Origin: Syncephalastrum monosporum B8922
Taxonomy: Eukaryota; Mucoromycota; Mucoromycetes; Mucorales; Syncephalastraceae
Direction: 5' to 3'
DNA: 64,000 nucleotides
Assembly (NCBI GenBank): GCA_000697355.1
Contig: JNEN01001248.1
Coordinates: 1-64,000, forward strand
The position numbers and the translations under genes were made by a program. Positions 1-64,000 of this stretch are shown piece after piece (within the stretch, counting starts at the first letter, position 1; each line of letters begins with the position of its first letter). The notes under the pieces were generated by a model. That model was not told where the DNA came from. It saw only the letters and a list, made by a program, of their open reading frames with translations, and did no database searches.

Positions 1-2333
1 TTGGTCTGAAACTCCTCCCGCAACATGATGGGACCATTTTTGACCTGGCCGGTGTTCGCAGCGTTATGGCAAACGTTGCGAATACACCTGATCCACTCTT
101 GTGCGTACGGATGGTCTGGGTGAGCCTCTTGGATATATTCAGAAAAGTCGTTAATGTTGACGGCGGTAGGGTGTCGAGGCATGCTGTGGATAAATGCGGT
201 CGTTAGTCAACTGAAATATGTGTCGAGATGATATGGTGTTATAAGGAACTTACCCCATATCGGCATGATGAATGACAAACACAAGGCCTGCCTGGTCGGG
301 GCCGATCCTTTGATTGAGCCATTCTTTCAAAAGAAAGAGTGCATCATTCTCGTGGACGGGTTCAGGTAGAGGAGCACGGCCATCACCATCCGTCAACCTC
401 CTGGTGAGCGCTGTTGGCCTTGCAGGAGGCATAGGCTTGCCGGAAACGATCGGTGGCTGCCCGTGCAGAAGAGGTAAGGGCTGTCCCAGGTTCTGCCTCT
501 CCATGACCCACATGGTCTCGAGCGTTTGCATGGCCTTGCTGTCACCAAAAGGGCGCGGAAATGTTGTGCGACCGTCAGGCTGTCGACACTCTTGGTTCGT
601 GCGGGCGTTGACAAGTAGAAGCCCGTCTTCTACAAACCGAAGGCGCACTCGGTCCTGGATGACGGCAGGATACTTCCTTGTCAACCACCGAGCAGAAAGA
701 TGGCAAGGGAAGCTCTGATCTCCCACCATGCGTCGAATGTATAGGCCTCCTGTTTTGCTGATCGCATACTCCGTCCCGTGCAACATCCTGTTTCCCCAAC
801 GCGCGAGATTGAGCGCCCTCAAGTTCGCTGCTCTTTGCTCGGCAGTGAGCGTGCTACGAAGGTGAGCTCCCGCCCTATCAAGTGCTTCTTGTCGCAGCTT
901 GGGATCCCTGTGCCAGTCTGTGTCATCCGTATGTGGCCGGAATCTGTTCAGGATATGGGCCAGGGGATCTTGGCCGCGTTGTTCTCGCTGCAACGATTGC
1001 CAGTCCCGCATGGCGCGAGCGCCAATGTTGGTATCTTTTGGTAGAGTCATGAGCCACTCGATCCATTCCTGCTTTTGGTCACGCGGGATATAGAGATAAT
1101 GTCGGGTCCGGTTTCTTTTGTAAAGCGAGAGTGCTTGGCGTCGCCTTTCTTGACTACCTGGCGCACCCTGCGTGAAACCATCGGACCCCATGAAACGTGA
1201 GGCTGCGAGAGAGCGAGTATGCCTTGGCTCGGCGTCGAACTGCCGGGTCGGCCGCGCTTGCTGTTCAGGCTTCCGTGTGTGTGCCGCGTTCAAAAGCCTC
1301 TTTTGCTCATCGAGCTTGGTAAAATATGCCGCGAATTTTGGATCCTCCGGGCGGCAGCGCGCATAAAGGCGCCTCACGATATCACCGTGCGTCATGTTCA
1401 GGGCCGCAGCATCCAGAATAAAATCGAGCAGATATTGGAGAACGGCAAAGGTGAGGCTCCAAGTGGCGAGCATTAAACCTCGATACTCGATCGTCCGTAT
1501 GGTATGCTTGTACCTGAAAATGTTAAAATTTGGAAGCGCCGCAAAAAAAAAAGTCAGGTACACATTGCTGACATCGTGCAAGTTGCATCATGGCTTACCC
1601 AGGGTGAAAGTGGGGAATCACAAGTGTGAGAGTGTCCCCGGGTGGATCCGTATCTTTAGCGCTGTCAAAGTACTCTTCGCCAGCATAATGCTGCAGAGTA
1701 GGAATACCGACATAATCAAGGAAGCTTGCCCTACTAAAGTTGATGCCGTTCCGATGTGCAAAGTTTGCAATAGCCAAAGATGACGGTATCGCACCAAAAG
1801 TCACCGTGACGAGAGGGCGGGCAATGGAAAGATATTGCAATAGCTGAAGCCGCGGCTCGTCTGTCACCATAAGACTGCGTGACAACCATGGCAGGACATC
1901 GACGAAGGGCAAGTGACGATCCGCCAGGTCTGCCCAGTCCTGCTGTGACACGCCTAGGGTCTGGTACATCTGTCGCACCACAACGGACGCCATCGATCCG
2001 CCATCCCAGAAAGTTGTCGTGTGCGTGTAGTCGGACAAGGTGATATCATAGCCGACGAGTACCACGGGAACGTGACCCGCGACGGTTCGGGGTAGTGACT
2101 GCCGGAAAGACGGCATCACGACGGCGGTCCGTGAAGGGGCGTTGTCCGGCTCGAGTCGCAACGCTATTCTCGGTAGCGTATCGCTGAATACTCGCCGCCC
2201 AATGTTGGTAGAATGCACGGTTTTTGTCGTCGAGTGGCTCTTCCGATTCGCCAAGACGCATAAAAACGTCCCTTGCGACCGTCGAGACGGACTGAATGCT
2301 GCTGCTCGGCTTCCAAGCGAGGTTGTCACTCAT
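1..2333 (-). pseudogene. Left copy of three-exon element gene, 5'-deleted and frameshifted
   Basis: The gene runs on the minus strand: exon 1 is 2333-1599, exon 2 is 1513-254, and exon 3 starts at 183 and leaves the window. Both intron junctions (GTAAGC and GTAAGT donors, CAG acceptors) are shared with the right copy. The reading frame now begins at an ATG at 2333 whose first residues (MSDNLAWKPSSSIQ) align to residue ~280 of the long copy, so the N-terminal region with the GIY-YIG-like stretch is gone. An extra base in an A run near 2106-2108 shifts the frame after DRRRDAVF; the right copy stays open there. Exon 2 is open through its full ~420 codons and lacks the frameshift found in the right copy. 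A TATA box precedes the new start. I infer an inactive copy; a short-form product from the new ATG would end at the frameshift. The protein family has no name I can give. Confidence 0.75.
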
Positions 2334-2392
2334 AAGAGATAGTAGGGAAAGGAATTATTAATGGACACGAGCGCTGTGCTATCGCTCACGAC

Positions 2393-2402
2393 TTTATATA
2401 TA
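2393..2402 (-). promoter_or_regulatory. TATA box of left element copy
   Basis: Read on the minus strand the sequence is TATATATAAA, about 60 bases upstream of the left copy's ATG at 2333. The right copy has the matching TATATAAA at 7007-7014 in the same relative place before its own start. This is an inference from position and motif only. Confidence 0.45.
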
Positions 2403-3022
2403 AGAGATGATAGAGATGCCTTTGTCTCCTCTAGTAGGATCAAGTATATCGGTTGCTCATTACTTGTATACTATGTCCCAAAGTGCTTTCTTTGCTCATC
2501 TATCACAGTGTCATATGAATCGTACTCGCTTTCCTTTTTCGTGTCAACGCGGCCCTTGCTGCTGTGTCCTTTAGAGTGGCATTCATGCATTACAGAGACC
2601 CACAAAAAAATTTCTCTTTTTTTTTTTTTTTTTCTCTCAGAGAGCTACACATGAATACTCCAGCATTTCAGTGAATTAACGGTGCTAGTAGCAAGCCACG
2701 ATCATCCAGCTCACGTTCATAAATATTTCCAAGTATATGCAGTGAGAGCTCATGCCTGAAAGCATAAAATGGCAGTGCAGTGAATAGTTTCTGCTTTTCG
2801 GTGGGGTTCCTGTATTACAGCCAACCAATCAAGTTTGTGCCCTATTGACGAAAATGAGGCATAGTATAATGAGCACCTTCACATGACAAGCTGCGTGTCA
2901 TAGATAAGCTGCTAATGAATCTCGATTTCTGGTGCAAGCGAATCATGATGAATATACAGTTGATACTGACATATGAAAAGGAAAAGGTATAGATAGGTAC
3001 AAGTACAGTAGCTACAAGACCA

Positions 3023-4724
3023 GTTTTTAAAGTTGACGAATACTGAAGAAGCTGGTGTTTTTGTTAATGAATATGAGAAACCTGATCCGCCAAGACCCAT
3101 AACCAGAACCTGTGAGGAAAATGGAGACGTATATTCAAAAAAGTTTATTCGACCAAATATTTCGCAGACATACAAATCAAAGAGTTGTGCATCATGATCT
3201 TGCTGGAGATATTGTTGGATAGAGCTACATAATAAAAAAATGGACGGCAATGGCATATATTTGTTGCTCATGAACCCAATCCGTGGAACGTGAAACTTTG
3301 CGATGACGCAGAACAAGATGGCAGGCTTTTTTTTTTTTTTTTTTCAATTTCCTGGGATGAGCTTGTGTTCAGGCCCCTTATTTCTTCCCTTTTCCCCGCG
3401 CTTTCGCAAACCTGATGCGCGCAAGCAGCTTCAAGGCACAGGTGCCAGCCTGTAGCGCGCTTTATTCGCAAACAACAAGCAAAACATACCTGACGTCCGT
3501 CTTGCAGCATTGGTAGGCTACAGGATCATCGCCGTTATCCTCAGTGCTATTCAAAAGACGGCTAAAGATCAAAGCATGGAGAACGGATGAGGCAAAGTGA
3601 AATGGCTGAAGAGATATAGGACTTCACATTGAGCTTACTGCTGCTGGCAACACAGAGAGACTTGGAGATTCACTGGGGCTTGACGGTCGCGGATCGAGCT
3701 ATGGCCGGGATTGGCTTCATACTCACTCGTACAGCCCTAATTGGCGCACAGCTGAACCCATTACAAGGCAGACGACGCGTTCTTGGGAAAACGCGACGTT
3801 TTCCGGATGAAAACAGGATGCCTTTTAAAACGGTCGACCACGAACCAGTGACAACCACTAAAGAGGTGATCTTGAGGTTTAACGGCGTTGAACTTGATGA
3901 AACAATGTGCCTTACACAATATAAGTCACTGAAACGCTTGCACGGCGCATCTGCTTTTTTGCGCGAAACACACTACTCGCCAGCGATGGGGCCAGTTGTC
4001 GCAAACATGTCTCATGCAGACACGGCCTGCAGCAACCTCTACAAAGTCGAGTCCGCGGACGGCAACCCTTGCGGTTCCTGGGTACACACCGACCGCCTTC
4101 GTCCGGTTCACGTCAATGACCCGCTCACAGTCTGAAGCACAAGGTAGTACCCGACCATCACACGCAACGAATGGCGCACCATCATGCATACATTCAATAC
4201 ACTTTTCTCTTTGCGACTCGAGGACGAACATCATTCTAAAGAAGGCGGTATTGTTGGGTGTTTACCCCCTTCCGCCTTTTTTCTTTTCAAACGACGTCAA
4301 ATTACTGCGCACGGCCGTACACCTGTATTTGTGAATCACTCTCAAAAAAGTATCCATGCATCTGCGACTGCGGCACCGAATACTCTTCTCTTGTCTTTGT
4401 CTCTCTCTCTCTCTGCGACCTCTTCGCTATGACTCGTATCGTTATAGTCCATTAGCCTTTTATATACTTCTTCCCTTTCCGCCAGGCAACAACCAAGTCC
4501 CATGAAAAATTGAAACAGGCGAGTAAATCTGATAAAGGGCATCTTGTCTACCCTCTACTCTTCTGTTCTCTATCACCTGGCTTTGCACCCAATAGCCAAA
4601 AGCATTGTGACAGTCTGATTGACCAATAAAGAACCGACAAAAACTTTAATCCCCGACATGCAATAAAATGCAAAATCACACATACTATTACGCCGATTTT
4701 GAGAATACCTTTACTTTCTCTTGA
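3023..4724. other. Spacer between the inverted arms, left part
   Basis: AT-rich non-coding DNA apart from the open frame at 3629-4135. It includes an 18-nt T run near 3327-3344 and a CT-rich stretch near 4405. A short minus-strand frame at 3510-3268 contains Cys-rich sequence (CFACC, CLEAAC) that could be a relic of a zinc-binding segment, but it is too short to assign. Confidence 0.4.
3629..4135 (+). pseudogene. Possible Ty3-type retroelement integrase tail relic
   Basis: An open frame of about 168 codons without a good start context. Its end (YKVESADGNPCGSWVHTDRL, followed by RPVHVND) resembles the tail that follows the integrase in Ty3/gypsy-like polyproteins, where a YKV...G...VH.DRL pattern is common. 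No catalytic integrase residues, reverse transcriptase, LTRs or frame continuation can be seen. It sits between the two inverted element arms, a region already rich in mobile DNA. It could equally be a chance open frame. Confidence 0.28.
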
Positions 4725-4797
4725 GCCCTACGTGGGGGTCGAACCCACAACCTTTGGATTAGAAGTCCAATGCGCTATCCAATTGCGCCAGCAGGGC
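4725..4797 (-). tRNA. tRNA-Arg (anticodon UCU)
   Basis: Read on the minus strand this forms a complete cloverleaf of 73 nt. The acceptor stem pairs GCCCTGC with GTAGGGC (one G-U pair), and the D arm is GCGC...GCGC. The anticodon stem TTGGA/TCCAA encloses loop CTTCTAA with anticodon TCT, and the T arm GTGGG-TTCGACC-CCCAC is intact. No intron is present in the anticodon loop. It reads AGA codons. It lies 108 bases from the MITE at 4905 and inside the spacer of the large inverted repeat. A 22-nt fragment of its 5' half recurs at 55675-55696. Confidence 0.95.
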
Positions 4798-4904
4798 CTC
4801 TCATTTTTTTGTTGAACTTGAATATAATTGTGTAATGCAGCAAAATATGTGTGCGTGCAGTGCAGAAGTTGTCTACGTCACGACCACGTGACATCGGGAT
4901 GTTA

Positions 4905-5143
4905 CAGTGTTTTGCACAAATTGGCGGGTTAAAAAACATTTTTTTTTCTTCCGCCAATGTACATCATTGGATATCGATACAATTTTGGCTGATCAGTGCA
5001 CATTTTGATTGGCCAATGCACTTTTTGGCTGAGCAGCCCAGTTTTAAAAAACGTATTGACCAATCAAAACATGCACTTGGTCAGCCAAAAGTGAATCGAT
5101 ATGCAATGATGTGCATTGGCGGAAGAATAAACGCAAAACACTG
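4905..5143. mobile_element. Tc1/mariner-type MITE, 239 bp, TA target duplication
   Basis: The ends are CAGTGTTTTGC and GCAAAACACTG, flanked on both sides by TA (4903-4904 and 5144-5145), the duplication made by Tc1/mariner transposases. The inverted repeats run inward for about 110 bases per side with some mismatches. Shared inner blocks include CTTCCGCCAATG, ATATCGAT and TTTTGATTGG. No coding capacity is present, so it is a non-autonomous element mobilised in trans. A perfect short palindrome (GTCACG...CGTGAC, about 4878-4893) lies just outside. Confidence 0.88.
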
Positions 5144-5145
5144 TA

Positions 5146-6470
5146 GTTCTCCACTCCTTCCACATGCCATTCTTTAAGGATGCAATTAATCTTGCACATG
5201 CCCACCTTTCCCTTCGTTGTCTTTAATCTCGATTTAAGGTGCACCCCACTGCATTCCTTCATCCCCTTCTATTTTCATTTGTTTTCCTTTCATTTATTTC
5301 TCTTGTATATAGATTGCTCATTAACTAACCTTGTCTTTCACTCGTCGAGCTCCTCATGAGGTCAAGAGGATAGGACAAAACTGGTGCGATGATGAGACCA
5401 AGGGCGAAGGTATAAAGGCAGAGCAATTCAAGAAAATAAGCAATAATCTATCCGATCCCATTCTATCGACTCTTTTTTAATCTTTTTTCTTATCCTTGAT
5501 TCCTTTGGGAGAAATCTTCGTGATTTATTTCGGATTGGCTTACTGCATACACGGAGTATGTGCGACGATTGTCAGTTTCATCCAAACGTGTCTGGGTATT
5601 CCCTTGCTAAAGAACCTTTCCCGGAGCCGAAGCCATCACCCATTGCACCGCACGTGTCATTTATAGGGTCGTCTCTTCTAGAAGTAAACATTTGTAAGGA
5701 TGGACTCGTATCCTCACTTTTCAGTGCACTCCCCAATATTATATCCACATAGTAGTATCCATCTTAGCTTCAGGACACATAAATAGGCTTCATTTTTTCA
5801 GCCAGAGCAGATTAGACACTAAATCCTCAAAGGCTATCAATAAAGTCCTATATCTCTTATATACACACTCAATTTCTCTCATAGCTGCTTGCAAGTTTGC
5901 TATAAGACCATTTCCAAGCCTCAAGAACAAGTCTGGTATCTGTCTCCGCTAATCCTGCATCAAGACACCATCGAAAAACACAAGTCTGCACTACTCCATT
6001 CCGACATTGTCAAACTACATTCCCAACTTTGACCCTTATAAACTCACCAGTTTATTACATTTCCGTACCTCTAATTACCTTTTATCTTTTTCCAGCCCTT
6101 TTCCACCTTCTCTTTTATATCTTTTCGTAAAGTTTTTTTTATACAAAACTTTGCTGCTGCTCATTCGACCCTTTTTTTCTATTTGACATCATCTTTTAAT
6201 GGAGGAGTTACCTCAAGAATATTTATTGTATGTGAATGTATTTTGCAGTCACGCGTATCTAAGACAGTGGCGCGCTGCGTGAGAGACATAAATGGGGAGA
6301 GTGGAACAGGGTGATTTGGTACTATAGCGAGGGGAGAGGGCTCCGCAGAGCCTGCCTATTTGACATTTCTTTACTTTTTTTATCTTCTCTGGGTAATTCT
6401 TACCCACCTTTTTGCTCCGAACCCACCTAAGTGCCTTGGAGGTATAAACATAATAACTTCGTAATGGGTA
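5146..6470. other. Gene-free spacer, right part
   Basis: AT-rich sequence with CT-rich and T-rich tracts (around 6050-6180 and 6510-6520). No reading frame has convincing composition; the longest are about 60 codons. I see no RNA gene and no terminal repeat. It ends where the right inverted arm begins. Confidence 0.5.
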
Positions 6471-9400
6471 TGGCCTTGTATCTACTTGTACCTAATATCT
6501 ATTCCTTTTCTCTCTCTCTCTCTTATACCAAGGCTTTCCTTTTCGTATGTCAGGACAGTATCAACTGTATATCCATCATGACTCGCCTGCATCAGAAATC
6601 GAGATTCATTAGCAGCTTCTCTATGACACGCAGCTTGTCATGTGAAGGTGCTCATTATACTATGCTTCATTTTTGCCAATAGGGCACGAACTTGATTGGT
6701 TGGCTGTAATACACGAACCCCACCGAAAAGCAGAAACTATCCACTGCACTGCCATTTTATGCTTTCAGGCATGAGCTCTCACTGCATATACTTGGAAATA
6801 CTTATAAACGTGAGTTGGATGATCGTGACTTGCTACTAGCACCATTAACTCACTGAACGGCTGGAGTATTCATGTGTAGCTCTCTGAGAAAAAGAAAGAG
6901 AAATTTCTTTGTGGGTCCGTGACATTATGGATAGACGAACAAAGAAAGTAATGAGCCAATAATATTCTTGATCATACTGGAGGAGACAAAGAAATCTATC
7001 ACCTCGTATATAAAGTCGCGAGCGACAGCATAGCGTTCGTGTCCTTTTTTTTGTTTCCCATTCTCACTACACTCAAAACCATTCAATTATAATGAGTCAA
7101 AATCAGGTACACGAGGATTACACGGTCATGGATCAGTATGACTTAGAGGTGTCAAATCTTCTCAATTAGCTTGCCGTGGCTGAAAGAGTGTGTGAAACAA
7201 TCCGCGCGCGCCTTCAAAGCTTTGCTATCCCTGTTGACCGCCTCGGCGAAGACGTGGTGCGCGACACGTTCTTCCACAACGGCGCGGATATCGATCGCGG
7301 CCTGCTGCCGACGATCGAAGCACTTGCGAAAGACCACACGACTATCAGCACTGAAGCCATGGAGCAAGCCCTCCCTTGGGACGAGGTAACGACAGACGCG
7401 CCAACTCGCCCGGTGATCTACATACGCACCTGGGAGATTCCTCGTGGCCTCCTCCGCCGTGTCCTCCTTGCCGTCGTCATCGAGGACATCGCCGCATCCG
7501 GTGAAGACGTCGACGTTGAGAACGATGTCTTGGACCCCGACACAGGCGCCGTTGTTTCTACCCTCCCGAGCGCTTGGGCATGGGCAGACAAAGTCCTACC
7601 GGGAAACGCAGTCATTGATCTGTGTGAAACTTTCAACGACAGTTCTGAGATTGTTTACGCTCGGTACGTCGGCCGAACCAGGGATAATCCTCGCCGTCGC
7701 CAGTTCGAAGACGAAAATCGGCCGTATGGCTACCTCAAGCGGTTCCTTGAGCTCCTTGAACGAGAGTCAAACGAAGATCAACAGGTTGTCAAACGCCTCC
7801 ATTACTTTACTGTGCCGGATGGCGACCAGCAAGAACAACTCGACTTTTACGAGCAAATGGCGATCGCGTTCTTCGGCCTGAACACGCTGATCAACCGTCA
7901 GCCAGGCGGCGAATTCATGACCTACAATCCCACTTGGGATCTGAGCAGCAGCGTTCAGTCCGTCTCGACGGTCGCAAGGGACGTTTTTATACGTCTTGGC
8001 GAATCGGAAGAGCCACTCGGCGACAAAACCCGTGCATTCTACCAACATTGGGCGGCAAGTATTCAGCGATACGCTACCGAGAATAGTGTTGCGACTCGAG
8101 CCGGACAACGCCCCTTCACTGACCGCCGTCGTGATGCCGTCTTCCGGCAGTCACTGCCCCGAACCGTCGCGGGTCACGTTCCCGCGGTACTCATCGGCTA
8201 TGAGATCACCTTGACCGACTACACGCACGCGACAACTTTCTGGGAGGGCGGCTCGAAAGCGTCCGTTGTGGTGCGACAGATGTACCAGGCCTTAGGCATA
8301 TCACAGCAGGACTGGGCAGGCCTGGCGGACCGTCACCTGCCCTTCGTCGATGTCTTGCCATGGTTGTCATTTAGTCTCATGATGACAGACGACCCGCGGC
8401 TTCAGCTATTACAGTATCTTTCCCTCGCTCGCCCGCTCGTCACGGTGACTTTTGGTGCGATACCGTCATCTTTGGCTATTGCAAACTTTGCGCACCTGAA
8501 CGGCATCAACTTTAGTAGGGGAAGCTTCCTTGATTACGTCGGTATTCCTACTCTCCAACACTATGCCGGTGAAGGATACTTTGACAGCGCTGAAGATACG
8601 GACCCACCCGGGGACAGTCTCACACTTGTGATTCCCCACTTTCACCCTGGGTAAGCAATGATGCGACTTACACGATGTCAGCACTGTGTACCTGACTCTT
8701 TTTTTTTTTGTGGCGCTTCCAAATTTTGACATTTTCAGGTACGACAAGCATACCATACAGACGACCGAGTACCGAGATTTTATGCTCGCCACGTGGAGCC
8801 TCACCTTTGCCGTTCTCCAATATCAGCTCGATTTCGTTCTGGATGCTGCGTCCCTGAACATGACGCACGGCGATATCGTGAGGCATCTTTATGCGCGCTG
8901 CCGCCCGGAGGATCCAAAATTCGCGGCCTATTTCACTAAGCTTGATGAGCAAAAGCAGCTTTTGCACATGGTCCACACACGGGAGCTTCAACAGCGAGCA
9001 CGGCCGACCCGGAACTTCGACGCCGAGCCGAGTCATACTCTCTCTCTGGCAGCTACACGTTTCATGGAGGACGATGGTTTCACGCAGGGTGCGCCAGGCA
9101 GTCAAGAAAGGCGACGTCAAGCAATCTCACTGTACAAAAGAAACCGGACCCGACATTATCTCTATATCCCGCGTGACCAAAAGCAAGAATGGATCGAGTG
9201 GCTCATGACTCTACCAAAAGATACCAACATTGGCGCTCGCTCCATGCAGGACTGGCAATCGTTGCAGCGAGAAGAACGCGGCCAAGATCCCCTGGCCCAT
9301 ATCCTGAACAGATTCCGGCCACATACGGATGACACAGACTGGCACAGGGATCCCAAGCTACGACAAGAAGCACTCGATAGGGCGGGAGTTCACCTTCGTA

Positions 9401-10254
9401 GCACCCTCACTGCAGAGCAAATAACAGCGAACTCAAGGGTGGCCAATCTCGCGCGTTGGGGAATAGGATGTTGCACGGGACGGAGTATGCGATCAGCAAC
9501 ACAGGAGGCCTATACATTCGACGCATGGTGGGAGATCAGAGCTTCCCTTGCCATCTTTCCGCCGGGTGGGTGACAAGGGAGTATCCTGCCGTCATCCGCG
9601 ACCGAGTGCGTCTTTTATTTGTAGAAGATGGGCTTCTACTTGTCAACGCCCGCACGAACCAAGAATGTCGACGGCTTGACGGGCGCACAACATTTCCGCG
9701 CCCTTTTGGTGACAGCAAGGGCATGCAAACGCTCGAGACCATGTGGGTCATGGAGAGGCAAAACCTGGGACAGCCCGTACCTCTCCTGCACGGGCAGCCA
9801 CCGATCGATGCCGGCAAGCCTATGCCTCCTGCAAGGCCAACAGCGCTCACCAGGAGGTTGACGGATGGTGATGGCCGTGCTCCTCTACCTGAACCCGTCC
9901 ACGAGAATGATGCACTCTTTCTTTTGAAAGAATGGCTCAATCAAAGGATCGGCCCCGACCAGGCAGGCCTTGTGTTTGTCATTCATCATGCCGATATGGG
10001 GTAAGTTCCTTATAACACCATATCATCTCGACACATATTTCAGTTGACTAACGACCGCATTTATCCACAGCATGCCTCGACACCCTACCGCCGTCAACAT
10101 TAACGACTTTTCTGAATATATCCAAGAGGCTCACCCAGACCATCCGTACGCACAAGAGTGGATCAGGTGTATTCGCAACGTTTGCCATAACGCTGCGAAC
10201 ACCGGCCAGGTCAAAAATGGTCCCATCATGTTGCGGGAGGAGTTTCAGACCAAG
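6471..10254 (+). repeat. Right arm of the large head-to-head inverted repeat
   Basis: This is the plus-sense partner of 1-3022. Upstream non-coding sequence (6471-7054), most of the coding region and both shared introns match the left arm in reverse complement. Inner-edge similarity begins at about 6471 (TGGCCTTGTA... against the complement of 3013-3022). The repeat very probably continues to the gene end at 10380 and beyond, but the left arm leaves the window first. Confidence 0.9.
7007..7014 (+). promoter_or_regulatory. TATA box of right element copy
   Basis: TATATAAA lies 78 bases before the ATG at 7092. The same box and its flank (AAAGTCG, with GAGCGA after it) are kept in the left arm, which suggests the element carries its own RNA polymerase II promoter. 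Confidence 0.5.
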
Positions 10255-10380
10255 AAGCGCACCATTAAGCAGCGGGACAACACAGGCAACGTAACGGGAA
10301 CAGTCAACGTGCACGACATTCAAGTTGGACCACAGAGAGGCGGCGTCGACCAAGATGAGCCTGAGAATCTATATGATTAG
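7092..10380 (+). pseudogene. Right copy of element gene: GIY-YIG-like, ~1,000-residue protein, frameshifted
   Basis: Proposed exons are 7092-7106, 7170-8650, 8740-10000 and 10071-10380. The first intron (7107-7169) is needed only to remove an in-frame TAG at 7167; otherwise translation would have to start within the long frame. The exon 8650/8740 and 10000/10071 junctions are supported by GTAAG donors, CAG acceptors and the left copy. Around residues 165-190 the stretch YARYVGRTRDNPRRRQFED followed by GYLKRFLELLE resembles the RYVG.T..P..R..ED pattern of fungal GIY-YIG-type nuclease proteins. The rest matches nothing I can name; the C-terminal exon is rich in polar residues. A one-base deletion near 9462 (GGGGAATAGG against GGGGAAACAGG in the left copy) shifts the frame in exon 3, so this copy is probably dead. 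The gene has no reverse transcriptase and no DDE transposase signature that I can see. Confidence 0.65.
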
Positions 10381-11708
10381 CCTGGCTACCACACATCGCT
10401 CCCTCTTTCCTTCCCCCTATAAAACAACATACGTCAACTAGCTGTCTTCTTTTTTCCTCTTTTTTTCTTTGTCATGATTTATTCTCCAAAAGCTTATGAA
10501 AACTATAGACATGTGTTCCTTCTTGGTGGCTCGCTGTCATAGAGCAGAATTACCAAAGATACGTGTTACAATACTAAGCGAACAGGAAAGTGCAAGGTAC
10601 GCATACTGTGTTCCACCTGAACACTGCCTGTCATTGTAGTCGATGAATGCTCTACTCACTAACTATACGAGCTTTTATGAAGATGCAAAAAATATCGCCA
10701 AGTCACATACTGATATAGCGTAATACGTTGTCACTGCAGATGCTAGCCGTATACTTTCAAAGTTGTGGTGATGTTTTATTTTCTACGGTGGGCTTTTTTA
10801 ACAATACCAAAAGTTAGACGTCCTGTACCATGAAGCTTGCACCGCAGTAATTTTAAGATGTGAGTTCCACTTCACACTCGCATCTCTGCCTTGGAGGTGG
10901 CGTGTCACCAAGAGCTCTGGTTTGAGTCTCTTACGAGAATAGCAAGGAAGATCGAAAAGAAGATCGCTTCATAAATAGTATATGAAAACTTTTGCATACA
11001 CAGCACGCAAGAGTGTTTACATAGCTCTCTCCAACGCATTTGTAGCGTAGGGTCGCTATTTAAGTTTTATGCAGTCTATGTGTACAGTCGAACAAATACT
11101 GTATGAAGCGAATGCTTCCAAAAATACACCGTTTCTATAGATCTATCGCGCAGTGTAGAGGGACATGACTGACAATAAGGAAGCAAATTAGATAGCTGCA
11201 TGCTAGCAATACATAGAGGGCAGAAAACGTAAAGATGAAGAGCGCATTACAGCATCTTGTGAGCCAGATATGACTCTCATGATCATTGTGTGTGTGTGAC
11301 CGGTCCTGATAAACAGGCGATCCAGGAGCACATGTCACCCATCTGTATCAGCAGGAAGATGTCATATTTGGTCTGCACACTCTTATTTCACGAGGTGTGT
11401 AGCGCCTTCCATTTCAGTAGTGGTTGTGGATCAAAAGAAAACAAGGTTTTGTTCACTACAGGCCGTCGCAGCACAATAATAGGCGGTTCGCGTCGCTTTC
11501 AATAGCTAAAAGCGTACATATGCTATTGGTCCTACCGCACATTTATAGAGGCGCTTTGCAGTGGAGCCGAAAATTTGCTATAATCCAGAATGTTGGTATG
11601 CAATATTCTGTCGGTAAGACAGACGTGGGCCCAAATCTTTCTTTTTTTTTTTTTTACCAACACGCTTTTGTTGTTTCTTTCTTCTCAAGTATACTTGCAG
11701 AAAAAAAA
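10381..11708. other. Gene-free stretch beyond the right element copy
   Basis: AT-rich DNA with no credible frame longer than about 70 codons. The outer end of the element should lie here, but without the left copy for comparison the boundary cannot be placed. The last few hundred bases, with a T run at 11640-11654 and a purine run just before the ATG at 11709, are probably the promoter and leader of the SR protein gene. Confidence 0.4.
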
Positions 11709-13224
11709 ATGTCATACTATCGTGATCGCCGTGATGAACCGTCTCGAAGACTCTACGTCGGTGCGTTGTTTGGTTATTCGTCGTCTTTTCCGTGGCTAAT
11801 TGACAAGCAAATTAAAAGGCAACATCGATCGCTACGTCCGCGAGCGTGATTTAGAGCGCCTTTTTGGAAGATTGGGCAGAATCGTCGATGTGGAGATCCT
11901 GGTATGCGTCAGTCACGTTTGCAGAAAAGAGTAGTCTAACGATGCCTCTGACCGTAGAGTGATTTCGGTTTTGTTGAATACGATGTACGTCACTGCAACA
12001 AGTACCAAGAGAACAGCAGACTGATTTATTTTCTCGATAGGACATACGCGGTTCGTTTCCCCCTCCCCTTCTTTCTTTCATAGCTATGCTGGTGTGCGCG
12101 CGGTGATGGAGACGGAGCAAACAGAAGAAAAAGAAAATCTACGGAGAGAGAGAAAACGAGAAAAAGATACGTTTCTCGGTGCATGGTTCTTGTCTTTGCT
12201 CGCTCGTCCTTGCCCCACTCAGCACTCGCTTCTTTGGTAAAAAAACAGTCTCTTAACCTTACCATTTTCTACGCTCCACCTCCCGTTTCACTTGTTTATA
12301 CAGATGCCGAAGACGCCGTTAGAGACTTTGACGGATACCGCCTCGAAGGAGCCCGCCTTCGAGTACGTCATCAAAATATTGATTCACAATGCGGCATCTC
12401 ACCCGCACCCACTGTAGGTTGAATTTGCCAAAAACCGTCGCCGTGGGGGTCCTCCCGGTGGTGGTAGTGGTGATGGCGGCTACGGAGGCCGCCCCCGCCG
12501 TGGCGACAAGATGGGCGGCGGCGGTGAACGATGCTACAACTGTGGTGAATTCGGTAAATCACGACAGCCTTCATATAGTCGGATAGACTCATTTCTTTTT
12601 TTCTTTCTTTCTAGGACACATGTAAGGGTATTTTGTACTTGTAAAATTCCTGGTGATACTGATTCGTGGTCGACTTAATGCACCTCAATAGTTCTCGAGA
12701 ATGGTATGCATATATCACTGATTTATTCAGACATAGCCCAGGCTAACGCCCCTTTTTTCGTTCTTTCTTTCTTAGTTCGGTACCTAGAGGAAGGTAAAAG
12801 TGAATCAAGACGTAGTGTTTGCATGTATCTGACGCCATGTCCTTGTACAGTGGTGAGCGTGCAATGCGTTTTGAAGAGAATCGCTGCTTGTAAGTGGTCT
12901 GCTTAATGGTGTGTGTGATGGGTACTAATATAAACCTTCCAGTGAGTGTGGCGAAGCCGGCCACAGAGCACGCGATTGCCCGTAAGTTGTCAAAAATGAA
13001 GAAAAAACTAAACGAAAAAAAAAAAGATATGCTCACAAATGATACGTTTTGAAAAAAAAAGCGGCCGTGGTGCTGGGCGCGCGCGTTCGCGTTCTCCTGT
13101 AGGTCGAGGACGGTCGGCCTCTCCCGTCGCGGCTCGGAGTCCACCTAGAGATTACCCGCGCGACAACTTTTCAGGCGACCGAGAGGACCGTGGTCGCTAC
13201 GATGAGGACGAAGGATACTACTAG
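11709..13224 (+). CDS. SR-type splicing factor: RRM, Gly-rich, two CCHC zinc knuckles, RS tail
   Basis: Proposed exons: 11709-11760, 11819-11901, 11958-11988, 12304-12362, 12418-12553, 12615-12621, 12692-12703, 12776-12793, 12851-12889, 12943-12981 and 13062-13224, giving 212 residues. An N-terminal RRM begins RRLYVGNIDRYVRERDLERL and contains the RNP1-like core FGFVEY. A glycine-rich linker follows. The first knuckle (CYNCGEFGH...C) is assembled only when three tiny exons of 7, 12 and 18 nt are included; the second is CFECGEAGHRARDC. The tail holds RS/SP dipeptides and an acidic tyrosine-rich end. The order RRM, two knuckles, RS is that of plant RS2Z-type SR proteins. Members bind exonic enhancers and act in the nucleus in spliceosome assembly. 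The exon 3 donor is uncertain: only a weak GTCACT site at 11989 keeps the frame, although a better GTACGT lies 4 bases earlier. The intron before exon 10 has a perfect TACTAAT branch site. Confidence 0.82.
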
Positions 13225-13691
13225 GCATAGCGCACAGAAGCAAACAAAAAGAGAGCAAATAAGCGCAGCGGGTAATTTATCATGACTTGCGAATGGCATG
13301 GATAGTATACAGTGATGTGGTGGGCAATTTTCTGGCAAGTTGACACAGAAATTAAACAACAAAAACACATATATAAAAAAAAAGGACATGATTTATCAAA
13401 AAAAAAAAAAATGCCTTCAATTATTTTTCTCCGTGATGATGCCTAAAGTTTACATTCTTCTATTACATAGGTTAATTACGTGCTACGTGACACGTATCAT
13501 AAGTGGATGTCGAAAGCAGCAAGGACGCTTTGCATTGTTTCTCTATAGGGAAAACTGGAGCGGCTAGGGCGTGATATCCCTCCTGTGTCACTTGGTGCTC
13601 TGGCGAATCCTTGAGTATGGGATGAAACTGGCAGACAGGAATGCTATACAGGAAACAAACACCACCGGGTAGATATCCTGGGCGACGGTGG
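13225..13691. other. Intergenic region between SR gene and secreted-protein gene
   Basis: The first half is the 3' end of the SR gene with A-rich runs near 13374-13411. The second half leads into the TATA box at 13692. No frame looks coding. Confidence 0.5.
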
Positions 13692-13700
13692 TATAAAATA
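13692..13700 (+). promoter_or_regulatory. TATA box upstream of secreted-protein gene
   Basis: TATAAAATA lies 52 bases before the first ATG at 13752, a strong match to the eukaryotic TATA consensus and a sign of a regulated or highly expressed gene. Confidence 0.6.
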
Positions 13701-13751
13701 AGCCCGAACAACCTTTATTCACGTAACCAACATCCACTTGTCTATCAATAT

Positions 13752-14092
13752 ATGATGTTGCGCTTTGCTATCCTGCTTTGCACTGCCGCTGCCGCTGCTC
13801 TGATGGCTTCCGCCGCTCCCATTGATATCAACAACGACGGTGGCTCGGTTTCCAAAGAATCGTTGGGTCAAGGCAGCAGTGACTCTTCCGTGGATACCCA
13901 GATCTTGAGTGATCCTAGCAAGCCTGATCAGATACAACCACAAGTGATCAAGGAAAAAGCTGACCTCTCTGACCGTATGTTAAAAGACGAATCTATAATG
14001 ACACGAAGATGGAACATTCATACTTTTACATCATAGTGTTTGACCGTCTCGACATGGACAAGCTCGGTGGTGACATGGAAGGTGACTTTTGA
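13752..14092 (+). CDS. Small secreted protein of unknown function
   Basis: Two exons, 13752-13974 and 14037-14092, joined over a 62-base GT-AG intron, give 92 residues. The N terminus (MMLRFAILLC, then an Ala-rich core ending in ASAAP) is a clear signal peptide with likely cleavage after SAA around residue 22. The mature part is acidic and Ser/Asp-rich with no cysteine pairs, and ends LDMDKLGGDMEGDF. No known domain is recognised. The stop at 14090 separates it from the next gene; I considered joining the two, but the next gene has its own ATG and a different frame. The TATA box at 13692 serves it. Confidence 0.65.
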
Positions 14093-14465
14093 GCAGATGG
14101 GGCCAGTATGAATACCCGCATTTAGGGTATTTAGCATATCGCATGGTCTCTTTCCGCTTGAAATGACGAAAGACTCCATGTCTTTTAGAATGGAATAAAC
14201 TGGACTTTTTCTTCTTGTCGCTCATGCGATAGAAAGAATGATGCAATGTCTTGGGCTACTTGAGGAATAAGAGGGGCAGAATGAGAGTATCCAGCTGGAC
14301 AAGAATGACGCATTGCAACACGCTATCAAGGTTACACCGTGTTGACCTATGCAGACGTTTGAGCGGACATCCATAAATAACGTTTGCCTCGCTTCCACGT
14401 AAAACTTTCCCTTTCCCTTTCTTTTTTATTTCCCTTTTCATTTCTTCCGCTTTTTGTTGTATACC
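14093..14465. other. Intergenic region
   Basis: Follows the secreted-protein stop and precedes the ATG at 14466. It contains a C/T-rich tract (about 14404-14455) typical of a leader or promoter. No other feature is seen. Confidence 0.5.
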
Positions 14466-15108
14466 ATGTCTTATAACCTTAGACTCATCGAAGGAATTAC
14501 GGGAGGGTTTACTCCAGGGACCATGAGGTAGAAACAGAGGACAAGCACCCCGGCGAGGGATGTTGGCTTATTGTATAACAAATCAGGGCGTCGATCATGA
14601 TTGCCAAGGAAGGCGACCAGGGCGCTTCGATCGAGCAGCACAATCTCAAGCCTGACACGCGGAATGATTATATATCAACTCAGGGAATCATCAGCGAGTA
14701 CGTCCTTACAGCCCACACTGTACCGTCCGCTCCTTATCTAACTTTCTTCTCATGTTATATGACGGTTTATTACTTTATTGCAGCGAAGACTTGGCGCAAC
14801 ACATGCGTGACATTGAGGCCGCGCTCAAGGGACTGCCTGTGGAATCCCCCCCAGGAAGCGAGGATATCTATGGTCTGGATACGTCGATTGCGTTTCTCTC
14901 GACGGACTTGCAGTGGATGAATGGTACTGGAATCAGAAATATATCGGAAGAGAGTATCTCACATGATAACGCAGGTGGTCCAGAGGGGTGCGCGCAAGGC
15001 CACGGTGGATCGTCAGTGCAAGCGACCGAGGAGCAGAAAAGCGTATTTGCTAGTGTTGTAGAGAAAGTGAAGGCGCTTGGCCAGGCGTTTGCGGTCAGAC
15101 AAATGTGA
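14466..15108 (+). CDS. Small conserved-looking protein of unknown function
   Basis: Exons 14466-14527, 14587-14697 and 14784-15108 give 165 residues starting MSYNLRLIEGITGGFTPGTM. Intron junctions (GTAGAA/CAG and GTACGT/CAG) keep one open frame. There is no signal peptide or membrane segment. The N-terminal half is well ordered in composition (IEGITGGFTPGTMRASIMIA), and the C-terminal half is Gly/Ser-rich and then a charged helix (EEQKSVFASVVEKVKALGQA). I do not recognise the family. It stands between a secreted protein and Snf7, with about 230 bases to the Snf7 start, and no functional link is evident. Confidence 0.6.
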
Positions 15109-15342
15109 ATATAATAAAGAGAGAAAGCGAGAGAGAGAGCCAAGATGAATGAATCATCCATGCAAGGAAGGGTGACCGGAGTTTGGCAATGACGTGAGCG
15201 GGCTTCTGAGCGCAACGATTTGCAAGAAAGCGAGAGAAGGGCGAGCCAAGGACGAAGACGCTTGGCCTTTTTTTTTTTCCCCCAGCTTTTTTCACCCCTC
15301 TTCATTCATACCGAAAAGAAAAAAAAAGAAAAAGACCGTGCC

Positions 15343-16229
15343 ATGAATCTCTTTTTCGGCAAAGCAAAGTCAAAGACGACCGCCAAGGATGCGATCTATA
15401 AACTGAGAGAAACCTTGGATATGCTCGAGAAGCGACAGGCCTTTCTCGAAGCCAAGGCCAACAATGAACTCAAGACAGCCAAGCTTAATGCGACCAAGAA
15501 CCGAAGAGGCAAGCCAAAACAGAATATTAAAAGGCACTGCCGTACACCATATACGTATACTTACCCACCCTCCATAGTGGCCCTGCTTGCTCTGAAGCGG
15601 AAAAAGGCCTTCGAGGCCAACATTGACAAGATTAACGGCGCGCGCATGACAATCGAGACACAAATGATGGCTATTGAGAATGCCAACGTCAACCTCGAGA
15701 CTATGGGTGCTATGCGTGCCGGTGCAGAAGCCATGAAGAACATTCATGGCAGCATGTATGCTCTATCTCTCTTTTTTGATCTGACCGTTGGCTCATACAT
15801 ACCTTTATTGCAGGGATATTAACAAGGTGGACAACACAATGGACGACATCCGTGATCAGATGGATATCGCCAATGAGATCTCGGAGGCTATCTCTCGACC
15901 TGTGGGCATGGGCGAAGAATTGGATGAGGTAAGTGTGGTATACGCGTTCGTAGGTGATTGTGGCGGATACTGAACGATGCCATTAGGATGATCTCTTGAA
16001 TGAGCTCGAAGAACTGGAGCAGGAGGAACTGGATGCCAAGATGTTAGAGACGCCCGCTCCCTCCGTGTACACACCCAATGTTCCGTCACACGAGCCTGGT
16101 AAGCGAGAAAGAAGATGATGAAAATGAAGGCGTGGATACTGATTGAGACCTGTAGCTGCGAAAGGAAGGGTATCCGAAGACGACGAAGAAGCCGAGCTCA
16201 AGGCGTTGCAGGCCAGCATGGCTATGTAA
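15343..16229 (+). CDS. SNF7: ESCRT-III subunit Snf7/Vps32 (CHMP4 family)
   Basis: Exons 15343-15508, 15578-15755, 15814-15928, 15987-16098 and 16156-16229 give 214 residues, the usual size. The basic N-terminal helical core starts MNLFFGKAKSKTTAKDAIYK and continues with ALKRKKAFE and METQ/AMKNIH-type segments. The acidic C-terminal region holds NELEELEQEELDAKM, and the protein ends LKALQASMAM, the helix bound by Bro1/Alix-type partners. Snf7 polymerises on endosomal membranes to drive multivesicular-body sorting, and in fungi also feeds the Rim pH-response pathway. Intron 1 begins with GC (GCAAGC) rather than GT. It is 69 bases and open in frame, so an unspliced message would add 23 residues, but the family sequence requires its removal. 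Confidence 0.93.
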
Positions 16230-16639
16230 AGTTCCAATGGACGGCAACGGCCTTCTCCCCACTACCTTCATTCATTTGTTCATTCCTTCATGGATCCAGC
16301 CTCGCGATAGTATCTCTCTTGACGCGACGATTCATGTATGATACGCACGCCGAAAAGGGTTCCCCGTTTCCCTAATGCTATATATCTCCCCAATGTCCTT
16401 TTTCTTCCTTTTCTTTTCATTTTTCTTGTCGTTTTCTCCCGTCATATATCTACCCATTAAACGTCCTTTCTTGTGATACATTGCTGTATCATATGGTGGA
16501 TAGAACGAAGAAGGAGGGAAGAATGCCATAACCCTGTTGGACATATGCTATGATTTTGGTGGTACTTTATTCACATTCTTTGTGTTCAGGTTCGGGCCTG
16601 GGTTTCTCTTTCACACATTTCTGCTTTTGCTAAGGCTTC
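16230..16639. other. Intergenic region
   Basis: Snf7 3' end followed by a pyrimidine-rich stretch (16395-16445) and a short AT-rich promoter region for the kinase gene. No additional gene is seen. Confidence 0.5.
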
Positions 16640-18486
16640 ATGATTGCAATTTTGAGTCTGGAGCATCAAGGCGCGGTGTCAACGCTCACTTATGACGGTC
16701 TGGGTCTACGACTCGAAGGCCAAGTCCTCATTCACTCCAGTAAGGTAGCCCCCTTTTCTTCCCATATTTGGCTCACCGTTGTATTGTCCGTCTTAGCTTC
16801 ACCTACGCAGCGCCAACGGACCGACATTTCCATTCTGCCATTGTTCAAGATTCATCTCTTGAGCGTGCGGTATGAGGAAAACGCCGTGCGTGTGTCGTCC
16901 TTGTTGCCACGGCAACAGGGCGTGGCTGACAGTCCGTTGGAGCTTTATGACTTTGAATTTCCTGTTCACCGGGCAAAAGAGCCAGAGGCCATCCAATTTT
17001 GCAGCCAAGTCATGGCAGACATCTATGATGGTAATTTTTATGACTGTCCTATCTGCTGCATATCTAACTAGTGGAAAGGTCTGCCCATGTCCCGCCGTCT
17101 CAAGGTGCTGATCAACCCTTTCGGTGGACAAGGCAAAGCCCAGAAAATATTCGAAAAGCACGCTCGGCCCGTGTTCGAGCATGCCCTGTGTCACATGGAT
17201 GTCCAATGCAAGTTCTCGGCGTCGTCTTTTTATTTTATTTTTTTCCACTCTACAACAGATCATTAACAGTCTGTATTCATAGTCACGGACTACAGCGGAC
17301 ACGCGGTCAAGATTGCCAGGGAGTTGGACATCCATGCGTACGATGCGCTCGTCGCTGTCAGTGGCGACGGCATCCTCCACGAGGCGATTAATGGTTTCCT
17401 GCAGCGCCCCGACGCCCACGAAGCCATCCGCAAGGTGCCTTTGGGTATCATCCCAGGCGGTTCGGGCAACACGTTAAGTATCTGCATGGTCGGCGAGAAG
17501 CTCGGCTTTGACCCGACCTACACCGCGCTGCAAATCGTCAAGGGCACAGCCATGGCCATGGATCTCTGTTCGGTCAACTATGAGGACAAGCGTTACTTTT
17601 CGTTCTTGTCTCACAACTTTGGTATCACGGCTTTTGCTGACCTGGGCACAGAGTCTCTCAGGTAAATACACAAGGCCGGAGTCAAGCCGAGGATCCTTTT
17701 TATTGATCCATGCGCCTTAGATGGATGGGTGATACACGTATTGTTCTCGGCATGCTGCATCAGCTCGTGACGAACCAGACCTACCCGGCCGAGCTGGCTA
17801 TGCTTATGGACGATGCCAACAAAGACTCTATCAAGCACAAATTCGTGGAAGCATGCACCCAAGACAGTGAGCCAGCCCCACCTGTGGAAGGCGAATGGGG
17901 GACCATCGAGGACAAGCTGTTGGCACCTTTGAACGGGCCGGTACCTGAGGACTGGACGGTCTTTCGGACGGATATATCCTTGTTCTTTACGTCCAAATGT
18001 CCGATCTCTGCACGCGGCATGCTGAGCCATCCGTGCGCGCAGGCGAACGACGGTGTACTGGACGTATTGATGGTGCGGGCTGGACAGAGCTTCTTGAAGC
18101 GGGTTGACATGTTTGCCAAGGTGGAAACAGGTCACCACATTGACTCGGATGCGGTCGAGTATTACAAGGTCAAGGCCTTCCGCCTGACGCCTCTGCCGCG
18201 TAAGGACGGCAAGGCGAGCTACGTGTCTATTGATGGCGAGCATGCGCCGGCCAAGCCGTTCCAGGTCGAGGTGCACAAGAGCCTGGGCTCGGTGCTGAGT
18301 TTACACCACAATTATGTGAATACCCGGACATGGCGTCCATCCAAAACCGTGCCTAGCCGCTCGCTGGCGGAGCGTGTGGGCGATCTGCGCACGCGCTTAT
18401 ACCGCACTTGCATTTACTTTATCTCGATCATCCGCAGCTACTTTAAAGACATGTGCAGCTTTATCTTACGGCACCCGCGTATTTGA
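16640..18486 (+). CDS. Sphingoid long-chain-base kinase (Lcb4/Lcb5, sphingosine kinase family)
   Basis: Exons 16640-16739, 16797-17030, 17079-17207, 17283-17661 and 17721-18486 give 535 residues. The DAGK-type catalytic domain is complete: VLINPFGGQGKA near residue 121 (nucleotide loop), VAVSGDGILHEAING near 179 (SGDG motif) and GIIPGGSGN near 209, followed by the substrate lobe (DLCSVNYEDKRYFSFLSHNFG) and a C-terminal part with SIDGEHAP. It phosphorylates sphingoid bases such as phytosphingosine to their 1-phosphates at ER/Golgi-facing membranes, controlling sphingolipid breakdown and signalling. The intron at 17208-17282 starts with GC (GCAAGT); only this donor restores VQFTDYSGHA. Intron 1 (57 bases) is open in frame. 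Confidence 0.92.
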
Positions 18487-18704
18487 TTTCTTCTATAGAC
18501 AGTTATAAATGTATATACAGTTTGCCGATATCCCAGACGATCTGCCGGGGGGGGGGGATCAAGCAGCGGAAAGCGGGGGCGGGTTGTGGAATTCGGGGGA
18601 GTTGTAGAATTAAAGCATTTTTTCCATGGTTCCCAGCATTTCCCGCTCCCGTCGCTCTTTCGCTTTCTCTTCCTCTTCCTTGTATTATTAATCCATATAA
18701 AAAA

Positions 18705-19372
18705 ATGAGCAACGATATCAAAGCCCTGTTGTCCGAGCTGTTGGAGCAAGAAAAGACCCTCCAGTTTACAAAGTTCACGTCGCAGGATGCTCTTGACCTG
18801 GGTCTGCTGATTTTAGAAGGTGGCAAGAAGTATACGCGCCCGATCGTGATCGATATTAGCCTCGCCGGCCATCAGCTTTTCCATTTTGCCATGGATGGCA
18901 CCGGTCCTGATAACAATGAGTGGGTTGCGCGCAAAACGTAAGAGATAAAAGCAAAAAGTATTACTACAGGGAGTGAGCTTATACTCTTTGAAAACAATAG
19001 CAAGACGGTCATGCGTTTCCGACACTCCAGCTATTACATGGGCCGTTACTGCGCGAGCCAAAATAAGACGGTGGAGGAGAAATACTTGGTAAAGAGAAAC
19101 AAAGGCGTGCCAATGGAGAAAAGCAGGACTGATAGTGCGGGATAGGTCAAGGAGAGCGAGTATGCTGCTCATGGCGGTTCGTTCCCTCTCATCATCAAGA
19201 ATGTGGGTGTGGTGGGTACCATCACCGTGTCTGGTCTGGCCCAAGAGGTAAGCGCGTATCCTGGCAACCCATACATGGATAATATTGGCTGACTCGAATG
19301 GTATGAAAACCTTAGGATGACCACGGTTTGGTTGTGTCTTCGATTAAACAGTACCTCGCCAAGCAGCAGTAG
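18705..19372 (+). CDS. UPF0303/HbpS-like protein (YBR137W family)
   Basis: Exons 18705-18937, 19001-19088, 19146-19247 and 19316-19372 give 159 residues, matching the family length. Recognisable family segments are [49 protein letters not shown] and [20 protein letters not shown]. The fold is that of the HbpS/GlcG haem-binding group. The yeast relative YBR137W has been tied to the GET pathway for tail-anchored proteins, but the biochemical role is unsettled. The start ATG lies just after an A run, and a 9-G run at 18549-18557 lies in the upstream spacer. Confidence 0.88.
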
Positions 19373-19545
19373 TATCGAAATACCATCGTAATAATAAAAA
19401 GACGAGAAAGACCTGTTAGAGCAGAGGAAAAGAACAGAGAATCTGTAATTTGGCTCGGGGCCCCACACTCAATCCTGCCCTGCACACACACACATAGTCA
19501 CCCCTTTCTCTTCTTTCTGTTCCCGTCATCTCTTTCCAATCTCTG

Positions 19546-20449
<904 letters not shown>

Positions 20450-20811
20450 ACGCGTTCGTATTTTCATTTGGATTTATTTGCTGCTACTACTGTCGTCCTC
20501 GGCTTAATTCATTTATAATTATTATTACCTTTGCTCGTGCAGTCATACAGAACTGCTCTTTCTTCTTTGACTCATGTGGAGAAGCCATACTTGCTAATTT
20601 CATCTAGCCGAGTTGGCGTACATATCGACGGATTAGGGCAGAGCAGTGGCTTCGAACAGTGGCACGACCTACATGGACGGCTTGCTAAGCGTGCTTATCC
20701 TAGAGTGGTGCACAGACTTCTAATAACAGCGTAATGCCAAATGCCAAATTCTAAAATTCAGCCGGCTTCAATAAATTTGTGCTTTCCTCCTTCCTTCCCG
20801 ACGTATTGTTC
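20450..20811. other. Intergenic region
   Basis: Gene-free spacer between the ArfGAP stop and the Pus10 start. A 67-codon open stretch inside it has no coding character. Confidence 0.5.
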
Positions 20812-22673
20812 ATGGACATCGCCTCCGAGATCACACGGCACAAGGTGTCTCGCAGCAAGAAAGCAGACAAAGACGAAGCGATGCAAGAGTCTGAGCAGCT
20901 CATCAAGACACTGCGCGAAGCAGGCTGCTGCAGTCGCTGCTGTCTTCGTTTCCTCGCTTGCGATCGACTGTCGGTGTACGCCACGCCCGAAGCGGTACGC
21001 TCAGCAGTGTTTTGTTTTTTTGCACACAGCAGGTCACTCTGACAATGCCACGTTTCGATTGTAGGAACTCAATGCCCACTTTGGCATTGCCGAGTCGCCG
21101 TCGTCGTGTACAGCCTGTCTCGGTACCTTGCAGACGGGGCTTGCCAACACAGTGGCCGAGCGCATCGTACGCGAGCTCAGTGACTATGAGCAGCTGGGCA
21201 ACGCGACCTATGCGCTGGTATGCACACTGCCAATTGGACTGATGTCGCGCGACTATCTCCTCAAACTGCACGTGGCCCAGCCGGTGGTGATGGATTTCCG
21301 GGAGCTGTTTCGTTTCCTCGTCCAGGAAGCCCTGAAGGCACTCGTGCCCGACCTGTCACCTGTCAAGGCCGCCGACGTAGAAACCGTCCGGGTCGACATC
21401 GTCTTGGCCCACGATCCGACCGAAGCCGAGCACACCTTCTTGACCCAAGCAGAGGAGCCAGTGATTCGGAACCGAAAGCGCCCGAAAGGAGTAAGTGAAG
21501 TTAGACGCGTCAAGTTGCCGCTCACATGCATGTGTTGAATCGTGTAGGGCCGCTCTATTGAGACCGATTCGCGCACTAGCATCACGGAGGCTCTCAAAAA
21601 GCTGTCTTACAAGGAAGCCTGCTCGCTCACATCCGTACCCCCGCTTGTCCAGTCTGAACGTTCCGTAATCACGTCCCTCAAAGTCACCGTCGCATCCACC
21701 TTTGTGGGCGGTAAGTCGATGCTAAAGTGATAAGTGCCAGATACTCAATTTGCTACACTATCTAGGCCGCTATCTCAAATTCTCGCGTGAATGCAGCCAG
21801 ACGCCCTGGGAGATCAATGGCGTGCGACTGGCGGAGCACTCGGTTTCAGAGTGCATCGGGAAAGTCCTTCAAGAGGCGCACAAAGCACGCGGTAAGCTTG
21901 ACACAGTCAGACTGTTTCACCGTCGGTTCTTATACGTGGACAGATTACAAGTTTATACCGGCCGGGCGCGAGGATGCCAATGTGCGGATGCTCGGCACAG
22001 GTCGACCGATGGTGGTCGAACTGATCGACCCACGTATCCTCAGACTATCCCCTGAGACTTATACCGTACTAGAAAAGAAGATCGCGGACGATCCTAAGAC
22101 GGGCCAGATCGTCCAGGTCAAGCAGCTGGCTCAAGTGGACCCGTAAGTTCTGATGTGGAAATATAGTGTCCCGAATGCTCACATTAAATAGGAAACGGGT
22201 CACGGAAATGAAGGAGGGTGAAGAATTCAAGCGGAAAAAGTACAGGGCTCTCGTCTGGCTCTCGGAGCCTGTCACGGACGTCATCCTCGACAGGATCAAC
22301 CAACATGGCAAGGCTCCCTTTATGATCAAGCAAAATACACCACTTCGCGTCTTTCAAAGGCAAGTTTGATTTAAAGCAACAAAAAAAAAAAGGACAAGCT
22401 GCTGATGTGACAAGCAACAGACGTGCAGCTGTGATCCGTGAAAAAGAGATTTTTGAGTGCACGGCCGTCGCCGCCGAAGCCAAAGAACCCGACGTGGAGA
22501 TCAAACGACATTTCCTGATCCTGTCGCTGGATACGCAGGCAGGTACGTACATCAAGGAATTTGTCCACGGCGATCTGGGTCGCACGCAGCCCAACCTGGC
22601 TAGCATCGCCGGCGTCAAAGGTGCCGACTTGATCGAGCTGGATGTGACCGAGGTGTCACTCCAGTGGCCTTGA
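20812..22673 (+). CDS. PUS10: tRNA pseudouridine synthase Pus10
   Basis: Exons 20812-20994, 21065-21490, 21548-21710, 21766-21891, 21944-22142, 22192-22359 and 22421-22673 give 505 residues. Two CxxC pairs early on (CSRC, CTAC) form the structural zinc site. A THUMP-like part follows (YALVCTLPIGLMSRDYLLKL). The catalytic domain has RYLKFSRECSQTPW, GREDANVRMLGTGRP with the presumed catalytic Asp in GRED, and the C-terminal AGTYIKEFVHGDLGRT motif. Archaeal and animal relatives make pseudouridine 54/55 in tRNA. Pus10 is rare in Dikarya, which fits an early-diverging fungus. The last intron (22360-22420) begins with GC (GCAAGT); no GT donor keeps the frame. The ATG at 20812 was chosen as the first in frame. 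Confidence 0.92.
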
Positions 22674-23878
22674 TCTTGTACTTCGCCTTGTTTTCTTCTT
22701 TATTACATCTCATTATGAAATAATACGCATGAATAGCATTCACATATGTAAAGCATAGCATTCGAATAGTTAATAACCAGTTTTATATTGATCGAATTGA
22801 TCCGGCTGCTTTCGTTTTTTCCTGTTGTTGAGTATTTCATTTCGATACTGTGCTCACGCTATGTAGTTTTATTTGCTGAGGATGCAAATATTTACAAAAG
22901 TGCAGTATGCGGGTAAAGATTCTATCAATGACTTTTAAGCGAACGAATACATATTAAGCACAGTACAATCTGGATTACTGTTGCTTCTGTATACTGGATA
23001 CCAGCCTATTCAGCTCTTCTTTTTTTTATTCTTGAATCTGGCACCGTTTAGACGGAATCACTTGAAAATGCTATAGTTCATTTCAAAGCTTATCGCCCAA
23101 GACATGATAACAGGGTCCGTATCGCTTGTATCATGCAATTTCTATTTGGTTTCAACTATAAAGTTTGGCCATTATACAGTGGGAAACTCGGTTATCAGAT
23201 TGCTTTCTTTACATTATCAATGCCGTGTAGCAACCCGTGTGGCAACATCCTGTAATGGGCTTGGCTGACATGAGATATTTTTTTTATGATCTGATCTTCA
23301 AATACGTGCGGGCCATATGCAGTAGCCCTTGCGAACCAGGTTTCAAACATACGCTCCACATTCTCGAACTTCGACAGTTTTGTAGTTTCCTATTTCGCGT
23401 GTTTGTTTGGAGCGCCGTTTCCGTCGTGGGATCATCTCTTTCTTTTTGCTGTGTGCGAATCAGAGAGAAGAAAAAGAGACACACCTTTTTTTTTAAAACT
23501 GAGTTTCTTCTATCTCTTGCAGTTGTGATAAGAAAAACACGACGTCAGATGGCTGATCTTCATCCCAGTGCGCGTTTATGGTAACTCAGCTTTCATCTGT
23601 CAATATGGTATCCCCAAATCCCTGAAGTCAACAGCCAAATTTCACACGGCACAGTGTGATTTGAGATGGAGATGCTTTTTACCAAAAATGTCACGATGAC
23701 GATTCAATAAGGTTCACACTTCGGGATATGTAGATGTCCAAGGAGTGAATTTTTATTTTGGGGCTCAAAGAGTGGGAAGAGGAGATGTTGTGAATGGGAA
23801 TGGGGGAAAGTGCAATATTGAAACATAAGGAAGTAATACTTTTACAACATACAAGGAAAAAAAATAGAGAAAAAAGAC
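22674..23878. other. Intergenic region between convergent genes
   Basis: AT-rich DNA between the 3' ends of Pus10 and the kinase gene. The frame at 23237-23584 has poor composition and contains an 8-T run. No RNA gene or repeat is recognised. Confidence 0.5.
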
Positions 23879-25105
23879 TTAGAGCCACCAGGATTCCTTC
23901 TCTTGGTGGTGAACAAACATATTGGTGTCATCGTCATCAAAGCAAGGCGAGTCGTGGTCGGAGCAGTCCGACTGGTGATCGACATCCTTGTGGTGTTTAT
24001 GTTGCTGCTGGTACATGAACTCGTCTTCTTCGACCATGTCAGACCAGGACGAGCCGCCGACGGTGGCGCTGAAGATGGCAGAGTCGATGCTGGTACGCTC
24101 GGGTTGCTTCGCGCCAGCAGTAGGAATGTCAACAGGAGTCATGGGTTCATCCTCAACCGACGAGGCGTCAAACTCGCCGTCACTGACGGTCAAGCGGTCG
24201 ATGGCGAGGAATTGCTGCTGCATCTCCTTGACAGAGGGACGGTCGGCAGGGTGCTGAGAGAGCACAGACGAGAGGAAGCGGTAGCCTGCAAACGAGAGCT
24301 GCGGGAAGAGCTGGTGCTTGAGCATGAGCGGGTTGCGTCTGAACTCGGCAAAGGAAGCGTCAAGCGAGGTGGCCTCCTGCCACGGGTTGCGACCAAAGAG
24401 CAGGGCGATCAGCAGGATGCCCAAGCTCCAAACATCAGCTGCAGCCGAGTCATAAGGCAGAAGATCACCGTTGCAGTCCTGGTAGTCACCGCTCTGGTCG
24501 TCGTCAAAGTGCTCAGGCGCCAAGTAAGTCGTCGAGCCGCAGCCAAACTCCATCGAGAGTGGGTCGCGGGTGGCGAGGCCAAAGTCAGCGACCTTGCAGA
24601 CAATGTCCTCAGAGTCGTCATCAACGCTCTGCAGCAGAATGTTCTCGAGCTTGATATCGCGGTGGAAGACGCCCTTGGAATGCATATGGACCATGGCGTC
24701 GAGGATCTGGCCAAAGAGCTTCTTGACGAGGGCTTCGTCACGGACGGGGTTGAGTTCTTGGTCGCGGACGACAAAATCGAAAAGATCACCCTGGTCGCAG
24801 AGTTCCATGACCATGAAGATATAATCATCGTCTTGGATGACACGATGGAGCGAGAGAATGTTATCGTGCTTAAGCGAGGACTGAATGTCGGCTTCGAGCT
24901 GCTGGACCTGCAGCTGATGGTGGTCGAGGCCGGCCTTGGAGAGGATCTTGACAGCCACGTAAGCGCCGTCTTTCAAGGACTGACCGAGAAACAGGCAGCC
25001 ATACGAGCCTCGACCGAGTTCTTCGAGAAGTTGGTATTCTTGACCGACGACTTGGTCGACCATGGTGGAGGCGACTTGCGCCCAGTAATCTTGCTGTGTG
25101 ACCAT
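23879..25105 (-). CDS. Serine/threonine protein kinase, Ran1/Sks1/Ksp1-like
   Basis: A single uninterrupted frame of 408 residues. The kinase domain spans about residues 24-305: GRGSYG glycine loop near 31, AVK lysine at 53, HRDIKLEN near 148, DFG at 174-176, and an activation segment ending TTYLAPEH, then ADVWSLGILLIALLFGRNPW. These features and the APEHF variant fit the fungal Ran1/Pat1, Sks1/Vhs1 and Ksp1 group, which links nutrient state to growth or sexual development. The C-terminal 100 residues are acidic with a His-rich patch and a cluster of Asp, probably regulatory. A long antisense frame (23903-25198) is a shadow. Confidence 0.9.
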   Translation of the reverse strand: MVTQQDYWAQVASTMVDQVVGQEYQLLEELGRGSYGCLFLGQSLKDGAYVAVKILSKAGLDHHQLQVQQLEADIQSSLKHDNILSLHRVIQDDDYIFMVMELCDQGDLFDFVVRDQELNPVRDEALVKKLFGQILDAMVHMHSKGVFHRDIKLENILLQSVDDDSEDIVCKVADFGLATRDPLSMEFGCGSTTYLAPEHFDDDQSGDYQDCNGDLLPYDSAAADVWSLGILLIALLFGRNPWQEATSLDASFAEFRRNPLMLKHQLFPQLSFAGYRFLSSVLSQHPADRPSVKEMQQQFLAIDRLTVSDGEFDASSVEDEPMTPVDIPTAGAKQPERTSIDSAIFSATVGGSSWSDMVEEDEFMYQQQHKHHKDVDHQSDCSDHDSPCFDDDDTNMFVHHQEKESWWL

Positions 25106-26748
25106 GTTTGTTTTCTTGATATTGGATGTTGCTTTTGGATCGGGAACTTGATCAGGAAGTGGATTTGTGATGGAAGGCCAAAGGCTCGGTGTGTGTGATG
25201 TGTTCAGACATGATAAATAAAATGATGGGCTACCAGGAAGGTTGCTTGTGCTTGCTTGTGCTTTTCAAAGAAAAAGGTAGGTAAAAAAAGGGTGTGCTTG
25301 TTGCTCGATTAGCAGAGAGTCGCCATCTTGGGGATCAACGGGAGAAGAAAGAGAAAGAGAGAGTAAAAAGGAAAAGTAAGAGGTTTTAAAAGTTTTTAGG
25401 TGTTTAGGATATAGAGAATGGCAAGCAAACAAAGATAATAGAGATTGAAAGCAAAGAAGAAGCAAACAAGACAAGTGGGTCAGGGAAAAAGAGAAGGAAA
25501 AGAAGAGGGAGTGTTTTAGCCTTGATTTTATATGCCTCTGTTTCGAATTGCTCTGGCGCCCCACTCCCACCCCCAATTGCTTTGCTTATACCCAAATATA
25601 GAAATGACGCAATTTTTTGGTTGGCCCAATCAGTCCAGAAGCATCTTGGCAAAAAAAATTAATTCATTAGCAATCATTTTCTATCCGAACTTTTCTGTAC
25701 ATGTATAGCCATGATATAGCCATGGCATAGCCTTCTGATCTCTCTGCAGTCTTTCGACTTGACTTTATGACCTTTTCTCTCATACTGAACATGAATAGGT
25801 GATTTACGGATAGGTTATCAGATTCCTCGGAAATGGCGTGATTGGTTCGCTGCAGCAACCGGCTCTTTGGGCGTCTATTGCATTTGGCAATGACTCAGAC
25901 ACTTGTCATTGGTGTTATTTCAATCCCCGTCACTCATACTCACACACACGCACATTTTTTTTTTTGCGCGGGAAGAAATTTTTGGCTTTGGAGGCGAGTC
26001 CATGTGACAAAATCTATGGGGGTTCTCACCCCTGACTGGGTGGAGGACTTGCTGTATAGACCGCATGCCCCATGACTTCATGGCACGCTTACTTACATGT
26101 CAGAAAGAAATCAACGACGATCCCTTCCTTGGGATGCTACAAAGGAAAAAGGAGCTCTTACAGATTGACTCATTTACTCTTCCGTTCCGTGTGTCTGTGC
26201 TGCGCGAGGCAAATCAAGCCGAAAAATCCTCGCACTGTCCCCATCTTTAGCCGCCGGCGCGCCATTTGGTGTAACTGGATTGGTTTGTCATCGCGTGCGA
26301 TATGATAAATCAACACCTCTTTTTTCGTGATACTGCTTATACTCCTTGATAATAACAACAGGTGATACTTTTTTGATAGGTATGGCTATCTCTGGAGTTC
26401 ATTCTTATTGCGACTAGGCTCTTCATTCTTCCTTTTACTATTACACTCCTATCTAATTTTCTTTTTTCGATCAACAACCCGTCGTTAAATGCTACATACC
26501 CAAAAAGATTTGTAAGTTGGGCAGTGCGCTGCGGGCTGCGCGCCATTGCGGGGGGAGTGTTAATTCCAGCAAATGGCGATGTCCGGAATTTCAACCGTGG
26601 TCCGGATTACGCTTAGCCGGCTTTTTCATGCAAAGAACTCTCTCGGCAATTCTTTTTGTTTCTTTAGTCTTCGACAGAAAAAAAAAGTTTCCTACACGAT
26701 TTCTAATTGTCTACCTACGTGCTACATACGATCATTAGATGAATAAGG
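25106..26748. other. Intergenic region upstream of kinase gene and downstream of PCI gene
   Basis: Contains the long CT/GA-rich leader of the kinase gene (25330-25510) and a mixed 25840-26300 stretch of higher GC with short frames only. No family resemblance was found. A small GC-rich block at 26515-26640 is not a tRNA. Confidence 0.5.
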
Positions 26749-28561
26749 TTATCCGACAATTTTGGGGAAAGGGTCCTTGGCACTCAGGACAACAAAAAGC
26801 TTTTCGTGTGACAGATAACCCTTCATGTACCCCTACAACACATGATTCGAATTAACATCAAGAAACTTGCATGTCATGATCTCATTTTGCGTGTGGCTGT
26901 ACCTTGAATATCATATTGGCTAACATCCACTCGGTTTCCTCCATACTGACGTCGATGCCGACGAAACGAAGTGCGGTCTTAAATTGTGTCATGGGTATTC
27001 TTGTGGAGCGATCCATGCAGAGGTACCTGCATTTAATGAAGAAACAATACGTCAAAACACGTGGGTATGCGAACGTATGGTTTTTGCTTACACTTTTCGA
27101 AACAGCTGTCGCATAGCAATGCTCTGGGCCTTTTCGACGGCGAAATAGGCGCCTTGCCGGATGAGGAGTTGCTCTTTCTTCACAAGAGTGTCATTAAACT
27201 GTTTTATATTGCCGTGTCGGATAGCTGTGATGAGGTCGCCGTAAATTTCCCGTGATCTGGGATACTTGTCCAGGAGCGATTGGCTAGGCAAGACGCCCCG
27301 CATGAGCCGAATAGGCAGTAAGGTTTGTAGAATCAATCTATCATTTCATTTGTTGGCATGGGATTATTTGAGTGGGCGGGGTATTGCTTCCACGCAAACA
27401 GCATTGCTTACTCTTTGTTTCTGCGGCTCGCGTCGTGGCATTCTCGGAACGCGAGGTCTAGTTCATGCTCGGCCTTTGAAGATCGGGTGAGTGCCGATAC
27501 GGGAAGCGGGCCGACGCCCGGAATATTATTTTTGCCTTTTTGTTAATATTTTTACCTTTCCGTACTCCTCTTCGAGGAAATAAAGTCGACCGAGGTAGTA
27601 GCGGTACGTGACACGGTCGCTCTTGGGGAATTCAGCAATACTCGGCATATCGGCGACCCGGACGGCCCGAAGCACGTTTTTACACAGATTTTGTTGTTTC
27701 AACTGCACGCAGAGACACGTTATATTTTTTCATGAGATCGTTTTGTTTGCTGTGCTTACCTTGAAATAAATCCGAAATAGGATGCCGATTAAACGGTAGG
27801 TGCCGTACTTCTTGGAGATGGATAGCATGTTTCTGTTTGTTCACACGTCAGTTTGTAAAAGAGATCTTGTATCGTTTCATACCTGTCCGTAACACATTGA
27901 CTGAACGATTTGCTGATAATGTTGGCTGCATCCTCGAGCTTTTTCCGTTGGCTTTCGTCTTCTTGCCCGAGAGATTGTGCTTCTATATCCGCCTAAGAGA
28001 AGAAAAAAGAAAAAAAAGAAAAAACAATACGAGCAGGAGGGCCGAGTTTAGCGTGATTTTAGCGCGTTCTTGATCTTTGATTACCGTAGTGGCGATGGCG
28101 CGTAGATCGCTGTTGACAACATAGATCACGGGAAGAGACCATCGCGCAAGCGTACTCGCACTTCGCTGCAGTGTCCTGTTCCCCACTTGCTCAATACTTT
28201 TCCTTTTATTTTATTTAATGCGGGACTGTGACTTACAGGACGAGTTCTTTCTGCACGTCAAAGGCTTGAATGTACTGACCGTGGTCCATAAAGTGAAGCA
28301 CTTTGAGATGACAGGCAGCTATTTCATCCCAAGGGTATGAAGCGCTATTTCTGCATTGGGCGTCGACCTTCCTCAGCTACAAGAAACGGACGAGAGATTA
28401 AGGACGGCTGACGAGAATGGATCAAACTGAATTACATCGATTTGGCTGGCAAGAGCCGCTTGAGGATTATGAAAAACGTCGAAAAGGCGGGCGAGTTGTG
28501 TGCCGTTCTCGTCGTTGGAATAAAGATTCACCTTCTGCAAGTAAAGCGTTACTGTCTTCAT
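26749..28561 (-). CDS. PCI-domain protein of the PCID2/Thp1/Csn12 family
   Basis: Ten exons on the minus strand: 28561-28436, 28376-28237, 28175-28085, 27992-27883, 27832-27760, 27702-27556, 27473-27412, 27337-27092, 27026-26903 and 26832-26749. They give 400 residues, the PCID2 length. Landmarks are YLQKVN at the start, YVVNSDLRAIA, NMLSISKKYGTYRLIGILFRI, VTYRYYLGRLYFLEEEYGK, the AEHELDLAFRECH helix, LPIRLMRGVLPS, and the winged-helix end with YLSHEKLFVVLSAKDPFP. The family includes the TREX-2 subunit (mRNA export, with Sac3) and COP9-associated Csn12. Overall length and the C-terminal motif favour PCID2/Thp1. Exon joins rest on frame and family continuity. Confidence 0.88.
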
Positions 28562-29799
28562 TATCACTGAGTGATGTGCGTATATATGTTATGTACGGTG
28601 CAAGAGGGAAGTGCGAGCGCGCGTGTCATTATCTCAATTTCATTGGCTGTTGCCTGCCCGAAGCGTCTGTTCCTTGTCCAGTGATCCTTCTCGAGGCAAA
28701 ATTTACGTGTTCCGGTAGAAACAAGGTTGTTCCTAGACTATAACCGCTCACCCCTATACAGGGACTTTCAGCCGCAGTCGTCCTGGCTTCACTGGTATGG
28801 TAATAGCATCGTATCAAAGCCAGATGTCATCCTCGTTCTATTGTCCATTTTGTCATTTGTTTGCCCTATTGTATCAATACAAGTACAAAACATAGAAACA
28901 TAATCATCATCTCATATTGCTGTGCATATTCAATTTATTGTCGTGCTGCTTAGAGACTCACCTATCATTCAGCCAAGCAGCTGCGGTAATACCTTGTAAG
29001 TGGTGTTCTACGGTTGACTATTATAGATGCGTGCGTCATTAATCCATTCCATGTGGTCACAGCAACCTGTGTTTCTCTGTCCTTTTTATTCATACTACAC
29101 ATTGCAGTAACAGTATGGCTAGTTCGATCATCTGAACAAGGACCGACTCACCTTTTTTTTCCCCAAGTTAAGCATGTTTCTTGCGTTTGGTGTCGCTCAA
29201 ATCATGCTTATTGGCGCTGTCCTTGGTGTGTAAAGAAGGCGCGCCTTGAAACGAGTGTGGCAGATGATGAGTATTATCTGTCCTTACGCATATACACGAA
29301 AAGCGAGGCTACGTCGCAGTGTTGACTGTCCGTTGTGAAGTGGAGAGGCAATTTTGGCTTCCACGAGCCGCTTTTCTTAGTGCAGCTGCAAGATGACCAA
29401 GACCTTTAGAGATAAAAAGACCAAGAAGAAACCCAACATCATTTATATACGACTACACACCCGGTTTATATGTGGACTATGTGAGTATGTGGGAAAGAAA
29501 AGATAAGCGGGGCCAGCAAATTGCTAATTGACATGGGTGTCCTCTTACTTCTTTATATATTTCCTTGTATTAGCTACTAGTTGTTGAATCAGTACTACAC
29601 AAGTTTATATTTGCCCGTCATATGTGCATCTTTTGACAGGGCGAAGTCGTTGATGCCAGCGCTCGAAGGTGTCTTCACTTACAGGTCGGGGTTTGAATAA
29701 GCAGGGTGGGTGGCTTGCCCGAGCATAGCTGTTTTTAAGGTTTCCCTCTCTTGTCAAAGCGCGCCTTTCTCGAAGATCTTGCAGGCCACTCGAAATCAC
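28562..29799. other. Intergenic region between divergent genes
   Basis: Shared upstream region of the PCI gene (minus) and WDR75 (plus). AT-rich with several short frames of no family likeness. No repeat longer than a few bases was noticed. Confidence 0.5.
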
Positions 29800-32700
29800 A
29801 TGGTCTCCAAAGTCAAGCAGAATACGGACACAAAGTCTGTTTCGAAGAAGCAGCAGAAACAGCCTTTGAAACCGACGACTACGGCGGCAACTAACGGCGC
29901 CATGGTGATGCCGAGAGAGTCGTTGCACCTGTCACAACAAGCGGGTGGCAACATTTGCCAGTATCCTCTCGTATTCACCAACGATTCTCGGTACGGTAGC
30001 TTTGGGCAAGATAAACGGGATCTAACCCAATGGGTATATAGGTACATATTCGCTTGTGTCAATCGCAGCATCAACATTTACGCCGTTGCGACCGGTCGCC
30101 TTGTCAAGGTGCTTTCCCGATCGCCTGCGGAGGGAGGCCATACCGACACCGTCGTGCGCGTGGCACTAAATCCCAAGAATGCGATGCAGCTCTACTCATT
30201 TGGCCTCGATGGTGCGATCAAGCTTTGGGACTTTAATGATGAGATCCTGCTCAAGGTATATACATATATACATATATACATACATATATATACATACGTC
30301 GATGCCGATCCCGCGCGCGATCGACACCGATTGACACCGATCTAACTTTGTATTGCCTTGGTAGACCATTCAAGTCAAGGATAGTATCGAGGACGCTGTC
30401 TTTTGCCCACTGGACCCTGAATTTGCGTATGTGGTGACGAAAAAGGCAGAGAAAAAGAGCCACAAGATCAAGATCACGCGACGTTACCTCGGCTCTGCCA
30501 CCGATGTTAAAAAGGCACAAAAGATCTGGTCTGGTGACCAATTCCAGGGTTTCGATGTGGCTAGCTCGGGCGAGTATATGGCCATTGGTTCTGGACGCCA
30601 TACAATCCTGTGTATCTTGCCTGACTATCTCGGCAATCAGAGTGCGATGGAAATGGATATTCAGACATTCTCGTAAGTAGAATACGAAAAATCTGAAGTG
30701 GATGAGCGATATCTCATGTCAGTATGCTCTAGGTACAAATGCGAAGGCTTTGTTACAACCGTCCAGTTTCATCCCGAGTCTGCGTATCTTGCCGTCGGCA
30801 ACGACCGCGGTATCATCCAGCTCTTTTACTGCTGTGCGGCCGACAAGCACGAAGCACCTGAATCACAAATTCTCCACTGGCATTTCTCGCCCGTCCGCAG
30901 TCTGTGTTTCATGGACGACGGTGCCAACCTCGTCTCGGGCGGTGACGAAGGTGTCCTCGTCTTTTGGCAGCTGACGACATTCGACAAGTCCTTCTTGCCC
31001 CGTCTTGGCGGTGGTATCCAGTCCATTGGGTTCTCCCCCAACTATAAGTATTGCTGCGTCGGTGCCTCGGATAATGCGATCCGTCTGTTTAACAATGCGA
31101 CACTGACCATCACGTTGGTGATCCAAGGCGTCCAAGGAGGTAAGGAAATGGGAGAAAGTCCTTCCAAATGAGACGGGGACCTATATTGATCATGCAAATG
31201 GTATAGGGCATAGTGGCAAGCTGGACACCGGTCTGGTTCTCGAGCCCAGAAATCACAGTCTAGTCTTTAATGGTGTTCCCGGCCACATACAGTTCTACAA
31301 CACCGCGTCCGACCGACACGTCGTCGAAGTGGAAGTCGCGCCTGCTTACCGTTACTCAGCCAAATCAAAGGTGACAACTTATCACGTCGATCATGTTGCA
31401 TTTCATCCAAGCGGTGGTTGGATGGCTACGCTTGACTCGCGCGACGACAAGGAGACCACACCCGAGCGCTACCTCAAATTTTGGCGATGGGATCACGACC
31501 AGCAGACATACAAGCTTCACACGCGCGTAGACAAGCCCCATAACGGTCACATCACGTCCCTCACATTTAGCCCATCCTTGCCCGGTCAGCCACCGATGGC
31601 CATCACAACGTCGGCCGACAAAGTCTTCAAGGTGTGGCACTTGCTCGCGTTGGGCCGGAGTCATGGCGAGGATGAGGTTGCGTGGACATGCCGCTCCAAC
31701 GGCATGTATCGCAACTATGTCCCGACCCAGGCCGCCTTTTCGACCGACGGCAGCATTCTTGCTGTCAGCTTTGGCTCGCATATTACGCTCTGGGACCCCC
31801 AGCAGAACAGCATCCAGCGCGTCCTGGTGCAACCTGTCGCGGAAGATATTCAGCGACTCCATTTCATTGGTGACAGCCCGTTTGTTGTAGCTGTTTCGCA
31901 GAACTACTTTTGCGTGTGGAACTTGCTGACATGCACAGGTAGGAAGAGGAAAAAGGGCAGTATACATCGAAGATACTGATGCAGTATGTATAACGTATAG
32001 TTTGGTGGAGCTACAAAATGCAAGTGGCCGATATCGCCATCGACCATATGTCGTCCCGATTCGCCGTCCTGGATGCCTGCCAAGGCCAGTCTCGCATCGT
32101 CGTGTTTGAGCCAAAATCAGCCACGCCTGTCGCAATCCATGTCGCCGACAAATCGAACCAGTACCTCGCCATCGCCTACGTACCTCCCAAGGCAGAGCAC
32201 CCCTCATGGAATATCGTCTACTGGGGCCAAGGCGGCGTGTTTGGCACGCTGACGAGTGCGCCACCGGAAGCAGTAGAGACACAGTCCGAGAACGTGTCGC
32301 TCACGCATGCAGCTGAATCCAGTATGCTTGATGCGCTCTATGGCGCGCGGAAACAGGATCGTGCAGCTGCCGAGAGCCAGGACGCAGCACGTATTGGCTT
32401 GGCGACCAAGCTTCGTGAAGAGGCCATGGCCAAGGAAGGTGTCGATGTTGAGGCTGAGCGCGAGAACGTGGACACGATGAGTGTGGCAAGTCACGTGATG
32501 CCCAGCGTCAAGGACCTGTTTGCGCCTTTTATGGGTGGTCTCATGAAGCTCCGTATCTCCGAGGCACCCATCGACGAGGCCGACAAGCAGCAGCGTGCAA
32601 GTGAGACGGAAGATGGTGAGGCCATGGACGTAGATCACAAACCTCCGTCTGCATTTACACTCGAGGCCTTGCCGACCGTGGATGCATTCTTTAGTCATGC

Positions 32701-32815
32701 GTTCCAGGCACAGCGGTCAGCAGCGCCTTCCGTGAACGCCAAAGACGAGGCTTCTTCCGAGAGCGATAACAGCGAATCAGAGGAAGAAGACGACCCGAAG
32801 GATATGGCCTGGTAG
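29800..32815 (+). CDS. WD-repeat ribosome biogenesis factor WDR75 (yeast Nan1/Utp17)
   Basis: Exons 29800-29990, 30042-30255, 30365-30672, 30733-31139, 31207-31938 and 32001-32815 give 888 residues. Multiple WD-like blades are readable (SFGLDGAIKLWDFND, VRSLCFMDDGANLVSGGDEG, ASDNAIRLFN, GHITSLTFSPS, VFKVWHLLALGR, GSHITLWDPQQ). A basic N terminus and an acidic Ser/Glu-rich tail ending DPKDMAW match the family. It is a t-UTP component of the small-subunit processome in the nucleolus, needed for pre-18S rRNA transcription and cleavage. Intron 1 (51 bases) is open in frame. Intron 2 holds a TA-rich microsatellite (30256-30296). Confidence 0.9.
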
Positions 32816-33181
32816 ATGCTCGCCCTTACCCCCCTTTTTCTTCCTCTGCAATGCATCCTCTTTCTCTCCTCCTTTCAAAACGCACAGACACGCCTTATCA
32901 CACATACATGTACACACTTGTTTTTTCTATCTTATTTGCAATTTTGCACAGACACTCACGCACATAACATATAATCCCGCAACCATACACGTTTTCTTCT
33001 CTCTCTCTCTCTCGTTCTCCCTCTCTCTTATCACATTTTTCTCACATGTCACGCATCAACAAACACTTTTACCCTTACAATCTGATTTTTTTTCTTGAAC
33101 TTTTTGGCTTTATTTATCGGAAACAATGTCATGTTGGTATCGTATGCACAGATGAGTAGAACTTTTTTTTGTTTTGCTGGA
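32816..33181. other. Intergenic region between convergent genes
   Basis: Pyrimidine- and CA-rich DNA between two 3' ends, with a CT dinucleotide run at 32999-33013. No gene is seen. Confidence 0.5.
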
Positions 33182-34669
33182 TTAAATGGAGAAGATATCC
33201 ATAGCCATCTTGATCGTCTCGTCACCTGCTTCATAGGCCTGGTGACGCTCTTGCATGATTCGTTTTGTGAACGAACTTTGCTTGCCACACACACCGGGCT
33301 TACCCGCCAAAAAGTATTGGGCGCGCATTGCGACGAGCTTATCGACAATGCCGAGCACGCTCATGTCGGGTGGGCGCGCATAGGGCTGGACAGGGATGAC
33401 GTTCCAATGCTCCTTTGGCAGTTCATCGTACGGGATCTGGTCCTTTTGGAGGGTTGTGACGGTGACATCCAGGTGCTGGTAGACGTATGCAATAGCGTCA
33501 TGGTGGTCGGGCGTGAGTTCATTGAGTTTGAAGGACATACTTTCGGGCTGGGCCTTGGACGTGTTGAGAAGGTGCGGGTAGTCAGTCAAGAGGAAGACCT
33601 TCAAGTCTTGCTCTGGCAATTCGTCGACCTTGCGTACCAAGGATTCGGCGCAGGGGACCATGTTGGTAACCGGGTCAAGGCGCTCCATGCGCCAGTGGAT
33701 GGCGACGAACGGGCTCATTTGCTGTGCGATCTGGTTGGCGAGCGCATGCCAGCGCTCATGGTAAGGCAACGGCTCGTTCACCTCGGGGTTCTCAATGTAG
33801 CCAAAGCGACGGTCGTAAAACAAGCTAATCACGTCAGTCTGGGAGGTAAGGAAGTCCATGAGTGTCTGGGTGTAGTTGCTCTCGCGTCGGCTAAACTGCT
33901 CTGGGTCCTCCAGTACAAGGCGTCGACGCTCAGGCGCAAAGTCGAGAAGATGATGGAAGCAGTTGTCGGCCTTGTCCAAGAAATGAAAGTTGGCGTTGAT
34001 CTCAACGTACGTGTCTTCGGAGGTGGGAGCGGTGCCAGCCTGGCGTCTCTCAGCAACCCAGTCGCGAAAGTCTTGCATGGTGATGTACGAAAAGAAGCGT
34101 TTGTTCTGCTGAAGCCATCGGTGATCGTAGTAAAAGTCAAAAGGGAAACGGCGACAGGCGCCCAGATGAGAGCTGTGCACGTTCGGTAGCACGATCGTCC
34201 GGTCGAGCTTGCCCGACAGGAAGGCGAGTTGACGGAAGTGCTCCTGTGCCTTGGATTCTGTAAGAAAAAAAAAAAAAAAACAAATACACATTAAATATAT
34301 CAACTTCCAGATGACAAGATAAAGACAACAACAAATAATAGATAAATTTTACATACCTTGTTCGGTGATGGCAACAGGAAGGACAAAGGAGCACCGATCG
34401 CGACCACAGAACTTTTGATCAATCTGGCGTCGTCGTGCTTCCCGCTCACGCTGTTCGAGAAGCTCGCGGTCAATCTCGACAAAACCATCCTGACGGTTCA
34501 TCTCGTGCTCATTGGGTCTCACATAATTAGGCAAGGATGGCTGGTCATCTTGCTTGGGAGGTTCAGCGTTGCGGCCGAGGTGGACGCCCGAGTAGTAGAC
34601 AAAGAGACCGAGGATCACGAGGATGATAATGTAGCGACGCGTAGGCCGCCCGTTACGGAGCGCCATCAT
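33182..34669 (-). CDS. Type II membrane glycosyltransferase-like protein (O-fucosyltransferase-fold candidate)
   Basis: Two exons, 34669-34357 and 34257-33182, give 462 residues. A short basic cytosolic tail (MMALRNGRPTRR) precedes a single hydrophobic anchor (YIIILVILGLFVYYSG), the layout of Golgi type II enzymes. The lumenal part has AFLSGKLDRTIVLPNVHSSH, FFSYITMQDF, and SPFVAIHWRMERLDP near residue 330, where an Arg after His resembles the HxR-type donor loop of the GDP-fucose O-fucosyltransferase fold. Further on are VFLLTDYPHLL and a C-terminal SFTKRIMQER. I see no definitive substrate motif, so the donor and acceptor are unknown. The intron carries a 17-nt poly-A stretch on the plus strand (34264-34280). 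Confidence 0.62.
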
Positions 34670-37600
34670 GTAAAGGAAGGTGGTGGTTTATAAGGGGACA
34701 GAGGAAAGCGAGGGGAAAAAGTAGGAGAAAGGGCGATAATAAGAAAAACAAAAGAAGGGAAGGGGGGTAACAGGATCTAAAGTGAAAATGAAAGGGAATT
34801 AACCGCAAAGAGGAATGGCAAAAGTCAAAACAAAATGTGATCGACGCTGGTTTCGGTGCATTGTTTCACCAAGACTGGTAGTTTAACAGATAAAAACGTG
34901 CACATCTCATAAATAGCTTCTCCCGCCATCCAACTTTTTTCTTTTCCGCCGTTTTGACACACATCTGTATGGATTCCGCTTGTCCAAACAGACCACTCTA
35001 ATCTATTTATGTATTACCTTATATCGCATAAGTGAAGAAAATTAGGAAGAGGATTTCTTGTCTGGAAACCTACGTAATGACCGACCAATCCAGAATTCCT
35101 ATCAGCTGACACCACGCATCGGTTCAAAAAAATCTGAGTTTATAGTTTTCTTTGCTGATCTAGGACGTTATGACGCTAGGATGCTATGATGCCATATGCC
35201 AAGCACACTCAGTATACACATGCTTCGCTGTCCATTTTCAGGACTGGAACAAATATGGATAGACATATGCTGCCCAACCATACATCTTTGTTTCAACTGG
35301 CCAATAAGAGAGGGCTCCTCACTGCTCAAGTGATATGAAGTCGATTTATATTATTTTATGCACTTGCTGTATATTGTCTTATCAGCCATAAGTACCTGGA
35401 GAGCACCAAAATTGTTTCGCGATGGAGATACACTCAACAAAGTTAAATCACCCAAGAATTGTGTGCTGGATTACTGAAAAAAAAAAATAGCTGCTTTGTC
35501 ACTTTGGAAACTTCAGAAGCGCCGGGATAAGTGACGGGCCTCTCAATAATACGTAAGGTAAACGGTAAGACTGTTACTACATATACGTATGCGTCCATTA
35601 CGAAGATCATAGCAATCGTAAAGATTGCGGCATACGTATCGTAAACGTCTTCAACTGTCTCTCAAAACGGCACCAAATACAAAATAGAGATACATATGCA
35701 CGTACTATATCCTCAAAAAATGTTCGAGAATTTGAACAATTGTGAATGGTTCTGTGATGTTTTCTGAAGCCCATACATTGCTTCACTCCCAGAAGATAAT
35801 CCGTGTATGGAGACATTGGCGTTTCTATCCAATGGATGAGGTTATACTCACAGTGCCATTCTACGCATACTAGAAAGTCCATGGATCGTGCAGTAACTGC
35901 ACAAGCGTCTTAGGTAATCAGCAGTACACTCTCTGTTATCATTGATGAATGATGAATGATAGACACTCCAGAGTATTCTTGTCCTTGAGCATCGGCTAAC
36001 TCTTCAAGACGGGGCCTTCTAAGGCAAGGCTCTATACCATCTGAAGCAGGTGTTTTTCTATCTCGAGTGCATAATTTATGAACACGCATGGCTCTACGTG
36101 ACCATTCATACCCGACCGCAAGCAGAATAGCTTTTGCTGAGCACCCAAGGAACGAGAACCATTTGAAACCCTTGCATACTCCTGCTTTTGGAAGAATCCG
36201 AATGATTAACAAACTAACGAAAGACCACGGGTCTACTTCCAATCTATGGTACGCACAAGTTGGTCACGAGCTAGCATCCGCTATCAGAAAGACTTTGCCG
36301 ATGTCAGTTTTGGGGCGGCCGCAGTCACCTGCATGTGTGAGAATAATGGAATATAGGAATAATGGTATTGGAAGAAGAAGCTTTCGGTTGGGATATTCCT
36401 TTTATTCTTCTGTCTTTTTAGCCAATAAAGTGCATGCAGACTCGGATGTATTCGTAATACTCCAAATCGTGATTTGGAATAGGTGAACGATTCAAATATG
36501 CATGTGCTTCCATAAAAGTAGCCGCACATGGTCAAATTTGTAAGGTGTAGAAGTAAAAGGAGAGAGAAACGCGATACGATCTTCGGTATCCGCCACGATG
36601 GTAGAAAAAAAAACATGGGACAGGCGGATCGAAAACCGCGACTGCGGCCGGGCGGGGGTTGGTGCGTCGTGCGGAAATCGCCCAGAGGACCGGGGCATAC
36701 ACATACACCGCACGCTTTACTGTCGGACAACTCAGTACATAGCATTGAGAACGGCCCCGGTACGGTGGAACAGTCTCAATACAAGAGGAAAAAGCGTGAC
36801 ACAGTTGGCACCTACCGTCCCGGGAGAAGCTTTTCCAGTCGTAACACATGAGGCAACACAACGTCCATGAGTCTTTTTTGAGCTGCCATGCAGCTGGTTC
36901 CCGTTCTCTACCCAATTATCATGTAGAACGAGACACGCATAGTACCACATTCCTCTATGGCAATCAATAATATGATCCCAGAAAAGAATGCGTACAGTAT
37001 ACATAGATCGTTCTAGATGGCTAATACGACTTTTATGATATCTCAAAAAATAAGTCAGGATGCGCATCTTATGCACGCTATATCACACTGCATGGATCGC
37101 AGGCGGACCCACGAAGGAACTATGGAAATCAAATGGTAAAAGGTAAAACGCGCGCGGAGTTCCTGGTGAATGAGCACCTCCTTCATGTCTAACTGACCTG
37201 CGTCGACGCACGAGGCGCGTGGGATCCCTTCTTCAGGAGCGTAATGGAAAGGCGAGGAGCGGGGAAAATGACCAAATAACGAGCGCCATAGCAATAGACA
37301 TGAGTGAGCGTCACCTTGTGAAAGAGAAGTTCAAGAGACCAAATAGGAATTCAGCAGACTATAGGGAGTGCCATTCAGAAGGTTCGTTGCCATCATACGA
37401 ATCAAATGGGTAGGCAGGGAGGGTATCGAACGTATATTTCGAAGATCTGAAGATATATATGTGCCTTCAGATCTATAGGAATTGTTTCTTATTTAGGTAA
37501 CCGAATAGGGTTTGTAATAGGAAGTTAAGAGAACTATCCTCAAGAGCTGAATGTTCTACGCCACAGGGACACCTTTCCTAATTCCTTTGTCAAAGGTGCT

Positions 37601-37875
37601 TCTTTTTTTATTTCGCACATCGAAAAAATCGGGTTTCCAAATCGGGTAGTCGAAAAAGTCCTTGCGATCGGTGGTTTCGCGTGGAGAGTGAGATGCCGCC
37701 AGAAATATCTAATATGTGGAGCCGAAGCTGCGTTGACAGGAGAAAGCCCTTTTTCACCCATAGATCACTTTTATATACCTTCTTCTCTGTATCGTCTCTC
37801 CTTCTGTTGAATCTCTCCTTTCTCTCTTTACTTAAAACCAAACGAAAAAAATCAAAGAAAAACCAAATCGCTTAT
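34670..37875. other. 3.2-kb gene-free region
   Basis: Between the divergent glycosyltransferase-like gene and the LON/RING gene. Frames such as 36088-36486 lack biased composition and have no family likeness. A GC-richer patch lies at 36640-36790. A perfect 10-bp inverted repeat occurs at 37443-37474. The last ~150 bases are a pyrimidine-rich leader. No RNA gene was found. Confidence 0.5.
37443..37474. repeat. Perfect hairpin, 10-bp arms
   Basis: AGATCTGAAG at 37443-37452 and CTTCAGATCT at 37465-37474 are exact reverse complements around a 12-base AT-rich loop. It is about 400 bases upstream of the LON/RING gene. Its role is unknown: it could be a transcript terminator, a binding site or chance. 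Confidence 0.5.
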
Positions 37876-39408
37876 ATGTCGGTGCTACTTAAATCGCTCG
37901 ACGCAATGCTGGCCTGTGCAGCCTGCGGCAACCCTCTCTATGCGCCTGTTACTTTATCGTGCGGCTACACTGTCTGTCAGCAGTGCGTTCCGCCGTTCTC
38001 TCCCCAGCTGGATAACCGCCCGCGCAGCACCTTTTTATGCCCAGTAGCACACTGCAGTTCACGATCGCATCTCTTTGGCCCTGATAAGGCTACCTTTATT
38101 GATAACAGCGTTCAAGAGCTATGTCAGCTGTTGCAAGATATCAATACCCGGCCTCGCAAAAAGACACGCAACAGCGCAGATGGCCGCTCTATCTCGCCTT
38201 CTCCCACATTATCCTACGACGATCATATACTCGAATGCAGCAAGTGTGCTCAGATCATGGTGAAGCCCATGACGATGCATTGTGGCCACGCGTATTGCCG
38301 GCTGTGTGCTCTCAAGACGAAGATTGAATGCGAGGGGTGCGTGAAATGCCCGCGGCCGCTGCCACGCTACAATTATCTGCAGGATCAGGCGGCGGTCAAT
38401 TGCTTGCTCGAGCGCGCTATCGCCCTGTATCAGCAAGACAGAGGCTCCCAAGATACCAACCCTAGCCCCAGCATCAGCATTAGCAGCAGTTCTTCCGCAC
38501 TCGTCCCGCCGTCCGCGTATGCTCAGCAGCAGCAGCAGCTCCTCTTTAGCAAACCGATTTTTGTGACCGGCGTTGTGATCCTGCCGCGGCAGCACGTTCG
38601 TCTGCCCGTAATGGCGTTGAATCATCTGCGCATGCTGAGAAACGCTGTTTATGCGGACAGCCAGTACCATGGCCTGTGCATCGCCGCGGTGCATCGGGGT
38701 CGCCCGAGTCTATCCCAATACGGCACCATTGTGGAGATCGTCTCGGTCGAGCAGTACAGCAACAGTTCACTTATTCTTGATGTCGTTGGCCGCGAGCGGT
38801 TCAGGGTACAAGGCGAATACGACGAGGCGACCGATCCAGTCGAGGCTCGACGGCAACAGCAGCAGTTGCGACCAGCGGGCGCACGCGACATTGCTATGCT
38901 TTTGACGGACATTGAAATTGTTCCTGAATACCCAAGTGCGCCGCAGACGGCTGCTGGGTCGTTCCCGTCCGTTTTGGGGTCGGCAGAGATGTCAGCCGAA
39001 ACAGAAAGTCACGGGAGTAGCGTGTTCTCTATGTCGGAGAAGGTGCACGCGTATATCATGCAACTTGCGCGCACACCACCTCTCAGAATGAATGCGACAG
39101 GCGTTTCGGCGACGTTATCCCTCTCGACGAGCACCGAGGGCCTGATGGGCCCCCTGTGGTTCGAAACCATGCAGGGCATCCACGGTCGCCTGCCCCCAGC
39201 CTCCCAGCCTGCGGGCGTGTGTTGGTGGGCCGCGGGGGTCCTGCCTGTGAGCGGTGCCGAGCGCTACGCTCTGCTGCGCACACTTCATTTGTCCGACCGT
39301 CTGGCACTCGTCTGGTCTTGGATCAAGCAGCTCGATACCCAGTGGAAACGGTGCCGGCAGACAGCCATCACCAGCGTCAACCAGGTCTTTCAGCAGCAGC
39401 AAAACTAA
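37876..39408 (+). CDS. LON-substrate-binding-domain protein with two RING-type fingers (LONRF-like)
   Basis: One uninterrupted frame of 510 residues from the ATG at 37876. The first RING-like finger is CAACGNPLYAPVTLSCGYTV with a CQQC follow-up; the second is CSKCAQIMVKPMTMHCGHAY with CRLC and CVKCP. The LON N-terminal (substrate-binding) domain runs from about residue 215 to the end (FVTGVVILPRQHVRLPVMAL, RYGT-like QYGTIVEI, DVVGRERFRV, TLHLSDRLALVWSWI). LONRF proteins act as E3 ubiquitin ligases in protein quality control. Earlier in-frame ATGs (37693 onward) would add a poorly conserved segment over a pyrimidine-rich leader, so I preferred 37876. Confidence 0.88.
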   Translation: MSVLLKSLDAMLACAACGNPLYAPVTLSCGYTVCQQCVPPFSPQLDNRPRSTFLCPVAHCSSRSHLFGPDKATFIDNSVQELCQLLQDINTRPRKKTRNSADGRSISPSPTLSYDDHILECSKCAQIMVKPMTMHCGHAYCRLCALKTKIECEGCVKCPRPLPRYNYLQDQAAVNCLLERAIALYQQDRGSQDTNPSPSISISSSSSALVPPSAYAQQQQQLLFSKPIFVTGVVILPRQHVRLPVMALNHLRMLRNAVYADSQYHGLCIAAVHRGRPSLSQYGTIVEIVSVEQYSNSSLILDVVGRERFRVQGEYDEATDPVEARRQQQQLRPAGARDIAMLLTDIEIVPEYPSAPQTAAGSFPSVLGSAEMSAETESHGSSVFSMSEKVHAYIMQLARTPPLRMNATGVSATLSLSTSTEGLMGPLWFETMQGIHGRLPPASQPAGVCWWAAGVLPVSGAERYALLRTLHLSDRLALVWSWIKQLDTQWKRCRQTAITSVNQVFQQQQN

Positions 39409-40829
39409 GCCCTTCCTTTGAACCCTTTTTTCTCCCATCCATTTTACTTTGTCACCCACTGTCGCTCCCTCTCTTCTCCCGTTTGCGCATTCCCTGGTTT
39501 CATTTGATATCGTCTTGGCTTGACTTTTTATACCTCCACTCGTTCTCTCCTCCTCCTTCCCGCTCGTCTTCGTGTTTTTACCGCACTCTCTCATTTTAGT
39601 ATTGCCTACGAAACAGCCCTTTACCCCGTTTATCCACTCTGCTCGCATACCCTCTCCAGCTCTTTTCCACCTTTGTATGACTTCCACATATACTTCCACG
39701 TCCACACAGCGTGAATCCTACCTACCTATGACTGCTTTCTTGCACCTCATTCTATCCATGTAAAATATGCCTTTTACTTTTATCTCTTTCCATTACTTAG
39801 TATATACTACTGTAGCCACCTCAAATCTTCCTTATGCACATATAGAAAGCTTACGCTTATGAATGTCTTCAATCTTTTCTTTATTTGACTGTCACATCTT
39901 TGTGGTACTATGCCACGCTTGGTTGCATCTGGAGCGGACACAAAATGCCGTATTGGCTACCTTGTCGGGTGTGCTACGATGGGACAAGTCGCGGCATCTT
40001 TTTTCTATTTTTCTTTTCCCTTGGGCCGTCCCAAATATTTCGCATATCAACCAAGAGAAAAGCACTGCTGTAATCACTCATCCGTGGTGTGATATGCATG
40101 AGTGGATTACACAGATGCAAGAAGACGAAGGAAAAGCTGTGTCTCGATGCATCTTATCAAGCTTTCTTTCTAAAAGATTGTGATAGCGCAGAAAATAAAA
40201 GACCAGCTGTCAGAAAGGGGGGTCAGGCGTCTGCAAAGCCAAAAAAAGTGCTCTCTCTTTCTCTCTCTCTTTCATCGGCGCGTCATTCTCCTCCCTTATT
40301 TGGTGTGGACCGCGATCGACCGAGGCCGCTATACTTGAAGTGTGCATGTGTGCCACGATCGTGTATCCTCATGGAATCTTCTTTTCTTTTCTTTTTCTTT
40401 TGTTCGTTCTTCAGTAAACGAGGAGCGTTGCTCATGTAGGAAGATGAGATAAGAAACATCGAGCATTGTTGCATAGACACAAAAAGCGAGGCTGTATATA
40501 AAGATAGAAGCAGTACAGTAAACATGTCTGGTTATTTAAGGGATAAGGGCGCATCCCCTGTCACGTCAGCCCTACAATACGTACACATGGATAAGGTGTA
40601 TGTATATATTGTAGCATACATACACTCATACACATAACGCATACACAACACACAACACATCCACAACATAAAAAACCCATTCCCATCAACTCCGAAGAGC
40701 TCTACGTATTCAACTCATCCGCTTTTTTGGTGCCATCTCACCTCTTCCGCTTTTCTTCTTGCTTCTCCTTTCTATTTCTCTTTCTTTCTTTCTCCTTCAC
40801 ACTTTTCGTTTCTTTTTCGTTTTCCAACC
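39409..40829. other. Intergenic region upstream of beta-tubulin
   Basis: A long CT-rich stretch (39415-39600), several CT and CA repeats (40250-40275, 40615-40680) and a CT-rich leader directly before the beta-tubulin ATG. Such pyrimidine tracts are common before strongly expressed fungal genes. No gene is seen. Confidence 0.55.
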
Positions 40830-42910
40830 ATGAGAGAAATCATTCACGTTCAAGCTGGTACGTATTCCTTCTTCCCGTTCGGATAAAGCGAGACGTGTTC
40901 TTTCGTCTTTTCCTCTTCGCTGCGTTGTTTTTACAAGAACGCGTTGCGAAAAAGGCTTTATTTTGCGGCCACATGTCGACCCGACCGGATTCCCTTCCGG
41001 ACCATATTCAAACCCAGTTGACTGACACACGCCCTTTTTTTTTTCTCGGTTCCGAAATAGGTCAATGTGGCAATCAGGCATGTTACCTGCGCGGCACACC
41101 CTTTGTCAATCCGGGTCAGAGTGGGAGAAAGAGAAAAAGACCGAGAAGAAGAAGAGGTGTTGGGTGTGCGTGGGCACGCGGTGGTGGGCTGCTTGTCATG
41201 TATGACGCGCTTTGGCGTGCGTTCGGTTTTGTGCATACACGCATGCGCGGAGTGTGTGTGGATGCATGACTCGACACACGTAGATACGCGTAGAAAAAAA
41301 GAGAAGAGAAGAGAGCAAGTGAGTGGAAACGGTGACTCTGATGGAGGAGCAGGAGCAGGAGAACTAGAGTTTCGAGGAGGCCGAGGAGGTGCTGGAGGGG
41401 AAATAACCTCAAGGAAAGCTGCAGGTTTCTGCTCGGGGACCCCTGGGATTTTTTTTTCTTTGCTCTTGTCAGGTTTTTGCTTACGCCTCATCGCATGAAT
41501 GTATAGATTGGTCAGAAGTTCTGGGAGAACATCAGCCAGGAGCACGGCATTGACGGATCGGGTGCGTACGTCGGTGATAATGATCTTCAGCTAGAGCGCA
41601 TCAATGTCTATTACAACGAAGGATCCAAGGGCAAATACGTGCCGAGGTAAGGACAGAAAGCAGAAACAAGAAAAAAAAAAAATTCTTCATGCATGCGCAT
41701 GCAGCTTGGTTTCGTGAAATTCATGCATGACTCTAGAGCCGTCCTCGTGGATCTGGAGCCTGCCACGATGGATGCGATCCGTGGCAGTACGTACGGCAAG
41801 CTCTTCCGGCCGGACAACTTTGTCTTCGGCCAGAGCGGCGCGGGCAATTCGTGGGCTAAAGGTTACTACACCGAAGGCGCCGAGCTGGTCGAGTCGGTGC
41901 TGGACATCATCCGCAAGGAGGCTGAGCACACCGACTGTCTTCAGGGCTTCCAGCTCGCGCACTCGCTCGGTGGTGGTACGGGCTCGGGCATGGGCTCGCT
42001 TCTGCTTTCCAAGATCCGCGAGGAGTACCCCGACCGCATGCTGTGCACCTACTCGGTCGTGCCGTCGCCTAAGGTTTCAGATACCGTCGTCGAGCCCTAC
42101 AACGCTGTGCTGTCGGTGCATCAGCTCGTCGAGAACTGCGATGCCACGTTCTGCATTGACAACGAGGCACTCTATGACATTTGCTTCCGCACCCTCAAGC
42201 TGTCCAACCCTGGCTACGGCGAGCTGAACCAGCTCGTGTCCGCTGTCATGTCGGGTGTTTCGACGAGCTTGCGCTTCCCCGGTCAGCTCAACTCGGACCT
42301 GCGCAAGTTGTTCGTCAACATGGTGCCCTTCCCGCGTCTCCACTTCTTCATGGTCGGCTTTGCGCCCCTGACTGCGTTCAACTCGCAGCAGTACCGCAAC
42401 CTGAGCGTGCCTGAGCTGACGGCGCAAATGTTTGATGCGCGAAACATGATGGCCGCGTCGGACCCCCGCCACGGCCGGTACTTGACGGTGTCAACCTTGT
42501 TCCGCGGCAAGCTCTCGACCAAGGAAGTGGAGAACCAGATGCTGGCAGTGCAGCAAAAGAATTCGTCTTACTTTGTTGAGTGGATACCCAACAGCGTCAA
42601 GACGTCGCTATGTGACATCCCGCCTGTTGGGCTCAAGATGGCCGGTACATTTATCGGCAACAGCACTGCGATCCAGGAGCTATTTAAGCGCGTCAACGAG
42701 CAGTTCACTGCCATGTTCCGGCGCAAAGCCTTCATCCACTGGTACACCGGCGAAGGCATGGACGAAATGGAGTTCACCGAAGCCGAATCCAACATGAACG
42801 ATCTCGTGTCCGAGTACCAGCAGTACCAGGAAGCCACCGCGGACGAGGAGTTGATGGAGGATGATGAGGAATACCTCGAAGACGAGGAGGAGGAGGAGCC
42901 AGTAGAGTAA
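40830..42910 (+). CDS. Beta-tubulin
   Basis: Exons 40830-40857 (28 nt), 41061-41077 (17 nt), 41507-41646 and 41737-42910 give 452 residues. The tubulin signature GGGTGSG is at 140-146; MREI autoregulation start, GTP-binding loops and an acidic Glu-rich tail are all present. It forms alpha/beta dimers and microtubules. Counting from Met1, residue 167 is Tyr (canonical Phe) and residue 198 is Ala (canonical Glu), both positions where these exact changes confer benzimidazole resistance in other fungi. Cys239 is Ser, as in budding yeast. Intron 2 is unusually long (429 bases) and begins with GC (CAG/GCATGT); exon 2 is a micro-exon that completes QCGNQ. Acceptors are ATAG, ATAG and CTAG. Confidence 0.96.
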
Positions 42911-43168
42911 GGCATCTTTTGTACGTATCCCCATCAGAAACCACACCCATTCTATCACACCTGAATATCTCTTTTCTCTTCCTTTCATCTATTCCCCCCT
43001 TCCCTATGCAAGCCTTTTGGATAAATTTGCGGTCAGGCTTCTTTCTCTCCGTTTGCTCTGTCTGGTTGCTTGCTAATATGTGTAGTTTATGTATTACTTT
43101 TTGAGTATGAGGAATGCGAAAGAAAAGCAGAAAACGAAGATTTGCGATGGGAATATCCGAGGTTGAGG

Positions 43169-44492
43169 TTAATCAAAGACGATCTTGTTGTTGGCAGTGG
43201 TTTGGCCACTCAATGCCTTGCTCATCATTTCCTGCTCTTTGCGCTTGGCAGCCCAGGACGGATGTGACTCAGCCGTTTCCTTGGTTTCACCACCAAACAC
43301 AACCTTATTGCCGGATGGGGCGTCGCCACTCAGGGCCTTGCTCATCGCCTCTTGCTGCTTACGCTTGGCGGCCCAGGACGGGTGGGCGTCTTCTCCTAAA
43401 GGCTGCTTTTGCTGCGGTGGTTTCTTGCCAAAGTATTTGGATTCCTCCGCCCGCTTTTCACGTTCCTTCTTGAGATGGTTGGCCTCTTCACCATACAGCT
43501 CCTCAGCCTTCTTGCGTCGGGCGGCCTGGCCCGGGCGGTTCTTCTTCACTTCACCTTTGTAATAGGCATCAAAGTTGGGGTCGACCCAATCCGCAGAGTC
43601 CTTCTTGGGAGCTATCTTCTTGCGGGATCTGCTATCCTGGTTTAGCGAGCCAACAAACATGGACGCTGCGACGTCAAAGCGTTCCCCGTTATTATCCGTG
43701 CGACGTTGTTTCGCAGGCTGCTCCTCGCCGCCGTCTTTTTGCTCGGCTTCGTCGTCGGTGGTGGCGCGTTTCTTGGATGCAGTATCGACAGGGCTCTTGA
43801 CGACGGATTCGAGTTTGTTGAGGCAGACCACGATCTCATCACGGACTTTCTTTTGGTTCAGCACGCGCGACTGCAGACTGTCGAGCGTCTTCTTGTCGAG
43901 GTCATTCTGTGGTTCAATCTCGTCGCCCTGGTTAAGCGTATCCACACGCTTGAGCGTCGGGTGCTTGCTTATTTTACGTCGCAGTGTTTTTTCCACCAGT
44001 TTCTCGAGATCCAGTTCCTACATTGTCATAGCCTTGAGTATATCTTGGGTTTTCTGTATATGTCTAGCTTCAATACCTCGAGGTACTGCACTTGCTTCTC
44101 AATCCGTTCGACATCCTCTGCGCCGTACTTTTTACCCTTGTCGTCTTTGCTTTCAACCTCTCTATGGCACTTCAGTTAGGATCCGACATAAGAAGCATTA
44201 CGTTCCTTTCTCCCATTTTTTTCTTACCCTTTTGCTTGTTTAAGTTTTCGACGTTCCTTGCGTATTTCGGTCGTCCGGCTGGCTTTGCACAGCTGAGTGA
44301 GCCGCTTCTTTTCATGGAACTAGTAATCGTGGTGAGACTTGTATTCAGCACGGTGGTGGATCTACCTACACGCAGTGTCTCGAGTTTCTTGAGCTTCTTC
44401 TTGGACAATATCAAGCGCTTCTCGCCGTTCTGCTCCTTTTCGGGCTGATCTTGGTTCTCTGTAGCATTGTCATTGGGCTGGACATCCGTCAT
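43169..44492 (-). CDS. Bud22/SRFBP1-like ribosome biogenesis protein
   Basis: Four exons on the minus strand, 44492-44370, 44319-44228, 44161-44077 and 44017-43169, give 382 residues. The protein is highly charged: an N-terminal coiled-coil part (FHEKKRLTQLCK, VERIEKQVQYLEELDLEKL, TLRRKISKHPTLKRV) and a basic tail with two copies of HPSWAAKRK-(Q/E)QE followed by SKALSG. The HPSWAAKRK end is the hallmark of Bud22-type proteins, which act in early 40S rRNA processing in the nucleolus. The repeated HPSW unit (near 43245-43275 and 43355-43385) is a tandem duplication of the C-terminal motif. Confidence 0.85.
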
Positions 44493-44794
44493 CGGTTCGT
44501 CTGCAAGGGCCTATGAAGCGATTAAGTTTCATGGAGCATGCTGTGTCTCGAGATCGTTACCATCGGTATATGTGTTATATTTTTTTTTCTCTTTCTGAAA
44601 AAGCAAGAAAAAATATGGGCAGACCTGCAACTCTTTTGGACTACCGACAATGGTGAAAAATGGACGCCTTCTTTGGTGAATCTACTTTCTTGATGTTCAC
44701 ACCAAATCGGCTCTAGTCGACATGGAATAATAGTATTAAGTTTTAAGGCATGGGTCGCACTCCAATAGGTGCGTAGAAAAAAATAGGTTCTTAT

Positions 44795-45262
44795 TTATGC
44801 GCTATAGTCACCGACAAGCTCCATATCTACACCAAATTGTTGGTAGGTCACCTTATATCTCAACCGCAGCGGTTCCTGTATTTCTACGTGAGCCCATATG
44901 AAAGCTATTTCCATTTCTCAACCCTACCTTGTTTGGATTCAATACGTTAACGCTCTGCGTCACCGACCGTTCTGATTTGGGCGGGACAACCTCAGAAGAT
45001 TGCGGTTCCATTTTCAGTTGCATTGACTATATGAATGTGTGAGCCAAGAACGAGCAGCTCATTGCCGATTGGGTTTACCTTGGGAGCTGCCAGTCGCAGG
45101 CAGAGGTGCTCCATCGGCGCTGTACTCTTATTGGAGAAGTATCCCTTGAGACGATACATGGTATCGTTCTGGCTCACTTCGAACATGATTTCGAGACCGT
45201 TCTTATTCACCAGGTGAACTAGACAAACCCAGTAAGGCTGTGTATCCTTTTTGTTGAATTTT

Positions 45263-45307
<45 letters not shown>

Positions 45308-47186
45308 CAACTTACTCGGAGGATGGGCTGTTTGATGGCCATTGCTACCTGCAGGTATATCGTGAGAGTATTGGCTCGCATGACCAGACGCTACGGGTGT
45401 GCCCATAGAGGAAGATGAGAGCGTGGGCGAGACGGCGGGTGGAGGTGCAATGGCGGGTCGTCCCAGAAAAGCCAGCGGATCTTCTTCCTGTTGCACGGGT
45501 GGCTGCTGGTGCTGCTGGTGCTGCTGCGGAGGCGGTGAGACATTCATCAAGGATCCAAGGTTGAAGCCCGCGTTGGCGGTGGTCGCAGGCGAGCTGACTG
45601 ACGCGGATTGGCCGAATAACTCGCTTAGATCATCCATAACATTGCCCGATTTCTGCTGCGTTTGCTGTGGTGAAGAAAACGACTCGGATGGGCCGTCGTC
45701 GAGATCAATCAAGCTGATAGCTTGCTGGGGTTCAGGTGTTTCTTCGGTCTGCTTCGGTGGTTTACCGCTGATCTCGTACTGTGTGTCAAAGATGCCCTTT
45801 TGTATGTCAGCAAACTTGGCCATCGCATTGTTGATCATGTCGTTCAGCGTCAGCAGATTCTCTAGATTTCTTTTTGGTTAGCAAGATAACGCAACGTGTA
45901 GCGTCCCTCGTTCTCACCAATCTTTTCATTGTCTTCTTCCTCCGTTATTAACTTCTGGATTTTAGGCTGTGCGTTCTGACTGGCGTTTTTTAGCTCCATC
46001 AGCGTTTCGTTGCGGGTGACCTGCTCGCCCTGCTTGACGTTTTCTAACATTTCGTACAGCAAAATGACCTTTTCTTGGATTTTATGCAGCTCTTCCTCGA
46101 ATTTCTGCTTATAGTTGGGTCGTTGTCGCTGGTCCTATTCGGTGGTGAGGGGCGGGATCACATATATAAGAGAAACTTACGAATCCGGACATAATCTTCA
46201 TAAGGTGGTTCGCCTCGACCAAATCTTGTGGTCGGCCACGACGAATGAGCTCTTGTAATTTCTGCAGGTTCGGGCTTAGCAACATACGCACTTTGTCAAT
46301 CAGCATAAACGACTTACAGCGGACTGTGCGACGCGGTCCTCCTCTTCTAATTCCTCCGCCGATTTCAGAGACTGGGGGTGTGTGCATGAGTAGATGTTCT
46401 AAGCAGGGAGAGTGTATCTGTTACCTGGGAAGGTGCCAGGGCAGCGACAGAAGCGTCTCGTAGTTCCGGGAATCGGTAACCTAGCACATGGGTCAATAAA
46501 CGGACGTGAAATTCTGCGGCATGAGCGGACCTTTGAAACGTAATAGACGGTACATATCCTTGATATGAATAAGGTCATCCTTGTGGCGAGACATGTCTGT
46601 TAAGGCCACCTTCCATTCTTTGATCATGTAAAGGACACGTTGGATGACCGGATTGGGGAAAGGCTGATCATTGCACGAGTTGAGTTGAGACAGGGCTCAG
46701 TAAAAATTCCTAATAAGACTTACTGCAGGACGTTCGGGAAACTTGCGCACGAGCTCGTTTAAGAACTCCTTCGTAGCAATCTGGAGTTGGAAAGGATACC
46801 CGCAGTTCTTGACACAGTTATCCAGCAGCTGAGACGTAGCAGACGAGAGGTTATACAGGGAGATAGAAACGGGGCTACTGTTTTTCGCTTACTGTCAGTG
46901 CCAGCATAGCCTGGTTCAAATTTTTGCTGTTGACAAGACGAACAATTGCCATGGCTGCTTCACGAGGACTACAGAACAATGAGCAAGCGAAGTAGGTGCC
47001 AGAATTGACTTACGCATTGCCTTGCTTCTTGTTAATCATCTCGCAAATCTCGAGGTTGAGGGCCAGGTCCGGCTCGTACCGGGATGGGCTGCAGGCACCC
47101 TCTGTTTCATGGGGTCGGTTAGAGCGCATACAATCTACAAAGAGCGGTCAATGCATACCAATAAAGTCCTGAAGAGGTGCCGACAT
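44795..47186 (-). CDS. GGA-type clathrin adaptor (VHS, GAT, hinge, GAE)
   Basis: Thirteen exons: 47186-47159, 47101-47014, 46968-46893, 46828-46724, 46663-46531, 46480-46425, 46371-46318, 46261-46181, 46134-45918, 45861-45316, 45218-45079, 45026-44928 and 44875-44795, giving 567 residues. The VHS domain starts MSAPLQDFIEGACSPS and includes LLDNCVKNCGYPF. The GAT coiled coil includes KLQELIRRGRPQDLVEANHL and LYEMLENVKQGEQVTRNETL. The hinge has a clathrin box (LIDLD) and a Gln/Pro-rich stretch. The GAE ear begins NKNGLEIMFEVSQND and ends EPLRLRYKVTY. GGAs bind Arf-GTP at the trans-Golgi and sort cargo to endosomes. The intron between hinge and ear contains a 40-base homopolymer. Exon edges in the ear were chosen to fit the family. 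Confidence 0.9.
45265..45304. repeat. 40-base poly-T run (poly-A in the GGA transcript)
   Basis: An unbroken T run on the plus strand inside the GGA intron at 45219-45315, so the pre-mRNA carries about 40 A residues. Exact length is likely uncertain because of sequencing error at homopolymers. Confidence 0.9.
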
Positions 47187-50100
47187 GAGATTTTACGCGT
47201 TCCGAGGAGACAAGATGCGCGGGAAGGTTGCTCAGTTCAAACGAAACGAAACGGTGCCACTTTCGGCGTTTGAATGCGTGCTTTTCTCCTCCCATTTGCA
47301 TTCTCATGTATTCCATTGTGGCATTTACAATTCCGTATTTCTGTTTGTCATGTCAGTATCGTAAATCCCATTATATAAGCTCTCTATATCCAATACGGGG
47401 CAGTACTTCCTATGACCACAGTGGATACTGAGCCGCGCGGACTGTTCAGCGGCATCATTTTCATGACTACAGTGACCTACTCCTTCTCCCACCGGGAGAG
47501 CGGTGTTGATCGCTGGCAGCGGTGGGCACCGTTGCCTACGTGGTCGAGCATCTATCAGCTCCATTTAGGCTGAAACAGATGTGCGGCAAGGCTATATTCA
47601 ATGAGAATCAAGGCTGCTCTGAGATAACAATGATAATGTCAATCACCAATTGACAAACAGCGGACAAGACTAATAAATCATATTCAGCTAACAAGAAATT
47701 TCTAATAGATTGTTAGCGAATACGTGTATATAGTCATCATTGGACAGCTCGACATGCGCGAGATGAATAATATATCTATTCTGTATGCGAGAAAAGGCTG
47801 GAGAAGGGGGGTCTCTTTGGTAATGGAACCACTCAAAACACAACAGAATTCTTTAGACAACAAGGAAACGGATACCAACTAAGTAAAACTCGTCCTTATG
47901 TTTATCATACCTCATATCCAGTACAATTATCTGGTCACAAGATACTGGGATCACACGGCTCGCTATAATCGAACAGAAATGGGTAAAAGCATAACCACCC
48001 TATTGCTTTGCCAAAGCCAGATTATAGTGGAAACAGAAAGCGTTCATCCTGCAAATGTCTAGTCATATGTAAGAACTATTCTGTTAAAGCTAACAACGAG
48101 AGATCTCCTAATGACCGCAATATGGCATTGTTAACTTAGACGTTTCTAGACGGCATTTTTAAGCATGAATGGCTCGAGAAAAGGGTTCCTGCCATCCAGA
48201 ATATTTAAAAATACCCTATGTGACTCAAGACCGCTCAACCTCAAAGTTGCTATAGTCGAGGGTCAAGACCTCGCCCCTTTTCCGCTGCACCAGCTTCAAC
48301 AGTGTTACTCGAATGGACAGCATACATTGAAGATGACCACCCAGCGATTTTGAGAGAAGTCAAAGACTATGTCTAACTGCTCATATCGCAAGTGATTCTG
48401 CGCCCTAGAGTCGACGCTACAATATACCCAAAAGCACCGAAATAGCTTTCATAATGTCCACTACAGAATGATCAAAAGCAGATGCCTACTATAATATCGC
48501 ACACACGACGAAGCAGAGTAACCTCGTCACCATGAATGAGCTGCAATATCATTATGGCCCACTTAGATTCGATACCAGTTAGCCTCTGCCTCTATGTGAC
48601 TGCCGTATCCTTTCATGCCTCAATGGATTTTGACGACGGATTTATATACAGGTCCGATAGCCGAGAAGGTATTCAATGCCAAAAACATGAGATGCGCATT
48701 GATAGCCTAAAAAAGGATGAGCATCAAGTAGTTAGGTACGTGCGCAAGTATTGAAAGAGAGAATTAAAGCACGAGACTTTGGCTTCCGGCTTCGGTGGTG
48801 GATAGACTGATCCACATGGTGTCTGTACCTTATCCTCGTAAGTCAAAGCAGCCATTCGTAGACTGTGAAAACATAATCCAATCCATATGGCAAGGGCTTT
48901 AGGAGCCATACGAGCTCTTTGCTTAGTCTAACAATTCGTGACGTCGAGCAAGGCAATAACAATTGTTGCATTTGATTTGCTTGTCTTGCTACTCGAATAA
49001 TACATTGTACTGGTGGACGTAAATGAAGGTAAAATCTTTGAATGACATAGATCATGTCTCTCGTGTGTACACGTATGTGCTGTGAGACATATATATGACA
49101 AGAAGAAACTATAAGATGTCAATCATAAAGCAATAAGGACTGCCGCTTGTCTTCTGTATTGTGAAAACAATTGCAACAAAACTGTCGAGGTTTGAGCTGT
49201 CGATGGAAAGGGCACACACAAATGGATAAAACTTGATGATATAGATTTTAAATATAACATATATATTGAGTGTCGAGCTGGATATCGAATTTCTGAACAA
49301 ATGATACTTGGCTACGAATATACTTCTAGTTGCATGTGAATAAAATAGAATGACTCATGGCAGATATGAAAACGAAAGTGAATGGCAAAGTAGAGGTGTT
49401 TGAAAGAGTAAGGCAAGACAAACAATAGATGGAAATGGAAATTCGGTGTAACAGGTCGAACTGGTGCAACTTACACCGGTCGTACTGTATACGAATCAGC
49501 ACTCTCCGGCTTGCCCATTCACAACATCAATCAGCGCATGAATGGTAACACGAAAAACATCCATTGGCGTTCTCTACGATAAACAGGTTTAATTGACGTA
49601 TTCATCATAATTTACAGCATACCCCAGAATGGAAACACTGTTGCACGCTCCTCGATCGCTTTGAACATGGGCAGAGTTGTATATCCAAAAGAAACAAAGA
49701 TGCGTCCTAATCATCATGTGTGGCGGGGGCGTCTGCAAGCCTCAACAAAAAGCTGTCAAGTCCATAACGTATATGCATCATATGATTTGCCATGTGGACG
49801 CATGTCAAATATAAGGTGACCTTGGGGACAGCCTTTGCATGAGACTGCATTTAAAGTACAGTATATCTGTTCTTTACCTTGTTCTTGCGTCATGAGGGGT
49901 ACTTTGTCGTCGGTGGTACCAGAACGGCTTCGAAGAAAGGTCCGTCACACACGCATTCGTCAACACTTGAAGATATCTGCATCTCAACAATGACAACGCA
50001 CGTATAGACATAGAGACTTCACATAATGTACGTTCTTCCTTGTCGTTATAAGGTGACAATGAATGGTTATTTAGAGGGTTTGTAAAGGCTTTTCTTCTCG

Positions 50101-50825
50101 GCGGCGAAAAGGAAAAAACGAGACGGGAAGACACATATATGTGAACGCTATTACATCTTCTGGTTCACATACGTTTCCGGCTAATAGTATAAGCTAGAAT
50201 GTGCTCCGGTAAAAAGCTATTAGGCCTATTATGCAGGTCATGCATGAAGCACTTTTTCTGCTCTGCAGTATTAGATATGTATGTATGTGGGGGAAGCGGT
50301 CCAAAAAGGAAAAGAATATTAAACTGGGATTTTTTTTTATTTGGAGAGCGCGCCATAACGCCCAAGTGGATGAGTGGGTCAGTTTCAGATTCATTAAATT
50401 CATTTGTTACCTTGGCCCTGAATGTCTGGATCATGCGAGACGATCATAACATAAACCATGGAAGGCTCAAGATCAGATGACGCCACACACACGCACACCA
50501 AAAACGAAAAAAATTCAGTTGTTCGATATGGTGCCCGGACAAAGGAACAAATGTGGTCGGGGCGCGCGCGTTGTAAGTGAAGGTGTCACAAACTCATCAT
50601 CCAACATTAGCGTGGAACCACTCCGAAAAAGTATACACATTTTTTCTTCTGGCCCTAATTGTCGTCTGTCTTACTTTTTCTTTCTTCCATACTCACTTCT
50701 TTTCGTTCCCTTTCTCCCCTTCCTCTGACTTCCCTCATCACGACCTGCCAGTCATTTATTACTTTTGACATTCCTTCTCGACATTCCTTTTCCTTATCTA
50801 AACCTTGACTCAAAAGCTCTCGATT
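47187..50825. other. 3.6-kb gene-free region between divergent genes
   Basis: AT-rich DNA with only short frames of no coding character (longest about 90 codons). The block at 48165-48355 is slightly more GC-rich but has no family likeness. The final 150 bases are the pyrimidine-rich leader of the Boi-like gene. No RNA gene, terminal repeat or array was seen. Confidence 0.5.
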
Positions 50826-53768
50826 ATGACTGCTGCTGAGCCCGAGATCGTCTACGCCATTCACAACTTCGTGGCCGAGAACGAGGACGAGATCCCCTTC
50901 ACCCTCGGTGACCCGATCGTTGTTCTTGAGAAAGACGAAAAGTACCAGGACGGCTGGTGGCAGGTAACATGATGAATGCTACTTGTTCGTATGCGCTTAT
51001 AATAAGAATGATACATCAGGGACGCAACGTGCACGGCCGTGTGGGTCTTTTTCCTATGAACTATACTACCTATGTCAAACCACCCACACCAAGTGAAACA
51101 CCCTCAACCTCGACCTCCACCCGATCGACGCCTGCTACGACGACGTCGTCTTCTGTTGTCACGCCTCCAGTTAGCAATGCACACACCCTCGAAGACCAAA
51201 TCGACAGGGCTATTTCTCAGGTGTCGTCCACGCCCACCTCGAGTCTCGTCTCTCAGCCTGCTGCCCCTCCACCGCTGGGTGCCCCTCCACCGGCGCCTAC
51301 CAATCCAGAAGCATGGTCTATCGATGAGGTTGCGGACTGGTTAAGGTCGGTCGGTCTCGAAAACGTGGTTGACATATTTATCGGTAAGGTTCCCCCCATC
51401 TTTTTTTTTTTTTTTTGCCATGTGGCAATCCAAACCCAAAGCACCCAGCTGACTCACTTTCCTTTTTAGACCAAGAGATCACCGGTGATATCCTACTCAG
51501 TCTCACCATCGACTCACTTAAAGAACTCGGCATTGCTGCTTATGGTCGCCGCTACAAGGTTATGGCCGCCATTGATAAACTCTCGACAGCTAATCAGGGC
51601 GTAAGTCATCTAAAATTAATCAGAAAATTAAACGGATCGGGGGAGCCCACATCGCAGAGTGCAGGGCTTGGCAAATTCAAAAGCCTCAGACCTAGAAAGA
51701 TGAAGTATGCTCATCATTTGCCTTATTTCGATAGACACTTGAACCCCTTCAAACGAATGGTAAATACACCAGCACCACTTTCACCTCGACCCCCTCCTCT
51801 CCTGTCGACACAGACAGTCTGTATCAGTTCCCCCGCAAGGCTCCTTTGCCTCCGCAGATTCATCACCACCAGCACCAAGGCGACGGAGAGCGCACTCCAC
51901 CCGTCCGCCGCGGTCCTGTCGACTCCTTTTTGAATCAACCCACGTCGCCAAAAAGTTTCCAACAATCGCCCTCCATCAGCCGTTCCAACACCTTTCAGAC
52001 CGTCTCGTCCAAACTGTCCTCCTCTTCCGGCGGTACCTATCAAAGTAATCTCGAGCCGAGAGGCAATACGCTGAGCATGCCCTCGAGTTACCGTGGAAGC
52101 AAACCACCCTCTCAATTCAGCACCGACTCCGAGCGTGGCAGAGCTCCTTCGATTGCCTCCTCACCGCCACGTGAATTGGTAAGCACAATAGCATATCCTA
52201 GTCGATGCGTGTAAGGCTTATCGGCATGTGCTAGATTCACCCCAAAGATGGTAGCCATAAACACATGCTCCCTGTTGCCGATCCAATGGCTTCGTAAGCT
52301 GCAAAAAAGTTATATTTGATAGGGATAAGGAGCTCACTTTCCCCAATTCCCGTGTACAGGTTAACACAGCAAGTGGATCGTAGCATGTCCATTGCTTCTA
52401 TGGAACCCACGGTCTTGTCCCGGTCGTCTACTTCGTTTCAGGCACCTGAACACGAAGGCTGGCTGCACAAACAGGGTGACAAGTACAAGACGTGGAACAA
52501 GCGCTGGTTCGTGCTCAAAGGCCCCAACTTGTTCTATTTCAAAGGTCCCAAGGTAAAAAGAAAAACCACATGTCCAAAAATGATGAACCTTTTTTTTATT
52601 GATCCAATCTCTCTTTTATAGGAGGTGCGCATGAAGGGCATAATCCACCTGCGAGGCTACCGTATTGTGGTGGATGAGTCGATCCACGCCGGCAAATACA
52701 GCTTCAAGGCGCAGCATGAGACAGAACGCACATTTTACTTTTATGCCGACACGGCAGACACTCTCCGTATGTGGGTCAAGGTACTGATGAAAGCGACCAT
52801 CACTCGCGACTTTACCTCCCCCGTCATGTCCTCCAATCACGTGGCGACTGTCCCGCTCGATGTTGCGCGCCGTATGCGTCCACGACCGCCCTCTGTCATC
52901 ATGTACAAGACTGATGAGCTGCGGCCTGCGATGGGCCAACTGCAAGAGCATCAGGAAGAGGAGGGCGAGGAAGGACAACAGTTTTTACGTCCGCTGAGTG
53001 ACAACACGCAGACTCGTGAATCCGGCGTGATCGTGTATGGTCAGGAAGAGGATGACGATGTGCCTGATAAATTCATGCACGCTGCGCCCGCACCGACCCT
53101 ATCGACGTCACTGATGCTGAGCGATGAGGAGGACGAGGATTTGATCGACCCGCACCATAAACCCCCGACCGTCCAGTCACCGCCGTTGCAGCCTGCCTTC
53201 GTAAGCGATCGCCGCGGCTCGCTCGGCTCTGAAGAGCAGGTGTCCATGCCCGGCACCCCCAACAGCCACAGCCAGCACCGGTGGCCGCGGTCCGAGTACA
53301 TCAAGTGGATCAATCAGTACCTGCCTCCTGGGAAGCAAGTCATTGATCTGACAGGCGCGTTCCGACACGGCGACACATTGATCCTCCTGCTCGAGAATCT
53401 GAGTGGCAAAACGGTGCGACGACCTCCTACTCAGAAGGGTGGTTCGGTCAGCATGCTTATGCTTGATAGCATCGTCTCTGCATTCAAATTTATGGGCCGC
53501 GAGGGTGTTGTGGTTGACGGAAGATATACCATCAAAGGTAACGAGAAATAGGTGACATGAAAATGTTCCATGAAGACTGACCTATCATCTGCTACATTTA
53601 GACATCTTTGGAGGTAACGAGAGCAAAATCATGGATATGCTCGATGCCATCAAGGCCTGGGCTGAAGAAAACCAATTTGAGCCTGGTGCTCCGAAAGAAC
53701 TCGATGACTGGCTCAAGCAGACACCTAAAACTACCGCACATCACCGGCATTCTGTCTCGTCTGATTAA
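50826..53768 (+). CDS. Boi1/Boi2-like polarity scaffold: SH3, SAM, PH, CH-like
   Basis: Exons 50826-50963, 51020-51383, 51470-51600, 51735-52178, 52235-52293, 52360-52552, 52622-53537 and 53602-53768 give 803 residues. The SH3 domain (residues 6-63) has YAIHNF, GDPIVVLE, GWWQGRN and GLFPMNY. The SAM domain (about 145-210) starts AWSIDEVADWLRSVGLENV. A long Ser/Pro/Thr linker follows. The PH domain (about 402-500) has EGWLHKQGDKYKTWNKRWFV. A calponin-homology-like domain sits at the end (YIKWINQYLPPGKQVIDLTG through MLDAIKAW). Boi proteins recruit to the bud cortex and link Cdc42 and the exocyst. The CH-like end is absent from yeast Boi1/2. The intron at 51601-51734 (134 bases) is longer than most here. 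Confidence 0.87.
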
Positions 53769-54779
53769 CGTTCTCCCTTCTCTTTCCCCCTTTTGCATTT
53801 CCTCCATTGTTTCTCTCTTTTGTCTCTTATATCGCAACTCTCGCTGTCTCACTCTCTTTGAACCCTGTAAAACTATTCATCTATACATATACATGCTATC
53901 TACCTACACTTTTTTACATCACATCCTTGACATACATTTGTGCCATTACCTGAGCATATGTTGTGCCTTTTTTCTGTAAGGCTGGTGGTGGTGTGGTGCC
54001 ATATTAGCAATATGCTGATATCTTTCATTAGCACGGAGTCGAACATAGCCCTTTCCAATGCCCATCATGTGTTTTCGCCATTAGTATCGCACTGATGACA
54101 CTGGTAATGCTTGCATACTCTATCTGCGTACTACTGTCAAGCATCAAATTAATGGGCATGCTCATATAAAAAGGTGCTGTACATATCTCAGTCGACTAAT
54201 CAGATATAGCATCAGACCCCACAAGGAGCAGCAGTAGCTTCGATGGAATACCGATAACTAAGGGCCGAACACCCTAGACACAATGGCCACCTGGTTAATT
54301 GACTGATAAAGATATGGATGCTTCGAAGTACGCTACATGGACCATGTGACAATGACACAAGGGGGTAGTCTCAATAAATCATTCACCATGTAAAGCGGCG
54401 GCACATTGACGTTTCTTCTTGGTTCAGAAGGGATCTTAGTATCTGCAATAATTACAAAAATAGCAGTTTTGAGACGGCAAAGCGCCAAAGAATCATGCAA
54501 CTCAAATGATGTTGCACCAAACTCTAATGGAGAACGACAATATCTACGACTTACAATATACACAGGCTTGTGGAGCACGCGGTGTACGCTTTTTAAAAGT
54601 GGTTTTACGGCATACATGCCCGTATCCGTTAGCGCAAAGTCTCCAAGACAGTTTCCAAGGCTGACTCCAATACGCACACTGAAATGTGTAGAGTGACGAG
54701 ACACCGCGTACATCACGCGAGTTTTTCAAGTACATTTTACGTCTTTCATTTCCGTCATTATGACTTCGCCTTGGACACC
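53769..54779. other. Intergenic region
   Basis: Begins with the CT-rich 3' end of the Boi-like gene, then AT-rich DNA with no convincing frame. Confidence 0.5.
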
Positions 54780-55375
54780 ACATTAGTATTTGCACCCGTA
54801 CTCAGCTACGTCCCCATCCTCCGTCTGCCGCTTCTCCAGTCTGGGATGGCGAGGGGCCCGTGGTCATTGCGGCCACCGATCGGCCGCGTGCACATCCTCC
54901 AGCTTGCACCGGCGTCGAAAGGGCCTTCCCATCCTTCTATTCCGCTCCGCACCCTCACCTCGCCCGACCATTACCCGCAGATTGGTGCGCCGCTCGCAAA
55001 CCGGGCGTGTCGGTGCGTTTCTTACGCCCTTCGACTTTTACTTTTCCTTGTCGCCGTACTCTAGCACTCTGGCGCTCGTGCCGGGGTCGAGGGACGCTGG
55101 AGATTACCGTCTCATTTCCTCGACCCCGGCCGTCCAATGGTACTCGCGTCAAACGTGTTACTCACCGCATCTGCGACCTTGAGATGCGGTTTTCTTTTGG
55201 TCCTTCTCGCACTGGCCGGTGGTGCTGGCTGGGACCCTGCCCCTGCGCCTTTCCATACGCTGGTCCCCTATGCGCAGGTGGCGCCTCGCGACCACCGCCG
55301 CCTCCATTACCACCCGCCATTGGCGGGTATTGGAACTTCGTCTGTGTTCGCCGAAGGAAACACCCAGATAGCATA
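54780..55375. other. GC-rich island with open frames on both strands, origin unknown
   Basis: About 600 bases are clearly richer in G and C than the flanks and stay open for 70-180 codons in several frames on both strands, including 54860-55399 plus and 55472-55158 minus. One minus-strand frame contains MAGGNGGGGGREAPPAHRG. No frame shows a recognisable motif, and none continues into flanking DNA with splice sites. It may be a decayed gene, a fragment from a mobile element, or foreign DNA. No function can be stated. Confidence 0.4.
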
Positions 55376-55674
55376 GCCTATAGCTCCTTGTACGAATAAA
55401 TATGCGACCCATCTCTATCCTGATATGTTTGGCATCTTGACACCTTTTAGAAAATGCTTGTGGTGTGTACACTGCACCTATCTTACATACTACATAATCA
55501 TCAGACGAATCTCTGTATTGGCAAGAGACGTACTTCTGACCACAAAAAATGATATTTGGTGAATATCATTCCTGATATATTTATTCTGCGAGCAGACACC
55601 GTAGACATACATCGCTGCGTCGGGAAAGCAGGTATGGTTATATAGCACAAAACGCTTTACACAAACTTGACGAT

Positions 55675-55696
55675 GCTATCCAATTGCGCCAGCAGG
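55675..55696 (-). other. 22-nt fragment of the tRNA-Arg(UCU) 5' half
   Basis: Identical over 22 bases to 4774-4795, the part of the tRNA gene covering the end of the acceptor 5' strand and most of the D arm. Sequence on both sides differs, and no anticodon or T arm follows. It is too short to be a functional tRNA gene. Confidence 0.6.
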
Positions 55697-55697
55697 A

Positions 55698-57648
55698 CTC
55701 GGTTCTTTTGAAGGGTTGTCTCCTTGTCTTCAGTCGAGAGGCAAATTGCAGACACACAAATACAGATTTACTATCTTACTCTCAACATTATCGTTTGCTT
55801 CCGTTGGAATCGCCTACTTTACCACCAACACAAGCCGCTTAATTCACACATTCAAGAGACTTTATTTCTTTTCCTCACATTCGTATATCAAGAGAGGAAC
55901 ATTCCTCTTTGATCTCTTTTTAACACTTTTTTTTTCCTCTTCCATAACCTTTGTACACGCCAAACACAAAACTTATTGTTTGACTGGTGCTCACACGAAC
56001 CTATATATCTACACATTCACCTTTTTCTGAAAACAATTGATATCAACCTTACAGCATACGTCGCATGTGCCTGTCAGGATCGAAGTATGGTATGTTGCCC
56101 AAGCACGCGGGTTGTGACAGCAAGAGGTTGGACCACGACAGGACGGACAAGACAAGCAGAAAAGAAATAGACGTGCTATATCTAGATAGAGGGACAAGAA
56201 TGCTCCAAGTACTACCACGCGAGCGAGAATCAAGGAAATCAGACGGGACTGGGGAACAGAACCGTTGATGGACTAGTGATAGTATGAGGTTGGCGCTGAT
56301 CTCCAAGGCACATGAGTAGGTTCGGAGGGGTCATGTGGGCTTAGCCCCATCAAGCGGTGGGAGCAGGCTAGAGTGACCAAAGATTAAGTGGAGGTTTGTG
56401 AGGGATAGAGACAACACAGAAAAAAGATAGCTCTGAAAAATGTGAAGCATAAGGTGACATCAGTACATTGTGGATGTCTTATAAATACAGAACTGGTGTC
56501 AGTTGCATCCTCTGTAGCATCAGCATTAATCACTCTACCATCTATAAAGATAGAACATTCAATCAAGATACATGGTCAACCTCTCTTTGAGAAGTGGATC
56601 TCGGATGTGGGGAAGAGCTAAAGATAAAGTTGTTCCTCCTTCCGTCACTTGTTTTTTGTGACACGCCACCAAGCCATTCTGCCTTATGAAAAGCGGAGGA
56701 AGCAGGGACGTACAGAGAGGTCATTTTCCCGTCAAAAGCATTGGGTAGCTGTGCTCTCCCACTTTGAATCTTGTACTGCATCTGCTCGTGACAAGTGACA
56801 AGATGCGGGAATTTACCTTCTTTCGGGTAGTGTTGTTTGAAGCATGGGCATAATCAGTGCCGTCCTCAAAAGGAGAAGCCGCTTCTCGGTTGATAGGCAT
56901 CAGCGTACATCTGTATAGCGTCCATATGTAAGGAACGTTCGACCAATTGATGCAGAGTATATTTCCCAAGTTTCCTTCCCGTGGCATTGCTGACTAAGGA
57001 CGATGGATTTCACGGACGACTGTAGCGGACTGTTGTGGAGCACATCTTATGCACGTCACTTTATTTGAGTGACGTTGCGCCAGCAGTAAGTCGCGAATTG
57101 TAGAGCCTGTTTTATTAGTAGGAGTTATGTTGCCCTGTTTATCGCTTATCGCCATTTCGGTGTGACTCCATGTCGAGGAGGTTTACTGTGCTGCGTATTA
57201 TTTGAGATTAGGACCGAGACACAAAACGGAATCGAAGAAGAGAAGTTTTTCCTTGGACATGGCGGGATAATTTTGTGTGTACCCCAAAACCTCGCGCATA
57301 AAAGAAGCCCGCCGTAATAAGGGCCACATGTAAACAATGGTATCTATGCGAGATAAAAAAATACGGGCGTGGTGCCCCTGAATTTGAAAGCGTAAGAGCG
57401 GAGAATGTCCGAGAAGCCGGCGAGCGAGTGAGCTGCGGGGTCGGCGGATACTGCACGCTTTACTAGCTGCAGATCGCCCACGTCCGCGGGAAAAAAAGTT
57501 CAATTGTCTTATCACAAGAAAAAAAAAAATATTTTTACCCGTGTTTCTTTCTTTCTTGCTCCTCCCCCTTTGATACCTCCCCTCTTCATATTTTTTTTTC
57601 ATAACTTTTTCATTGTGAAGCGGATCTGATTCCATCTCCCTCTGGCAC
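55698..57648. other. Intergenic region upstream of MHYT gene
   Basis: CT-rich leader-like stretches (55880-55945, 57535-57600) and AT-rich DNA. A 67-codon frame at 56065-56268 has a charged composition but no family likeness. A hairpin (ACGTCACT/AGTGACGT) lies at about 57053-57076. Confidence 0.45.
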
Positions 57649-60600
57649 ATGGCTTTGTTGACAGCTACCCAGGAGTTCAATGGAGGTATTATCTTTGTGA
57701 GCTTCCTGATTTCAGTCGTTGGCGCACAGACGACGCTGGAGCTTCTGATGCGGCGGACGCATATCCATGGTCTGCACAATTGGTACCTACATGTGCAGTG
57801 ACGATCATTCCTTTTCACTCATACGAGGACATATTATTCGTATAATATAGGTTTCTACTATGTGCGGCTGCTTTCTGCATGGGTGGCGTGGCTATCTGGT
57901 CAATGCATTTCGTTGGCAATAATTCGTTGACGTTGTACTGGGAGCACGGTGTATACCACTTGAGTTATTCGGCTGGATATACTTTTGCGAGTCTTGTGGT
58001 CGCCATCGCATGTATGTTCGTCGCTTTTGCATTCGTCGGTATCACCGAGGAAGCTCGCTTATGGCGTATTATTCCAAGTGGTATCTTGGCCGGGGTAAGA
58101 ATTTTTTTATGGGAATAAGCATGTTTAGTCATTGTCCTAATGCTGTCGGGATCCTCCTCTTTTTGTTCTAGTGCGGAATTGCTGCCATGCACTATATCGG
58201 TCAGTAAAAATCACAAAAAAAAAAATTTGCTGCCATAATACATGTATATTCACCGCTGTGTGCCATCACTCTGTCTTTTGGCGCATGCGCGCTCTTATAG
58301 GTCAATTCGCCATTGATTTTTTCATTCTCGGATATAACCCCGGCCATGTGGTGGGCGCCGTCATCATTGCCTGCGCTGCCGTTGTCGCCGCGCTTTATAT
58401 TTTCTTCAAGTTTCGCGAGCAGTGGACGAGTCAATGGTATAAGCGCCTCGGGTCGGCCATCCTGATGACTACTGCCGTGTGTGGTATGTTACTGTTTAGC
58501 TAACAATGTGGCATGCTTACCAAGAACAATTGATTTGTATTAGGCATGCATTACACTGCCATGACAGGCACCATCTATTATCTACCCGATAGCGCAGCCG
58601 TACCACCCAAACCAGCTCTCGAAACGGCCGCGCTTATTGGAATCATCTGTGCTATCATTGTTGTGGCCTGCTTGATACTACTTTTCACAGGAATTCAGAC
58701 GGCGCGACGTGCTCTCGCCCTCAGCACCGAAAAAGTATTATCCACCGCGACCGTATCAGCCACACCGACAAGCACACAGCCCCAATTTCACCAGCAGCTG
58801 ACGCTGGGCGTCATCTATTTCGACCCAGTAGGTCGGATTTTGGTGAATTTGGACGGCGTTGTCCCAATGCAAAAAGTGATGATTGAGGTATGTGCTCGCG
58901 CTTTGTGGGGGTTTCCTCAGACGCGGACCCTGATTTGCTGCATGCACGTCAAAATGGCTTGTGTCACCATTGACCTCCATATCTCTATTAGGAAACAGGC
59001 GAGTTTGATGCGATGCATCCATTGTTCCTCCGATTCTTCGACATCGCCGCACGCTGGAAGCGGGGCAGCAGTTCCTTGACGAGCGGTAGCAAGTCAAACT
59101 CGAACAAGTCCTCCTTCCAGTCTTCGACACGTTCGAATGACGGCCACGCCGTTGCTGAGTCTCTATTCATCGACGCGGCGCGCGAATTAGCGAACGAATT
59201 GCGTGCGGCCTCCGTGACAGATTTGGGTTTACTCTTTGACACACCCTTCAAGGCCAATACGATTATGACCAGCAAGAAGCACCAGGGCATGTGGACAGCG
59301 ATACGAAAGAAGAAAAAGACAAAAAGCTACTCTTCCTTTGAGAGTGCTACAACGCTTGAGCAGCAGCCTGAAGACGACATGATGTATGCGGATGCCACGT
59401 TCACCAAAGAGGATCTGACCGAATGGCACCAAAAACGACGACGACGGCTTTCCTCTGACCAGATCCTCAGCGCAATCCGAAAGCCGCGTCAACAGCGCGA
59501 GCAAGCCAGCTCGGATGATAGGTACATGTTTTTTGTCAGAACCATCGATAAGAAGGAGCATCTCCGCCTCCTGTCCCACGGCTTCCGCTTTGGTGATCCC
59601 CTGTTTATCTCCAAGGTCATGAGCAATCAGCTACAGGTGCCGTCTGACTACATGGCCAATGCCTTCGACGACATGCTACAGTATGCGCGCGCTGTTGATC
59701 GCTTCATGGAGCCCATACCAACGACGGGCAGCTTGTCAAATACCCACAGCAACAGTGAGACCACACAGTCTGACGGACGCAGCAGCGCTGACATGACAAG
59801 TCGCGTCTTTGTCGGACTGCATGTCCTCGTACGAGAAACACCCCATGAGAGTCTGGATCAAATGCAGCTGCTGACGGATAGAATGCGCCGGCACGCGTTT
59901 CCCATGGTTCAACTGCAGTACGATGACGGGCGGTTCGCGGACACATTGACGCGCCAGGAACGTGCACAGGTGCAGCGACTGCAGGGTCAATCCTTGGTGG
60001 CTATGGCAGGCTTGCCGCGCGACAGTCTCAACAGCAGCACGACGGCAGCTCGCTTTTCAACTAGCACGACGTTGGTTGGGTCATCTTCATCTGCATCCGT
60101 CCCCGGCAGCCCCGTCTCGCCCGTCTCGCCGTTGGAGACCTCAAATGCGAAGCAACATGGCCGAAGCAATAGTAATACCACCGCGGATATGCAACAGCGA
60201 TTCATGAAGGCCATGGAAGCCGCGGCCCAAGAATTGGCGCGACACTATTCGGCATATATTACCATCCCCCTCGCTTCGGCTGCAAAACTCAACGGGCGCG
60301 TTGTGGACGTACCACCCTTTGGCATCACACCCGGACCGAGCCAGTTGATCCTGTACTGCGCATGCGTCACGATGCCCGGCTTACCCTCCGCCATGAACCA
60401 GACGACAGCCGAGCGACTCAAGTGTCAGCCTCTCTCGATCTATCGTACGCTGGCCTACCAGATCACGGACGATGCTGCAGCACGCCATCATACGCAGCAA
60501 CGACTGTACAGTCAACGGCGCCTTCCTGCCCAACCACAACCGCCCCGAAATGAATTATCCCAGGATGGGCCGGCTGCCAACCCCGAGAATCAGGCGACTG

Positions 60601-60839
60601 GATCACGCCTATCCGTGCTTTCGCTGCCACCGCCGCCGCGGACGAAGCGACGTCGGCCGGCCGGCCCGCTCAGCCTCTTCACCGAAATCATACCCTCCCC
60701 TCCTACATCACCCACTTCTCCTTCTCCCCAAGACATGGAAATGACCATACCGACTGCATACTCCACTGTACTGCCTGCGCGTGACCGCTTTTGGTGGCTC
60801 GATGGCATTATGGAAGAAACTGCGCATGACGCCGACTAG
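57649..60839 (+). CDS. MHYT-domain membrane sensor protein
   Basis: Exons 57649-57782, 57851-58094, 58172-58199, 58301-58483, 58544-58887 and 58992-60839 give 926 residues. The N-terminal third is a seven-helix membrane domain with three MHYT-type motifs: WSMHFVGNN near 62, AAMHYIGQF near 131 and GMHYTAMTG near 197. The conserved Met and His residues are proposed to hold a copper ion that senses O2, CO or NO in bacterial MHYT proteins. After a final membrane helix (LIGIICAIIVVACLILLFTG) comes a cytosolic region of about 660 residues with an FDP..GRILVNLDG segment resembling a degraded PAS-type fold and long Ser/Gln-rich linkers. No GGDEF, EAL or kinase domain is visible, so the output is unknown. 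Exon 3 is only 28 nt. Confidence 0.85.
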
Positions 60840-61083
60840 TAAAATCAAAATCAAAGCAGATACTATTCGGAAACAAGCAGAGAGAAAAGCGTGCGCCATG
60901 ATTTTCTTGCTGTTTTTCCATACCGTCATTTGTACATACACAGTGCATATCATCTCACTAGCATGATACTACATAAATAAAGAAATCACAAAAATAGAAA
61001 TGCTCCATGTTAAAAGTATACATGTACAAAAGCAGTTGATCCGGGCTGGGCATAGCGGCTGGGGTTTCTTCGTCCGATCCAGT

Positions 61084-62991
61084 CTATTCATTATCATCAT
61101 CGGACTGAGGTTCGGTATCGGGCACATGATCAGCATGCGGCTCATGTTCAGTATGCGGCTCGAGTACATCTTGGATGTTAGACTCGATGACGAGCGGCTT
61201 GCGTGCGCCGTAATAAAGCCAGGTGACATGCGTCTCAGCGGCCTCGCACTCGTTGAGCGCCTTTGTAAGGGTATCAGAGTAGACTTCGGGAGAAACATCG
61301 TTCGCATGGCATATCCACTGCTTGGCTTGCTTGTAGCGACGCTCGACGTAGTCCTTGATGAGATATCCCGTCTCCTTGAGAGCATCCGATCTAGCCCACT
61401 CGCCAACGGGAAGTTCCATCGCGTCCGCCTGCACCGTATCCGCATCGAACCCGACGTCCAACAAAATATCGTCGAGATGCATGAGGATCTGGCGATGCAC
61501 CTCGATTGATTCGAGGAAACGGACGGTCCATCCATCGAGAATGGTCATGTTGGGACCCAAACTGCTGAGGCCGAGATCGGGTTCGTAAATCTCGCATGCG
61601 CCGCCGGGTTTGAGGATCCGGTGCACTTGCTCGAGCACACTGTGCCAGCGGCGGTCAGGCGCGTTGATACACCACACCGAGCGCATCATGACACAGTCGA
61701 CGCTATTGTCTTCAAAGCTTTCAAGCCCGGTGCAGCCGTCGTGGACGGCGACCTTGCGCAGCTCGAGATTGGGAGGACAGCCCGTCGAGTTGCGGACCGT
61801 GCTGTAATCAATACCGACCACCTTGGCGTTTGGGTACTCGGTCGCCATCTCGTAGCACCAGTGGCCTGTGCTGCACCACCAATGCACAATCAGAGAAGGG
61901 TCTCTGAGCCGCATCTTATGGTTGCGACCCCAAATATGTCGGATGAGATAGTGCTGTATGCCATGATAAAAGACATGATAAGCCTTCTCGAACCACGTGA
62001 TTTTTGGGAAATGAAAAAAATGAAAAAACTTACCGTTCTTTGGGCACTGTCAAAAAAGGGAATTGCATAATGCATGAATTTTTTTTAGTACATCCATGTC
62101 TTGCCCCCGACCTCTGCAAACTTACATGTCCATATCTCTCTTGCGCTCCTGCTCGAAATCCGGAGAACTGTAGAGCTCTTGGATGAGACGCTCTCCCTCG
62201 TGCCGAGGCGAGTGGGGTGGCGGAGGAGCATAGCTCTGGTCGCTCGATACCGACTGAGACGACTTGTGACTGGACCGCGGTGACAAGGGTAGGCCTGGAT
62301 GTACTTGGAGCAGCTGCTGCATATCTTGCGAGTCTCGTTGTTGCTTTTGCTGAATCCGAGAATCCAACACGCTGAGATACGCGGTTGTCAAGGTGTCCAT
62401 ATCGTTACTGTCATGGTCCCTTTGCACATCTGACTTGAAGTATTGACTCCCACCGCTGCCTTCGCTTCTGGCAGGAGAAATGGGCGACGATGGCGAGCGA
62501 TGACCTTCGTGGTACAGCGATGAGGCTGGTGGTGACGAAGGAGAAGAAACACTGGAGTGGATAGAGCGAGAAGGTGAGAACCAGCCTGGCCGGAGCTTCC
62601 ATCGGCTTCGACTTCGACGTCGTTCATGAGAGTGCTTGTCGCTGTTGGTCGTGATTGTATCCTCTCGGAGGCTATACAAATCGTTGGAGGACCGGCTCAT
62701 GCGGAGCTGACCATGTGCATGAAGAGCATTCGGGGCCGGTTCGGTGTCCCGACGCGCCGCACCGTCGCTCACCGGTTCGCTTAAATAGCTCGTTTGCGAG
62801 GAGGAGCCTTCCGTCGACGGCCACCTAGGCAAGGCAGGTCTCTCGGGGGTATCGTCTCGGTCGCAAGGGGGGGAAATCACTGTTTTAGGTTCATAGCATG
62901 GATCAGCCACGAATGGGCGGGTATGGCTGAATCGGGAGCATGTATCTTGATCTGCCGAAACGCGCGAAGCTTTGTGCAACGCATTGCCCAT
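61084..62991 (-). CDS. SAM-dependent methyltransferase-fold protein with altered motif I
   Basis: Exons 62991-62126, 62046-62034 (13 nt) and 61986-61084 give 593 residues. The first 290 residues are disordered, Ser/Pro/Arg-rich, after an MGN start that is a weak N-myristoylation candidate. The C-terminal half is a class I methyltransferase fold: HWCYEMATEYPNAKVVGIDY (strand 2), VDCVMMRSVW, LEQVHRILKPGGACEIYEPD (the LKPGG motif) and later helices. Where relatives have an acidic D-x-G-C-x-T-G nucleotide loop, this copy reads VHWWCSTGHW, so the acidic residue and first glycine are replaced. The fold is clear; activity is doubtful. The 13-nt exon 2 rests on frame only. Confidence 0.72.
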
Positions 62992-63275
62992 GACTAGCTG
63001 GAAGTTGGATCAGTGATGAAGAAAAAATGAATATTGAAGAAAAAAAGATGCTAAAAACACACAGGTTTTTAAATTGCTTAAATGGTCATTGATCCTGGGA
63101 CTGTTCCCTAATTTTCGGTTGAACCCTTGTAGAACAAATTGATAGCTTCGAGAATGATTCTGTCTTCTTTTTTTGTTTTATTCAGGAAGATTTTCCACCA
63201 GGATGGAAAAAGTGAAAATTTTTCTCTATCTTTTTAAAGTATTTTCATTACATAATTTTCCACTTAGACGTTCGG

Positions 63276-64000
63276 TTACTGCTTTTTGGCTGACAACTGC
63301 TGATCGGACACTGTGTCGGGCGATCGATCGCTGAGCAAGGAAGAAGAGGACGACGCCGGAGGTTCAGTCACAGTTGTCAGCATGTAAGCTGCCGCTGCCT
63401 GCGCGATGCCGTAGCCGAGAAAACCGAGGATGGGTATACGGATCAGAATATAGGCAATGGCCGAGAATCCAAACAGGATATCCTTGCGGCCGCTGAACCA
63501 CTTGCGCTTTTCCTTGTGGGTCATACTCATACGCACGAAGTAAGGCTCGAGAAGCTCACGCATTAGGGCACGCATCCCAATCAGTGCACGGATCAGCCGG
63601 AAGGTTGCTGCACGGGGCAAGAACAAGAAACAGACGCCTACGACAGCGCCCTGGGTTTGGCCCAACGATTTGAAGGTCGCATAAGCACCTATGCACGGTA
63701 AGCCAAATTGTTTCTCGTTATATTTTTTTTTTTTCAGCGACTCTTTACCTGCCGCCGGGAAAACGAATTGGCCAACCACGGGCAGCAAAGACAGCAAGTA
63801 AATGACGATGCCAAGTCGTAGATTTTTCCATAGTCGCTTCATGTAGCCCTTCATGTTGGACCAGTACTCTTCGCGGTACTTGCGCTTGGCGAGCGACGCC
63901 GCGTACGGCTTCCGGTCTGGATGGAGCGAGTCGACGTAGCGCAGGGACTCCATGAAGAGGTCATCCAGCGGCTTTGGGTAGGCGTACCGCATGAACATCA
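63276..64000 (-). CDS. EI24/Rrt8-like multi-pass membrane protein (partial)
   Basis: Minus strand, exon 63688-63276 and an upstream exon from 63749 that runs off the window end, separated by a 60-base intron (63748-63689). The visible part has basic helices (KRLWKNLRLG), hydrophobic segments (IVIYLLSLLPVVGQFVFPAAG, GAVVGVCFLFLP, ILFGFSAIAYILIRIPILGF) and a conserved GYGIAQAAAAYMLTTV end, then a Ser-rich tail. This pattern fits the EI24/Rrt8 family (LDS/spore-wall proteins in yeast). The start and N terminus are outside the window. Confidence 0.5.
   Translation of the reverse strand, partial: MFMRYAYPKPLDDLFMESLRYVDSLHPDRKPYAASLAKRKYREEYWSNMKGYMKRLWKNLRLGIVIYLLSLLPVVGQFVFPAAGKESLKKKKYNEKQFGLPCIGAYATFKSLGQTQGAVVGVCFLFLPRAATFRLIRALIGMRALMRELLEPYFVRMSMTHKEKRKWFSGRKDILFGFSAIAYILIRIPILGFLGYGIAQAAAAYMLTTVTEPPASSSSSLLSDRSPDTVSDQQLSAKKQ

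Follow-up and report, generated by a model that had tools for sequence, protein, structure and literature searches.

An inverted pair of gene copies in Syncephalastrum monosporum from a multi-copy family with a divergent, probably GIY-YIG-like domain

The window analysed here, 64,000 nucleotides of contig JNEN01001248.1 of Syncephalastrum monosporum B8922, opens with two copies of one gene in inverted orientation, which raises the question of whether they are insertions of a mobile element that carries its own endonuclease or members of a gene family copied together with surrounding DNA. A preliminary description of this DNA proposed both. We consider it rather probable that they form an inverted pair within a fast-evolving, multi-copy nuclear family that has a divergent GIY-YIG-like domain and was multiplied by segmental duplication.

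The inverted pair and its two unequal copies

Positions 1–14000 of the window contain inverted arms in which the 5' ends of the two copies face each other, with 91–97% complementarity in the main blocks (1–796/9458–10253, 792–1511/8744–9463, 1543–2107/8142–8706, 2107–2333/7917–8143 and 2621–2968/6556–6903). Judged on length alone, blocks of 200–800 bases at this level exceed chance by far, and the head-to-head pair reported in the preliminary description is real. Introns and upstream regions fall within the arms, as it had stated for introns and promoter; its figure of more than 3 kb was too high for the window, where the aligned arms total about 2.8 kb, and about 3.4 kb is reached only with the side carried by a second contig, C24.

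Both gene copies are present, but they are unequal. The right copy (7092–10380, plus strand) has about 1,022 codons and one frameshift near 9,460. It consists of four exons rather than the three first proposed, the first being only 15 nt long (MSQNQ, 7092–7106, with the ATG, a GT donor at 7107 and an AG acceptor at 7169); the start and this intron are matched in a paralogue on contig C163. Exon 2 (7170–8650, about 494 codons, in an open frame at 7170–8654 with a GT donor at 8651) holds the GIY-YIG-like domain. Exon 3 (8739–10000, AG acceptor at 8737–8738, GT donor at 10001–10002) is broken near 9460, where the frame changes between the ORFs 8662–9573 and 9402–10004, and exon 4 (10071–10380, stop TAG at 10378–10380) aligns with the C-terminus of a Syncephalastrum racemosum protein, P0003. 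All introns are GT-AG; intron 1 is also found in C163 and intron 2 in the left copy. The region upstream of the right copy (6471–7091, plus strand) is partly common to the left copy and C163.

The left copy runs on the minus strand from 2336 to 1, where it leaves the contig, and has lost both exon 1 and some 249 codons, the putative nuclease domain among them. It retains a remnant of exon 2 (1599–2336, from about residue 249) in which the nuclease-like domain is absent and the frame changes near 2103–2110, the counterpart of intron 2 (1514–1598), exon 3 with an open frame (254–1513, within the minus-strand ORF 250–1587, its end being taken to mirror 10000 in the tract where the arms are identical) and the start of exon 4 (1–183, placed by the mirror of 10071). 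Its upstream region (2360–3491, minus strand) is 82% identical to that of the C163 paralogue over about 1.1 kb, a homology that reaches 3491 in the window and 8290 in C163 and enters a fragment of a decayed gamma-butyrobetaine/trimethyllysine-type dioxygenase pseudogene (3399–4075, plus strand), of which an open relative lies at C24:10986–12254.

The outer ends of the left and right arms (1–443 and 9811–10253, no strand assigned) are identical over 443 bases, and identity falls to about 92–93% further in, with roughly 91–94% in the neighbouring stretches; an identical tract in such surroundings suggests that the arms may exchange sequence through gene conversion. The first 10,253 bases of C24 and of the window's contig (C171) are exactly alike, and the two contigs diverge at the edge of the tract. 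Because of this exact sharing and the identity of the outermost 443 bases of the arms, we read the two contigs as two sides of one locus, which would place the 3' end of the left copy, including the remainder of its exon 4, on C24. That the window's contig begins exactly at the outer edge of an arm, that C24 opens with the same 10,253 bases and that another contig, C181, likewise begins at the edge of an inverted repeat could also suggest an assembly artefact, in which a single copy was folded back or two haplotypes were joined. This is extremely improbable, as the arms differ by about 7–8% with distinct deletions and frame breaks, a non-inverted 3.5-kb spacer with a tRNA gene lies between them, and C24 and C171 are unlike beyond 10,253 yet homologous to about 10,885. 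These observations indicate that two real copies exist and that the identical tract explains only where the contig starts. Also in the spacer is a dispersed repeat (5692–6453, no strand assigned) that has matches on over 20 other contigs and is split by an interruption of about 160 bases.

A divergent, probably GIY-YIG-like domain

The RYVG.T..P..R..ED stretch in which a likeness to GIY-YIG nucleases was first noticed is present in the sequence (RYVGRTRDNPRRRQFED). It belongs to a domain spanning residues 77–255 of right-copy exon 2 (7398–7934, plus strand), delimited from the residue pattern, a model of the relative on contig C142 and a fold search among viral proteins, in which a VIYIRT strand, an insertion of about 70 residues, a YARYVGRT strand, R177, an RLHYF strand, E228, N242 and a GG pair follow each other. 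The conserved Tyr, YIG, Arg, Glu and Asn positions of GIY-YIG domains correspond to Y84, Y166-V-G168, R177, E228 and N242, and the same positions are aligned in the open C142 member. Y84 and Y166-V-G-x-T are invariant in an alignment of six members, while E, N and GG are aligned in the right copy, C142 and C150, and Arg in the right copy and C142; the exceptions are C150, which has Phe at the first Tyr and Arg one column off, and C76, which lacks the Arg. The canonical GIY-YIG order is strand, strand, helix, strand, helix, with a three-stranded sheet. The model of the C142 relative (mean pLDDT 66, pTM 0.61) shows a strand, an extra two-helix insertion, then a strand, a helix, a strand and a helix.

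The check proposed in the preliminary description, by profile HMMs and structure prediction, gave a divided answer. Sequence-profile matches to GIY-YIG (PF01541) were not found in the exons and ORFs scanned, and one such profile search also gives matches in 12 of 14 control genomes. Comparisons with PDB structures gave no significant match, the best rows being other small alpha/beta proteins with Z of 3.4 or less. These negative results, together with the weakness of the predicted models, would fit a conventional fungal gene family that evolves quickly and has some other fold, in which the RYVG.T likeness is coincidental. We regard such a coincidence as quite unlikely, since among the 50 matches listed in a Foldseek search of viral models (BFVD), 13 of the 19 rows named for a function belong to GIY-YIG or group I intron endonucleases, another two being endonucleases of unspecified type (all with E of 0.04 or more), and since the E and N positions line up besides the YVG motif in the right copy, C142 and C150. 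The resemblance originally proposed is supported by the residue pattern, the predicted strand and helix order and the viral matches, but not by the sequence profiles, and the domain is probably GIY-YIG-like. From its domain the protein may cut DNA or RNA, and we refer to it as a putative nuclease.

Multiplication and decay of the family

About 10 further copies or fragments of the gene family are present in the 27.5-Mb genome. A full-length member has about 990–1,020 residues, with an N-terminal stretch, the divergent GIY-YIG-like domain and about 750 residues without known fold, and C142 (991 aa) is the only copy whose frame is open over its full length; most copies have decayed. Repeats and remnants of retroelements or transposases lie near some of them. 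Purifying selection is seen in most pairs compared, dN/dS in the listed pairs ranging from 0.23 (C142/C122) to 0.52: it is 0.26 and 0.52 for exon 2 of the right and left copies (calculated from dN and dS values) and 0.42 and 0.41 for their exon 3, 0.43 and 0.33 (exon 2) and 0.26 and 0.31 (exon 3) for the right copy and C163, and 0.28 for the right copy and C181. As read from the coding sequences, the ancestral protein was constrained. The dS between the right copy and C163 is about 0.25–0.27 in exon 2 and about 0.9–1.3 in exon 3, low in one and high in the other, which indicates that this pair is a mosaic.

If the window held two inserted and now damaged copies of an undescribed mobile element, with the break for insertion made by its GIY-YIG endonuclease, this might account for copies on many contigs, for the constraint on the protein and for the repeats and element remnants near some copies. 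Such an element would also fit the 2.77 kb shared by C76 and C49 at 94.7% identity with sharp boundaries, and the C142 frame, which runs unbroken across the sites where all three right-copy introns align, as a processed copy would. Nevertheless, we judge this proposal of the preliminary description unlikely. The pairs compared have no common discrete ends, their upstream homology stopping about 300, 560–620, 790 or over 1,100 bases ahead of the start, and the C49 copy breaks off within coding sequence; visual inspection of five junctions showed neither a target duplication nor a terminal repeat; copy number is low; and the left copy and C163 are homologous into the fragment of a host dioxygenase gene. 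As already noted in the preliminary description for reverse transcriptase, DDE and tyrosine-recombinase signatures, no Pfam match to a known mobility enzyme (RT, DDE, YR or Rep) was found in the exons and ORFs scanned. Scanned against Rfam at gathering scores, the window showed one tRNA only and no self-splicing intron around the gene, although divergent introns could escape it.

The variable boundaries and the flank shared by the left copy and C163 agree better with the other possibility raised at the outset, a multigene family enlarged through segmental duplication. Homology past the gene into an unrelated flank, shown for this pair only (2363–3491), is largely what the preliminary description had said would speak against an element, and segmental duplication is favoured because this homology extends upstream into part of an unrelated gene. 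The flanks shared past the gene, the variable break points and the one mosaic paralogue suggest that segmental duplication, together with ectopic recombination between repeat-rich regions, would have given rise to the copies.

A further reading, which we hold to be decidedly improbable, is that the family represents a new Mucorales class of nuclear selfish gene, encoding a large GIY-YIG-nuclease protein without ends of its own, whose breaks are repaired from its own copies. Homing-like gene conversion and break-induced segmental copying would then spread the gene, and the traces expected of this agree with those observed: palindromes that contain conversion tracts, paralogues of mosaic make-up, break points that vary, host-gene fragments dragged along, many dead copies and one open copy. 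Should the domain prove to be a genuine GIY-YIG nuclease, the family would be a nuclear, multi-exon, large-protein one missed by the standard profile, and early-diverging fungi may then harbour similar families that escape notice. A nuclease that drives its own copying would make this a selfish gene able to do without transposon ends. If neither is true, the family is still a clear case of an orphan fungal gene family that grows and decays by inverted segmental duplication.

Comparison with known systems

Database searching recovered, as relatives of the protein, BCR43DRAFT_498897 (P0003), a hypothetical protein of S. racemosum, together with two short fragments that each lie on a 1.9-kb contig. 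P0003 is 56% identical to left-copy exon 3 (75% query coverage), with an alignment that continues through exon 4, but its annotated model of 414 residues lacks the N-terminal half bearing the putative nuclease domain and is given no function.

With the GIY-YIG superfamily (UvrC, YhbQ and group I intron homing endonucleases; PF01541) the family shares YVG-x-T, the BFVD structural matches and, in the predicted model, the strand and helix order. Arg lies 9 residues after the Gly here and 8 in the UvrC-type sequences compared, and Glu is followed by Ile at +4 and Asn at +14 here, compared with Ile at +4 and Asn at +12 in the UvrC type, the UvrC and YhbQ labels having been assigned by eye except for E. 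coli yhbQ. It differs by the insertion between strands 1 and 2 (82 residues from Tyr to Tyr in the right copy, 46 in C142 and about 21 from the Phe in C150), by Glu-Asp where the compared relatives have His/Tyr, by the unmatched PF01541 profile, and by its fusion to about 750 unknown residues in a nuclear gene with GT-AG introns.

Penelope-like elements are described as carrying a GIY-YIG endonuclease and terminons as having associated GIY-YIG-like endonucleases (PMC6431247). The family resembles these systems in having a GIY-YIG-type domain in a eukaryotic nuclear genome amid repeat-rich surroundings, and differs in that the exons scanned have no RT match and no element structure was seen. 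Ustilago maydis UMAG_11064 is described as a mitochondrial GIY-YIG homing endonuclease gene copied into the nuclear genome (PMC7593156). Both cases place a GIY-YIG-type sequence in a fungal nuclear genome, but that one is described as the single insertion of a mitochondrial gene (PMC7593156), whereas the family described here is multi-copy, diverged and interrupted by introns.

Two facing family genes on a probable palindromic locus

The inverted arms of the window, which takes up the first 64 kb of a contig (C171) of 100,109 bases in a genome of 27.5 Mb and 198 contigs, lie within bases 1-2,984 and 6,535-10,253. They are 91-97% complementary in their main blocks and carry two genes of one family, oriented 5' end to 5' end. 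The preliminary description of two inverted members with introns in the arms holds, except that it had counted three exons: the right copy (+ strand) has four, at 7092-7106, 7170-8650, 8739-10000 and 10071-10380, with GT-AG intron boundaries. These exons sum to 3,068 nt, a length not divisible by three, since the frame breaks near 9,460, a point at which the left copy has a different sequence. The left copy (- strand) retains upstream sequence as far as about 45 bases from the start and resumes at about residue 249; exon 1 and the intron behind it are missing, as is the putative nuclease domain. Its frame changes near 2,105, and it exits the contig at base 1, inside exon 4. The spacer carries a tRNA-Arg gene (anticodon TCT, 4723-4797, - strand), an imperfect inverted repeat that recalls a small non-autonomous element (4942-5131; 54 bases, 89%, with a loop of 82 bases) and a dispersed repeat (5692-6453), broken here by about 160 bases, which matches over 20 further contigs with identities of about 73-90% and also lies just downstream of the family copy on contig C76. 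Ordinary-looking neighbours in the window are a GDP-fucose O-fucosyltransferase domain (PF10250, 33182-34348, - strand) and a beta-tubulin-like ORF recognized by eye (41651-42910, + strand).

The first 10,253 bases of the window are common to another contig, C24, in the same orientation, and the two diverge thereafter; homology persists to about 10,885, at 91% over the 100 bases next to the shared core and at a lower level, with gaps, over the few hundred that follow. The two arms match without a difference in their outermost 443 bases, at 94% in the adjoining 100-base blocks on the inner side and at about 93% over their full length. In our reading, C24 and C171 represent opposite sides of a single palindromic locus, because an assembler that failed to get across the 443 identical bases would output the core two times, each time joined to a different outer flank. 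A pair of separate 10-kb duplications with identical sequence could instead account for the shared core. A run of identity bordered by diverged sequence is the expected trace of gene conversion between the arms.

Family members in the genome and constraint on the protein

Protein searches of the same genome (at least 21, at least 7 and at least 26 match rows, several rows per copy) revealed copies or fragments, beside the pair, on contigs C163, C181, C142 (two), C122, C76, C49, C94, C183 and C150/C158; the last two overlap with 9,882 of 9,887 bases identical, and may therefore represent one copy. The sole unbroken full-length frame among the copies found is C142:9520-12492 (991 residues), which runs without interruption through the sites that align with the three right-copy introns; the intron 2 position is also read through in C150. 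Directly behind this open member lies its partial inverted partner, a second inverted family pair (3734-5823 and 7653-9116 of L041, the extracted piece of C142). Another family copy is enclosed by a 99.7% identical inverted repeat on C181 (1-612 and 5450-6061 of the piece L044), which begins right at the end of the contig, like the arm in the window, and for which no third place was reported in the genome. An identical 193-base segment occurs in opposite orientations near the ends of C163 and C76, each with a family copy (9489-9681 of the piece L040 and 7434-7626 of the piece L042).

The dN/dS ratio is 0.26-0.52 for the right and left copies, 0.26-0.43 for the right copy and C163, 0.28 for the right copy and C181 and 0.23 for C142 and C122, whereas the broken copies C76 and C49 give 0.77 and 1.01 when compared. 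The protein was thus constrained as long as its copies were alive. Between the right copy and C163, dS is about 0.25-0.27 in exon 2 versus 0.9-1.3 in exon 3, so either the right copy or C163 has a mosaic sequence.

Copy boundaries and the duplicated unit

It had been proposed that the pair was either two copies of a mobile element or part of a multigene family amplified by segmental duplication. The inspected copy boundaries vary from pair to pair. Right/left homology reaches about -560 on the upstream side and continues for about 500 bases after the stop; the upstream limit is about -620 for right/C163, beyond -1,100 for left/C163, about -790 for C142 and its inverted partner, and about -300 for C76/C49, taking C76's first in-frame Met as the start, the end of C49 lying within coding sequence. 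Inspection of five junctions by eye showed neither a terminal repeat nor a target duplication.

The spacer also contains a decayed fragment of a dioxygenase pseudogene of the gamma-butyrobetaine/trimethyllysine type (3399-4075). An open gene of this kind lies at C24:10986-12254, tail-to-tail with the C24 family copy, whose stop lies about 600 bases away; the protein of the open gene matches TauD (E 3.8e-38), GBBH-like_N (2.2e-20) and, in the PDB, gamma-butyrobetaine dioxygenase (E 1e-45). The 82% homology between the left copy and C163 extends from the upstream region to 3491, entering the pseudogene; the C163 fragment is weak as protein (E 0.023) and clearer as DNA against C24 (74% over 105 columns, E 8e-12). 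The duplicated unit thus joins a family gene to part of an unrelated host gene, which is what segmental duplication would give. An element that had captured a host-gene fragment could in principle carry the same unit, but the variable boundaries, the five junctions free of visible terminal repeats or target duplications, and the flank of the left copy/C163 pair running into a host-gene fragment argue against a mobile element, and we favour segmental duplication. An active parent like the C142 member would encode the putative nuclease, new copies may come about through duplication and ectopic recombination where repeats are abundant, inverted neighbours may swap tracts, and most copies would then lose their frame. 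That the putative nuclease itself sets off the copying would be a bold reading.

A divergent GIY-YIG-like domain

Exon 2 of the right copy contains, in order, VIYIRT, an insertion, YARYVGRT, Arg177, an RLHYF strand, Glu228, Asn242 and GG; counted from Glu228, Ile stands at +4 and Asn242 at +14. All these positions are aligned in the open C142 member. In the very divergent C150, YAG, Glu, Ile, Asn and GG are aligned, Arg is one column off and Phe replaces the first Tyr; C76 has no Arg at the motif position. A second AlphaFold model, built for 152 residues of C142 from 9 sequences (mean pLDDT 66, pTM 0.61), has a strand at 11-21, two helices, a strand at 57-66, helices, a strand at 104-112 and a helix at 117-132; compared with the order of elements in the GIY-YIG fold, the predicted order is the same plus an insertion. 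The limits of the modelled piece were set around the motif by choice, the fold search itself being blind to it. Foldseek gave 430 matches at E <=10 among viral predicted structures; the 50 listed had weak E values (>=0.04) and probabilities up to 0.93. Nineteen of these are named by function, in raw counts without base-rate control: GIY-YIG in 8, a group I intron or intron-associated endonuclease in 5, an endonuclease of unspecified type in 2 and something else in 4. A further 9 are 'uncharacterized' and 22 nameless. The PF01541 profile found no candidate in the genome, a PDB sequence-profile search gave nothing relevant, PDB fold comparisons gave no significant match, and HHalign against 10 enterobacterial domains was insignificant. 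The resemblance noted initially finds support in residue pattern, model order and viral fold matches, but not in these profile and PDB comparisons, and we consider GIY-YIG ancestry of the domain probable.

The best relative outside the genome is the S. racemosum hypothetical protein BCR43DRAFT_498897 (E 7.5e-107, 56% identity), whose alignment extends to exon 4; two more short related pieces each lie on a 1,941-base contig. This kinship makes Syncephalastrum, or a genus near it, the probable source of the genome. The 991-residue protein as query had no relative at E 0.001 among 7,121 candidates, and no family relative was found in the phage and viral collections. The papers listed for GIY-YIG with Mucorales mostly concern, by title, mitochondrial genomes, introns or plasmids; among the matches listed for GIY-YIG with Mucorales, fungi or mobile elements, and for Syncephalastrum genome assembly or transposable elements, no title describes such a family, subscription journals being mostly outside the coverage. 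The pair is best read as part of a multi-copy family of nuclear genes that encode a putative nuclease domain, divergent and GIY-YIG-like. UvrC-type sequences, fetched for comparison, have Arg at +8 from Gly and, counted from Glu, Ile at +4 as in the right copy and Asn at +12 instead of +14.
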